Assembly (NCBI GenBank): GCA_036940085.1
Contig: JALLBK010000260.1
Location: 1 to 59,493, forward strand
DNA length: 59,493 nucleotides
Direction of reading: 5' to 3'
Source: Discostella pseudostelligera
Taxonomy: Eukaryota; Bacillariophyta; Thalassiosirophyceae; Thalassiosirales; Thalassiosiraceae
Part shown: in pieces, positions 1-59,493 of the stretch
Layout: each line of letters begins with the position of its first letter
Numbering within the stretch: position 1 is the first letter of the stretch
Made by a program: the position numbers and the translations under genes
Notes under the pieces: generated by a model
Seen by the model: only the letters and a program-made list of their open reading frames with translations
What the model was told of the DNA's origin: nothing
Database searches by the model: none

Positions 1-476
1 TCGGGTTGATGAGTGGAGTACAATCTAAAATATTTGCTGTTGCTGTTGTTGCTTCGCAATGCGAACCACACGAGGTCATGAATTGAGGGTACGAATTCTC
101 AAATCTTGTTGGGGAGTGTAGGCAGGCTTTGGAGACCGGAAGGAGTAGAATGAATCCTACAGACGATGACATAAAGTCTGTCTGTCCCCTTCAATGACCC
201 CCGGCGGGCCGGCTCCCTTACTTTCACTGCTTACGTAGGTACTCCTACGATACAGCGCTATGCAGCGGCACTTTGAGATGTTAGTTTATGTTCTACTGAA
301 CTAGGTAGTGGGTGGTCGAAAGCGTGAGTGGGGTTGCTTTCCCGTGGATTGGTGCCTTGGTAAGTGCGTGTAGCGTTCCGTATGTGAGTTGTGAACACCC
401 CACCCACCATGATGTTGTCGGCGGTGCCGCACCCGTAGTAATAGTAATATTTCCGCTACAACACTAACTTCCAACC
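1..476. other. Intergenic / 5' flank, no gene seen
   Basis: I see no supported coding region here. The segment ends directly at the start of the fucosyltransferase-like gene and presumably holds its promoter. No TATA box, tRNA or repeat stands out. Confidence 0.5.
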
Positions 477-2268
477 ATGCGTCCACCATCCCAATCATGC
501 CCCATAGCTAGAAGACGACGGGTCCGTTCCGTCGCCGGCATCTTTCTATGTGCCATAACCTACGCCGCCCTCTGGGACATTGATGACTCCGGTGTATTAA
601 TTGCCCGACAGTGGTGGTTCCAACCGCGACGACACTTGGCCTACCTCGATTCCAATCCAGTCAGGGCCGTGCCATTTGAAAAGGATGAAATCAATCCCAA
701 TTATCAATCATTTTTAAAGCCATCGGAAATTGATGGTATGATGTTCCTTCGTAATCGCAAGTTGGGTCAGCCGCAACAATTGATGGAAGACGGGGGTGAA
801 AATGAGGGGGGAGAACTACCAAGTACAAGTCCCTCCGTGCTCTCATCTTCGTGTGATAACATCTTCCTCTTCATGCCCCAAAGCTTTGCCCATCATGGTC
901 ATGGCTCCCAATTAAATAATTACATCCTAGCCTCTCTAATTGCATCGCACACCAACCGCGACATGCNATGGTCATGGCTCCCAATTAAATAATTACATCC
1001 TAGCCTCTCTAATTGCATCGCACACCAACCGCGACATGCTGCTGCTTGAACCACCCCGCGAAAGTAACGAGTACGAATCCAATTCCCAATTCGGCTGTCC
1101 ACTCGAGGCATGGCAAACCAAGGAAGCAGTACTCAATGGTGCCAAACCAAAGAAAATTGGGTGGAATGATGATTTTCCAAATGGATTAAGTAGATTAATT
1201 AAGCATCCTTCGTGGTTATCTCGGGAATGCGCCTTACCGTGTCAAGACACAATGAGCTACGAGGATTGGGATGAATTGCGATTGGCACACCGGGATGATA
1301 CCACACCCTTCGAGTTTCAATGTAATAGCGACATAGGTGATCAACCAACCAATGTAATCGTCATGGGAGGACGGGAGATACGAGACTACTTCATATCTTA
1401 CTATCGGGATCAAATGATAAATCGGGATCAGAGCAGCAATCCTACATCCACATCTTCCGCTGAACAATGGGCAACGCGCGTTGGTGCTACATCCGACGAG
1501 GCACATGTCTTCGCCAACCTCTTGACCGATCGACAAGACATTTGGGATTTCATAGCCGCCATCATGGCCCGGTCCGGCCTACTCCGCTTTCAACCATGGA
1601 TTGCCCGGGATGTCGAACGATATATGCAAGAGATGGTAGACTTGCCATTGAATGTTCCCTATGATGCTATCCATGTCCGTCGAGGAGATAAGGTGACAAC
1701 GGATTCGAGACGTCTTGTTGTCAACTTCTGGCAAAGTTTAGGCCAGTATGATGAAGAGACGGGGAGTATGCCTAAAGATTACATCCCCTTTCGACATTAT
1801 TTGAGTCAATTCGAGGAGTCGGTGACATGCAGTCCCACTCCACGAATTGTGTACGTTGCCACCGATGATGTCATTGAGGTACAGAATGAGGTTAATGACT
1901 TACCGAAGGATTCAGATGGGAATACTGTACTCATCTATGAGGATGGTGAGCAATCTTGTCACAAGTTTCGTTTCGTCTTTAGCCGTGTCGATCCTACTTT
2001 AGGACTGCACATTAACACTGGTCCAATCAAGGGTGATTGCGAGGAAAGATACGCTCGTAACATCGCCAGTATTGCCGACATCTTGATATTAGCCAAGAGT
2101 AATGTGTATGTGGGAGAATACAATTCGAATTGGGGAAGGTTGATACGGATGTTTCGATTACGAATCAGTGGTAGGAATGAGATTGAGAATGGTGCAAGAC
2201 CGGTAACACAGCGGGGTCAAATGCTAATTGCGTTTGGTAGGAAACGTCCTGGCCCACCCGGTTGGTAA
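477..2268 (+). CDS. Fucosyltransferase-like (GT23-type) type II membrane protein, interrupted by an assembly artefact
   Basis: The protein has a basic N-terminus (MRPPSQSCPIARRRRVRS), then one hydrophobic segment, as in a Golgi type II glycosyltransferase. The catalytic part holds an HVRRGDK motif (about 1669-1691), matching the HVRR(T/G)DK donor-binding motif of alpha-1,6-fucosyltransferases. Near the C-terminus is a YVGEYNSNWGRLIRMFR segment. Expected role, from the family: transfer of fucose from GDP-fucose to N-glycans in the Golgi. The frame is broken at one N (967) flanked by identical 72-nt copies (895-966 and 968-1039). Removing 73 nt leaves 1,719 nt, a clean 572-codon frame plus stop, so the break is an assembly fault and not a pseudogene. 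Exact acceptor specificity cannot be told; GT-B fucosyltransferase is likely, FUT8-type less sure. Confidence 0.65.
895..1039. other. Contig-join artefact: N flanked by 72-nt duplicate
   Basis: Positions 895-966 and 968-1039 are identical, separated by the single N at 967. The same structure, with the same 72-nt length, recurs at 40590-40734. This is best explained by two overlapping contig ends placed side by side rather than merged. Confidence 0.9.
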
Positions 2269-2637
2269 TAGATGGTAAATGTAATAATAGAATGTGTCGT
2301 ATTGACCTCTCGAACAAAACTCTTGCCTCTATTATTCACCTCTCATCTCATGCAGTCAATGATGGGTCTCCAATCTCCAACATCATTGCCACAGGATGCC
2401 ACGCGTGTAAGCAAGGACATAAATGTAAGTACATCCACATAATAAGTTAAGGCAACCGTTCAATCACAGGCCATCGCTCCGGTCGACGTAATCATTGCAA
2501 TATCCTCGACGGCAATAGCCCCAGTAGATCATGGCTACTGATAGGAATTACAGATGAAATGAGATTGCACTATCGTTAACGAATTGCAAGTCATGACGCG
2601 GAAAATCACTCCAACAGCAACACACCATTCTACTCCA
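2269..2637. other. Convergent 3' spacer
   Basis: This spacer lies between the 3' ends of the fucosyltransferase-like gene (+) and RCL1 (-). It should hold both polyadenylation regions. No further gene is supported. Confidence 0.5.
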
Positions 2638-3957
2638 TCATGTACTCGCTCTAGCCATATTCCTGTAACCAGTACCCAAGCAACTGCAAATGACAGTCCT
2701 TTGATCGAACTTCCTCCTCCTACGAAAGCTATCGTCATCCTCTTCATCATCGTCGTCGGCATCCTCATCCTTTTCAGAATTATCATCCACTCGTAACTTA
2801 AACTCCACCCCCAACGCCTCCTTATATAATCGCAGACTCACAATCGTATATTTGCTCAATGGACCCAATCGTATCCTACTCACATCTTCGGTTGTAAGAC
2901 ACATCATGAGTAATGCAAAAGATTGACAACTGGTATCGACACATCCTCCGGCATGTATTTCATGGAGTAGCATTACCGAAGATCGTTTCCCGAGGTCTTC
3001 GGGTAGTTCTATTTGTCTCCTTTCAATTGGCTGATTGTAATTACTGTCACCATCACCACCGCGAATATTGTGATTCATACTGCATTCGGCCGAGAGACAT
3101 ATGCCCTCAGTGGTTGTGGCGGTGAGCATCACACTTAGGCCAGGACTTTGGCCACATCCACCACCAGCATCCTCATTAGCCTTCTTTCTACTACCCGAAT
3201 GAACATCGGTATGTATCCAAACATCCGGTAGTAATCGATGCAATACCCCCTTGGCAGAATGTGCCACCCGCGCCGCCGACGATGGGGGGATGCGACAACT
3301 AATGGCATTCCCTCGTACGCGCTTCACTTTACCAAAATTGAGCAATTCCAATGGTTTTAATTCCTTCACGATAGGACAGTAGAAGTGAACAGTTCCGCCT
3401 CCTAATGGTGCTGCACCGCGTCGTGATACTTTAATGGATGGCGGAAAGCGTCCATCATCGCTGTTGTCATCCCCCCCAATACCCAGTTTGATCATGAATG
3501 GTATAAAGCTTGCCATTAAATAATCTGGACTTGGATCAACATCCGATGTACCATCAGTAATACCATGCAACGTCAAAGAGAGTGGTTCTTTACCAAATGC
3601 AGCCAGTGGTGCAATGCCCTCCAAATACCACCCAACACTTCTACTACTCCCCGACGATGTTGGACAAGTATGCTCCACCTCCCCGCCCAGGAGCACGCCT
3701 GGTTTAAATCGCAATTGTGTTCCAGTGGCATTAATTTCAATTTTCGTCCCATTGGTTAATCGATCTAATAATCGTAGAAAGGAGGCCTCGTGTTCATGGA
3801 GGCCAGGTGCATCGAGATCATCGGAACGAATGTTTCGTAGGAGTAATGGGCGGTTGGAGAGGAGGGAGAGGATGAGACGTAGGCGGAATTGGGTGGCGCC
3901 ATCATTGTATTTTAGGGTTCGAGAGGAGGAGGAGGAGGCAGCTGCAGTTGTCGTCAT
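2638..3957 (-). CDS. RCL1: RNA 3'-terminal phosphate cyclase-like protein (RCL1), SSU processome
   Basis: A single-exon 439-residue protein covers the full RTC-like fold. It starts with a Ser-rich tail, then a cyclase N-terminal segment (FRLRLILSLLSNRPLLLRNIRSDD) and FLRLLDRLTNGTKIEIN. A mid-domain GWYLEGIAPLAAFGKEPLSL follows, with a typical C-terminal GTGYRNMARAS. The family acts in the nucleolar small-subunit processome with BMS1 in early pre-rRNA cleavages; unlike RtcA it is not an active cyclase. An acidic insert of about 25 residues (EKDEDADDDDEEDDD) lies just before the C-terminal strand. The length is somewhat above the usual 370-380 because of this insert and others. FCF1/UTP24, another SSU-processome factor, lies about 30 kb away in this window. 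Confidence 0.9.
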   Translation of the reverse strand: MTTTAAASSSSSRTLKYNDGATQFRLRLILSLLSNRPLLLRNIRSDDLDAPGLHEHEASFLRLLDRLTNGTKIEINATGTQLRFKPGVLLGGEVEHTCPTSSGSSRSVGWYLEGIAPLAAFGKEPLSLTLHGITDGTSDVDPSPDYLMASFIPFMIKLGIGGDDNSDDGRFPPSIKVSRRGAAPLGGGTVHFYCPIVKELKPLELLNFGKVKRVRGNAISCRIPPSSAARVAHSAKGVLHRLLPDVWIHTDVHSGSRKKANEDAGGGCGQSPGLSVMLTATTTEGICLSAECSMNHNIRGGDGDSNYNQPIERRQIELPEDLGKRSSVMLLHEIHAGGCVDTSCQSFALLMMCLTTEDVSRIRLGPLSKYTIVSLRLYKEALGVEFKLRVDDNSEKDEDADDDDEEDDDSFRRRRKFDQRTVICSCLGTGYRNMARAST

Positions 3958-5169
3958 TGGTTTCCGTGTGGGCGATAAGAGAGTTAAAATGGTTCAGTTC
4001 ATCCGATCCATACCATGACGATTCGGATGTCATGGTCCGATGTGGCGGAAGATGAAGATGAAGGAGACAGGAGACGAATAATTGGATGGATTTAGTTTGG
4101 CGGGAGACTGTTGTGTGGCTGTGGTTTCTGGTGGTCGGGCGCCGGACAGACTGGATCTCGATTGAACTTCATTCCACGTGAAATCCAGTACCTCACTTGA
4201 TCCTACGTGAGTACATAAGGCAGAAATCTATAATTTTAAAATAGTCACGTTGGAATCAGTACTGATTTTGAAGGACGCGCTCGCACGTGCTGTCCCAGAC
4301 CAAAAACTCACCATTCACCATCCTTCTGCCGCCGCGCAACCATGAGATCCATCAAGAAGCCAGACGCCCCTACCGAAGCCCTCGTCCATTGACAACTTAT
4401 ATTACCACTATTATGGAAGACGTATGGCTGATGCCCAGCCGGCGATTGTCCACAGCGGTCGTCGTCGATGTGCTCGAAAATATGTGGAGACATCCATCGG
4501 CGCTATCGATCATCGATGACGATGTTGGAATTATGGGGTTTCGTAGAATGGGGCAGCACAAAGGGAGATTATCGTTGCCGAAAACGGTGATAGACGGGTA
4601 TCAATTATTGTGAATACTGGGATGAAGAATATTTTCACATGAGTCTGTCGACAGATGGTATTCATATCATTCTATCTACCACCGCCCTTGTATGGATAGC
4701 GAACATGGCTGAGTGCCGAGGCAGGAAGGATCAGTGGGGTTACCCGAACCCAACTACCTATCACTCTGTGACTGTGACACTTTTCCATCGCAATAATGAA
4801 TGTCAAGTGTCGTATTATCTCTAGAGTTACCTTCCATTCGCTCCATTATATCAACATCTGCGCGTCGCAACAATCATCAGTGGATCTGCAGGCAACGAAC
4901 GAGGGTAGGGTTGTTGGCCTTTGGCGGCAAGCAAATTGTGCGTGGATATGCGAGCGGTGTACGAGAGTGATTTGATGTTGGGACACCTATTAGTGAATTT
5001 AGCTCACGGCAATACCAAAAGGTTATAGCGTCTTAGCTCTAGCAAAAACATTACCAAAACCACCATCGATCCTCTACACAACATGCATCACTGATTCAAC
5101 ATCAATTCCAATACATGCTACATGCGCCTTTAATTCAAAGTTTAAGGCAATAAATACCCCGCAAGCGAC
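3958..5169. other. 1.2-kb intergenic region; RCL1 promoter and weak small ORFs
   Basis: The RCL1-proximal part contains a TTTGGCGGGAGA element (about 4096-4107) and a CACGTG (about 4178), both recurrent in promoters of this window. A plus-strand frame of about 66 codons from the ATG at 4413 to 4613 has no recognisable homology. I cannot join it convincingly to the upstream short frame at 4342, so I do not call it a gene. The rest shows nothing recognisable. Confidence 0.4.
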
Positions 5170-6129
5170 TTATCCCAACTCTGGCCATTCAGAATTTCTC
5201 ATATCTGTCGGCTTTTTGTTGACTCTATCCACCCGGCAGCCCTTATTATAGACTTCGAATGATGACACTGGAAAGATCACACCCTCAAGCGTAAGAGCTG
5301 ATAGAGCAAATCCAGAGGACGCAGAACTTCGGCTACGACGGAGAGGTCGCTCGAGATGGAGCGAGCCCGAACTTCGTTTTTTAATGGTAGAAGTGTGTCG
5401 TCGGAGCATCTTGCAAGAAGTGGTGGCGGGGCCACCGCCTACTCCTCCTCCACCACCGCCGCCGGCACCAATCGTCGGGTAGACATTCTCATCCTTGGGA
5501 AACTCTACTTGCACCGCACCATCGTTGGTAGTTTGCTTTGCCTCTAGCCAGTGGAGTGACTTATTTATCAGGTTACCAAAGTTGGGAAGTTTATTAATAT
5601 TGTTCGTGTTGTCGGATGCCCAACTTGTCCAGCTTGTTCGCCTGTCATTACCGTTACTGCTACTACCACTAGTACTCGATCTCTTCAGTACCTGTGTGCC
5701 GCGAGCTGGGCGTGGGCGAGCTCCTCCTCCGAACTCATTTCTCTTCAGGTTCGGCAAGTCTTGACGTGCCTTGACTGCCGCCAATTCCAGCGACAGCTCC
5801 ATGACCTTGTCCTCCAAAGTGACGATCCGATCTTCCTTCAGTCGGAGCTGCTCTTGGAAGGAGTTGAATAAAGTCTCGCACTGAATGAGACAGTCGACGG
5901 CATTTTGGTAATTCTGGCGGAGATCGGATTCGTCTCCTAGATCAAACTCTCCGGTGATGGCGCAGAATCGAGGCATGGTGATGATATCGATACTTCGTTT
6001 CAGCAGTCTATGAATCCTCTCCCGAAGAGTGTCTTGATGTTGGCTATCGATCGTTCTATCTCTATGGTGACAAGATGCTTGCATTTCAACAAATTCATCG
6101 GTGGAGGTCGGCTGATGCTTCAATGTCAT
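5170..6129 (-). CDS. Hypothetical coiled-coil, Ser-rich protein
   Basis: This 319-residue protein has no function I recognise. The region at about residues 70-125 is a predicted coiled coil (LFNSFQEQLRLKEDRIVTLE and the residues after it). The remainder is basic, Ser/Gly-rich and probably disordered, with a poly-Gly run near residue 225 and an RRSRS-like patch near 265. There is no signal peptide or membrane segment. A later start at the MPRFC methionine (about 50 residues in) is also possible. Divergent from the GST-like gene, with 0.5 kb between them. Confidence 0.6.
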   Translation of the reverse strand: MTLKHQPTSTDEFVEMQASCHHRDRTIDSQHQDTLRERIHRLLKRSIDIITMPRFCAITGEFDLGDESDLRQNYQNAVDCLIQCETLFNSFQEQLRLKEDRIVTLEDKVMELSLELAAVKARQDLPNLKRNEFGGGARPRPARGTQVLKRSSTSGSSSNGNDRRTSWTSWASDNTNNINKLPNFGNLINKSLHWLEAKQTTNDGAVQVEFPKDENVYPTIGAGGGGGGGVGGGPATTSCKMLRRHTSTIKKRSSGSLHLERPLRRSRSSASSGFALSALTLEGVIFPVSSFEVYNKGCRVDRVNKKPTDMRNSEWPELG

Positions 6130-6668
6130 TTTAGGTCATCTTCATCTTCGAATCCATTAATTTATTCATGCGAGGAAGTGCAATAATGATGTTTGTGAGC
6201 TGTGGTGTGAGCTGTGAGCTGCTATGAGTGGAGTTTGGAGCATTACTTGTTGAATGTATTGTCATTGCTTTTCCTACCACATCACCGAGAGTCATTCATC
6301 TACTTAAGGAAATTGACCTGTGTTCTGAATACCAGTTCCTTCATGAAATTCGGGTCATTGGGATTCGCATCGAAACGAAATACCTGGACAAACGTACCTG
6401 GATCAGATGTACTGCAGATTCAATATTCAACGTATCTAGTATCTAGAAGTATCAAAGAAAAGTGCGACTATTCGAAAAGATACGAAACCTCTCTCGCAAG
6501 CATAGCATCTCGAACAGTGACGGACGAACTTCATTGATTGACGGATCTTTTCATCTTCAACTGGCTGCGAACAGTTCTGAACAGTTGCGAACGAACAACG
6601 AACAGCTCGAATGACGGAGTGATGTCTCCCCCTCCCCGCCCCCTCTCCAACTCCAAACCAACCAAACC
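6130..6668. promoter_or_regulatory. Divergent promoter region
   Basis: This spacer separates the starts of the coiled-coil gene (-) and the GST-like gene (+). It contains small clustered direct repeats of GAACA/GCGAAC near 6565-6605, just upstream of the GST start. No TGGCGGGAA element is present, unlike in several other spacers here. No gene is supported. Confidence 0.4.
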
Positions 6669-7625
6669 ATGACCGCCGCCGTGCTTACCCGAATATCAAC
6701 TGGCAGTGCTCCCAGCATCAGCTTCTCGTCGTCCATCACACAATGGCCTAAACTCACACTATATGGAGATTTGAATATGCGCCCATTTCGCAACATATGG
6801 ATGCTAGAGGAAATCATATGTCCATACACTCATGTTCTGTGCAAACCATGGTCGCGCGTTGCCAAATCCATCCATCCGCTGGGGAAGGTGCCTGCCTTAT
6901 TGATGGAAAATTGGCATTCTAATTATGATGGAAGTGGTGATGGAGATAGTAAGGATCAAAAGAATAGCTCCTTCGTTGTGCTCGAAAGTGCAGCGATCAA
7001 CACCTTCCTTGGAGATCTTGCCCGTGAATTTCCAAATCAAGTATTCAATACTACCATGCCTCTACTTGTGCCACCACCCGCAACAATACAACGAGCAAAG
7101 TACGATATGCTTTCCATGTTTGTCATGACGGAAATTGATTCTCAATCGCTTTGGATAGAAAGAAAGCATGGACAATTATCAGATGTGTTCGGTGATGCAC
7201 CCGCGGCGGTCATAGAAGCCAAACGACAATTTGATAATGCATTGAATGTGATGGTCGGCGAAATCATTACCAATAATCATGGTCGTACTGGAGACGCGAG
7301 AGATGATGGACAATATCTACTATCTTCTGGGTTTAGTGCAGTGGATATAATTTTTGCGCACTGTTGTTTTTGGGCACAGCAAATTGGGTGGCTGGAAAAG
7401 AAGAGGTCGGTTATTGCATCATCACCCTCGTCAGTGCCAGTAGATGGCGCTACTCGTAAAACGCCGGAAAGTGAAGCAACAACAATTATTTCACCAACAC
7501 CACTTGCTCCAGAGCTGGCTGCATACTTGGAACGATGTCGTTCTCGACCGGCATTTCTGCGGGCAAAGGAATTGCGGAAGAACCAAGTCGATGATAAAGG
7601 AAGTCGGACGAATTCTAAACTTTGA
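6669..7625 (+). CDS. Glutathione S-transferase-like protein
   Basis: A single-exon 318-residue protein. Residues about 30-120 form a thioredoxin-like GST N-terminal domain: a LTLYGDLNMRPFRNIWMLEE start, then LGKVPALL with the conserved cis-Pro, then VVLESAAINTFLGD (the ES glutathione-contact pair). The C-terminal part is helical, with an SGFSAVDIIFAHCCFWAQQIGW segment like the conserved GST-C core. An Asn/Arg pair replaces the usual Ser/Cys catalytic centre, so classical conjugation activity is uncertain. The start ATG has an ACC context and fits the domain boundary. Longer than the usual 210-250 residues through loops around residues 85-100 and 250-275. Cytosolic localisation is inferred from the lack of a signal peptide. 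Confidence 0.8.
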   Translation: MTAAVLTRISTGSAPSISFSSSITQWPKLTLYGDLNMRPFRNIWMLEEIICPYTHVLCKPWSRVAKSIHPLGKVPALLMENWHSNYDGSGDGDSKDQKNSSFVVLESAAINTFLGDLAREFPNQVFNTTMPLLVPPPATIQRAKYDMLSMFVMTEIDSQSLWIERKHGQLSDVFGDAPAAVIEAKRQFDNALNVMVGEIITNNHGRTGDARDDGQYLLSSGFSAVDIIFAHCCFWAQQIGWLEKKRSVIASSPSSVPVDGATRKTPESEATTIISPTPLAPELAAYLERCRSRPAFLRAKELRKNQVDDKGSRTNSKL

Positions 7626-7794
7626 TTGTGTAGCGGTGGGGCACTTTGCTACGACAGAATTGATCGAGTGACAAACCATACAACCAATGTGGCATTTATT
7701 CTTGCCGACCAATCATATCAAAAATGTGCCACTCTCCTTACCACACAACCAACATGCAACCATATATCACAAGTACGCGCACAAATGGACAACA

Positions 7795-8975
7795 CTATTT
7801 TCCCTCATTCTCCCGTTCTGCGATCCATCGATCTTGATCGAATTCAAGACTACCACCCAATTCTTTTGGAAGTCGACTGGGGAGTATCCCAAAATCCTCA
7901 AGCTGATCATGTATCACCTCATCTTCACCACTGTACATTTTCATCCGCTTCGTCAACCGTTCACCCAATAACAAACTAACGACATCAAACAATACCTCGA
8001 ACAGATATGGTGCGTGGAAGATGTGTATGGCACTCACGCGCACGGGAAGGGTACCACGGATGGAATTGGCAAGGAGTGACACCAACGATCGGTCAAAGTG
8101 GCGGACGTAGGTGTTTCGCAGATATACTAAAAACACAATTCCCTTTTGTTGCGTCGAGTCGTATTCTTCCAATGCAGCATGCAAAGTATACCACGCGGCT
8201 CGGACCATGCTCTCATCGTTGTATGTATTGTCTTCGAGTACACTCGGATCGATGAATATATTGCACCGTCCTGTCCCATCTGTCTCAGGTAGTAGGCGGA
8301 GAAAGCCCATGGATAATTCATGGCCGTCCTTTTCTTTACTTTCTGCGATGGAGAAGGGAGTGAATGCCTTACTACCGAATAGTTCAATCCGACGTATCCA
8401 ATAGTTCGCCATTCTTAGTGCTGCAAGCTAAGAGTATTGCAAAAAGTATATATGCCGTGTCAGTGTAGCTTTAATAGAACAAACTCGTGCAAACGATATC
8501 ATTAACCATTCCTGATGCAACTTACATCGACATTGAACTGTTCACATCTCAGAAACAACAGTCGGTGTTCCTTCGCTTCGAATATCTCTGGACACAATAC
8601 ACTCGCCTGCTCGATACCCGACTTTTTCTCCTCGGGCAATTTCCAAAGTTCCCTCTCTAACAGTCGCAAGGAGTCGCTGATGCATTTGGATGATTCGATT
8701 GCATGCCGTTGGCCATATATGTCCGGTGCTCGTTTTTTTAGGAATCGGGAACAAATGTGTTTCGTTTCATTGCTGGAAGAGGACGATGGTGCGTTGTTGT
8801 TACCGTCGGATTCGGTGCTCCTACTCGTACCGTCATCGGCTGTCGATTTTGATGATGTTGCCGATGATGGTAGAATGCCATTGGGGGCGCTACCACCGTC
8901 ACCACCGCCATTGGCTAATGGAAATACTTGTGCACTCATATCTCGTTTTGGATTGGTTAATGTGCCATCTCTCAA
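7795..8975 (-). CDS. CRAL-TRIO (Sec14-like) lipid-binding protein, two exons
   Basis: Exons are 8526-8975 and 7795-8427, with a 98-nt GT-AG intron (8428-8525), giving 360 residues. The junction restores a conserved CRAL-TRIO N-terminal helix: LFLRCEQFNVD, then LAALRMANYWIRRIELFG. The acceptor choice matters: the nearer GCAG acceptor would give an immediate stop. After a disordered Ser-rich N-terminus (residues 1-75) come the CRAL-TRIO-N helices and a Sec14 core with RVSAIHIFHAPYLFEVLFDVV. The family carries hydrophobic lipids or phosphoinositides between membranes. The ligand is unknown. Its 3' end faces the GST-like gene. Confidence 0.8.
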
Positions 8976-9464
8976 TCAGTCTCAGCATCAGTATGTTTGG
9001 GGTTCGGTTCATACATGGCCTCCATGGTTCGGTTGGTGTGGTGAATGGTGGTGTCACATCACCTGTGATTGGTGATTGCTGATAGCTTCCTTCAGTGGGC
9101 GAAAATGGCGGGAGGAGTATGGTATTCGACGATGAAAATTGTGGCGAAAATGGCGGGAAATGGATTTGGCGAGACGAGTTCAAGTGTGGGAAAATGGCGG
9201 GAAGCCAATTTGGCGACGAAAAGGTGGCGAAAATGGCGGGTCCACCCATCAATCCGACCGGCCGGCGGCGCTCCATCCACCGTCCACCCATCACCACCAC
9301 CACACCGGACACCGGACACCGGACACCGCACACCGGACACCGCACACCATGATGGCCGGAGTTCTACTATGAATTTCGACACTACCATCTCCGGTTCAAT
9401 GTAGAGCTACATCACCATTTACCAATTATCGTTCCTACGTCGTCTGCTCAAAATATCTAGGTAG
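8976..9464. promoter_or_regulatory. Divergent promoter with clustered TGGCGGGAA (E2F-like) elements
   Basis: This spacer lies between the CRAL-TRIO gene (-) and the NTT transporter (+). TGGCGGG cores occur at about 9106, 9151, 9195 and 9234, with related TTGGCGA/GTGGCGA half-copies between them. All are in the same orientation within about 150 bp. A 7-bp minisatellite follows. The motif matches an E2F/DP site (TTTCCCGCC on the other strand). Regulatory role is inferred. Confidence 0.55.
9306..9347. repeat. 7-bp minisatellite, six units
   Basis: Six uninterrupted copies of CGGACAC, two of them with the variant CGCACAC, lie upstream of the NTT gene. They are non-coding and probably polymorphic in length. 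Confidence 0.9.
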
Positions 9465-9780
9465 ATGAGGACCGGCAGCTTATCTGTATCTGCCTACACC
9501 CCTCGTCGCCGTCATCGTCGCCGTCACACATCAGCTTGGCTCTTCATCGTCATCGTCGTTGCAATCACGACAATCGACGTCGTCTCCGCCAAGGACAGTG
9601 TGAATTTATTGGCCATTCCAATTATTAGTCGCATTAGTTCTGGTGCCGGTTGCGCAAGCACAAGCACACCCCTGAGAGTAGCCCGAGGTGGAACCAACGA
9701 CGACGACGCAGTATCCAACGAGAACGAGTCGACAGACAATATGAAACAACCACTGCTATCCAGTGCTCATGCAGAAGCAA

Positions 9781-9811
<31 letters not shown>

Positions 9812-11564
9812 TGATACTTCCAACTGGAGGACGAAGCTTCGCAATGTGGTCTTTCCCATCTACGGCGAAGAGATGACCAAATTTTTATTGATTGGGAGTA
9901 TCAAATTCTTTGTTATTTTAGCGTTGACTATTACGAGAGATAACAAAGATACAATGGTAGTTACGGAGTGTGGAGCAGAGGCGATTGCTTTTTTGAAGGT
10001 GAGTTCTCTTCCATTCTTGCATTGGAACTCGACTCTCTTCCGATGCGAATCTAACACAACAAACCATTCCATCAAATCGTCGCAAGATCTACGGAGTTTT
10101 GCCAGCAGCAACCATGTTCATCGGTATTTACTCAAAAATGGCAAGCATTCTCGACAAGAAACCACTATTCTATGCCACTTGCATCCCCTTCTTTGCATTT
10201 TTCTTCCTCTTTGATGCCATAATTTACCCCAACCGAGGTTCCATCCAACCATCTTTGTCAACGGTTCAATCGATAATGCGAGTATCTCCTTCTGGGGGTA
10301 GTGCAACTGCAATATTTGCTACATTGTTTGCCAATTGGACATCGGCACTATTCTACATTGTGGCTGAGGTGTACTCTTCGGTTTCGGTGGGCATTCTATT
10401 TTGGCAGTATGCCAATGACGTAGTGTCTGTCAGTCAAGCCAAACGATTCTACCCACTTTTTGCACAAATGAGTGGAATCGCTCCGATAGTGGCTGGACAG
10501 TACGCTGTGCGGTATGCTAGTCGAGCGAAAGATTTCGGGCAGAGCTTGCGTAGGTTGACGTGGATGGTGAATTTCTCGGGGCTGATGATATGTCTGTTTT
10601 ATCGATGGAGTAATGCCTACATTGAAAAGACGGCGGGGGTGTCGGTGGACGCGAAAGACGATTCAGCAGGAGGTGATTTGCTTGTGAAACAACAGAAGAA
10701 GAAAAAGTCGAAGATGTCAATGATCGAGTCAGCACGATTTTTGGCATCGTCGGAGTATTTGAGATTGATCGCAACACTTGTGGTGGGATATGGTGAGTAT
10801 TCTGTGCGATATGCATTCGACGAACTGCTCCATTTTGTCGTATTAAATCTACTCAATGAATTCCTTATCAGGTCTGTCAATTAACTTTACCGAGATCATG
10901 TGGAAATCCATTGTGAAAAGGCAATACCCCAATCCACTCGACTATCAGCGGTTCATGGGAAATTTTTCGTCCGTCGTTGGGTTCTCGACCTGCATTGTGA
11001 TTTTCCTCGGTGTGCAAGCCATCAGAATACTCGGATGGCGAATAGGAGCCCTGGCAACGCCGATGGTGATGGCGTGTCTTGCGATACCGTACTTTTCGAG
11101 CATTCTCATCGGATTGGACAGTCCGCAGCAGTTGCGCATTGCTGTTATATTTGGAACGTTAAACTCGTTGCTTTCCAAAACAACCAAGTATGCACTATTC
11201 GACCCCACGTGAGTAAAACATTGAGAGTTACCTTTGATGCATTTATTTTGACACGTTGTTGATGTATTATTGTTGAATTTCGACGTCAATCAACAGCACG
11301 CAAATGGCGTATATACCTCTGGATGATGAATCGAAGGTAAAGGGCAAAGCTGCAATCGAGGTTCTCGGGTCAAGGATTGGAAAGAGCGGAGGCTCTTTGG
11401 TTCAGCAATTTCTTGTTCTAGTCTTCGGCAACATTATCAGTGCTGCTCCTGTATTGGTGGTGCTATATTACTCGGTATTGGGATGGTGGGCGTATTCTGC
11501 GCATAGATTGAGCTCGCTTTTTTATGCTAGGACTGCCACCCAAGAGCGCAAAAAGGAGGACTGA
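9465..11564 (+). CDS. NTT-family nucleotide transporter (ADP/ATP translocase type), four exons
   Basis: Exons are 9465-9998, 10087-10792, 10872-11208 and 11297-11564; the three GT-AG introns are 88, 79 and 88 nt. The joined protein has 614 residues. The splice joins restore family-typical strings: EAIAFLK-IYGVLPAAT, VVGYG-LSINFTEIMWKS and ALFDPT-TQMAYIPLDDE. The family (plastid, Chlamydia and Rickettsia) exchanges ATP/ADP or imports (d)NTPs across envelope membranes through about 11-12 helices. A hydrophobic signal-like segment at residues 26-44 fits import through the ER-derived outer plastid membranes, but no clear A-F cleavage motif is visible. Residues 60-120 are low complexity. Whether it is an antiporter or a nucleotide importer cannot be told. 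Its stop is only 50 nt from the convergent IRE1 stop. Confidence 0.92.
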
Positions 11565-11614
11565 TGTAGTCGAACGGAGTATTCCCCGCACAGATGATAA
11601 CTTTATCAGAAGAA

Positions 11615-14600
11615 TCATGACTTCTCTGCTGTCTTCTTCTTGGGCTGACCTTGTTTTGTTACCTGCGGTTTCTTCTGCTTGGAGTCAACCGCCCATTGCC
11701 CCTGCTCTTTCCGTGTTTTCTCAATGGTCCTGGCCGAACCGTATGTGTCCTCTCCACCAGAAGCTTTCGGGTTGGCACACAGTCCAAACTTGTTGACAAG
11801 CGTGCCCCATCGATGGTGCTTTCCTCCTTTCACACGCAGCTCGATTGGTCCGTGAGCAAAAATACATTTGTTCTTCTTCCTCATTGGGCAGTGCACTCCT
11901 TGACTACTATCCCAATAGTTACATAATCGTGTACGGAATTTCGGGTCATCGACGAACCGGGCCAAGTTGGAGTCTCGCTTGCGTAGTTTAGCATCAAGCC
12001 TTTGCGTCCAATCATCATCTGAGCGATACCAGCCCCGGCATTTCAATTCTCTTGCTGCCGTGCTACCACTCCACACCACAATACCTGACAAATCACCACC
12101 ACATTGAAGCAGAGTGTCTCCAGTGTCTTTATCCTCCGTTGGTGACGGGTTCTCAGATGAGACGTCCATCGATTGAGGTTCATGCTGACGTGGAGGCGTT
12201 GTCGCTGTCACTCCTGGTTCTTCTTCCAATTCGGGAGATACATCTCCACGTTGTTTAACCTCGTGTTCCTGCTCCACCTCATCATCCGGGATGGTTTCCA
12301 TCGTTTTAGGCAAATCCAACATATCAGTTAGCACTGCCTTTGTCATATTCTCATGGTTGTTTGATCTCGTTTTTGAATTCCTTGAGAATGGCAGCTTATA
12401 GTCAGCTGATAGCGAGTCATCTGCACCGAGATTCGCAACGCAGAAATTGTAGCAATGCATTAATAGCCCTGGGAATGCCCTCGTTATGTAGATTGACAAT
12501 CCATCTGTGCTTGATCCAATTCTGGTTTTGAGGCTTGCAGGCAATTCGTCGTAGTGGTGATGCTTGTTTCGTATCATTCGTAGACAGTCGCGAAGAGAGC
12601 TAGGATCGTATGTGCGGCGGCTCAACGAAGCTTCCATAAGTTCTGGGTCGAGCTTCTTTTCCCATGATGTCCCAACGATACCAACTGCGCCTTTTTCAAT
12701 TGCAATTATCATCGAAGCTGGAGTGATACTGTCATCCTTATCCTGTGACGTACTAAATGATTCTATTCTGTCTGATACATCGCACAAAAATTTCAGACGC
12801 TTTGCCATGCTCCAAAAGAATGGATGCTCACAAACCTCATCTGCAGTTGGACGGGCCTTGGCATTTCGACTGATCATCAACAAAATTAAATCGCGTGCTT
12901 CTGGAGGAACAAACTCCAGATCGGCGTGATTGGGTGTATTTTTCATGATGTTTGCTTCGCGCTCGTACCACTCTCCGAATGGGTGAGAACCAGGAAGCAG
13001 GGTGCAAAAGAATATGCACCCTAGTGAAAAAATATCAACAGATCTGCTTGTACGATTTACTCCAGACTCGATCGGGGAAGCTTCCAAAAAAATTTCTGAT
13101 GCGTCGTTTGATGATGCTTCGGGAGACCATCTCTGTGCCATCACCTCGGGTGCCTGCCACCCAACGGACCCTGCACCTGCACCAGCATCACCAGCAAGTC
13201 CACCACCGACTGATCCGGTGCCAAGCGTGCTGAGACCAAAGCTAGATTGGCCAGCAAGTTGCTTCCCTAGTCCCATATCAGATATTTTGGGGACATAATC
13301 CTGATTTTTGAAGTACTCTGCTACAGTGGTTGTATCAATGCATGTGGAGCTGCGGTTACCGTTGAATTCTGTTTCAGATTCAGACTCTCCTAGCTTAACC
13401 ACCGTCTTTGACTTACTACGCAGCGCCAATAGAATGTTTTGAGGTTTGAGATCTCGATGAACAATCCGAAGGGAGTGAAGGTGTCGAACACCAGATGCAA
13501 TCTGGTGCAAGAGTATTTTTGTCGCCGACTCAAAATCGTCGTAACTGTTCGTGGGTTGGATGCTCTCTTTGCGCATATTCCGATACTTGCTCAATGAAAC
13601 TATCAAGTCATTAAGAGACATGTCGCATAATTCCAATGCCAAGTAGACAAAATCGCCCCGCATTTCTTTCAGGAAGTAGCGAACAACATTTGGATGGCCG
13701 TCGCTTTCGATTAGCAGTGAAATTTCTCGGTCGGCACTGGCATGGTACATATTTAACATTCTTTTCACTGCAACTTGACGTTTATCTAATACCCCTTTGT
13801 ACACAATCGTTCCATGGCCACCGTAGCCAAGGATCTCGTCGGACAGTTGGATAACACCGCCATCGCTCTTGGAATTGTTTTGTGCTTTCTTTTCGGTTGC
13901 AACTCCATCTCCTGATGAATCAATAGGGCTAGAAACGCTTTTAGCTTCTGCCTTCAGCCTTTCCCGTCGTCCGATTTCAAAAGACACTACAAATATTAGT
14001 GCCACCAGTGGAGCAATCCACGATGACATTATGCTCACAAACCGTTGAAAGAATGAGTTTTTCTTGCGACTGTTGCCTTCGAGCATATCGAGATACAAGT
14101 CATAGTCCAAGTCTGACGATGCAAATACCGACGCCATGTCGAGATTTCCATCGATGTCAAGTAAATTCCCCAACATAATACTGGCTCCGATGAGACATCC
14201 AGGATAGAGCGGAGATGCAGGAGTGCAGGAGTGCCTAGACCTGTCGTCCAAGTGAATGAGCTGCTTGTCTCCCGAATCGGCATCATCACTCGCGTCATGA
14301 CGGTGTTCATGAAATCCAATTGTTGCATGCTGTGTACTCAACATAGAATGCTTAAACTCATCAACGTTGTTCACATTAGCCACTTCTGAAGCAATGGGGT
14401 GAGGTTGCGGTAGTTCAAGAGGCAATCGCGGCCTCGATGTGCGCTCACCCAAAGGCAACGCATAGATCTGGCCATTTTGCAACGCACCAACGACCGAACC
14501 TTGAACACTAAAGCCCACGGCCCGGCACTCTCCAGTCTTATCATTCCTGCAAGCGTCATCGATCATTCCTGCTGGCTGCGGCAGTGACTGTTTAAGGGAA

Positions 14601-16450
14601 GCAATTTGTTGTTCCAGCATTCGAGACAGAGTACTTTTCTCTTTTCCAGCTAACGGCAACGAAGAATCGTCAAGCATGTTCACCCGGATCTTATGCCCAG
14701 TAGAGGCCTCGATTGCGTACACAACTGGAGAATCGAGCAAATCAAACGAAATCCAACCTACGGTAGACGAATCGGCATCATCGCGGAATGCAACGTTGCC
14801 TGTGGGCGTTGATACCAAGAACGGTGATCCGCGGTTCGAGGTCAAACTTCTTTCTGCACCTTCAGGTGTGTCTTTGTCATCAGGTTCATCAGGGGCGGGA
14901 AGTCTCAGGATCCGATCACCAGGATGGCGCAGAGCATCAGCAATGAATTCAGTAACGATACGGTTCATTTCTTTCTCTTCCTGAATAATATCGATTTCTG
15001 GTGTAGCGTCACCTTCCTCATCTCGAATAGACAATGGAGAGGCCATGCCGTATTGATGACGGTCTCCGTGTATCATCTCCTGGACGCTGAGAATCTCAGC
15101 TACCGAAAATTCAAAATCTACCGTACCCTTGCGCAAATCATGAACAATTACTGTATACTCTAGCCTGCCTACCCAAACAACATCCCTTCCCTCTAGAGCG
15201 GATGGAAGTTCACCATCACCCTCGTCATCATCAGTGTCTTCGTTCCATTTTGGTATCACTCTCAAAATCTCCCCAGTACGTTCATCAAGCGCCGCTACCA
15301 TAGCTCTCCGCGATCCAACGAAGAATCGTTGTTGAGCATCGACAAACGGAGCCTTATTGACAAGGTCACGGATGTGTATGCTCACGGATAATTCTTGACC
15401 AGTGTAACCATCACCATCATTGGTTGCTGAATTGTCACCCCCCGTCAGGTAGACCGTACCATCAATAGAAGGGACGGCCTGCCATTGATACTCGTGACCC
15501 GTGCGTTGCTTATCAGGTGATTTATGTGATGGCAAAGTCTTGGACGTTGTTGATACCAGCGGAGAAAGGAAAGCATTCCACTCATCAGACACCTTAACTT
15601 CATCGGTTCCAACATCTTCGTTGTCGTCTGTTTGAACTCTCGACTTTCTCCATAAAATTTGACCCGACGAGCGAGATACACCCGCCAGTGTCCCATCCAC
15701 TGCTGATATGATGAGTACCGAATCTCTCGCCTTCTCCGAATTGTCATTGTCTTTTGGATCATCATCAATAACGTCATTATTGTCATCCGTCTGTGGTCGC
15801 AACTTAATCTGAGGATTACGACGACGATTCGACGTTCGAGCATGTTGAGCATTATTCTCCAAGAGATCAACATCTTCGACATCATTTTCATCATCGTCTT
15901 CTATTTCTTCGTCGGATATGTTGTCTTGAACATTCTTCGGGGGTTGGCCATTGTTGTTGTGCATGTTGTGCAGAGAGTTTTCACCCCCCTTGTTCATAAT
16001 TGAGGTAACAGACGAATTTTTTGCAGTAGTAGTAGCAGTAGCAACAGCAAAAGTGTTCATAGACGATGATGATATCAGCCCCAAGCACAGTAGTAGGAGC
16101 GATATTCGTGATATTGACAATTTGGATTCCAAGATAGCCGTAAAAGTTGCAAGTGGCACGAGATGTGAGTTACCATCCCGCACTGGTTTTGATGATATAT
16201 TTTGACGATGTCTTAAATGGCGGCCGCCTTTCAACTGAAAATAATGTGAGCATCTTCTTGTCTGACTGCATTTGCAAGCCATGCAGTGATGGTTTTGTTG
16301 TGTGGAATTATTGTCTGAGTCTGAGGGTGCACAAGATGGGTTCAACCACCCTTCGCCTGCGCCGACGTCGATGCAGATGGTGATGGGCCGCCGCCTTCGC
16401 TTTCTGAGCAGCCCGCTCCGACGACAAGCTGATACGTTGCAAACATCCAT
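11615..16450 (-). CDS. IRE1: IRE1-type ER stress sensor: luminal PQQ domain, kinase, KEN RNase, plus C-terminal CCCH zinc finger
   Basis: An uninterrupted 1,611-residue frame. A hydrophobic signal segment lies near residues 113-138. Luminal beta-propeller-like repeats follow (SAVDGTLAGVSRSSGQILWR, SIDGTVYLTGG, ALDERTGEILR), then a transmembrane helix near 800-825. The kinase runs from about 865 to 1215 (GYGGHGTIVYKG, HRDLKPQN, DMGLG in place of DFG). The KEN RNase spans about 1217-1345, with the RNKHHHYDELP catalytic segment. The family senses unfolded protein in the ER lumen and cleaves mRNA on the cytosolic side. Unusually, after a Glu/Thr-rich linker the protein ends in a CCCH finger (C-x10-C-x7-C-x3-H, about 1505-1530) and a Lys-rich tail. 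The true start is unsure because 110 residues precede the signal segment; an upstream intron or a later start is possible. Confidence 0.93.
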   Translation of the reverse strand: MDVCNVSACRRSGLLRKRRRRPITICIDVGAGEGWLNPSCAPSDSDNNSTQQNHHCMACKCSQTRRCSHYFQLKGGRHLRHRQNISSKPVRDGNSHLVPLATFTAILESKLSISRISLLLLCLGLISSSSMNTFAVATATTTAKNSSVTSIMNKGGENSLHNMHNNNGQPPKNVQDNISDEEIEDDDENDVEDVDLLENNAQHARTSNRRRNPQIKLRPQTDDNNDVIDDDPKDNDNSEKARDSVLIISAVDGTLAGVSRSSGQILWRKSRVQTDDNEDVGTDEVKVSDEWNAFLSPLVSTTSKTLPSHKSPDKQRTGHEYQWQAVPSIDGTVYLTGGDNSATNDGDGYTGQELSVSIHIRDLVNKAPFVDAQQRFFVGSRRAMVAALDERTGEILRVIPKWNEDTDDDEGDGELPSALEGRDVVWVGRLEYTVIVHDLRKGTVDFEFSVAEILSVQEMIHGDRHQYGMASPLSIRDEEGDATPEIDIIQEEKEMNRIVTEFIADALRHPGDRILRLPAPDEPDDKDTPEGAERSLTSNRGSPFLVSTPTGNVAFRDDADSSTVGWISFDLLDSPVVYAIEASTGHKIRVNMLDDSSLPLAGKEKSTLSRMLEQQIASLKQSLPQPAGMIDDACRNDKTGECRAVGFSVQGSVVGALQNGQIYALPLGERTSRPRLPLELPQPHPIASEVANVNNVDEFKHSMLSTQHATIGFHEHRHDASDDADSGDKQLIHLDDRSRHSCTPASPLYPGCLIGASIMLGNLLDIDGNLDMASVFASSDLDYDLYLDMLEGNSRKKNSFFQRFVSIMSSWIAPLVALIFVVSFEIGRRERLKAEAKSVSSPIDSSGDGVATEKKAQNNSKSDGGVIQLSDEILGYGGHGTIVYKGVLDKRQVAVKRMLNMYHASADREISLLIESDGHPNVVRYFLKEMRGDFVYLALELCDMSLNDLIVSLSKYRNMRKESIQPTNSYDDFESATKILLHQIASGVRHLHSLRIVHRDLKPQNILLALRSKSKTVVKLGESESETEFNGNRSSTCIDTTTVAEYFKNQDYVPKISDMGLGKQLAGQSSFGLSTLGTGSVGGGLAGDAGAGAGSVGWQAPEVMAQRWSPEASSNDASEIFLEASPIESGVNRTSRSVDIFSLGCIFFCTLLPGSHPFGEWYEREANIMKNTPNHADLEFVPPEARDLILLMISRNAKARPTADEVCEHPFFWSMAKRLKFLCDVSDRIESFSTSQDKDDSITPASMIIAIEKGAVGIVGTSWEKKLDPELMEASLSRRTYDPSSLRDCLRMIRNKHHHYDELPASLKTRIGSSTDGLSIYITRAFPGLLMHCYNFCVANLGADDSLSADYKLPFSRNSKTRSNNHENMTKAVLTDMLDLPKTMETIPDDEVEQEHEVKQRGDVSPELEEEPGVTATTPPRQHEPQSMDVSSENPSPTEDKDTGDTLLQCGGDLSGIVVWSGSTAARELKCRGWYRSDDDWTQRLDAKLRKRDSNLARFVDDPKFRTRLCNYWDSSQGVHCPMRKKNKCIFAHGPIELRVKGGKHHRWGTLVNKFGLCANPKASGGEDTYGSARTIEKTRKEQGQWAVDSKQKKPQVTKQGQPKKKTAEKS

Positions 16451-16874
16451 TCTTGATGATGAATCTTTTTTAAGCTAGTGATATGTCCTGTCATGTCATA
16501 TGTCCGTAGCTGTCGCTGTGGTTGCTGATAGGGATTGGCACGAGGATTTCCTATTCATCGTCATACGGCGGCGGGCGGCGGCGGCGGCCGGCCGTGCATC
16601 AGCTTTAATTTTTTGTGTGGACGACATCCACCGCGTCTTTCCCGCGCAAAAATGTTCGTCTGTCTATGCTCGCCTTCTCCCGTCTCCCGCGCAAAATTGT
16701 ATGGTCCATCTGTCTGTGCCCAAAGAAGATCTCCAAAGTTCCTGCGATCCTCAACTAGCGATAGATTGTGATACATTCGCATAGTAGAAATACTCGCCAA
16801 TTGAGGTCAGCATGTTGTGACATAAAGACTTCTATCCTGACCATGGATATGGCCCACTCCGCGATGAGACAAAG
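16451..16874. promoter_or_regulatory. Divergent promoter between IRE1 and carboxypeptidase
   Basis: Two near-identical E2F-like sites are visible: TTTCCCGCGCAAAA at about 16638 and CTCCCGCGCAAAATT at about 16684. Each is followed by TGT, and the spacing is 46 nt. The first equals the classical E2F consensus. Both genes concern the secretory system, so shared control is plausible but not shown. Confidence 0.5.
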
Positions 16875-18691
16875 ATGAAGATGATGAAGCCCTCCGCAAA
16901 CTACAACTACTCCCTTGCCCTTGCCCTTGCCCTTGCAATCCTCCACTGTTGCACCGGAACGGCAGCTCAGCACGTCGTCTTTGATGGCGGCGATGAAGTT
17001 GTTCCTACTGCGCTACAGCTTCTTCGTGGTGGTGTCGGGGTCCACGATGTCCTCTCCACCTCCACCTCCACAAAAGCGGTGGAGGAGCACAACGAATCCA
17101 CCACAAAACAGACTACTAAGAAGGTTCAGACTTTCAACCTAAAAGAGAACATTACACTCACTCTCTCGAGTGCTGAAGTGGATAAGAATTTTTGTGATCC
17201 ATCCTCTCCATTGAGCTTGGCGGGGTACATGAATGGTGAGATCGATGACAGTAGCAAGCATTTCTTTACCTAGATCAATTATTCTCAACGTTTACATCAT
17301 CGATTATTTCTCTAAGTGAAAGGAAGTCAGTTTGATACCGAGAATGACAAAAATCTTTTCTACTGGTTCTTTGAGCAGAGAACGACAAGTCAACTTCCCG
17401 GAGGATTCGACGTCGGTGGGCCTGGGAAGGGGAAAAGGTCGAATGGAGAGACAATCCCGCTAGTTATCTGGTTGACGGGTGGACCTGGATGTTCAAGTTC
17501 ACTTGCTCTCCTTACCGAGAATGGACCGTGTAAAGTCAATAAGGATGGAGCTACAACGAATGTTAATCCGTACTCATGGACTGAGGCTGCTCACGTCCTT
17601 TGGCTGGACCAGCCTGCCAATGTAGGCGAGTAGTCATCTCCGCAATCTCGCGTGATTCATTCACATTATTTTGTCTAATTGCAGCATTCTTTCATACTTT
17701 CGTCTCTTTTCTGGTGTTCACAGGTTACTCCTACGGACAGAATAATGACATGAACGAAGAGATGATTAGCGAGGATGCCTACTACTTTTTGCAAGCGTGG
17801 TTTAAGTCCGAATATGGTCGTAAGTACAAAGATGCACCCCTATTCATTGTCGGTGAAAGTTATGGAGGACATTATGCCCCCGCTATCGCGCATAGGATAT
17901 GGACGGGGAACAACAACCTAAAGGACGGACTTGATAAGCTCAATCTGCGAGGATTGGCAGTTGGCAATGGATTGACACAACCCGAGGAGCAGTTCAAATG
18001 GTACGCGGAAATGGCGTATAAGAATTCGCACAACATGCCGGTAATCTCCGAAGAGACCTATTATGAATGGAAAGCAGCCGAGCAAAAGTGTGTCACAAGC
18101 TTACATCAATGCAACCAAAGCGATGACGCACATTCGGCGTTTGCTTGCAATGTTGGAAACCTACTCTGCGGAGCCATTATGAAGGATTATACGAAGTTGG
18201 GTTTGAACCCTTACGACATATCCAAGTTGTGCGATGACCATCCCTTGTGCTATGACTTCTCAAACGTAGAGAAATTTATGAACAATGAAACGACTAAAAG
18301 AGCCTTGCATGTTGATGGACACAATCCGACATGGGAAACTTGTAACGATGCTTTGAATAATCGTTTTACCGTTGACAAAATGAAGAACTTTGGCCCGTAC
18401 GTTGCGGATTTACTCAACAATGGCATACCTGCATTAATATACGCTGGAGACTTGGACTTCATTTGCAACTACCTTGGTAATCAAGCCTGGAGTTACAAAC
18501 TTGATTGGAAGCATACGGAGAATTTCCAGGCAGCCGAGTTGAAAGATTGGAATAATGGAGGAGGGTTGGTGAGGACATCAAATGGATTGACGTTCTTACA
18601 AGTGTTCGATGCTGGACATATGGTGCCGAGCGATCAGCCAGAGCATGCATTACAAATGATCACTCTGTTCTTGACTGGAGAATCATTTTGA
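16875..18691 (+). CDS. Serine carboxypeptidase (peptidase S10), three exons, one GC-AG intron
   Basis: Exons are 16875-17235, 17317-17625 and 17724-18691, giving 545 residues. A signal peptide (LALALALAILHCCTGTAA) sends it to the secretory/vacuolar route. Family signatures: FYWFFEQR, LTGGPGCSS (oxyanion hole), LWLDQPANVGYSYG, GESYGGHYAP, YAGDLDFICNY and DAGHMVPSDQP. The catalytic triad is Ser269, Asp466 and His522. Intron 1 is GT-AG (81 nt). Intron 2 (98 nt) begins GCGAGT and ends CACAG; only this GC-AG choice restores the invariant QPANVGYSYG segment. The enzyme removes C-terminal residues at acidic pH. It is divergent from IRE1. Confidence 0.93.
17626..17723 (+). other. GC-AG intron in carboxypeptidase gene
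   Basis: The donor reads G|GCGAGT and the acceptor CACAG|GTT. A GT donor 4 nt upstream would shift the frame and destroy the conserved QPANVGYSYG motif. A second acceptor (TTGCAG) leads to an early stop. Confidence 0.8.
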
Positions 18692-19133
18692 AATCATCCA
18701 TCTCATGCAGCATTTGTAATCATGAGGGTTGCCTTTGTCGTCGTCGACGTCGTGGCTCGTCGATGATGGTGGGAAATGAGCTAATGAAAAAAACTCCTCG
18801 TCCTCATTACAATCGCCCATGTCTAAGTATTATTCTTAGTTAAGTCGAGGACTAGTAGGTAGTAATAGGAGGCACGGAATTACTACGTATTACTTCTTGT
18901 ACTACTCGTCAACTTGATGCACACAAATTTAGTCCTCCTCGTTCTCGTCTTCATCCTCGTCCTCATCTTCGTCTTCATCCTCGTCCTCGACCTCTTCGCT
19001 CTTGACCTCAACCCTCTTGCCATTTCCACCAAGACGCCTGTCATCTTCATCTTCATCCTCGACTTCATCCTCGTCCTCATCTTCGACTTCATCCTCGTCC
19101 TCATCTTCGTCCTCGACCTCTTCGCTCTTGACC
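18692..19133. repeat. 3' spacer and out-of-frame continuation of the acidic repeat array
   Basis: Positions 18929-19133 continue the RRL/acidic repeats of the minus-strand gene beyond its premature stop, in the next frame. They end in a natural-looking stop (complement of 18929-18931) after N-E-E-D. Positions 18692-18928 hold nothing recognisable. Confidence 0.7.
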
Positions 19134-19616
19134 TCAACCCTCTTGCCATTTCACATTTCCGCCAAGACGCCTGTCATCTTCATCTTCATCCTCGACTTCA
19201 TTTTCATCTTCATCCTCGACTTCATCCTCGTCCTCATCTTCGACTTCATCCTCATCCTCATCTTCGTCCTCGACCTCTTCGCTCTTGACCTCAACCCTCT
19301 TGCCATTTCCGCCAAGACGCCTGTCATCTTCATCTTCATCCTCGACTTCATTTTCATCCTCATCTTCATCCTCGTCCTCATCCTCGTCCTCATCTTCGTC
19401 CTCGACCTCTACGACTTCAACCGTCTTGCCGTTTCTACCAAGACGCCTGTCATCTTTAACAAGGAGTTCAAGCTGTTCTTGATCTACCCCAACGATGCTG
19501 ACAGCAGCGTTGCTGTCTCCACGAAGGTGTCTAGTAGTGGCCGCAACGGCGGTGTTCGAGCCATGGAGACTGGCGCTCAGGAGGATGGAAAGGAGGATGC
19601 TGCGAGAAAAGATCAT
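19134..19616 (-). CDS. Secreted acidic tandem-repeat protein with RRL motifs (silacidin-like), C-terminally truncated by frameshift
   Basis: A 160-residue protein from the methionine at 19616; an in-frame ATG at 19682 would give 182. Residues 1-27 form a signal peptide (SILLSILLSASLHGSNTAVA), followed by an RHLRG motif. Then come repeats of DDRRLG(R/G)NGK plus a long Asp/Glu run with interspersed Val. In the silacidin family of diatoms, acidic peptides are released from a precursor at RRL sites and end up in silica. The layout here is alike, though Ser is sparse. A 7-nt insertion (copy at about 19144-19172 against the copy at about 19298) shifts the frame and adds a short KWQEG end. Without it the frame would run exactly to the stop at 18929. 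Silica role is inference; a calcium-binding secreted acidic protein is the alternative. Confidence 0.65.
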   Translation of the reverse strand: MIFSRSILLSILLSASLHGSNTAVAATTRHLRGDSNAAVSIVGVDQEQLELLVKDDRRLGRNGKTVEVVEVEDEDEDEDEDEDEDEDENEVEDEDEDDRRLGGNGKRVEVKSEEVEDEDEDEDEVEDEDEDEVEDEDENEVEDEDEDDRRLGGNVKWQEG

Positions 19617-20526
19617 GATGGTAGGAAATAGTAATAAGAGTGATATTTTGGAAGAACTCGATTGTCGAGGGGGTGACAACAATAATTTTATGACATGCCG
19701 GAGACCTCCTCTGGAGGACAGGGTGCTTCATAGTCGCTGCGACTTTTGGCGCAAGATCGGTTTTTTTCATTGATATTCGAGCCATCGTTCGGGTTGCTGC
19801 CATTTGAGGTCATTTTCTCATGATTTTCACTGTTCTTCATCATTTTGTTCACGAACTCGCCACGAACGAGGATGTGATGAGTGAGAGAGCGAGACTCCCG
19901 ACTGGGACTGGGACACAACAATAATTTTATGACATGCCGGAGACCTCCTCTAGACAGGGAGCTTCGTAGTCGCTGCGACGATCGGTTTTCTCGCCACGAA
20001 CGAGGAGAGACTCCCGACTGGGACTGGGACAGCAGATCATTCCTCGTGATGTATGTAGGAGTACTCCTATTAATTAAGTATCGTACTTACATTGTCCGCT
20101 GTCTGGTGAGCGGCTTTCGCGGGTGCGAAAATTCTCTAGAGAGAGAGAGGAAAACCGTCATCCAAGAATACACTTTCCCGCCAAATTATGCCTCATCCTC
20201 TTTCCGCCAAAATGCGGACTTCGCCTTCCAGGTTCTCGTTTCTCGAATTTGAATTTCCTGTGTTCTCCTCAAGTTCGGTTGTGTGGAATTTTTGAATTAC
20301 GACTATGGAATCAATACATACTTCGAGAAGCCAAGAATCACCCGTTATTGATGCCAACAACACCCTCTCCACTCTCCAACTCCTTCTCCAGGGAGCCGCA
20401 AAAAAGACAGCAACCATGATGGCCGCGCGGAGCCCTATGCACGGTATCGTAGCCCTCTACCTAATGTGAGCCTCAAATAAACCCCCAAAATCAACGCGTG
20501 CTATCCCAAAGAAGTTGAATGTTGAA
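19617..20526. promoter_or_regulatory. Divergent spacer with duplicated A-B-A-B blocks and E2F-like sites
   Basis: This lies between the acidic-repeat gene (-) and the giant coiled-coil gene (+). Block A (19678-19743 and 19914-19979) and block B (19858-19914 and 19991-20031) each occur twice. TTTCCCGCCAAATT (about 20174) and TTTCCGCCAAAATG (about 20201) are E2F-like. A short ATG frame at 20417 does not splice in frame into the downstream gene. No gene is supported. Confidence 0.5.
19678..20031. repeat. Imperfect duplicated block, order A-B-A'-B'
   Basis: A and A' share ACAACAATAATTTTATGACA and the following approximately 45 nt (CCGGAGACCTCCTCT, TAGTCGCTGCGAC) with small indels. B and B' share CGCCACGAACGAGGA and GACTCCCGACTGGGACTGGG; B' lacks about 15 internal nt. 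A tandem duplication of about 235 bp followed by deletion explains this. Confidence 0.8.
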
Positions 20527-23500
20527 ATGGAAAATCAATCTCTTGCAAGGAGGGACGACGACGAGTGCATCGACTCTGCGTCATCGCACGATAATAATTT
20601 CATCGCCACCGTTGCCCTGCCATCGTCGTCGCCATGGGGCAAATCAATTCATGACACTCAGTCATTTCCGCCAACAATCTCTCCTGATAATGACAATCGA
20701 CAAAGACCTCACAACAACATGCATACGATGACGCGCAATTGCAGCCCAGAGTCATGCGAGAAGAGCAATATCGATGAGAAGTTCGACAGTGATGTCTTGC
20801 CCATGACCACAGCGATAACATCACCAAGTCAGCGACAACAACATAGGCGGCAAAAACAACCACAGATTACCACGACAATGACCACTTCAATGGCTCCCAT
20901 GATGGTAACACCCGATGCCAATGCTGCAGCCAAATGTGCTGCCGCTTTCACCACCAGTACCACCAGCACTGCCAGCGTCGCACGACGAATGCCTAGCATA
21001 ATAATTGTATCGCCACCTCCACCACTACAATATGCCTACCAAACTCCACAAAAGCCAGCACCCCTACCCTCCACATCATTCTCATCATCGCTATCGCCAA
21101 GCACCGGTGTCACGCCCTTTCTCAATAATGCAGCAACAGCAACGAGTAGTAGTAATGCCCACCATCGTGTACCATCTTACTCACCAATCACTCCCAACAC
21201 ATTAGCCTACATGAAATCAACCTCGCCCTTTCGCTCTTACATGCAATTTTTAGATGAGAAATTACACAGTGTGACAAAATTGGATGCGGAATTGCATAAT
21301 AGGATTCATGATTTTGAGGAGCACTACTATCATGAAGCATCAGTGGATGCAGCGGGAAATTATGACGACGATGAGGGCAATGGCGACAATATCTCATCAC
21401 CTACGCCTTCTTGTATGGCTACGCAGAGGATGTTGAATGAAACACACTACTACTCTACACGAACTTCGACTACAGCTTGTCCACGAACTGTTCTGCAATT
21501 TCATACACCCAATTCTGCCAATTCTAGAGGTCGCAGTGTTTGCAGAAAATCGCATGCTGCCAATTTTGGAGATAGAAGTGGCAATGGAGGTGGCGGTACT
21601 GGTGACGGTCGTCGTCGTATGCAGCCATATTCAGATTCATTTATACGACGACGTGCTAATGATGGAATTATGACACAAACAAATCGCAATCGTCATCGTC
21701 GGAGTGCATCCTACGATGATTGTGGCACTAAAATGGAAGCACAGCAACAACGACATGAAAAGTTGGTGGGTTTCTTTCTCGATGGCAATGCAACTGTTCC
21801 ACTAGAACAACAGCAACAACAAGAGCTAGAGCATCACAACACACCTCTGTCCATGGATGATACATTTGTCAGCAGTGTCGATAGTTCACCAGTAGATTTT
21901 CGTAGAGTGTTATGGAAAGAAGGCGAGGCATCACCACCACCACCATCACCACCATGCAATGACGAAGCATCCGACCAATCCGAATCAGAAGATGACAACA
22001 ACACTCCACAGTTGGAAGCATCGCATTGTAAAGAAATACAACGTATACGAGTGCACATGACCGAACTTGAATCATTACTGAATGAAATGGAGTCATCATC
22101 ATCGTCATTGCTTGACTTGAAAGAACAGGTGCAGCAGGAAGTGTCAACGTTCAAGCCTTCGGTGGCAGTACAACAGTTGAGAGATGCGGATCATGATGCA
22201 GATCTTGATGTGTTGGCGGACGACAGTGTCGATCAAAGTACATGCGATGAACATGTCTGTTGCTCTGAAAGCAGTGATTATGAGGAGAGTGACGAGGGGG
22301 GTCAAGAGCAACACCAACAACAAGTAGATGTGACGAATGATTCCCACAACTCGATGTCGTTTTACATTGGCGAAGAAGAGGGATTTGCCATGTTTGAGAG
22401 TATTGAAGAGAGTGACATTAGTGAGACGGATGTGAGTGGCGAAGATGAATCGTACGAGAGTTTCACGGTAGATGAGAATGATGATGTCGCAGTAGAGAAC
22501 GATGTAGAAAGCAAGAGTAAGTGTGAGGATACAACTACGAAACTGTCACAGTGTGAAAATTTGCAGTGTTTAGAGCTTCGATCGAAGCTTCAATTATCCA
22601 ATGAAGGGAATGAGCGGATGCAACGTGAATTGGAGCGGCTCAAAGCGACCCAATGCGAACAAACCAATCAGCTAATCGAACAACACAGAGATGATTTAGA
22701 ACGTCTACGTGCAGAAATGGCATCGTCGGCGTCATCCGCGTTATATATTGAGCTTACCAAGAATGATGCGCTGAAAGATGAGCTAGCTACCGGCAACGAT
22801 CTGAACCGAAAGATGGTAGTTCAACATGAGATTATGCAGTTAGAATACTCTGCAGAAATATCATCCCTGCGAAGGAACAAGCTCGAGGTTGAAGCTCAAG
22901 TACATTCACTACAGACGAAGATGGAGGAGATGATACGTTACTACCTCGACGAAACAAGCAATTTGAAGGCATCGTTTGATGAAGAGCGCACTGCGCTATT
23001 GTCTGAGCATGAGTCAGTTGTCCGATCAATGGCGAAAGACTTCGAGAGCATACTTGCTGACAAAAACTGTGAGTTGGAGGATGTTGAACGATTGCATCGC
23101 GAATCGACTGAAGAGAATGCCACAAAATTATCCCAACTTGCAAGTCAACTGGAACATGCAATTGCATCGAATAATCAGCTTGAGGAACACAACCAAGTAT
23201 TATCGCGAGATATTGATGAAGTGAACACCAAACTTGCTTCCATCACATGTGAAAAGGACGACCTTGCTAACAACCTTGCAAATTCTGACGCAGACATCGA
23301 GACCCTGTCGCTGCAACTGTTTCAATGTGAAGAGGAGAAAGGAGCAATCGATCATCAACTCGGAGCCGTCCGTACAGAACGAGATGATTTGTTGGTCCAA
23401 TTTGCCAGTTTGAAGGACTCGTTAGAAGAAGCCACGGTAGGGAAGTCGGCCATCGTTGTCTCTCTGAATGATGCAATACTCGAAATCTCACGCCAAAATG

Positions 23501-26500
23501 ATCTCATCACTGCAATGGAGACGGAACGAATGTCGCTATCGCGTCGAATCACGGTGTTGGAGGAAAAATTAGCCTCCGTGAACGCCAACCTTGCTTCCAT
23601 CACAAGTGAAAAGGACGACCTTGCTAGGAACCTTGCCAATGCTCATGCAGACATCGAGACCCTGTCGCTGCAACTGATTCAATGTGAAGAGGAGAAAGGA
23701 GCAATCGAACAACAACTTGATGATGTCCGTGTAGAGCGAAATGAGTTAGTAGTCCAAGTTGCGAGATTGAAGGACTCGCTGGAAGAAGCCATGGTAGGGA
23801 AGTGGGCCATGACAGCCTCACTGAATGATGCAACATGCGAAATCTCCCGCCAAAGTGATCTCATCACTGCAATGGAGACGGACCGAATATCGCTATCCAA
23901 TCGAATCACAGAGTTGAACGAACAAGTAGACTCTCAAATCATGCTACTCAAATCAACCCAAAAAGAATACGAGAGCACGATGCATGAGAAAGACCGCCAG
24001 CTAGACGGTCTCGCAACCCAATTTCGCGGTAAATCGGCAGAGCATGTCGTAGAAATATCTCAACTTGAATGTCAATTGACAAGTGCAATCGAGGCAAAAG
24101 AGAAGATGGAAGTTCAACTTGATGCTGCCAGTTCTGAGCTGAGTGATTCGTTAGGCCACGTTGCGAGATTGAAGGACTCGCTTGATGAATCTGTCGCAGA
24201 AAAGAACACCATCAAAGTCGACCTAGACGATGCAAGGCGTGAGGTCGAATGTCAAATAGATCGCATCGGTGCCTTAGAATCAGAACAATTATCTCAATTG
24301 AATCAAATGAGGGAATTGGAGCAACAGATGACCCCCAACGATGCACTTCTCAAATCGATTCAGGACGACTTTGATAGCAAGGTGGAGGAGAAAGACAAGG
24401 AGTTAGACAAGGTCGCACACCAGCTTCGCACCGTTGCCGCAGAGCATGCTGCACAAGTATCGCAGTTTAAAGGTCAACTTAAGAGTGCAGTAAGCGAACG
24501 AGGGCTGCTTGAGGAGCGAAACCAAATGCTCACGAGAGATCTCGACGACACTAACACCAAACTCGCTGCCATAACCTGCCACCATGACTGCCTTGCTCTT
24601 GATCTCTCTGCTTCTCAAGCCGACAACGAGGCTATATCATTGCAATTGAAGCAAAGTGAGAATTTTCGGGCAGACATCGATCAAAAAATTGCGACTATCT
24701 GTATAGAGCGTGATGATTTGGTTGTCCAGGTTGCCAGCTTGAAGAACTCGCTAGATGAAGCCATCGTAGAGAAATCGGCCACCGAAGCTTCTCTGAATGA
24801 TGCAACACACGAAATCACATGCCAAAAGAATCACATCGCTGCAATGGAGGTGGAGCATACATCCCAATCTAATCAAGTGAGAGAATTGGATCAGCAGATT
24901 GCCTATCTCAATGCACAACTCAAATCAATTCAGGATGACTTCGAGGGTACATTGCATGAGAAAGTCCGGGATCTAGACGAGGTTGCGCACCAGCTTCAAA
25001 CAAATACCGAGATGCATGCCACACAAGTATCGCAACTTGAGAGTAAACTGACAAGCGCAATCCAAGCAAAAGAGTTGATTGAAGCGCACAACCAAATGTT
25101 GATGGAAGATCTTGACGTGACGAACAGCCGACTTTCCACCATATCTGTTGAAAAGGATGAGCTTGCTGCCAACTTTGCTACTTCTCAAGCAGCTAACGCG
25201 ACACTTTCGTTGCAGGTGACGCGCTTTAAGAATGACAACGCAGTCATCAAGCAGCAACTTGCTACTGTCCGTGCAGAGCGTGGCGATTTGAAGGGCTCGC
25301 TCGATGAGGCATCCATAGAAAACGAGAGCTTGCGCATATCCCTGACAGATGCTAGACAGCAGATTGAATGCCGCAATGACCGCATTTCGGCTATGGAGAC
25401 TGAACAAACATCGCTTTTGAATCAAATCGCGGAGTTTCAGCAACAATTAGCCTCCCAACAAGGCATTAACGAGAGCCTGAGAAACGAAACGGTTGACCAA
25501 GCAAATAAGTTGATATCCCTTCACGAGAACATAGTCAACATGCAAAGCTCGATCGCTTCCAAGGACACACGATTGGCGGAGCTATCGGCTTCAAATGACG
25601 ACCTCGTGAACAAATATCTGCAGCTGGTGAAGGAGAATGAAGTTGATATCTCGGAGAAGAATTGCCTCATTATTGAACAATCCTTCAGAATATCGTCAGA
25701 GACAGAACGCAAGGAGGAGCACCAGGCGTCATGTGAGGTAAACGAGATGAAAAATCTATTGAGCTCAGCAGCGTCAGAGAGTCACTCGAGAACGGACTTG
25801 CCAATCGATGATCGTCCACAGACTGGACTTCGCTTTAATCGAATTCAGGAGCTGGACCATATTTTAGCCTCAATGAACAGTGACTCGCAAGCCTTGCTAG
25901 ACAAAGTGGATCACTTTCAAGGGCTCGCTGCCAAACTTGCTGTATCTGTGCTGAAGCTGAAGCTCCAGGGTAATGATAACTATGATCAGATGATGATAGA
26001 AAAGGCCAGTTTTAATGACCAGTTTCTAGCGTTAAGCGAGAAGGGAACCGAGCTTCGATGGCTCTATGCGAAAGTGATGGACAAAACCGGAGTGATTTTT
26101 GACCTCAGGCAGGAAAACGATCAATTGATGAAGGAAAATATGAGGATGTTGAGCGAGTACCAATCGAAAGCGGCAGCACTAGAGGTGGATCGTACTCTGA
26201 TGGAACAACTGCAATCGGAAAACCAATCGCTCAAGGAAATAAGCTCAGATCTACTGACCGAAAGAGAGGCATCATCGAAACTCAGAAGCCAATTAATGCG
26301 TACCGAAGTCTCTTTGTCGGAGCTTCGGGCTGCAATGCTTAATACAGACAATAGCCTCGAGGAAGTGCGGCAAGATAGGAATCGTCTGTCTCATGAAGTC
26401 GACAGGTTGCATGTTAGCATAGATGCACTCGAAAAGGAGAAGAGATCTTTTTCTGGTTGCCTGCACGAATACAAAGGGAAGATTGCCCAGTTATCGAATA

Positions 26501-27327
26501 GGGTGACCTCGATGGAAAATTATGCAACATCAAACTCAATGCAAATTCACGAACTCGAATCTAAGTTGGTATCGAAGATGAACAAAGCAAATATGCCGAT
26601 CAACAAAGCATCTCAGGATAATATGCGAAGCCTAGTGCCATCAGTTGACATTCAAGAAGCAAATGTGGATGTGGCAATAACATCTTTGCGCGACAGTATC
26701 GATGCTTTCATACAGGAGTTTGATCATATCGTCTTGCAACTTGATGTGTCCGAGAATGATCGAAATGTACTACGTGATGACAGCGTTGCGGTCACAGATT
26801 CAACCACTCCAATGGAATCGGAACCATCTTTAACCGAGGACCACATCGAACCGAAGGAATCTAAAGGATTCATGTCAGAGGAAGACTTGGACCGTATTCG
26901 CACTTTTATGGCCAAAGCACAACAAATAACCGCCGACAGCGAACGGGAAAGAAACATGCTTAAAATGGAAGTCAAGCGACTGCGAGATGACCTAGAACGA
27001 GCTGAGGAAGAGTTAGCGTTGGCGAGGGAAGATTTATTGACCATAAACCGCATGCGAAATGCCGTCAGCCAATCAAAGGCGCTACTTGAAAAGTCCGAAC
27101 GAGAAAAGAACCAACTCAAAATGGAGAACGAATCCATCAAATCTTTCATGTCGGCGAGTATGGAAACAACCGCCAGCAGCAGCAATCATAGGCAGAGCGT
27201 CGTTTCACAAGTTTCGTCCACGGAGAGATTCAAGGTCGAGAAAGGACAATCCATGTTCGATATGCTAAAGGGCACGAAGAAATCGGGAAGGAAAGACTTT
27301 GTGAAATATCGAAGAGCCGAAGAGTAA
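20527..27327 (+). CDS. Giant coiled-coil protein (2,266 residues)
   Basis: A single long exon; I choose the ATG at 20527, since the frame further upstream only offers TTG. Residues 1-500 are disordered and rich in Ser, Pro and Asn. Residues 500-690 are acidic. From about 700 to 2,240 the protein is an almost unbroken coiled coil with regular heptads, as in golgin, centrosomal or cytoskeletal linker proteins. No motor, FHA, GRIP or membrane domain is visible. Within the coil an internal unit of 119 residues (17 heptads) is tandemly repeated at 23221-23577 and 23578-23930, with older decayed copies near 24540 and 25130. The C-terminus is short and basic (GTKKSGRKDFVKYRRAEE). Function is unknown; a scaffold or tether is likely. 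Confidence 0.8.
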   Translation: MENQSLARRDDDECIDSASSHDNNFIATVALPSSSPWGKSIHDTQSFPPTISPDNDNRQRPHNNMHTMTRNCSPESCEKSNIDEKFDSDVLPMTTAITSPSQRQQHRRQKQPQITTTMTTSMAPMMVTPDANAAAKCAAAFTTSTTSTASVARRMPSIIIVSPPPPLQYAYQTPQKPAPLPSTSFSSSLSPSTGVTPFLNNAATATSSSNAHHRVPSYSPITPNTLAYMKSTSPFRSYMQFLDEKLHSVTKLDAELHNRIHDFEEHYYHEASVDAAGNYDDDEGNGDNISSPTPSCMATQRMLNETHYYSTRTSTTACPRTVLQFHTPNSANSRGRSVCRKSHAANFGDRSGNGGGGTGDGRRRMQPYSDSFIRRRANDGIMTQTNRNRHRRSASYDDCGTKMEAQQQRHEKLVGFFLDGNATVPLEQQQQQELEHHNTPLSMDDTFVSSVDSSPVDFRRVLWKEGEASPPPPSPPCNDEASDQSESEDDNNTPQLEASHCKEIQRIRVHMTELESLLNEMESSSSSLLDLKEQVQQEVSTFKPSVAVQQLRDADHDADLDVLADDSVDQSTCDEHVCCSESSDYEESDEGGQEQHQQQVDVTNDSHNSMSFYIGEEEGFAMFESIEESDISETDVSGEDESYESFTVDENDDVAVENDVESKSKCEDTTTKLSQCENLQCLELRSKLQLSNEGNERMQRELERLKATQCEQTNQLIEQHRDDLERLRAEMASSASSALYIELTKNDALKDELATGNDLNRKMVVQHEIMQLEYSAEISSLRRNKLEVEAQVHSLQTKMEEMIRYYLDETSNLKASFDEERTALLSEHESVVRSMAKDFESILADKNCELEDVERLHRESTEENATKLSQLASQLEHAIASNNQLEEHNQVLSRDIDEVNTKLASITCEKDDLANNLANSDADIETLSLQLFQCEEEKGAIDHQLGAVRTERDDLLVQFASLKDSLEEATVGKSAIVVSLNDAILEISRQNDLITAMETERMSLSRRITVLEEKLASVNANLASITSEKDDLARNLANAHADIETLSLQLIQCEEEKGAIEQQLDDVRVERNELVVQVARLKDSLEEAMVGKWAMTASLNDATCEISRQSDLITAMETDRISLSNRITELNEQVDSQIMLLKSTQKEYESTMHEKDRQLDGLATQFRGKSAEHVVEISQLECQLTSAIEAKEKMEVQLDAASSELSDSLGHVARLKDSLDESVAEKNTIKVDLDDARREVECQIDRIGALESEQLSQLNQMRELEQQMTPNDALLKSIQDDFDSKVEEKDKELDKVAHQLRTVAAEHAAQVSQFKGQLKSAVSERGLLEERNQMLTRDLDDTNTKLAAITCHHDCLALDLSASQADNEAISLQLKQSENFRADIDQKIATICIERDDLVVQVASLKNSLDEAIVEKSATEASLNDATHEITCQKNHIAAMEVEHTSQSNQVRELDQQIAYLNAQLKSIQDDFEGTLHEKVRDLDEVAHQLQTNTEMHATQVSQLESKLTSAIQAKELIEAHNQMLMEDLDVTNSRLSTISVEKDELAANFATSQAANATLSLQVTRFKNDNAVIKQQLATVRAERGDLKGSLDEASIENESLRISLTDARQQIECRNDRISAMETEQTSLLNQIAEFQQQLASQQGINESLRNETVDQANKLISLHENIVNMQSSIASKDTRLAELSASNDDLVNKYLQLVKENEVDISEKNCLIIEQSFRISSETERKEEHQASCEVNEMKNLLSSAASESHSRTDLPIDDRPQTGLRFNRIQELDHILASMNSDSQALLDKVDHFQGLAAKLAVSVLKLKLQGNDNYDQMMIEKASFNDQFLALSEKGTELRWLYAKVMDKTGVIFDLRQENDQLMKENMRMLSEYQSKAAALEVDRTLMEQLQSENQSLKEISSDLLTEREASSKLRSQLMRTEVSLSELRAAMLNTDNSLEEVRQDRNRLSHEVDRLHVSIDALEKEKRSFSGCLHEYKGKIAQLSNRVTSMENYATSNSMQIHELESKLVSKMNKANMPINKASQDNMRSLVPSVDIQEANVDVAITSLRDSIDAFIQEFDHIVLQLDVSENDRNVLRDDSVAVTDSTTPMESEPSLTEDHIEPKESKGFMSEEDLDRIRTFMAKAQQITADSERERNMLKMEVKRLRDDLERAEEELALAREDLLTINRMRNAVSQSKALLEKSEREKNQLKMENESIKSFMSASMETTASSSNHRQSVVSQVSSTERFKVEKGQSMFDMLKGTKKSGRKDFVKYRRAEE
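23221..23930 (+). repeat. Internal coding tandem duplication, 357-nt unit
   Basis: Two near-identical copies start at 23221 and 23578. Several matching anchors all give an offset of exactly 357 nt, which is 119 codons or 17 heptads, so the coiled-coil register is kept. Confidence 0.9.
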
Positions 27328-27472
27328 TCATCTTGTTCATGTCTGTTCACATGATAGTGTAATTTTATCAATCTACAATTTCATACTCTCTCTTTGGTAC
27401 ACTCGGACCAGTTGTACAATTGAATCAGACGCAAATCTATTCGTCTCCCCCATGATCATCCATCTGTTCTAA

Positions 27473-29402
27473 TCAACTGAAGAAACCCCCACCAGGAGGT
27501 GTAAGATGATCCGGATTGGGATCGCCGAATCCTCCCGGTGGGGGCATACGGCCGCCGCCCCTCCCACCACGTCCTCCTCTTCCTCGTCCGACACCACCTC
27601 TTCCCGGGAAGCGACCTCCCCGTCCTGGATCAGTCGGTCCACCTGGCGGACCGAATGGGTCGAACCTAATAAGCGTGCAAGGTAGATTTGGGATTGGAAA
27701 TCACTGGTGTGGAAATGAATGTCAAACTCAAGCCACTCTTAAAACTCTCTCATACTTACCGTGGACGCATTCCCATCCCGCTGGGCAAGCCAGGCAAACC
27801 AAACCCATCCCTACCTCCCATTCCTGGACCATACTGGTACTCATCATTATAATCATAGTAGTCATCGTCACCAAATGTCCGATCGAAGATGGGGTGATCC
27901 GGTCCTACTTGACTTCCCGGTGGAATGGCGCTATTATTCTCCTCGATCCCAAAGGGTGGTCGGAGCGGACCACCCGGGAGCAAATCACCCTCAAAGTCTC
28001 CTCGTTTCCTTGATTTTGACGCACCATCACCAACGTGGGTAGAGTCGAGTGGTGGATCGGATGGCATGGTTGGATGGATGGGTACTCGCACACCATTATT
28101 AATGTCAGCCATGGAAGCAGTTGGTGGTGGAATAGGTTGCGACACTTCTAACAGCTGTGCATTTGTTTCGGTTGTCTTCACTGCTATTGGCGACAATACT
28201 CCACCAAATGTGGCATCGAAGTGAGATAGTAATTCCGATAATGAAATGTAAAACAGTGTAGGGGATATCATTGCAGTCGATGACTTTTTGGCAGTCTTGA
28301 ATCCATCTAGATTGACATGCATTCCAAGCTTGACTGTCAAATGTGGTAGTGGTGGCTGTTGTGGTTGTTTTGCACTCTGTACTTCGCGTCGTGAACCAAA
28401 AGTGATCTGAACTTCCTCCATACCCTCGGTCGATGTTGATGGCAGTAGTTGCAAAGCCAAGTAGACTGTCGTTGGTGCACCTCCTCCAAGCATTCCACCA
28501 CCTTGGCTGCCGCCACCACCACCACGCCAATAACGAAAAGCAATTGTCTGTGCAACTTCTTTGCCATCAATCATCTTCTTTGAAATGGCAGATTCTTCCC
28601 AAGAATTAGGAACCAGCACTCCCGGTGGCAATTCTCGGACAGGAGGTGCAAATCCCCCATTGCCATCCTCAAGGGGTGGCACACCCGTGCATCTCAGCTC
28701 ATTGTCACCATTGCCACCACCAACACCCGATCTCGCACCCCTTTTTATCAATAAAGCAATGTGCAATGCCAATGCTAATGCACCTAACGGAGTTCCCACA
28801 TTAATTTTCGAGGAAGCAATTTTTGCAATTGTAGTTGATGCCAAGTAACGAAAATATTGATCATCAAAATCCGTAATGGTTAGCTCCATCTGACCACCCT
28901 CCTGCCCTACCGCTTGGCCACCTCTAAGATCAACAATTCTTCTGTCAGTTTCCTCCCAGTCATCGTCCATTTTCGTGTCGTCGTCGTCGTTGGTTGATTT
29001 GGTTGCTGCTGCTGCTGCTGTAGTTGACATCATGGTCATTGTCGCCGCGGCAGCATCTTCCTTGGTCATCTTGACATATTCATCATCCATATCCTCCTCC
29101 TCATCATTCTCTTTCTCCATAGTCGTCGAACAAGTTGCTTTTGTCACACTGTTGGCGGTACTACTACTACTACTACTACTACCACCCTTCTCATTCAAAG
29201 CAAACTTGCGACGCAACTTCTCATCCCGTTCCAATTTCACCAATTGATTCTCAATTCCCGCAATTGCCGACTGGATGGCGATTGAATTAGGGGATAGAAG
29301 GAGGTTATCGGGGGGGAGTGGCGTGGAGGGCACGATGTTAAGGAGGTAGGAGTGGAGAGTGCGGAGTTCGTACTGCTGGCGTTCGGTGGTGTCGGACGTC
29401 AT
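27473..29402 (-). CDS. PI31-type proteasome regulator (PSMF1 family), two exons
   Basis: Exons are 27760-29402 and 27473-27665, with a 94-nt GT-AG intron; the product has 611 residues. The junction gives GMRPR-FDPFGPPGG, the hallmark start of the PI31 C-terminal region. It continues as a Gly/Arg-rich tail and the conserved GDPNPDHLTPPGG. The N-terminal part carries the globular PI31 fold, with IAFRYWRGGGG and a helical LGALALALHIALLIKRG. Long Ser/Thr/Asp-rich insertions near residues 75-165 make it about twice the usual length. The family binds 20S proteasomes and FBXO7. The chain ends GGGFFS, lacking the hydrophobic-Tyr-X end used by several PI31 proteins. Divergent from a cyclin gene across a spacer with E2F-like sites. 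Confidence 0.85.
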
Positions 29403-29928
29403 GGTTGATCTTGATCTTCTGATTTCTGCTTCGCCGCGCTTCTCTTTGTTTGGGAGGGTTGGGTGAAGAGAGAAGAGAAAGATATATATGTAGATATTTA
29501 TGGCGGGAAAGCTTGCGGCGGGAAAGTTTAGGTGCGAAACTTTGTGGGAAATGGCGGGATTCTTGCCAAAGATCTTTCACACGGTACATAATGAAATCTG
29601 TCGTCCGAGCGACATCTATCTTTCGTCGAGCAATACTGGTACCCGACAGATGGTGTCTCAAAATCGAGAAGTGGCTACCGAATTTACCAGGTGGCAATTC
29701 CCACGTAGAAATGTCCGACGTCATTCCATCACCCATTCTCCATCCCGCCAAAAAATGTCCATGGGCAGCCACAAACAATAGAATCTTCTTTGCTTCTTTG
29801 CTCCTTGCTTTGCTCCGCGCGCCTCCTCTGCCTCCTGCCATCGCCATCATATCATTTCCAAATCCAATCCGCCGACGATTTTGGCTTTGACTTTGGCTTT
29901 GGCCCCCCCCATCAACCAACAACATCAA
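29403..29928. promoter_or_regulatory. Divergent promoter PI31/cyclin with TGGCGGGAAA cluster
   Basis: TGGCGGGAAA at 29501, CGGCGGGAAA at 29517 and TGGCGGGA at 29552 lie in one orientation. TCCCGCCA lies at 29753 in the other. A TATATATG stretch is at about 29482 and a GACGTCAT at about 29719. E2F-type control would fit the cyclin; this is inferred. Confidence 0.55.
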
Positions 29929-31110
29929 ATGCCACATCCAGCAATCATTCGGCCTGTTGCCATTATCGATTCGCCACCGGCACCGGCGAAGCGTAATCTG
30001 GATGCGCCTTCGTCGTCTACCGCATCATCGACAGCGGCCAGCTCGTCGGCCGTCGCCGAGCAGCATCAATTGGAATCTTTGACCGACTCTATCGACGACG
30101 CAGACGGCGCATCATTGGCAGCCGTGTCAGTAATGGCGCCAACTAAAAATCAAGATGTCATCCATCAATGGGACGCACTCTACGAACGAGAGAAGAACAA
30201 AGTCTACGCCATAATCTCCTCGGACCATCATGATGCAATGATGCTAATCCCCGAAGATCAACGAATCAAACTCTGCACCTGGTCCTATGCCGTTGTCGAT
30301 AAGTATGATATTCCACGCCATACCGTCAGCATTGCCACCGCCTACTTTGACCGCCTCGTCTCCAATGGCTGGGTCGAAATGAATGAATACAGTTTGGCTT
30401 CGGTCACTTGTCTCTATCTTGCCGTGAAAATCAACTCAACGAGTGGACGAGTGTTTGAAGCCGCCCATATGGCACATGAAAGTGTCTACTTTTCCGCAAG
30501 TCAAATCATTGATATGGAAGATCATATCTGTCAAGTCTTTGATTGGTATATGAATCCACCTGTCCCTTCGCAGTTCGTGGATATTATTGCACCTCTTCTA
30601 TTGAGTGAGACTATGACCACCACCGCTGCCAATGCCAATGCCGCCTCCATGGAAGATGACGATGTCATTCAGGGCATCATCTCCATCCAGGATCCCATTC
30701 GACAAGATGTACTCCGTCACTCCCATTATCTCTGTGAATTGAGTGTCATGGACTCCTACTTTTCCGATAAGGAACCATCCTCGGTGGCATGTGCCTCGGT
30801 ATTGACTGCCATGGATTGTCTCCGCTTTCCATCAGGAGCGAAGAAGTGGTGGGCATTCTTGCCCTTGAGTCGCGATATGAACGAGACGGAGGAGTGTGCA
30901 AGGCGATTACGCCAATTGTATTATGGCAGCTGCATCGGCGGAGAGTATGGTGCTAGAGAGGAGGTTTGTTCTGATCAGCCGGGAGGGACAACATCCTCAT
31001 CATCCCAGCCATCCTCGCAGCCCCGTGCCGTCACACCAACCAAGGGTGAGACGCCACCCGATCTCAAGAGGATGCGTCGTGATGCAACTGTGGAGACTTT
31101 GGATATGTAG
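29929..31110 (+). CDS. Cyclin (N-terminal cyclin box, diatom-type)
   Basis: 393 residues from the first ATG in frame (29929). A low-complexity N-terminus is followed by the cyclin box at about residues 85-215. Visible parts are RIKLCTWSYAVVDKYDIPRH (helix 1, equivalent of MRAIL..W), TVSIATAYFDRLVS, YSLASVTCLYLAVKINST (conserved Lys) and IIDMEDHICQVFDWYMNPP (conserved Glu and Leu/Phe..W). A less conserved C-terminal box follows, then a Ser/Pro-rich tail. Cyclins activate CDKs; diatoms have an expanded set responding to nutrients and light, to which this probably belongs. No clear destruction box (RxxL) is evident. The kinase partner and phase cannot be told from sequence. Confidence 0.85.
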   Translation: MPHPAIIRPVAIIDSPPAPAKRNLDAPSSSTASSTAASSSAVAEQHQLESLTDSIDDADGASLAAVSVMAPTKNQDVIHQWDALYEREKNKVYAIISSDHHDAMMLIPEDQRIKLCTWSYAVVDKYDIPRHTVSIATAYFDRLVSNGWVEMNEYSLASVTCLYLAVKINSTSGRVFEAAHMAHESVYFSASQIIDMEDHICQVFDWYMNPPVPSQFVDIIAPLLLSETMTTTAANANAASMEDDDVIQGIISIQDPIRQDVLRHSHYLCELSVMDSYFSDKEPSSVACASVLTAMDCLRFPSGAKKWWAFLPLSRDMNETEECARRLRQLYYGSCIGGEYGAREEVCSDQPGGTTSSSSQPSSQPRAVTPTKGETPPDLKRMRRDATVETLDM

Positions 31111-31511
31111 ACTTTCGTTGTGAAAACGAATAACTCTTCTCTCTCCAGTTTCCTTTCCCTCCTCACCTCACTACAGATTTGCCATCCAGAAGATGTGCAA
31201 GATTCGCCTCGCGTGGCATCATCAATCTTGGACATTGATACAAGTATATCGTCACAGCCATCCCATTATTTCTCTTCATCACAATTGCACAATATGAAAA
31301 TTTGAGCATCAAAACCAGACACACGCTATGAAGAAAAAAGACCTATATTGCTAGACTTCAGATATTGATAGCAAACAGTAAATTCATAACCAATACCGCA
31401 CATACTATGAAAGTACAAAAATTGTTTACAGCTTACATTAGTTGCGCTGAATAGTATGTGAAACGCTGCATACTGATTCGTCGGCGTCGTTCACGGTCCA
31501 TACAAATGTAA
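31111..31511. other. Convergent 3' spacer
   Basis: This is the AT-rich spacer between the 3' ends of the cyclin (+) and ELP3 (-). No gene is recognised. Confidence 0.5.
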
Positions 31512-33416
31512 TTAATCCAATATCTTGCTCATGTAGGGCCCGTCAAGCTCGTATCCCATCTTCCTATAGTAATGACGAGTACCCACCCCCGATATTACCA
31601 ATAACTTTTTGCTCCCGTGCTCTTCCCTCGCAATCCTTTCTGCCTCCTCCATTAGCAACATCCCAAATCCCTGATGTTGAAACCGGGTTGGATCGCGACC
31701 TGAAACTGCCACTGCCATTCCATAGACGTGAAGCTCTCTGTTTAATTGTATTGATAGAGTTGCATTGCATAATGATGAACGTCCAAAAGATGTAAATGAA
31801 CAAAAGATGCGAATTGGTTCCCGATCTTACCTCACAATAGATGATGGCATCTCAGTAATCTCCGGAAGGAACGCCACCGAGCTCGCCTTCCGTAATCTCA
31901 ATAATCCAATAAGTATATCCTTCTCCGGATCCTCATACGAAAGGAATGTCTCCCATCCTCCATTGGCCACATAATCTCTCCGTATCAATTCCACATCATC
32001 TGGACTCACCGCCTCCTGTATCTGTTTCATCCCCACCTCCCGTGTACGGATATCCTTGCATGGCAAATCCAGTTCACGCATCCGAGCCAATGCCAACTCA
32101 CGTAAATTGCCATGCTCCACACCGGAACTAACCAGTGGCATGGGAATATCACGTTGGATACGATACACTCGTGTCCATGGTGGGACCATAGCCATCACAG
32201 TAGCTGTCAATTCCACCAATTGCTCTGGAGTGTAATTCTGATACCGTCCCGTCTTCCACAATTCATACAATCCCGTACCACGAATCACCAGTGTCGGATA
32301 GAGCTTTAATCCATCTGGTCGAAAGGCGGGATTTTCGAAAAATTCTACAAACCCTGTAATATCACGCTCTAATCCAGTATTGGGCAAATCCGGCATCATA
32401 TGCGTCACCACCTTGAATCCACAATCTTTGGCAAGATGAAACGAGCTCGACACTGCACTAACAGTATGCCCACGATTGGTCTCCCGCGCTACACTCTCAT
32501 AGATACTCTGCACACCAATCTCAATCCGTGTACATCCATACCCCAACATTTCCATCAAATGCGGTCGTAGACAATAATCCGGACGTGTTTCAATTGTAAT
32601 CCCAATGCATTTAATAGTACTCTGTTCCGAATATCGTACTGCCTCCTCGACACTGGAGCTTTTGTGTCCACTCAATGCATCATGTAAATTCCGAATAAAA
32701 TAATCTTTATAACTCTTGTCGAGACTCATGAATGTCCCGCCCATGACAATAAATTCGACCTTGTCAACAGAGTGTCCCAATCCACGTAGTTGGGCGATGC
32801 GACCACGAGTTTGAGAATATGGATCGTATCGAGCCCGAATGGCACGCATGGAGGTGGGTTCATACCCCGTATATGCCTGGGTGGAATATTCAAAATCACT
32901 GTCGGGTCCACCGGGACAATAGACGCAGACACCACCGGTCATGGCAATATGGGGACAACGATGGGGTTTGCTCATAACGGCAACGACACAGACACCACTG
33001 GCGGTACGGACGGGTTTTTGACGTAGAAATGGTAGTAACTTTGGACGGTAATCGTGGGGTATGGATGAGATAATGTCAGTGATGCGTGGCATGCCGGGTA
33101 GTTTGTATTTGCGTGCACTTTTGGCCTTGAGGGAGGTGAAATTGAGGGAAGTGTTGGAGTCGTAGGCGGTGATTAATGTTTGGACAATGTTCGAGATGGC
33201 AAGTGCGTAGTTGGTGTTGGATAGCATGTTGGTGAGATTGTTGGCATTGCCGCCACTGCTGGTGTTGGTAGTGTTTGGTTTGGATGACTTCTTCTTGGGT
33301 GCACTGTGAATTTTGACGACGCCGGCATCATCATCATCGTCGACCATGTTGGTGTTGGTGACGGCGCCATCGCCATGGACATCGACGGTCGGGCTAACTG
33401 CTGACTCGATTTCCAT
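31512..33416 (-). CDS. ELP3: Elongator complex catalytic subunit ELP3, two exons
   Basis: Exons are 31831-33416 and 31512-31737, with a 93-nt GT-AG intron; 603 residues. The radical-SAM part carries the C-x9-C-x2-C cluster motif ([14 protein letters not shown]) and [20 protein letters not shown]. The C-terminal GNAT acetyltransferase part includes RELHVYG across the splice site and [16 protein letters not shown] (acetyl-CoA loop), ending [15 protein letters not shown]3 carboxymethylates wobble uridine in tRNA using acetyl-CoA. The N-terminal 75 residues are a disordered extension. It is divergent from FCF1. Almost certain identification. Confidence 0.96.
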
Positions 33417-33988
33417 TATTCTTAATTACTCCTTGGTGGATTCTGCACCCTGCTGATCACGCCCGTGCCATTAATTATTGATGGATTCCCCTCTAGATAC
33501 CATGAACATCACCACCATCCCTGCACCCTGCACCACCGGTATTTCATGGCGAAAGATATGGCGGGAAGTCTGTCGACGGTGACTCAATTGTCTCGCCTGT
33601 CTGTCGGCGGTTAATCATAACCACACACGTGGAGCCGCACACCCTCTCTCCTGCATTCGACCTTGCTTCGCCCCTCTATCATCGCCCACATCATCATCGA
33701 GGTCAAGACCATGACGTCCGGTAGCGCCTCGGGCCGACAGTAGCACGTTGAAAGTACATCAGAGACTAAATCAGCATCGATATTCAATTCCAATTATTGT
33801 TGCAAACCGTACGCCACGTATTCGATTATTACGACACAAACGAAGGCGGCGATTTCACTTGCGTGCGTCGTTCCACCCCGGCGCAAGAGTATTCCAATTC
33901 TTCAACTCAATAACAAACACATCCTAACGATAGATTATCAACTGAAGCAACAATAATTGTTCAATACCAAAAAGTAAAAGTAGAAATC
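33417..33988. promoter_or_regulatory. Divergent promoter ELP3/FCF1
   Basis: It contains a TGGCGGGAA at 33559 and an ACACGTGGA (G-box-like) at about 33624. Both genes act in RNA/translation, so co-expression is conceivable. No gene is supported in this spacer. Confidence 0.45.
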
Positions 33989-34579
33989 ATGGGGAAAGCC
34001 AAAAAGACACGTAAATTCGCAGTACCCAAAAAGATCATCTCTCCCAAGGATGCACGGATCAAATCCAACCAAAAAGAACTTGCTCTAAAAAAAGCCAAAG
34101 AAGCCGCAGCCTCTGCACCTCGTCATGTCGAACAAGCCCGCTCTTCCCTCTTCTTCCAATACAACACTCAACTAGGTCCACCCTATCACATATTAGTCGA
34201 TACCAACTTTATTAACTTCTCCATTCGGAATAAAATGGATATGGTACGCTCCATGATGGATTGTCTACTGGCCAAATGCATCCCATGCATCACCGATTGT
34301 GTCATGGGTGAGCTTGAAAAACTCGGCTCTAAATACAAGGTGGCATTACGTCTTGCACAAGATCCACGGTTTGAACGTATTCCCTGTGGATGCAAGGGAT
34401 GTTATGCCGATGATTGTTTAGTGAAGATGGTAACCCAATGGAGATGCTTTGTGGTGGCGACTTGTGATAAGGAATTACGAGGACGGATACGTAAGATTCC
34501 AGGCGTGCCGTGTATGTATATTAGTAGTCATCGGTATACGGTCGAGAGGATGCCGGAGGCATTTGGTGCACCGAGATGA
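33989..34579 (+). CDS. FCF1: rRNA-processing endonuclease FCF1 (UTP24), PIN domain
   Basis: A single-exon 196-residue protein, collinear with eukaryotic FCF1 over its whole length. The basic N-terminus ([15 protein letters not shown]) is followed by the PIN domain, with acidic catalytic residues in [23 protein letters not shown] and ATCDKELR. A Cys-rich [12 protein letters not shown] segment is present and the C-terminus is typical. FCF1/UTP24 cuts pre-18S rRNA at early sites within the small-subunit processome in the nucleolus. RCL1, another component, is in the same window. Confidence 0.97.
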
Positions 34580-35109
34580 AGAAGTGAGAGCTGCTGTTGT
34601 GTTCTTTTATGGTATTTACAACATGCAACATGTGATAAAATGGTGTGTGAGGATGGAGGAGGGGCGTTGAGGTATATAATTATGATGAGCATTTCAATGC
34701 ATGGAACTTTGGCAAATATTGGGCGTTGCTGGAGGAGCAATAGAGATCGGATGAACAATGGTTTAAAGACATGCATGTGATAGATACGGCTGCGAACACG
34801 ACAATCATTCTCTCCCAGAGAGTAAAAGGTACATGCATCACTCGCCGACAAGTCACATATAATAAATGGTTGAACTTTCGTTGCGGGTGAGGATGCCGCC
34901 TTGATCATCGTACCATGTTTCCCCTCGCCGCTCGATTTCCACTTCTTCGGTAGCACCAGAAAATAGCGGGAAATACAGTAATGGCGTGTACATTGATATT
35001 TATGGCGGGAAAAGATACTCTTCGACAATAGATTTGGCGGGAAAAGCACTTCCGCCGCGCGGCCGCGCCGGCGCACGCCCATCGCCCATCGCCATCAAAC
35101 ACAAGCAGC
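34580..35109. promoter_or_regulatory. Spacer with E2F-like elements upstream of a plastid-protein gene
   Basis: TAGCGGGAAA (about 34965), TGGCGGGAAAAG (35003) and TTGGCGGGAAAAG (about 35034) lie in the last 150 nt before the next start codon. The minus-strand frame across this region shows no recognisable protein features and is dismissed. Confidence 0.45.
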
Positions 35110-35679
35110 ATGACGATGACGACGAGGGGACGACCCCTACTCTCGATGCTAGTGTTACTCGCGACAACTCCTACCGCCATCAGCGTTTCAGCATTCATTC
35201 CAAAGCTAGGTCATAGTCAGTCGGTGGTGGCTTCGCCTCGTTCTGGTTCTGTGCCCCTTCCGGAGCAAAGGGGAACGTTCGGCGTATCGGCGTCGCCATC
35301 ATCGGGACGACGTCGTGGCAACAGCAACACACGGATACATATGAATTACAAATCTCCAGATGAAAGAAACAGTTACAACGATGACGCATTTGGTCTAGTC
35401 TTTTTGATTGGAGGGCTACTTTCCCAAGATGTGGACTTTGTTGCGACATTTGCATCGCTATCCGCTATTGCCGCCATCGGTACTAACGCGAGGCTGGTAG
35501 ATAAAGATGAACGTGCTCCTGCGGTAGTTGCTATACTCACTCTCCTGATAACGCCGGTTACTTCATCATTGAGACAATATGGATCAGTTGAACAAATTGC
35601 AACTCCTCTTCCTGTAGAAATCGGTTTATGTTCGATAAGTGCTATGTGGGCGTTTGTAAACTGGTCACGGGCGAGGTGA
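35110..35679 (+). CDS. Hypothetical plastid-targeted small membrane protein
   Basis: 189 residues. The N-terminal signal peptide (LLSMLVLLATTPTAISVSAF) is followed by IPKLG. The SAF motif with Phe at the +1 position is the diatom cue for passage into the plastid. After a Ser/Arg-rich transit stretch come two or three hydrophobic segments (FGLVFLIGGLL, VVAILTLLITPVT, VEIGLCSISAMWAFVNW). No family was recognised. The spacer before it contains three TGGCGGGAAA-type elements. Confidence 0.75.
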   Translation: MTMTTRGRPLLSMLVLLATTPTAISVSAFIPKLGHSQSVVASPRSGSVPLPEQRGTFGVSASPSSGRRRGNSNTRIHMNYKSPDERNSYNDDAFGLVFLIGGLLSQDVDFVATFASLSAIAAIGTNARLVDKDERAPAVVAILTLLITPVTSSLRQYGSVEQIATPLPVEIGLCSISAMWAFVNWSRAR

Positions 35680-35799
35680 ATTAATTTTCGTCGTCTAGTC
35701 TGCGGGATATGAGTAATAGGCAGTTCTGTGACTTCTTTTCTAGTATGCAAACTTTGGATGTAGTGGACCGAACGCAATGAGATTATTGAAAATGATATC

Positions 35800-37105
35800 C
35801 TACTTGAACCAACCAGCTAAATTTTCAGCCAGCTTCTCTGTTCCCTTCTCCAATTCCGATACCTCAATTTTCCCATATGCATCGGCACACTCCTCACCAC
35901 TAAACTTCTCTCCCTCCTTTACGGCTATTGTTTTGGGTGGCCCAACCTTCGGCTTCCTCGCCAACACCCACGGACCTGGATACGCTCGATGCAGTAGACA
36001 ACCCGGAGCACTCTCCTGCGGTGCCGCCGATAATGACCACACTGGTACAAAGTCTTCGGTGAACAATTTGCGTGCTTCATTCGTAGCATATTTCTCGTTG
36101 AGATATAAACGAGCATTTAGCAGGATGATGCAAGTTCCCATTCCTACCTCGTTGCATATGCGTTCTATGGCAATTAGTTCCTTCGGCCCCGGAGCAACAA
36201 ACATGGCTACTTCCGTACCTTTGGGTAATTGAAACGGACCCGATGCAATACTGTCCTCTTCCAACTCTTCCGCAAGCTTAGCAGCAAAACCCTTGACCTT
36301 TTTCTGTTTACCTTTCTTACCGCCCAGTATTCCTCGTTTGCCCTTCCGATCAATCGCCATGATGTTGCATTCCGCACTGATATCATTCAACCAACGCTGT
36401 CGGGCTTGGTCGGCTAGATACTCATCATTGAAAACTGCACATATATGCTCTCCTCCTAGTGGTTGGAACATTTCCACAAACAATCTTGCCAATTCTCGAT
36501 TCGAAGTGTCTAATTTTTCCATCGTGAGACCACCTTCGTCCTGTTGTTCGGAACCGTCGGTCAATGATGATAAGTTTCCACGTTTGTTCTTAGACGATGA
36601 CTTTTCTTCTACACCGAATTTGGCTCCTACTGGCATCTCGATATCCTAGTAAAGTATGATTTTGAATCGACGGGTTGTCAATATAAATGAAGAGATTTCA
36701 CAACAAAAGAGCAATATCATAAGAGCACAGATGCTAACTCACCATTCGAGATATTCGATCCTCCAACCCCTTCTGTACTGCCTCACGGCATTTGGAAATA
36801 GCATCCTTAATATCCTTTGGTAATTGTGCATCTTTTCTATCACCGGATCCTCCACCGCCAAACACCTTTCCTATCATCCGCAGCTGGGTGGCTGCGGATG
36901 CTGACGTTGACGGTGACGGCGAGGTCGACGTCGGGGTCAAAAATGCATGAGATGGAACAGCTACGATAGTAAGCAGCGTGATGCACAGCCAACCTCGCCT
37001 GCACGAGCTTGGTCTCTTCCGATCCAATGGTACTTCTTTCATGAGTTTGGTCAACAACCCTACGCAAGCCGACGGCCGACGTTGATGAGCAATGAGCATT
37101 GCCAA
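35800..37105 (-). CDS. DUF1995-type plastid protein, two exons
   Basis: Exons are 36743-37105 and 35800-36645, with a 97-nt GT-AG intron; 402 residues. The presequence WLCITLLTIVAVPSHAF-LTP carries a diatom plastid cleavage motif. The mature part matches DUF1995: PKDIKDAISKCREAVQKGLEDRISRM joins to DIEMPVGAKFGVEE, then RELARLFVEMFQPLGG, then a core with VAMFVAPGPKELIAIE and IILLNARL. The function of DUF1995 is unresolved; it occurs in stroma-targeted proteins of plants and algae. Its 3' end converges with the small membrane protein gene. Confidence 0.85.
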
Positions 37106-37481
37106 AGATTGCCAATGAATCGGACGAGCGGTGGCGTTGATGAAATGATGTGTACGTGGAGGTTCCCTACATAGTATAAATCGTATGTAGGAATAAATAA
37201 TTTAATTGGCGGGAAACTGAAGGGGCTCCTCACTCCTTCTGCCATGATATTATCCATCAGAGAGTGAAAACTCCAAGCTACTCGGATTTGGAATACGGCA
37301 ATTATTGCTAGAGGTACCAGATGCTGTGTAGTTGACATTTCACTAGTTGGATGGCTTCGATCAGAACTATACATATTCTCAATAAACTGATATTCATTGT
37401 CATGAAGCAACACCCTCGGGTACAACATGATTCGACGCATCATTAAAACTGGACGAAGCCACAATTCCATCCCATCTCAAA
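37106..37481. promoter_or_regulatory. Spacer upstream of the DUF1995 gene
   Basis: It carries TTGGCGGGAAAC at about 37205 and an ACGTGG at about 37148. The long minus-strand frame here lacks recognisable features and probably reflects chance. It also holds the 3' region of the SAP-repeat gene. Confidence 0.4.
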
Positions 37482-38372
37482 TTAGCGAGATCTAACCTCA
37501 ATTATCTTCCCCTCCAATAGCGATTTGTTTCCCGGAAACTTTGTAACAATCACATCTCTGTACGAAGGATCCCTCGGCTCCTCCCTTACTCTCCCCGACG
37601 ACGATGACGACGACGACGCAGATGGTCCCTTCGTCTTGGGTGGTCCATCCACACGTGCTTCTGCCACCGCCCTTACAAATTCACTCTTCTCAAAATAACT
37701 CTTTGTCGATACACCATACGATTCCAACTCTTTCTTCAATTCTCCGATTTTAAGCTTGTTGCATTTTTCAATCTCTTGTTGGAGTCGTTCTTGTCGGTTG
37801 GATGCACCACTACCACTGCGGCTGCCACTAGTGGCGGACGACGACGTGCTACTACCACCACCAATTGGAGATGCACCTTCGGCTCCTTCCCCAGCAGCAA
37901 TAGGCTCCTTCCCCTCTTTCCGTGCCGTAACCAATGCATCTACCAATTCATTCTTCTCAAAAAAAGACTTTGTAGAAATTCCATACGATTCTAATTCTTG
38001 TCGGATTTGTGTCACTCTCATGGAAGATATTTCTTTCTCTAACTCTTCGTCAGAGGCAGTGGCGGTCATTCTTTGGAATGATGCACCGCCGCCATGCAAG
38101 GGTGGTCGGCGCAATAATGATTTATGATGGAAGATGCTCGGAGAATACAATCGAGACGGCTGATGAAATAGCCGCTGTTGCGTGGCATGATGTTGTCTTA
38201 ACTGATGGAGAGGAGGCGGCGAGGTAACAAATGCATGTACTGATGGGATGGTAGGATTCGCAATTGCGGTTGTGACGATGGCGAATGTTATCATTGCGGC
38301 TCTGGATGGACTCATGGCAACTATTGAAGAAGATGATGATGATGACAATTGAATCGATTCGTTTCTATGCAA
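37482..38372 (-). CDS. Plastid-targeted protein with two SAP-like repeats
   Basis: 296 residues; the functional start is probably the later MSPSRAAMI methionine (residue 20). A signal peptide ends in PSVHAF-VTS, a diatom plastid motif. Two copies of a SAP-like helix-turn-helix follow: IRQELESYGISTKSFFEKNELVDAL at about 135 and KKELESYGVSTKSYFEKSEFVRAV at about 220. They are separated by a Gly/Ser linker. SAP-type motifs bind nucleic acid or protein; in diatom plastid proteins their role is unknown. The conserved end YRDVIVTKFPGNKSLLEGKI and its final VRSR seem complete. The only intron candidate at the end (GTTAGA) is not needed. Confidence 0.75.
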   Translation of the reverse strand: MHRNESIQLSSSSSSSIVAMSPSRAAMITFAIVTTAIANPTIPSVHAFVTSPPPLHQLRQHHATQQRLFHQPSRLYSPSIFHHKSLLRRPPLHGGGASFQRMTATASDEELEKEISSMRVTQIRQELESYGISTKSFFEKNELVDALVTARKEGKEPIAAGEGAEGASPIGGGSSTSSSATSGSRSGSGASNRQERLQQEIEKCNKLKIGELKKELESYGVSTKSYFEKSEFVRAVAEARVDGPPKTKGPSASSSSSSSGRVREEPRDPSYRDVIVTKFPGNKSLLEGKIIEVRSR

Positions 38373-38836
38373 TCTTCGTCTCTGGTCTCAATGGTATTAT
38401 CATGCCATCGACGCGAACTTCGACATCGACATCGATGGAAATTGGAAATGTGAAATGTTTTTTGGATGCGATGACGATGACGGTGATGTCACCGCGAAGC
38501 GAAGCAAAGACGGGCGGTGCTTCTTCATGAACACGTGGAATGATATTTAGCGGGAGAAGTCTCGTCTGTCTGCCATCAGGAGGCACATTGTACACGTGGC
38601 ACGTGGCGGAGATTATTTGGCGGGAGACACGGACACGTGGAATTTTTGCCGATGCATCGATACCGTCAATAGAATAATTTGAATGCAATAGAAGAGTCTA
38701 ACAAAGGTGACTCCAATATCTAATTGCACTGGGTACATGTTTCTATTGTCTGGTGCATGCTCAATTCATTACATTTTACAAGCAAGCAACTAACGGTACT
38801 TGAAGTCTGTCATGACAGCGTCGACAACAATCTCGG
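38373..38836. promoter_or_regulatory. Promoter of SAP-repeat gene with repeated G-box and E2F-like elements
   Basis: ACACGTGGAA at about 38530, TACACGTGGCACGTGG at about 38591 and ACACGTGGAA at about 38632 alternate with TAGCGGGAGA (about 38548) and TGGCGGGAGA (about 38619). The motifs alternate within about 110 nt. Regulatory role is inferred. Confidence 0.5.
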
Positions 38837-39073
38837 CTACAAAACCGCAGCTTGTTGCTCCTCTGGCTGCGGCAACCGTTCCGGCTCCGGCTCCGGCTCC
38901 GGAGCCGCCTCAGGAAACCAAGCCGGGATGAGCGATAACAGAAAACTCAGAATCAAGCAATGGACATTGTAGAAAAATCCTCCATTGTTTGGTCCACGAC
39001 GGATGATGCCTCCCGCCGCTGCCACCAGTGGATGGGCGGCAACGTCCCTCGCAGGATTGGGAATGTTGTTGTT

Positions 39074-39104
<31 letters not shown>

Positions 39105-40981
39105 GCTATTATGCCATTGGCGTTGTTCTCTCTCCCTACAAGCACCACATCCCGATTCACCTCCTCAGCTGCACCCCTTTCCACTTGTCCTTCATTGGCA
39201 TTTACCGCCACCACCTCTTCCTGCTCTTCTTCTTCTTCTTCTTCTTCTTTCGGTCCCACCCATGCCCTCCACACATCCTCCCGTTCCAACCACAACACCT
39301 TGTACAGGAAGGATATTATCCCCGCCTGCATCATGTACCCAATCAATGATGCTATTATCAACAAATGCCTTTTATGACCATGCCAATATCCAATAATCCA
39401 TTGCAATAGGGAATACAAGTCTGTTGGAAATACGGCATTGTCGTCTCCTGCTCCTGCTGCCTCGGCCGCTCCATCCTGTCCTCCACCAGCAGCACCGCCA
39501 CCGCCACCGCCACCAGCAGCACCCCGGCCATTCCTCCGATTATTTCTATCTCCCATACCACTATTTCCCCTTCCCGTAAAAATTAGCAACATGATCAACA
39601 ACTTCATTAATGAACCAAGATCGAGATTGTCCAGTACACGTAATTCCACAGCACGTTGACGTATGTGGACGTAGACACGTCCCGGTCCAGTCGACTGCAG
39701 TACTGTTCGCAATCGACGGGGTAGGGAGAATAGAAACTGGAAGAAACTGACAAAGAGTGGGAAGAAGATTCCGCGTGGATGTTGGTGTAGATGATGATGG
39801 AGGAGGTTCAGTAGTGGATTGGCGTTATGTTCGGCTGGCACCCCAACGGCAGCTTGATTGGGCGGTGGTGGTGCCGCTGCTGCTCCCACCCCTCCTCCTC
39901 CTTGCTGTGGTTGTTGTTGACGTTGAGGTGGCGGTGGTCCACCCATGCCAAACATCTGCCGTAATCGTTCTTCCATCTGCGGATGTTCTTGTTGCACATT
40001 CTGCTGATGCCCCTGCCCCTGCGGATTCTGTCGTGAATTATTGCACAAGTATCGAACATCCGCTTCCATCCTTGCCATCATACTCCCCATGACATCAAGA
40101 CGGATTTGCAGTTCGTGCATTTGACGTTGTTGATTCTCGATAATGGTCAGGAGTAGACGTTGATTTTGCTGTTGCTGGCCAGTGGAGATTGGTGGATCCG
40201 AGGATGACGATGGTGCTGCTTCTAATTCTAACGACGACCATTGCAACCTTTGTTCACGGATGGATGCTGTTATTTCATCATAAAATTCTTCATCATTCAT
40301 CTGTAATGACAACGGTTCCAAATCATCCTCGGGCATATCATCATCCAAATCTTCATATCCTGGATATTTTATATTGGCACCAAGTTTGTGAATTCTTTTA
40401 CTTTTCTTGTCGGTGCTGCTGGATTTGCTCTTATTGTCTGATGCTGCTGCTACTGCGGTGGTGGCGGCCAAGTCAAGCGACGTTGCAGCAGATATAGTGC
40501 TGGCAGGAGGGACGGGGGTCAATAGAGTGCTACCTGATCCACCCCCTGCACCTGCCCCTGCTGATGCAAGAGTCTTTAGAAATTCCAGACTGGATGGATC
40601 AATATCTTGAATCCAACAGGTGGGCGGCAACAATGGAAGAAGTACTGACGACGATGATGATNCTGGATGGATCAATATCTTGAATCCAACAGGTGGGCGG
40701 CAACAATGGAAGAAGTACTGACGACGATGATGATTGCTGCCAATATTGGGAGAGGTAGTCGATCAATATTTGATCATCTTTGTTGATGTCCTCGTCTCCT
40801 TTAATATTCTTGACAGTGGTGGTGCTGGTGCTGGTAGGGGTGTGAGTGGTGGAAGCTGCCACTGCAGCAGCAGCAGTAGTAGTAGTCGCAGAAGATAGCG
40901 AAGGCATTAGGTTGCCTTCCCCCTCGTTCAAAAGACCAATGTACCCCTCCTCCTCCTCATCTATCAACTTCGTCGTCGCCG

Positions 40982-41017
<36 letters not shown>

Positions 41018-41177
41018 GTTCGATACGACGCAAAAAATTCTCACGCGAGGATGCTGCCTCAGTAGTAGTACGAGCTGAAGATGCCGCCGCCGCCGTCGCC
41101 GCTGTCGCTGACACGACAAGCTCGTCGTTGGAGGAGGGTGATTCCTCGTGGTCGTTATCGGGTGGAGGAGTCGTCAT
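38837..41177 (-). CDS. Polytopic membrane protein with low-complexity regions, interrupted by an assembly artefact
   Basis: After removing 73 nt (72-nt duplicate 40590-40661 plus the N at 40662) the frame is 2,268 nt, or 755 residues. The N-terminus has poly-Gln from a CTG-strand repeat (about 40981-41013). A region with a coiled coil follows (LLLTIIENQQRQMHELQIRL). Hydrophobic segments are FFPLFVSFFQFLFSLP, LMKLLIMLLIFTG and LLIIASLIGYMMQAGIISFL, with a C-terminal CLILSFLLSLIPAWF just before an EPEPEPEPE tail. Poly-Glu and a long poly-Asn run (GTT repeat) lie between them. The topology loosely resembles HERP/ERAD-type membrane proteins, but no ubiquitin-like domain is present. Function unknown. 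Confidence 0.7.
39058..39108. repeat. GTT microsatellite (poly-Asn on minus strand)
   Basis: A near-perfect GTT repeat with one ATT interruption encodes about 13 Asn in the 755-residue membrane protein. It is a likely length-polymorphic locus. Confidence 0.85.
40590..40734. other. Contig-join artefact: N flanked by 72-nt duplicate
   Basis: Positions 40590-40661 and 40663-40734 are identical around the N at 40662. Removing one copy plus the N restores the reading frame exactly. Same length and structure as at 895-1039. Confidence 0.92.
40981..41013. repeat. CTG/CAG microsatellite (poly-Gln on minus strand)
   Basis: About eleven CTG units encode a Gln run near residue 57 of the minus-strand membrane protein. 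Confidence 0.85.
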
Positions 41178-41452
41178 GATGGTCGATGGTAGAAGATAGG
41201 AGTACTATCGATAAGTATCGATAGCCCTCTTGTTCATGGTTTGGAGATTATTTGGGATTTGGGAAGGGGCTTGTCGATTATGGCGGGAAGAAAAGCGAAG
41301 ACGAAGAGCGGGCAGCGTTGGCGAAGGTTGGTGAGTGAAAAAATGGCGGGAAGAGAAGGTGGCGAGCGTTTGGCGAAGACAGTGTGGCGAAAATGGCGGG
41401 AAGGCCGGCGAACGTCACCGTACTTCATTTCATGAGCTTCATCACAATCACC
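41178..41452. promoter_or_regulatory. Short divergent promoter with three TGGCGGGAAG elements
   Basis: TGGCGGGAAG occurs at 41280, 41344 and 41394, all in the same orientation, within 275 nt separating two divergent genes. The ATG inside the last copy is in frame with the downstream gene but is probably not the start. Confidence 0.55.
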
Positions 41453-42383
41453 ATGAGCCAATTGCCGCCGCCGCCGCCGTCGTCGCCCTCCATGCTCCTA
41501 CTACGACTCCTATCATACCTCCTCCTTACCGTTAGTTCCGTCTCTTCCTTCCAAGCAGTAGTAACGACTGGTAGCTCATTCATTTCCACGGCTGGAGGAC
41601 GAAGTAGGGATGCGACAGGTTTGAGACTGAGAGGGGGTGACACTCGTTGTTGGAAACATCATGATGGTGTCGTTGGTAGCAGTAGAAGTATCGGTAGTAG
41701 TATTAGTAGTAGCGCTACTGGTAGAATCGCCACAACACTATTGTCATCATCCAAAAATGGTGAAGATCGACCCCCGCCGCGACGGACGCTCACTAAGGTA
41801 TGTGCATGTCTGTGTATGTGATGTGTAAAGTTGTCGATGCAGTCAATCCGATGAAGTTTGCATTTCTTGGTTGATAGCTTCTTGCAACACAGCCTTTCAA
41901 ACCGCTCCATTTTATGCCGTATCAAAATTCACTAATAATGCAACTACTTCTTTTTGCTTTCCCTGGTCCATCGTAACAATAACAACATCACAGCGGAAGA
42001 ACAAACGCACCCAGCGGATAAATCAACTCACCCAAGGAGTCGAAGATTACAATAATCCAGACATAATCGACGAAGATGATATTGAAGTACGTCCTATACG
42101 ACGACGAGATGCCATCGAGGCCGGGTTAGACTATTGGATTGATGAGTCTGATTTAGAGAAAGAACGGGCGCGTAAGGTCATGTTGCAACAACGTCGGAGA
42201 GTAGGAGGTGGTGGAGGGATGGAGCAGCAAATTTCGAGAGAGAAATTAAAAGAGGAGATGGTGGCACCATACAAACAGAATTGGATTGGATTATTGTCCG
42301 TGGGTGTGGTGTTATTGTCGGCGGTGGCGACGAAATTTCCGGAATTGTTGATGGTGCCTATTATTCCTATCCCGGACTTGTGA
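41453..42383 (+). CDS. Hypothetical plastid-targeted protein with C-terminal TM, two exons
   Basis: Exons are 41453-41797 and 41994-42383, with a 196-nt GT-AG intron; 244 residues. A signal peptide (MLLLRLLSYLLLTVSSVSSF) ends in SSF-Q, a plastid motif. In-frame ATGs at 41432 and 41384 lie upstream; the latter sits inside a promoter element. The mature protein is highly charged (DDIEVRPIRRRDAIEAGLDY and the next 10 residues), then has one C-terminal hydrophobic segment (WIGLLSVGVVLLSAVATKF). The splice join reads RRTLTK-RKNKRTQ. No family recognised. Confidence 0.75.
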
Positions 42384-42623
42384 ACAATTACAATATTGTA
42401 GGGTCTCGAGTGATTGCTATTGGGGAGCAGGCTCAATATGTAACTTTAATTTATCTCTGATTAGTCATGTATATGAAAGGTTTCTCTGTTGAATAATGCA
42501 ACATACATTCAGGTTGTTCCATAAGGATGCAATACGCACACGACACTTCTTCTCTTTTTCTTTCTTTTTGCTTGATGTTTTGACGGGTGGGGATGATTAG
42601 CTTGATGATAATAGTTTCTGCTT

Positions 42624-45600
42624 TCAAATGGTATCGATATTTCTGCCATCGGTTGTTCCCTTCAATCCTAGGCTTGTCATATCGAATAAAATGTGCTCGT
42701 ATCCGGAATTTTTAATGTAGGGTTGGAGACACTTGGCATTGATCGGATTCCACCAACAATGGGTACATCGGATGATCACCTCGAGATTGTTAGGATCGAT
42801 ATGCATAGTGTGCTTGACGCGATTGTCACGTATGACATCGCGAAATCGTTCTTTAATCGATGGCGTAATAGTGTGTTCACTGGCGTACATGTGAGTGATT
42901 TTGGTGTGTCGAAGGCCCTGGGCAAATTTCTTCCATGTCCTGTGCGCCACGTTGTAGGTCTCGCCGATGTTGATGCACCAGATACGACACGTGGGCGATT
43001 GTAGTATGCGTAGCAAATGCATCATTTGTTTATCTAGCATGGCTTTGTTGAAGTTCTGCGGTGTGGTCCGAGAGAGATGGATGGCGAAGATGAAAAAGGA
43101 ACCTTGGTGAGGAACAGTCGATGCATACAAATAATTCTCAATCACGGTGGAGCTCATGGATACTTGCCTGGATGTACAGAGCCTGACAGTTCGTGTTCTC
43201 CTCCAGAGCATCGAGGGCAGCATCCATGATTACCGGGGGAACATCGGGATCGTTTATGTATTTCTTCATTTTGAGTACGACCATGTCCGAATCATTGGAC
43301 TTAAGCTTGTCGAGTAGGTCGCGAACACCAGCCGAATTGAGTACGGATTTGGACGGTTGTCGACTCGACCGCCGAACCCAATTGCAATTGCACTCTCCAA
43401 ATGTGGCAGAATCCTCGCGTAATATTTTTCGTATCTCCGCTTCGGTTGGAGCATTGTCCTTGGGGGGAGGGGGTGGTGCAACGAAGGGAACATCCGATGC
43501 TCTTCGGTAAGATCGACTTTTCTTGGCTTTTTTCTTCCTGCCACGCTGTTTGAGTTTAGGAGCTGCGGGTTTGAAGTTAGTAACACTATCGTCGTCAGAT
43601 GACGAATCCGAATCACTGGAAGAGGTGGAAGATGTACTGCTGCTACTGCTACTGCTCGATGACGATGAACTCGACGATGAGGAAGAACTCGAAGAAGACG
43701 AACTGCTACCGGAAGAGGAAGACGAATTGCTGGTACTCATACTACTTTCCGAATCACTCTTCTCGTCATCAGCATCCATTTGTCCGAGATCGAAAACATG
43801 CTTACGTTGATACTTCATGTGTTTCGAATGGGATACTTTTATCCTGGTAGAGCTGTTTGACATCGTTGACGTGTGGGTGGGTTTCTTTGGCATTTTCACT
43901 GACAGCCGTTTGATCGAAGTTGTTTTGCGTTCCATTTTCACTGTCTGCTCGTGGATATTCAATTCGTCGCCACGAACGCTCACTGGAAGAGATGCTGTTG
44001 GCACGGTGTTTTCCGCAGTTGGGGGTGTATTTGCGCGTATCACATCGTCCGACGGAGAGGATGGCATTGGTTGCAATGCGGATATCGATATAATGTCTCG
44101 GGCATCAATCCTCGTGATCTTGGGCTTCACCGTACCGTGAAATAGGCTAGCATCCAACGAGGCATGCGCAACAATAGCTTCGCCATGTACCGACACTGGC
44201 GATTCGCTCAAGACTGCGGGGTGGTGACTAGAGGGAGGCTCAGCATCTGCGGCCGGGTCAGCAGCAGTAGTAGTAGTTGAGGTTTTGTCGTCGGTGGAGG
44301 CCAGAACACTCTCCGTTGGTGCGCTGGGCACAGTCGGTTCCTTGACACCCCCCTCCTTTCCCGAAGATGCCTTTAAACGAAGCCGCGCCATGGCCAAAAT
44401 TTGTTGTGCCCTACTCGTAATGTTGTCATCAGGTTGTTGCTGGGGAGATGTTGCCACTGTTTTTCTCGGAACGATGCTGGCAGCCTTCTCGTTGGTAATT
44501 ATATCCACCCCATTATTCTCGCGAGGCGAGCATGATATTCTTAGCTTGATTTTCTTATGCGAAGGTGAGCCGACAGAGACGGGGGAAGGAGTCGCGACAC
44601 TTTCGTTTGGGACTTTGGGTATTTTAATGTGGATGGCGTGTTTCCGAACAGTGTGTGATGGTTGTTCAACCTCGACTTTGGCGCTGAGACCTTTGGAACC
44701 AATCATCGCTGTAGTTTTCTGCGTCTGCTGTGAGCATTTCCGACTCGTATTATTTGCCATCGTTGGACGGGTAGAAGTCTTTTGACTACCTTCCACCTTC
44801 GAGTTTACAGTTGTCAATTTGTTAGGTGGGTGAAAAATGGCAAACTGAGGGGGAGGAGGAGGCAAACTCGCAGATGTCTTCGCTTCCTCTCCATTTTTAT
44901 CGACAGAGTATGGCTTTATCATGGCTGTCTGCGAAGCAGTGGATGATGATAGCTGATCCTGCCGTGGTTGTTCGTATTCGTCATTCATTGTTTTTGGCGT
45001 AGAATTGATATTACCATCCTTGCTATTTCCCTCTCTTACATTGGTGCCACTTATCACAACATCATGCCGAAGTGGAGAACGTGGTGGCTCCTCACGGCGA
45101 TGGAACTCGTCGCAGACAGATATTGAGCGTGGCCCGTTGTTATTATGGCCATTCCGATTCGAAGGAGGGTGGAATGTTGGGATGTCACCTCGATGATGTT
45201 GTTGCGGAGGAGGGACATGATGCCAGCGGCCGGAAATATTTCCCTGATCGACGGTATCAGTCCCATTGTTGTTGCACCTGCTGCCAACATTGTTGGAATG
45301 GCTAGTAGGAAGACGCTCATGGCCACCACCAAAACCACCCCTACGAGGAGGAAATGTGGAATAATTGGTGCCACTATTGTCGATGCTGTGGTTGACACCA
45401 CCACCACCCCTTATGAATGCTGAGGGATTGGGATGCATTCTCTGCCGCGGTTCTCCCTGGTAGGACGAAAAATAATTCCTGCCATTTCCACCACCGTTAT
45501 CACTACCACCATCACTCAAATAGTTGTTGTTGCTGCCACGGCCATGACATTGAGGCGGTCCAGTTGTGATGGGGAAGGAAGAGCGTCGCATCCCTCCATT

Positions 45601-47046
45601 ACCACCGCCAACGCCAACCGCAATAATGGGAGTGGTGGGGGGTACCATATCCGCCAGACGAGCATATTCTCCTCCCCCAATAACTCCCGAACTTCCAACA
45701 CCACTTTCCCTGACAACAGCTGAATCCGGGGACGGTCGCCACTGCTGCAGCAGTGGTGGTCGCGGTGGTTGTTGGTGTTGAACGCCACCACGTGGTTGTC
45801 GATCATGAGGATGCGTCATTCCCTCGTTCGTAGGTCGGTGAAAGGTGGAGGAATCTACCATTCTCCTCCCTCCCACTGGGGGGCGGTTCCCAGTGTGGCT
45901 ATTGGCGTTGTTGTTGTTGTTGCTGCTGCTGTAATTATACTGGATTCTCCGTTCCCCCCCTCCCCTCATCTCTGGTCCCGGTTGACCTCCCATGCTGCCG
46001 CGAGGATGATGATATCCTGGAGGATTGGCGTTCGTTGCCGCATTCCTATCCCCTAACGAAGAATTAGTAGTAGCCAACGTAGCATGGATAGTTTGAGCTG
46101 ACGTTGTGGTGGTGGTGGTGGTGGTTGTGATGTTCGCCGAAGATGTAGAATAAGTAGAGGTATTCGACGGAATATTGGCAGGAGGGGTGTTGATGGTGTT
46201 GGTCAAGGGAGGTTGAAGAGTAGTAGGAGGAGGAGGAGGGGGTGGTTGAAACCGTCCTCCCATGTGAATCTTCCTTCCATCATCCCCCATTTTTTGAATG
46301 CGACGTCGTTTCATGTCTGGAAGTAATTGTTCCTCCTGTGCAATCGCTGCCGCTGCCGGTGCCGGTGCTACTGCTGTTGGTGCTGCTGAATTCGATCTTG
46401 TTGATGCCGCTGGTGATGATGCAGCCGCGATAGAAACCGAAGGAGAAGATGAGGCGGTGACATCAAAATTAGAATTGCTGTTATAATTGTGCGACGATGG
46501 TGGCGGTGGTGGCTGCGATGAATTGTAGGTGCGCTTGGCTCCTGAATGTCGAGATGCAGCATCGTTGCAATTATCGCTAGAAATTTTGGATGGGGGTGGT
46601 GTTGTTGGCGGCGGTGGTGTAAATTTAGGATGATGCCTCCGTAATGGTGGTCCATAATTAATGTTGTTGCTGTTGCCATTAGTAGATGAAGATGGGTGTG
46701 GCAGGGGGGTTGCCATTGCCGCCGCCGCTGGCGCTGCTGCTGATGATGTTGTAACAGCTCGTGGCGGCGGCGGTGGTGGCGCAAGTTTCTGATGATGACG
46801 ATGATGGTGATTATTGGAAGCAGACATTGATGTTGTTGTCGCTACCGGAGTTGCTGAGGCAGTGCCTACGCCTACGCCTCGCCGACGCGCACCAGCACCG
46901 TCGCCGTCGCCACAGCCGCCACCGACGTCGACTTCGACCACCTCGCCCTCCTCTTCCTCTCCATCATCGTCGCCAAAATCACGACGACGCTCTCCTCTTA
47001 TTGGATCCGTCGTATTAGTGGTGGGCAATGCACTAACGACCATCAT
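42624..47046 (-). CDS. Large low-complexity diatom protein with conserved C-terminal domain, GC-AG intron
   Basis: Exons are 43168-47046 (ATG chosen at 47046) and 42624-43055; 1,436 residues. An in-frame ATG at 47400 would add 118 residues with basic, non-conserved sequence. Most of the chain is disordered: Pro, Ser, Asn and Gly runs, including a poly-Ser tract (minus strand of about 43620-43700). The last 250 residues are globular: FGECNCNWVRRSSRQPSKSV, a helical stretch, then ENTNCQALYIQ joined to NFNKAMLDKQMMHLLRILQS, CRIWCINIGETYNV, THMYASEHTI and CTHCWWNP. The NCxALYIQNFN series with LNIGE resembles a leucine-rich-repeat-like region seen in diatoms. The 112-nt intron starts GCAAGT. Function unknown; nuclear location is a guess. 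Confidence 0.75.
43056..43167 (-). other. GC-AG intron
   Basis: On the minus strand the donor is ATCCAG|GCAAGT and the acceptor CCGCAG|AACTTC. Removal links ALYIQ to NFNKAM in frame; reading through gives a stop after eight codons. Confidence 0.8.
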
Positions 47047-48013
47047 CGTCGCGGTCTCCGCCAACCGTTCCCGTTGGTCCCCAAAATCCGAGCAGCGCTG
47101 TCGGCCGTCGATTCGTCGTCGATGGATTTGTCTGTTTGTTTGTTGTTTGCATTTGCAGCGGCTTGGCTGGTGGCGCGTTGGTTTTGATGATGTTCGGGGA
47201 TGTGGTTGTGGCGGCGGGCTGTGCTGGAAAATCAGCGATGCTTTGGACACCTCTCTTGTAGCAATACTCGCCAAATTATCTCTGGAGGTCGGAGATGAGT
47301 GTTGTTTTGGCGGGCAAGCTGTGCGGGCATCTGTGGAGATCTTCGAGCATTTGGGGGGCAGCCCCGATGAGAATCCAACGCATCCTTTTCGTGACGTCAT
47401 CGTGAGAGTATGGACATAAAGACGTCATGGGGCACTTTTCAAAATTCGATTTCGCTTCGAGCTCCTTTTCTCGTGATTTTCGCGCTCCCAAGACAGATTT
47501 GTGTGGTCTTGTCCGATCTTGTAGGATCTTTTCCTTGTCACCTTGTTAGGAATTGGTACCCACGTGGAATCTCGAAGAGATGCATCGAAACGAAGGATAC
47601 AAGCGCGAAGACACCGGAGACATCAAATTCTCCAATTCAAACGATGGCGGTTCTTCCCATTCTCTTTTATTGATGGCCATGATGGCCATGGCCGGCCGGC
47701 CCGCGGCCAGCCACATCATGTGGTCATCAACCATATCCATACGCATTGCGCCAGCTTGCACCCGCCCTCAACCCAAACCCCAATGCAATACCACATGCAC
47801 CCGCCCTAATGATTTGTACTTCATTCATCGGCTAGCCCGTTGACGAGGTCAATCAACTCGAGTAGCAGTAACAGCTACTAATACCGGCGAGAGTTGTTGT
47901 CGATGTCGGGAGAGTGTGACGGTGATCAACATGTTCCACCTGCATCGGCGTTGACATAGATTGTAGAATAGGCCGTCGTGTCGTCGATCTCCAGAACAAA
48001 TAATATCGATATC
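47047..48013. promoter_or_regulatory. Divergent promoter region with palindromic TGACGTCA
   Basis: TGACGTCA at 47392 and GACGTCAT at about 47423 lie 30 nt apart; an ACGTGGAA lies at about 47571. TGACGT-type elements serve as bZIP/CO2-cAMP response sites in diatoms. Part of this region may still be 5' coding sequence of the minus-strand gene if its upstream ATG is used. Confidence 0.4.
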
Positions 48014-49717
48014 ATGACCTCTCTGTACGTGACAAGTAGTACTACTCGACCGGATGCACCATCCGGGTCATCAAGTCGAGCAGCCTCCAAAGATGCCAAT
48101 AAACACGAGGCACTACCACTAGCAGCACCATCTACCACCTCCAACAACAACAATAATAATGATAATAATAATAATTCGCCACTGGCCATCACCACCTCCA
48201 TAGGCAACACCATCCAACGACACTTCGAACGTCTCTCCTCCATCATCGATGAATCTCTCGAAAGCGACTCTCTCCTACCATCCTTGTGCAATGCACCCAA
48301 TAGTAAAAAAATGAATGACACATCCTATGAGTCTGCTACCACAGTTGATACCTCCATGAACACTTCGGGGGACACTAGTTATTTCCAGGCCGGAGAAGAG
48401 TCATTCCTCATGTCACCCATCTCGAAAATTAGAAATGAATGCAATTTGCATTTTGCGACATGGTTACAATCAAAAGAATTTGATGCTAGTGGCATCGTGA
48501 GTCAAGACGAAGAGGAGGATGGCCATTTGCAGCAGTACTCGCGGGATGAATTCTTAGCTGATGTCACCCAGGATGAATATGTTTCCATATCGGAACAACA
48601 GAAGAAGCGGGGAGTAAATAATAGAATGAAATTTCCCTGGGTGGTTTCAGATGTTTGGGATAGCATTGTATCGTCCAATTGGAAATGTTGGCGGCAAGAA
48701 GAACAGCAGAAGCAGCAACCACAGCAACCACAGCCGAATCCATCCTTAGGAATGACAGGACATCCTCCTCGTCCTATATCGCCATTCGCAATGAACCCAC
48801 CACTTCCGCATCAGCAACCACTAAATGTCATCAAGGATTCCTCCTATGTCGTGGATGCACTAGCCAGTGAGATCCTCCCACCATTGAAAAGGAGTGGTAG
48901 TGAAAAGGTGGAGATCGGGAGCAATAACTTTGGTACAGCAGAATCTTCCTCGGTGGACAAATCAAGCAAGGATGCAGATGTCAAGGTTGACAAGCCGTCT
49001 ACATCAACATCATTAATTCATCATTTGAAGACCGAGTCATCGTGCGCAGAGAATGCTCCACCACAGCAAGAGCAACCGACAACCATTCCAACCGCAGCAT
49101 CCAATACCTCAGTCGATATTCCATCCATTGTCAAGAAAGGTACCATTGGAGAATTCATTTGGCAAGAGGATAGTCAACGACCAAATACTACCACTTCCCC
49201 TCCATCCTTGGCTTCGTCATCGCTCGCTGGAGAAGATATTACCATGACCTCGAATCATTCTTGTACCTACTCTGCGTCACCGGTTCGTGCTGCCGATTCT
49301 TCTAGTCTTCTTCGAGGGAGGAGTAGTCGTATTGCTACCGCAGAGTTGGGAGGAGCAGTAGTAGCATTGTTGGCTCTGGATAAACTTGTACAACCACCAG
49401 AGGGAGCCTCTCATCAAACTTCTACTTCTCCGAACACTAGCACAATGATCACCGCGGCAGCAGTGTCAATAGAAGATTTCGATGACTCCTTCCCGGCCGT
49501 AGTACAATTGCCACCAGAGGATAATGAGGAGGATAATCTTGAAAGTGAGGATGTCCAAAATATTAGTTGTCATACGCCCTTGATGGATACTAGTGTGTTG
49601 AATAGCAGTGACGGTGGTGGCGATGATGGTGGTGGCCCTACCAGTACTAAAGAAACCATGCCAAAGCTACGGTTAAAATGGGTCAAGGGAAAGAATCGAC
49701 ATCGTTCGACAAAATGA
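48014..49717 (+). CDS. Hypothetical low-complexity protein
   Basis: 567 residues from the ATG at 48014. The N-terminus is Ser/Asn-rich, with a poly-Asn run. One more ordered block at about 145-235 contains ISKIRNECNLHFATWLQSKE, SRDEFLADVTQDEYVSISEQ and FPWVVSDVWDSIVSSNWKCW. The rest is Ser/Thr/Gln-rich, with a short helical segment (GGAVVALLALDKLVQP) and a basic end LRLKWVKGKNRHRSTK. No domain is recognised. The 3' end of the gene is tandemly copied downstream (49788-49903). Confidence 0.65.
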   Translation: MTSLYVTSSTTRPDAPSGSSSRAASKDANKHEALPLAAPSTTSNNNNNNDNNNNSPLAITTSIGNTIQRHFERLSSIIDESLESDSLLPSLCNAPNSKKMNDTSYESATTVDTSMNTSGDTSYFQAGEESFLMSPISKIRNECNLHFATWLQSKEFDASGIVSQDEEEDGHLQQYSRDEFLADVTQDEYVSISEQQKKRGVNNRMKFPWVVSDVWDSIVSSNWKCWRQEEQQKQQPQQPQPNPSLGMTGHPPRPISPFAMNPPLPHQQPLNVIKDSSYVVDALASEILPPLKRSGSEKVEIGSNNFGTAESSSVDKSSKDADVKVDKPSTSTSLIHHLKTESSCAENAPPQQEQPTTIPTAASNTSVDIPSIVKKGTIGEFIWQEDSQRPNTTTSPPSLASSSLAGEDITMTSNHSCTYSASPVRAADSSSLLRGRSSRIATAELGGAVVALLALDKLVQPPEGASHQTSTSPNTSTMITAAAVSIEDFDDSFPAVVQLPPEDNEEDNLESEDVQNISCHTPLMDTSVLNSSDGGGDDGGGPTSTKETMPKLRLKWVKGKNRHRSTK

Positions 49718-49903
49718 TTTTGAAGTATATATGGCTGGCTTTCTCTTCGTCGTCATCGAGCATCGCCATTAATAGATGTTTGATGTACTACGGTTGAAAT
49801 GGACCAAGAAAATGAATCGAAATCGTTCGATAAATTGAGTAGAAGGATGATGGTTGGCTTATCTCATCGACCATCATACATCGCCGTTAATAGATGTTTG
49901 ATG
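49667..49903 (+). repeat. Tandem duplication of the 3' end of the preceding gene
   Basis: Copy 1 (49667-49785) covers the last 16 codons, stop and 3' flank. Copy 2 (49788-49903) follows with a 121-nt period and would encode LRLKWTKKMNRNRSIN, then a stop, against LRLKWVKGKNRHRSTK. Both end CGCC(A/G)TTAATAGATGTTTG. Confidence 0.85.
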
Positions 49904-50119
49904 TTCTTCGAAGAGAGAGAGAGATTTTGTTTAGTAATTCCAACCAAGGATCGATGATCGCAGTGCAATGTGTGTTTCAGACCATACTGCTGTATTTGTT
50001 TGTATTGAAGAGGGAATTATTAAGCCGAAACCTTTGATACATATTGTAGTAGCATTGTAAGGGCGGAATATCCTCCCTCGCACTTCTCTCTCTAGCGTGT
50101 AGACATTGTTTCACATCCA
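49718..50119. other. Convergent 3' spacer
   Basis: Besides the duplicated gene end, this spacer shows only AT-rich sequence and a GAGA tract near 49912. No gene is supported. Confidence 0.5.
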
Positions 50120-52839
50120 TCACGATATGGGAGCACCCACAAGACTAGCCGCCGAGCAAACACCTGCACTCGTTACAATTTCTTTGCCATCCCAGGTGGC
50201 AACGCCATTATCACCCGTCTTCAAGCCCTTGGCCACACTCTCCCATACCTTCTTCTTTTTTATCTGTGCCGAAGAGTAGGGCTCGCCAGTTAGACCTTGA
50301 ATGAAGACACGTTCACCGACGGGTGCATCCGCAGGAGGAGAGACGATTTCAACCTGCTTGCCATCGTCACTCTACAAAAAAGGAAGTAATGAGAATAAGA
50401 GAATTGTTCAGGATCAAGCCTCGACTAAAATGTATCATGCGGACCTATGTGGACGCACCTTTGCCGCGAGTACCATCCCATTACTGTTAAATCCAACAAT
50501 TTTGGCTGCCTTGAGATTACAGATAACGAGTACCTTACGACTTTCCATCTCTTCTAATGTGTAGTGTTCACGTAAACCAGATGCAATTTGTCGAGGTCCA
50601 CCCTCTTCACCTACGTCGATTTCTTCGCAGAATAGCTTATCTGCCTCGGGGTGATGCCAAACCTAACGCGATAGAGACGATGGAGATACGCTTTAGGGAT
50701 ATGCTGAAAAACGGAGTCGAGAGACAAAGAAGATTCAAGATTGGACATACCTTAGTAATCTGGCCAACGCGAATATCAATCTTGGTGAACTCTGGTTGAT
50801 CTGGTGCATCATCCCCAACTTGTGCAGCCTTGCTAGCTGCAATCTCTTTCGCCTTCTTCTCCTTTTTCAGTCGCTGTGCTTCCTCATACGATTGTTTCTT
50901 CTTATTCGATGCCTCCGCCTTACTCAATTCCTTCTCCTCCTCTGACTTATTGATCTCATACAACAGACTGCCAACATCAATCTTCGTTCCCACCGCCAGG
51001 TTATCACGCAGCTCGGGGTCGATATCCCACAATGATTTGGGTGGAGTGTTCATCTTATTGAATATCTCCGACGCACCCTTAGGAATGAATGGTAGTAGCA
51101 AATGCGCAACTGCATACACTGCTTCCAACGTTGCCCTAACAATCACCTGGCGCCTCTCTGCAAATTCATCCCCCAAAAGCTTCCACGGTTCTTCCTTGGT
51201 AAGATATCCATTCACATCGCGACATGCCTGAATAGCCACGTTCGCCCCGCCCTCTAATGCATAAGCCTCCATCTCGGCAACGTACGTCTTCCGAACTTGA
51301 TCAAAATCGATAACTTTAGCATCAGGTCCAGGAACGTCGGGGATTGTCCCCCCGCAGTATTTTTCACACAACTTAGTTACGCGTTGGACGAGATTTCCCA
51401 ATGTCTTCACCAAGTCAGCATTGTGCATCTCTCTCATATTCTCTTCGGAGAAGCTCAACTCCCCACCATACGGAGCCTCCTTGCACAGATACCACCGGAA
51501 GGAGTCCACATCGAATAAATCTAACATATCATGTGGATCTACGACATTGCCCACGGACTTGGACATTTTCTTCCCATCTTTATCATTCACAAATCCATGA
51601 GCAAAGACAGTTTTTGGAAGTGGCAAGTTCGCCGACATGAGAATGCATGGCCAAATTACGGTATGGAACCAAAGAATATCTTTTCCGATAATGTGAACAT
51701 CGGCAGGCCAGAGACTAGCCAGCTCCTCGTTACCTTCACCATTCACGCCGAAGGCATCCACACCCGTCAGATAATTCGTCAATGCATCGAACCAAACATA
51801 CATGACATGCTTTGAATCAAATCCCTCTGGCACCGGTATACCATGATCAAATGTCGTACGACTAATACTCAAGTCACGTAGCCTATCGGCATTCAACCTG
51901 GCCAAAATGTTATTCCGATGTCCCTCGGGCCGAATGAACTCTTCATTCTGTAAAATATGTTCCACAAGTCGATCATGATACTTGCTCATTTTGAAGAAAT
52001 AACTTGCCTCCTGGACACGTTTGAGTGGATCACCAGTAGTTGGATCACAAAAGTTGCATAATTCGGCTTCGGAGTCGGTAACGAAGGTTTCTTCTTTGAC
52101 ATTGTACCAACCAGAGTATTGATCGAGATAAATGTCTTCATTGTTGGAGGCAGTGCAGACACGGTTCCATAAGGCTTGGGCGGTGCGTTTGTGTCGAGCG
52201 GAAGTGGTGCGGACGTAATCGTCGTTGGTTACGAGGATGCGTTGGTTGAGGCATTGGAAGCCGGCAACGTACTGCGAGTAAGTGTTGTGGGTCATTCAAG
52301 TGTGAGAATGATCCAGCAAATAAATTGGAGATAGAATAATTATAATTCCGTACCTTATCACATATCTCAATCGGGGCTTTCCCCTCCTTCTCGGCAGTTT
52401 TGGCGATCTTTTCACCATGTTCGTCTGCCCCGGTAACAAAGTAGCAGTCGATTCCACCATCACTACTTTTGTGATTCAGGCGAGCAAATCGAGCAATTGC
52501 ATCGGCAGACGCAGCCTCATACGCGTGACCCATGTGCGCTGGTCCATTGGTGTAGTTGATGGCGGTGGTGATGTAGAATCCCTTCTTCTGTTTGGTGTCG
52601 GCATTGTCGTTACTGGCAGTGGCGGCGGCGGCGGCGGCACCAGCTCCGGCGGCAGACGCCGACGGCGACAATTCGTTGCTGCTGCTTTTATTAGCAGATC
52701 CGGAGTAATAGCCATACGAGATGCTGGATGGATCGCGGAGGTTCCAGCGATCGTAGCCACCGGTGGTAGCTGCGGCGCCGGTGGCGCTCGTAGGAGGGGC
52801 GGATTCGCTCATGGCGGTGATGGCAATTGCAATGTCCAC
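50120..52839 (-). CDS. Methionyl-tRNA synthetase with C-terminal EMAPII-type tRNA-binding domain, four exons
   Basis: Exons are 52354-52839, 50751-52271, 50459-50662 and 50120-50371; GT-AG introns of 82, 88 and 87 nt; 820 residues (811 if the MSESAPP methionine is used). The class I HIGH equivalent is HMGH (102-105, in GPAHMGHAYE). The KMSKS loop is intact (DGKKMSKSVGN). A four-Cys knuckle is reduced (ELCNFCDPTTGDPL). The anticodon domain precedes a Lys/Glu-rich linker, then a tRNA-binding domain: FTKIDIRVGQITK-VWHHPEADKLF, then KVLVICNLKAAKIVGFNSNG. No organelle presequence is visible, so a cytosolic role charging tRNA-Met is likely; the N-terminus is an Ala/Ser-rich extension. Confidence 0.95.
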
Positions 52840-53277
52840 TCTTTTTCTCCCGCGTTGTGATTTTGATCTCTTTTTTCATGCCCTCACCTCCTCCTACACG
52901 TGGAATCTATTTTGGTGCATAGGGTGCCGGACAGACGGAAAGATCTTTGGCTGCCGAGTTGAACTTCGCTGAAGCATCGCTGGATCGCGTACGTGTTCTG
53001 GATTCTCCTCCTTCCACGCGTCCACATCCACAGAGACACCACGCAAAACTTTGGTGGCAGCTTTTCCAACCTCAACTCGTCGTCATCGTCAAGATCATTT
53101 CATTCCATTTCCGCCGCCAATCAACCCAGCCAATAACATTCCGGCCTTTGCCTTTGGTACACGACGATCAAACAGTTTCGTACATCCTACTCCTCGATCC
53201 TCGACGGCATAGATCTCTCCATCTTTGAAATCTGCAATAGAGATCTCTCACGACGACAATTACAAACAAACAATAAA
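52840..53277. promoter_or_regulatory. Divergent promoter MetRS / HemC
   Basis: This spacer has an ACACGTGGAAT (G-box-like) at about 52897. TTTCCGCCGCC at about 53108 is only a weak E2F match. No gene is supported. Confidence 0.45.
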
Positions 53278-54748
53278 ATGAAGTTCACATCCACCATCTC
53301 ACTCATGTTCGCCGCCGCTGGCCCTGTTGCCATGGCATTTGCTCCATCGACTCCCTTGATTGTTTCGTCGCCATCATCATCTAGCAGCTCGGTAAGTGCA
53401 TCATCGTGACAATGAAAAACTGGCGATTGAATTTATTGGTATATGTATTGGTAGAAGTCAGGTGATCTGTAGAGTGGCGGCGGCTACTGTACATGTGGTT
53501 GTTCACAAGATGCGTTTAATCAAAGCATCGAATGTACCAAGACAACCATGCAGGTGATCGACTGTGATTACTGTACAATAATAATTGGATCATCTTCTAT
53601 CCAATGTCTGTGATGTGATGACATGAACAACTCCGTTGTCGTCATTTCGACGCTACAATTTATATTGGACAAAATATGTTGTCTCTTCAATTCTGATCTC
53701 GTGTCTAAATGCATCTGATCCTCTCTCATTATACACACACTACTCACAGGCGGTGTATATGTCGGCAGATGGCGTCGTCCCCCTCCGAATTGGCACCCGT
53801 GGTTCCCCTCTTGCACTCGCTCAGGCCTACGAAACTCGTCGTCGACTCATCGCCAACTTCCCTGAACTGGAGGCCGAAGGTGCCATTGAAATCTGTGTCA
53901 TGAAAACACAGGGCGATATGATCCTTGACAAGTCGCTTATGGAATTGGGTGGCAAGGGTTTGTTCACAAAAGAGCTTGATACCGCTCTTTTGGGCAATGA
54001 GGTGGATATTTGTGTCCATTCGATGAAGGATGTACCCACCTACCTTCCCGCCGGTACCGTCTTGCCCTGCAATCTTCCTCGGGAGGAGACCAACGATGCC
54101 TTCATCACGGCCAATGGCGAAATCAAGAGGATTGCCGATTTGCCCGATGGGTCTGTGATCGGTACTGCCTCCTTACGTCGACAGGCACAACTCCTCTCCC
54201 AAAACCCCACACTCAAATGTGTGAATTTCCGTGGCAATGTCCAAACTCGTCTTCGTAAGCTCGACGATGGCGTCGTAGATGCCACCCTCTTGGCCATTGC
54301 TGGCTTGAAACGCATGGATATGCAGGATTGTGCCACGGCTGTATTAGATTGGGATGAGATGCTCCCCGCCGTGGCCCAGGGTGCCATTGGTATTCAGTGT
54401 CGTGACGATGACACCCGCAGTCTGAAGTACATTGATGCCCTGAATTGCATGGATACACATGTTTGTGTGAATTGCGAACGTGCCTTCCTTGGTGCGCTCG
54501 ATGGGAACTGTAAGACACCCATTGCTGGACAGGCGCGGATCATTGATGGAAAGATTGTGTTCAAGGGTTTGATTGCTATGCCGGATGGATCGGTGAAGTA
54601 TGAGACCGAGGCTACCGGTGCAATTGAAGATGCTGTGGAGATTGGAAGGAAGGCTGGTGAGGAATTAAAGGCACGGGCAGGAGAGAAGTTCTTCCAAATG
54701 ATGGTGGAGATGAGCCCGCAACAGGTTTTGGGACAGATTACCAAGTAA
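53278..54748 (+). CDS. HemC: Porphobilinogen deaminase (hydroxymethylbilane synthase), plastid, two exons
   Basis: Exons are 53278-53391 and 53750-54748, with a 358-nt GT-AG intron, the longest found here; 370 residues. Exon 1 is the presequence: the signal MKFTSTISLMFAAAGPVAMAF-APS with the textbook diatom F-A-P plastid motif. Exon 2 is the enzyme: RIGTRGSPLALAQA, GGKGLFTKELD, HSMKDVPTYLP, GTASLRRQAQL, NFRGNVQTRLRKLDDG and GNCKTPIAG, with Cys292 binding the dipyrromethane cofactor. It joins four porphobilinogens to hydroxymethylbilane in tetrapyrrole (chlorophyll, haem) synthesis. The intron placement exactly between presequence and enzyme fits gain of a targeting exon. Confidence 0.97.
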
Positions 54749-55935
54749 ATGATGAAACCGATTGAACAACAAAATCAATTGTCGATATCCCTCTCTCTCT
54801 GGAGTGCTTATTAGACCATAATATTTTAATATATTAGATCGTTTGTGTGCATAGGAGCGTAAATGAACTACTGTGTTTGCATCTACTCTCGTTGGTGACC
54901 ATTATATCTCCACACTCAAGTTCATACAGTGATTCGGCTCTTGCATGTCGGAGATACCACATTCCTCTTCATTGCTCACCAACAACAAGGACTTCACGCA
55001 AACAAATGCATCCCAGTGAAAGATGATGCTTTGATAATGCCCTAATGTTAATGAAACGACGTGATCTCATGCTTGCATTGATGAGTAATAGTTAGGAGTA
55101 CTTTGCATTTAGGAGAAATTGAGAGTGCCGCGTGGAGTCTTCATGACGACTCGACTCGATTGCACCCTCGAATCTGAAAACTGCCACGTGGAAGAATTTT
55201 TCTCTCCCGCCATATCTTTTATTTTTTGTCGCTGCGGTGGCACCTACCGTGGTGGCACAAAAGCAGACAACGCCGACACCATGACCATGGCAGCCAGCAG
55301 CCAATCTTTTAGGTGGACATAGTAACGCAACGACAAGCTTCAGGGTAATCTACATCCCATTCGCAAATGTGAGTGATACTTGACTTTTGTGCGCACACGA
55401 GAGATAATTCGGGTCTTCGGATTCAGCCGATGAAAGTGAACAATCAAGTTCATACTCATACCTACACCTACGGTTTGGACCGCCGCCAACTCCCGCACCA
55501 GCACCAGCCACTTCATGCGACGATGCCGATGCCCCGCTTCATTGATCCAATTGAAACATCATGCATATTTTGTGGCGTAATGTATCGGATGAAAATACTG
55601 AAGTTTGTATCACACGTCTGATTTCTTATAATTTCATGCATTTGGAATCGGATGTAGTGACATTCATCGTGTGGAAGGAGGCGGGCGGAGACATTCAAAT
55701 ACGAGTGGGAGTCTAAAAATTCATTATCAGTATGCATTGATGGGAACGAGAAGATACTATCGTCATCAACTTTTTTCAATAATAGCTGCTATATTCTCAC
55801 ATCTCCCACTTTGCATCGTCTGCCTAAACAACAGTTCTTGTCAGAAAAGCGGATATCGGATCTTTTATACAAAAACAATTCGACATCATCACTCTTCGAT
55901 TCTGCGCAACTTGACATACAACATCTTATCACACC
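54749..55935. other. 1.2-kb intergenic region
   Basis: Short open frames are visible (for example a 13-codon ATG frame at 55281), but none shows family features or good splice joins. A CCACGTGG at about 55187 followed by CTCCCGCCA at about 55204 resembles the promoter pairs seen elsewhere. An unseen short gene or non-coding RNA is possible but unsupported. Confidence 0.4.
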
Positions 55936-56199
55936 ATGTCGACATCTCAACAAAGTCAATCCTCACAATCTTCATCGTCGGAGCATGTCATCTCCAACAT
56001 CCTAAAACAAGGATCGGAACGAGGTGTCATGTATGTATCCGCTGGTTTAGTTATTGGTGGACTTGCTAGCATTGTTTTGGCACGAGGGGGAGGTGGAACA
56101 CGGAAGGCTATTACCGCATTTGGGACCGGGGTGGGAACGGGTGCGGCATGGACGCGATGCTCGATTGATATTGAGGAGGCTGTGAAGGATATGCAGTAA
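55936..56199 (+). CDS. MIC10: MICOS subunit MIC10
   Basis: 87 residues. A Ser/Gln-rich N-terminus is followed by two membrane segments bearing glycine-rich motifs, VSAGLVIGGLASIVLA and FGTGVGTGAAWTRC, the pattern by which MIC10 oligomerises to bend inner mitochondrial membranes at crista junctions. The size agrees with the family (about 75-100 residues). The start has a CACC context. No presequence is expected. Confidence 0.85.
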   Translation: MSTSQQSQSSQSSSSEHVISNILKQGSERGVMYVSAGLVIGGLASIVLARGGGGTRKAITAFGTGVGTGAAWTRCSIDIEEAVKDMQ

Positions 56200-56514
56200 A
56201 GGTCTCGTCGTCGTAATAACACCTAGCCAATTTGTTGTGGCTTTTACACTCGATGTTAATCATGATGTTATGCTGTGGATTTGATAATGGTCTGAGACAT
56301 CTAATATCACAACGCATTCATCAAACAACAAACATAAATATCCGTCGTGTTACGTTAGATGTCGCCCCTGCTTCGCTATTAACTCGATCAAATAATTCGT
56401 GCAATCGTAATTAGATATTTCCCCTCTCGTTTAGATTGTTATAATTATCTTTTTATTGGTTCCACAACATTGCCGTGATGTTTGTTGCTTGCACCTCTCG
56501 ACGGCAACATCACC
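56200..56514. other. Convergent 3' spacer
   Basis: AT-rich spacer between MIC10 (+) and the small two-TM gene (-). Nothing else is visible. Confidence 0.5.
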
Positions 56515-56757
56515 TTAATTATCTTTTCGAAATCGCAAGGGTTCATTTCCCGGTATATCAGTGTACGGATGAGGTCTCATCCAACCAAATGGTGGTACAA
56601 TTATAGCCAGCGCCAAAAATCCAACCACCACACCAATGTACAATTTCACCGTCGCCTCATCATTTCCGTAGAAGTACAATGCAAATGGTAAGACGAATAG
56701 TAAAAATGTGGCGAAATTTATCAGTAGTGACTTGATATCATGACCTGATGATTGCAT
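56515..56757 (-). CDS. Small two-TM protein, possibly VMA21-like
   Basis: 80 residues with two hydrophobic helices (LLINFATFLLFVLPFALYF and VKLYIGVVVGFLALAIIVPP), separated by a short polar loop, and a polar C-terminus (HPYTDIPGNEPLRFRKDN). The pattern and the LP..(L/Y)YF element of helix 1 recall VMA21, the ER assembly factor of the V-ATPase. The longer C-terminal tail is unlike it and the match is weak. A plain microprotein of unknown role remains equally possible. Confidence 0.5.
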   Translation of the reverse strand: MQSSGHDIKSLLINFATFLLFVLPFALYFYGNDEATVKLYIGVVVGFLALAIIVPPFGWMRPHPYTDIPGNEPLRFRKDN

Positions 56758-57650
56758 CGCATATTTATTTATGTATTTATTTCACATCATGTGGGCATGG
56801 ATTTTGCATGTGTTCGATTCGCAAGCATGACGTTGATGTCGGCGCAAAATGAAAATTAGTACCGATGAGGCAAACACCAATTAACAAATCATCTTTAAAA
56901 GATCAATCACGAAGCTCACCTTGGTGGTATTGCTTTGCCTTCTTTTCCGTCATATTGCTGTTGATATAAGAACAGATGACTCGTCTACTGTCCGGCAGCC
57001 ATGGCGGACTGAGCGGGGCGAGAGTTTGTGTCGTCATGGTCAAGGTAAAGAGACTCGCGATGACGTGTGCGCTAAACCGAGCTGCTAAACCCGAAGGTGT
57101 CGGCTGTCGTCTGGCCTTCAACCAAAGCAGGGTCAACTGGATGTCTACCACCACAGTATCTCCCATACTACACTCTATGTACTAGATACTTCTACATCAA
57201 ACATCAAGTTCTTGTTCTTGTTCTTGTTCCTCTGGTCACACATATCTACTACCATGATAATACAATTGAATGATGTTGGCAATCATAACAGCAGGTATAG
57301 CGCATCTTCAACAACAACTTCAAAATCAAGGCAGGAGGAGTAGTAGAAATCACATCACCACAAAGCTCTGCCATCTTCTTTACTGCCACAACAATCTGAG
57401 TACAATAGTCAGGAGTAGTACCTGCACAATTGGCTCACTTCTTGTTATGAGAATGTCAGAAGGGTGCAGCAAACCAACAAATGTTAATGTTAACCACCAG
57501 AAATTTAGGAGGACTGCTGGCATTGAGGAAGATTGGAGGAACACGGGGCTGTGCCATTTGGCATTTGTGGCCAGAAGCACAAGAATGCAATTAAAATCAA
57601 TTAATTTTCTTCTTCCTCTGATGAAAGTGCCCATCCTATGACACAAAATC
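56758..57650. other. Gene-poor region before the repeats
   Basis: Open frames of up to 123 codons occur on both strands (for example 57270-57641) but none has family features or a plausible start context. A small CTTGTT/CTTGTTC array lies near 57205-57232. No tRNA or coding gene is supported. Confidence 0.4.
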
Positions 57651-57696
57651 TAGTACTTGTTCTTGTGCACGCACCTGAGGGGCAATCATAGAGCCT

Positions 57697-57697
57697 N
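57697..57697. other. Single-N assembly gap
   Basis: Unlike the other two Ns in the window, its flanks are not duplicated. It is therefore a real gap or an uncalled base rather than an unmerged overlap. Confidence 0.8.
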
Positions 57698-57859
57698 AGT
57701 AGGACACGCTTATTTCACTACAACTACTATTTCCTGCAACAACTGATAAGGAAATATGATGTCTACTGTAAACCTTTCTTACTTTCTTGTCATGATCCTG
57801 GATAAAGATAAAGTACACTCCCCGTGCTGCAAGTTGTCAGAACTTGTAGGCTGCAGAGA

Positions 57860-58215
57860 TACTGATCCAAAAATCATTGCCATCTGAAAGAGCAAACTGC
57901 TGAGGGTGGCAGGTGGCAATGATCACCAGCCATTGTCATCTCAAAGAGCAAGCTTAATATAGAGGGTGCTAGGAAGTGGCAATGACCAGCAATCGCCATC
58001 ATAATCATAGAGCTAGCTGAAGAGGGCGGCGGCAATGACCAGCCATCATGTCATTGCCATCTCCAAGAGCAAGCTTTTAGAGGGTCCTGCTGGGAAGTGG
58101 CAATGGCAAATGGCATTGACCAGCAATGGCCATCAAGGATCTAGCTGATGGCTGGTGGAGGGGAGATGAGGGTGGCAATGACCAGTCATTGCCATGTCAA
58201 AGAACAACCTCAGAG
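57860..58215. repeat. Degenerate tandem repeat array 1 (hairpin unit)
   Basis: About five to six units of 50-70 nt share ATTGCCATC, AAGAGCAAGCT, GAGGGTG and GGCAATGACCAGCCAT. The core TGGCAATG-ACCAGC-CATTGCCA is an inverted repeat (8-bp arms, 6-nt loop). Non-coding. Confidence 0.8.
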
Positions 58216-58259
58216 GAGCAAAATCTGGTACACATGATCTTTCACATTACGCATAACCT

Positions 58260-58515
58260 GAATGAGGCACAACATAATCAACTGTTTCAAATTGAACAAG
58301 CACACTGTTATAAGTGATCATGAAATGCTTCAAAGTAATAGCAATCTTTTACAGTTTTGATCATGAAGTGTGACATTAACTGGTTCAATTTGAAGCAGTA
58401 ATTGTTATACAGTGTCTGCTGATTGTTACAAATTAACATTCAATATTATCTCCTATAGTTCCCTGTTTCAAGACTAGTTTCATTTGAAGAAGCAAACTGT
58501 TGCAAATGCTGTATG
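58260..58515. repeat. Second degenerate AT-rich repeat family
   Basis: Three diverged units share a CTG(T/G)TTCAA(A/T)TTGAA...AAGCA...CTGTTA string, at about 58273, 58378 and 58476. They lie between the two arrays of the hairpin repeat. Non-coding. Confidence 0.55.
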
Positions 58516-59000
58516 TCAATTTTACACATTTATCATTTCAACTGTTTCATCTATGAGCTAATGCCAGTTATTAAGTTGCTCCAGTGTTCACTAAATATTA
58601 ATTCAACACCCAACACTGTAGGTTTCCTCTTCCTGGGACTCTTCCGGGGGTTGCTCTCCTCCCTCACCTGTTTCCTTTTATTCCCCCCCTTCTTGGTCCT
58701 CTTGTTGCCTGCTGCTGCCTTGAAGACCCATCCTCCACTCTTTCACTCTCCTCATTCCCTGCCACCAGCACCACATTGTCTTGTCCATCTACATTATCTT
58801 GCTGTTCTACAATGTTATCATTACCAGCTTCACCCTCGACATCCGACATCCTCTCCTCCCTGATCTCCCACCAATTCTCCGTTATTTCCATGGTCACTCT
58901 CATCATCCCACCTTTTTCCAACCTTGCTCCACAATTGTTTAGTTTTGTCCCTACTCTCATATGCCAGACCAAAGTTCTCAGTATCAGACTCAAAGTACTC
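58516..59000. other. Spacer between repeat arrays
   Basis: A minus-strand open frame (58664-59008) is acidic and low in complexity at its end. It shows no domain I recognise. A relic of a mobile element is possible but not supported. Confidence 0.3.
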
Positions 59001-59009
59001 CCCAACAAA

Positions 59010-59440
59010 GTGGCAATGGCCAGTCATAGCATCCATCAAAGAGCTACCTGATAGAGGGTGACAATGACCAGCCATTGCCATCAAAGAGCTACCTGATAGA
59101 GCAGGGTGCTCGGAAGTGGCAATGAATGACCAGCCATTGCCATCAAAGAGCTAGCTGATAAGGGTGGCAGGTGGCAACTGACCAGCCATTGCCATCAAAC
59201 AGTAGGAAGTGGTAATGGCAATTACCAGCCACATTGCCAACAAAGAACTAGCTGATAGAGGGTGTGGCAATGGCCAGCCATTCTTGCCATCTCAGAGAGC
59301 AAGCTGGTAAGAGGGTGGCAACCTCACAAGACCTTTCCTTCTTGCCATCTCAGAAGAGGGCAAGCATAGAAGTCAAGGTGCTAGGAAGAAACAATCATGA
59401 CCAGCCATTGCCATCTGAAAGAGGTCATCTCAAAGAGACT
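59010..59440. repeat. Degenerate tandem repeat array 2 (hairpin unit)
   Basis: Seven or so units of the same family as array 1, here with CATCAAAGAGCTACCTGATAGAGGGTG and GGCAATGACCAGCCATTGCC. The array may run on past the window end. Confidence 0.8.
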
Positions 59441-59493
59441 AAGACTCACAATGCTCAAAGGAAATCCGATGAGAATAAAGGTGATGCAAGAGT

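Follow-up and report, generated by a model that had tools for sequence, protein, structure and literature searches.

A minus-strand gene at 18929..19616 of the window (the whole 59,493-nt stretch of Discostella pseudostelligera DNA analysed here) may encode a secreted pre-pro-protein, which would be cleaved at R-X-L sites into serine-poor polyanionic peptides acting much as silacidin does, and we hold this best explanation with moderate confidence. The precursor would lose its signal peptide in the ER and then be cleaved at the R-X-L sites by a diatom RXL endoprotease, and the products, disordered polyanions about 33-50 residues long, would move towards the silica deposition vesicle or the cell wall. 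These peptides may aid silica precipitation by pairing with polycations, be they long-chain polyamines or silaffin-like ones, Asp/Glu taking the part that phosphoserine has in silacidin; the role in silica is thus suggested by analogy. The secretory-precursor reading is supported by the positions of the R-X-L sites and by block net charges of -18 to -27 past the first RRL. Against it count that no homologue was found, that unit 1 of the repeat carries amino-acid changes and that the only copy seen is frame-broken.

The plausible start of the acidic-array gene is ATG 19616, on the minus strand, and not TTG 19682. The assembled frame (19134..19616, minus) ends past a 7-nt insertion at the stop 19134-19136 and gives 160 aa from ATG 19616 or 182 aa from TTG 19682. 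The frame without the 7 nt (18929..19616, minus) reads through to the stop at 18929-18931, giving 226 aa from ATG 19616 and, by arithmetic, 248 from TTG 19682. The preliminary description had reported the same two stops and 248 codons from 19682, and these were reproduced; it is the TTG start that gives way to the ATG.

From this ATG, residues 1-25 (19542..19616, minus) resemble a signal peptide on visual inspection, as had been proposed, with a hydrophobic core (mean Kyte-Doolittle 2.36 across the best 10 residues) and an A-X-A motif, so that the N-terminal signal peptide of silacidins has its counterpart here. The first R-X-L is RHL at residues 29-31 (19524..19532, minus), and the propeptide-like stretch of residues 32-59 (19440..19523, minus) closes with DDRRL, its RRL being residues 57-59; the signal peptide and RXL-ended propeptide of RXL precursors in general are therefore both present in the layout. 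Four acidic blocks follow on the same strand: block 1 (residues 60-101, 19314..19439, net charge -23) and block 2 (residues 102-151, 19164..19313, net charge -27) both close with DDRRL, block 3 (19031..19163, net charge -21) closes likewise and is interrupted in the assembly, and the C-terminal block 4 (18932..19030, net charge -18) ends with ENEED. The assembled frame terminates inside block 3, and blocks 1 and 2 would remain encoded. There are five R-X-L sites in all, RHL and four RRL, each RRL written DDRRL, and a hypothetical cut after each of them would yield pieces of 31, 28, 42, 50, 42 and 33 residues. Beyond position 25, in the reading without the 7 nt, Asp/Glu make up 112 of 201 residues and Ser only 5, which bears out the rarity of Ser remarked on earlier (0, 1, 1 and 1 Ser in blocks 1-4). 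The RHLRG motif singled out in the preliminary description is present in the N-terminal region but is not enriched in the genome, where the degenerate pattern gave 110 matches against 136 for the reversed control; among the first 30 loci, 15 truly read RHLRG and one had a signal-like ATG upstream. Only the R-X-L is therefore informative, and not the five-letter motif.

The strand and frame of the array were assessed from the acidic runs. Ten runs of at least 4 codons in the minus frame, comprising 90 codons and spanning both sides of the break, keep an E-D alternation throughout save for the closing DD of DDRRL, and their third positions vary between A and G or between C and T. Because a plus-strand Ser frame would not require this alternation, the minus acidic frame is favoured, and the pattern offers moderate evidence for the strand and frame. 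However, the alternation may have come from hexanucleotide expansion and the repeat copies are not independent; the short acidic stretches SEEV and NEED do not alternate. A Ser-rich plus-strand frame with PRRLSSSS does exist and was rejected, as it has no signal-like start. Another minus frame of the array holds Met/Arg/Lys-rich ORFs of 88 aa (18883-19149) and 80 aa (19151-19393), which are a by-product of (GAN)n coding.

The tandem DDRRLG(R/G)NGK blocks with Asp/Glu runs were recovered as four units, in which DDRRLG begins at 19454, 19328, 19178 and 19045 and each block opens with G(R/G)NGK(T/R)VEV before its acidic runs. The spacing between units is 126, 150 and 133 nt, the third alone not being a multiple of three. 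Unit 2 differs from unit 4 over the first 60 nt by one synonymous third-position change, and so does unit 3 from unit 2 over the 60 nt past the insertion; the differences between units 1 and 2 extend to first and second codon positions and alter amino acids. In the reading without the 7 nt, GKR occurs in three of the four units and unit 1 has GKT. The longest exact repeat within the array is 55 nt. Since the unit lengths, apart from the 7 nt, vary by multiples of three, slippage is plausible, and the array probably expands and contracts through tandem duplication. The earlier idea of a slipping, length-variable locus is plausible to this extent, from the one copy seen.

The interruption of block 3 is an imperfect microduplication, CATTTC-A-CATTTC on the plus strand at 19147-19159, found just as previously described; the exact place of the 7 nt (minus-strand gene) is ambiguous. 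There are 25 positions from 19159 to 19134 at which omitting 7 nt reopens the frame to 18929-18931, and 19 at which deleting a single nt does the same, but when aligned with units 2 and 4 the sequence proves to be 7 nt too long, not 1. After the break, 71 residues are still open in the acidic frame, and because a single synonymous change separates the sequence there from unit 2 in the 60 nt compared, the break would be recent or artificial. Splicing around the break, though conceivable, was not supported by the pairs listed. GT-AG pairs of 40-500 nt that yield more than 170 aa numbered 149, and the 12 listed all share the donor GTGAAA at 19154; the highest pyrimidine count among these 12, 10 of 15, precedes the acceptor at 18781, whose use removes the remaining acidic blocks, and the other 11 have 4-6 pyrimidines in the 15 nt before the acceptor.

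It is possible, and we entertain it tentatively, that the 7 nt are a sequence or assembly error in an intact gene, a reading compatible with the other explanations. Join errors that break ORFs do occur in this assembly. Across 347,927 letters of assembly stretches, with overlapping stretches counted repeatedly, 5 of 8 distinct N sites consist of a single N flanked by exact 72-nt direct duplicates, namely 967 and 40662 in the window and three more in L025, L034 and L054; the window's remaining N, at 57697, lacks duplicated flanks. The N at 967 (window 895-1039) and the N at 40662 (window 40590-40734) each split one long ORF; with one 72-nt copy dropped, the ORF from 477 has 572 codons and the one from 41177 has 755. 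At the N at 967, the downstream piece, ORF 940-2268, matches O-fucosyltransferase. The pattern suggests a systematic join artefact, in which contigs from short reads were put end to end with their overlaps left unmerged. Nevertheless, there is no N at 19147-19159 or anywhere in the array and no exact repeat above 55 nt, and this type of error does not therefore explain the 7 nt. Frameshifts also have a precedent, being reported for the silacidin homologues of two freshwater Cyclotella in a study that obtained silacidin sequences from 12 of 18 centric cultures (PMC5649158).

The array is the sole place found in the assembly with the DDRRLG unit or the N-terminus of its protein, and the N-terminal 71 residues had no match beyond their own locus in the 23-Mb assembly. 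A search with the 1921-nt stretch 18600-20520 returned 10 rows, one of them the stretch itself and the rest lying in the acidic repeat. Among the seven loci opened (L020-L026), none was accepted as a paralogue: L020, L022, L024 and L025 have acidic runs inside other ORFs, L021 has poly-Asp, L023 has no ORF of 80 aa within the stretch and L026 has a Ser-rich ORF on the opposite strand. Simple acidic DNA repeats thus occur elsewhere, within or across ordinary ORFs, and in L022 a hydrophobic stretch precedes the acidic run. An acidic run with RRL was matched 8 times against 3 for the reversed control. This array accounts for three of the 8, and L017 reads SSL; by eye the ORFs holding L011 and L018 lack a signal-like start, and at L012 and L013 no such frame of 80 aa was seen; these four were rejected. 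The silacidin-type motif S-E-D-S-x-S-E, drawn from PMC12533330, gave 42 scattered matches against 18 reversed, and 8 of the 30 loci read hold it with S or T, one with an internal stop. None lies within an ORF above 0.30 S+D+E, a result that covers 30 of the 42 matches and does not imply that silacidin is absent from the genome. As a separate observation, the Ser-rich ORF of L026 (G000:C827, + strand, about 1100-1840) has a signal-like start, an RDL motif and a long run of Ser, with a hydrophobic segment close to its C-terminus, a layout that by eye resembles the silicalemma-associated proteins (SAPs) described in PMC5647440.

Beyond the assembly, residues 1-72 had no homologue at E<=10 among 561 scored protein candidates, nor residues 86-128 at E<=1 among 3991. 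The protein set contains MMETSP, EukProt and NCBI Thalassiosirales proteins, and its search requires shared five-residue words and similar length, so that diverged relatives could escape; the locus's own product was not returned. In Pfam the best match of the assembled 160 aa lay under its cut-off (E 0.015), and an exact-pattern scan of viral_contigs found no copy of the array pattern. The papers searched contained no use of the term "silacidin-like", and nothing on diatom peptide precursors among the matches listed.

The secreted RXL precursor has to be weighed against other explanations of the gene. We regard it as rather unlikely that the product is a secreted acidic protein with another job, as a Ca2+/metal or polycation buffer or a surface coat, with RRL merely a part of the repeat. 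Its Asp/Glu composition alone could bind cations uncut. GPIHBP1 binds a basic partner through a disordered run of Asp/Glu, and it was through this run that GPIHBP1 gave both of the weak matches among solved structures, neither of them significant (E 0.24 and 0.25), a likeness of composition only. But neither the 160-aa nor the 226-aa reading ends with a KDEL-type signal, and RRL closes blocks 1-3 and the propeptide-like stretch, as in published RXL precursors (PMC4557024). That the array is an orphan ORF of low complexity which is in decay or never had a function, with the insertion as a loss-of-function change, would agree with the broken frame, with the lack of relatives among the 561 and 3991 candidates and with the comparable simple-repeat DNA elsewhere; we consider it clearly unlikely, since a signal-like start and R-X-L layout precede the repeat and the well-kept 71 residues past the break point to a recent event.

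Yeast alpha-factor and animal neuropeptide precursors carry active peptides parted by spacers, and by the same design short DDRRLGGNGKR units would be active here and the acidic runs would be spacers. The GKR of three units, the acidic spacers and an adjoining carboxypeptidase gene would suit such a signalling-peptide precursor, which is nonetheless very improbable: unit 1 has GKT, three other S10 loci are present in the genome, and the larger carboxypeptidase exon is closer to carboxypeptidase Y (E 2.3e-52), its closest solved structure, than to Kex1 (E 9.6e-18). The profile of the amidating-enzyme family, PF01082, matched nowhere, which is no sign of absence. The adjoining gene is a convergent serine carboxypeptidase (Peptidase_S10) in two exon pieces at 17316..18691 on the plus strand, with no demonstrated link to the array gene; that it might trim the C-terminal RRL of the peptides is an idea only. 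Sequence evidence agrees with a diatom of or near Thalassiosirales: three loci of the genome hold the 5 pieces matched by PF03842 (silicon transporter; best E 8.1e-224), and a neighbouring ELP3 has a 100% match in a JGI record and, among the best 120 of 3665 matches, shares 88-90% identity with named proteins of Skeletonema, Thalassiosira and Mediolabrus, two of these species being Thalassiosirales. Upstream of the array gene lie duplicated segments, 19671-19743 and 19910-19979, 93% identical in both matched parts and 236-239 nt apart, and a 25-nt sequence occurs identically at 19891 and 20007. A 357-nt tandem repeat of 1.9 copies (23221-23916) lies inside the long ORF 20515-27327.

Silaffins are rich in Lys and Ser, a character that the array protein does not have. 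RXL sites are known so far only from biosilica-associated proteins according to PMC5647440, which describes RXL processing as still to be proven. Sin1 has a signal peptide and then 30 residues closing with RRL (PMC5525289), and the array protein, with its signal-like start, about 30 residues and RRL, is built like the silaffin, cingulin and Sin1-type precursors; it has none of the NQ-rich, Cys-containing and membrane-anchored features given for Sin1 in the same source. Protein 1401909 of Entomoneis vertebralis is likewise repetitive and was likened to silacidin without sequence similarity (PMC12533330), but its repeat is Ser-rich, the opposite of the Ser-poor array blocks.

There is also a likeness to the Thalassiosira pseudonana silacidins, in which a repetitive secreted precursor with RXL at the repeat ends gives very acidic short products; silacidins and silaffins are both described as having RXL at the C-terminus of repeats (PMC4557024). 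RXL-ended repeats flanking acidic peptides are found here in the sequence layout, with the cleavage itself predicted. Silacidins, however, have many Ser, which are phosphorylated, and phosphorylation is reported as essential for activity (PMC4557024); the array protein has 3 Ser in 167 acidic-block residues. No silacidin homology was detected by a general protein search, silacidins being otherwise compared by description. Because the layout matches and the Ser is missing, the gene is proposed to work like a silacidin precursor and is not filed as a silacidin; of the silacidin-like character first ascribed to it, the secretory-looking start and the RXL at block ends stand, and silacidin membership does not.

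Silaffins and silacidins are stated not to be conserved even inside one genus (PMC12533330), whereas PMC5649158 reports the contrary for silacidin, with conservation among centrics and homologues 80-100% identical to that of T. pseudonana in the other centrics amplified. A more far-reaching and doubtful proposal is that the array encodes a silacidin analogue of independent origin that requires no phosphorylation, made of nearly Ser-free Glu-Asp copolymers which, once released at the RXL sites, would act as the polyanion in diatom silica formation, and whose block number would change via slippage or even frameshift alleles (two- and four-block forms). If the protein is silica-associated, this would suggest that lineages arrive again at one polyanion design by way of unrelated simple repeats, in line with the statement of PMC12533330, and the array would separate the RXL release of repeated polyanions from Ser phosphorylation, two properties that are confounded in silacidin.
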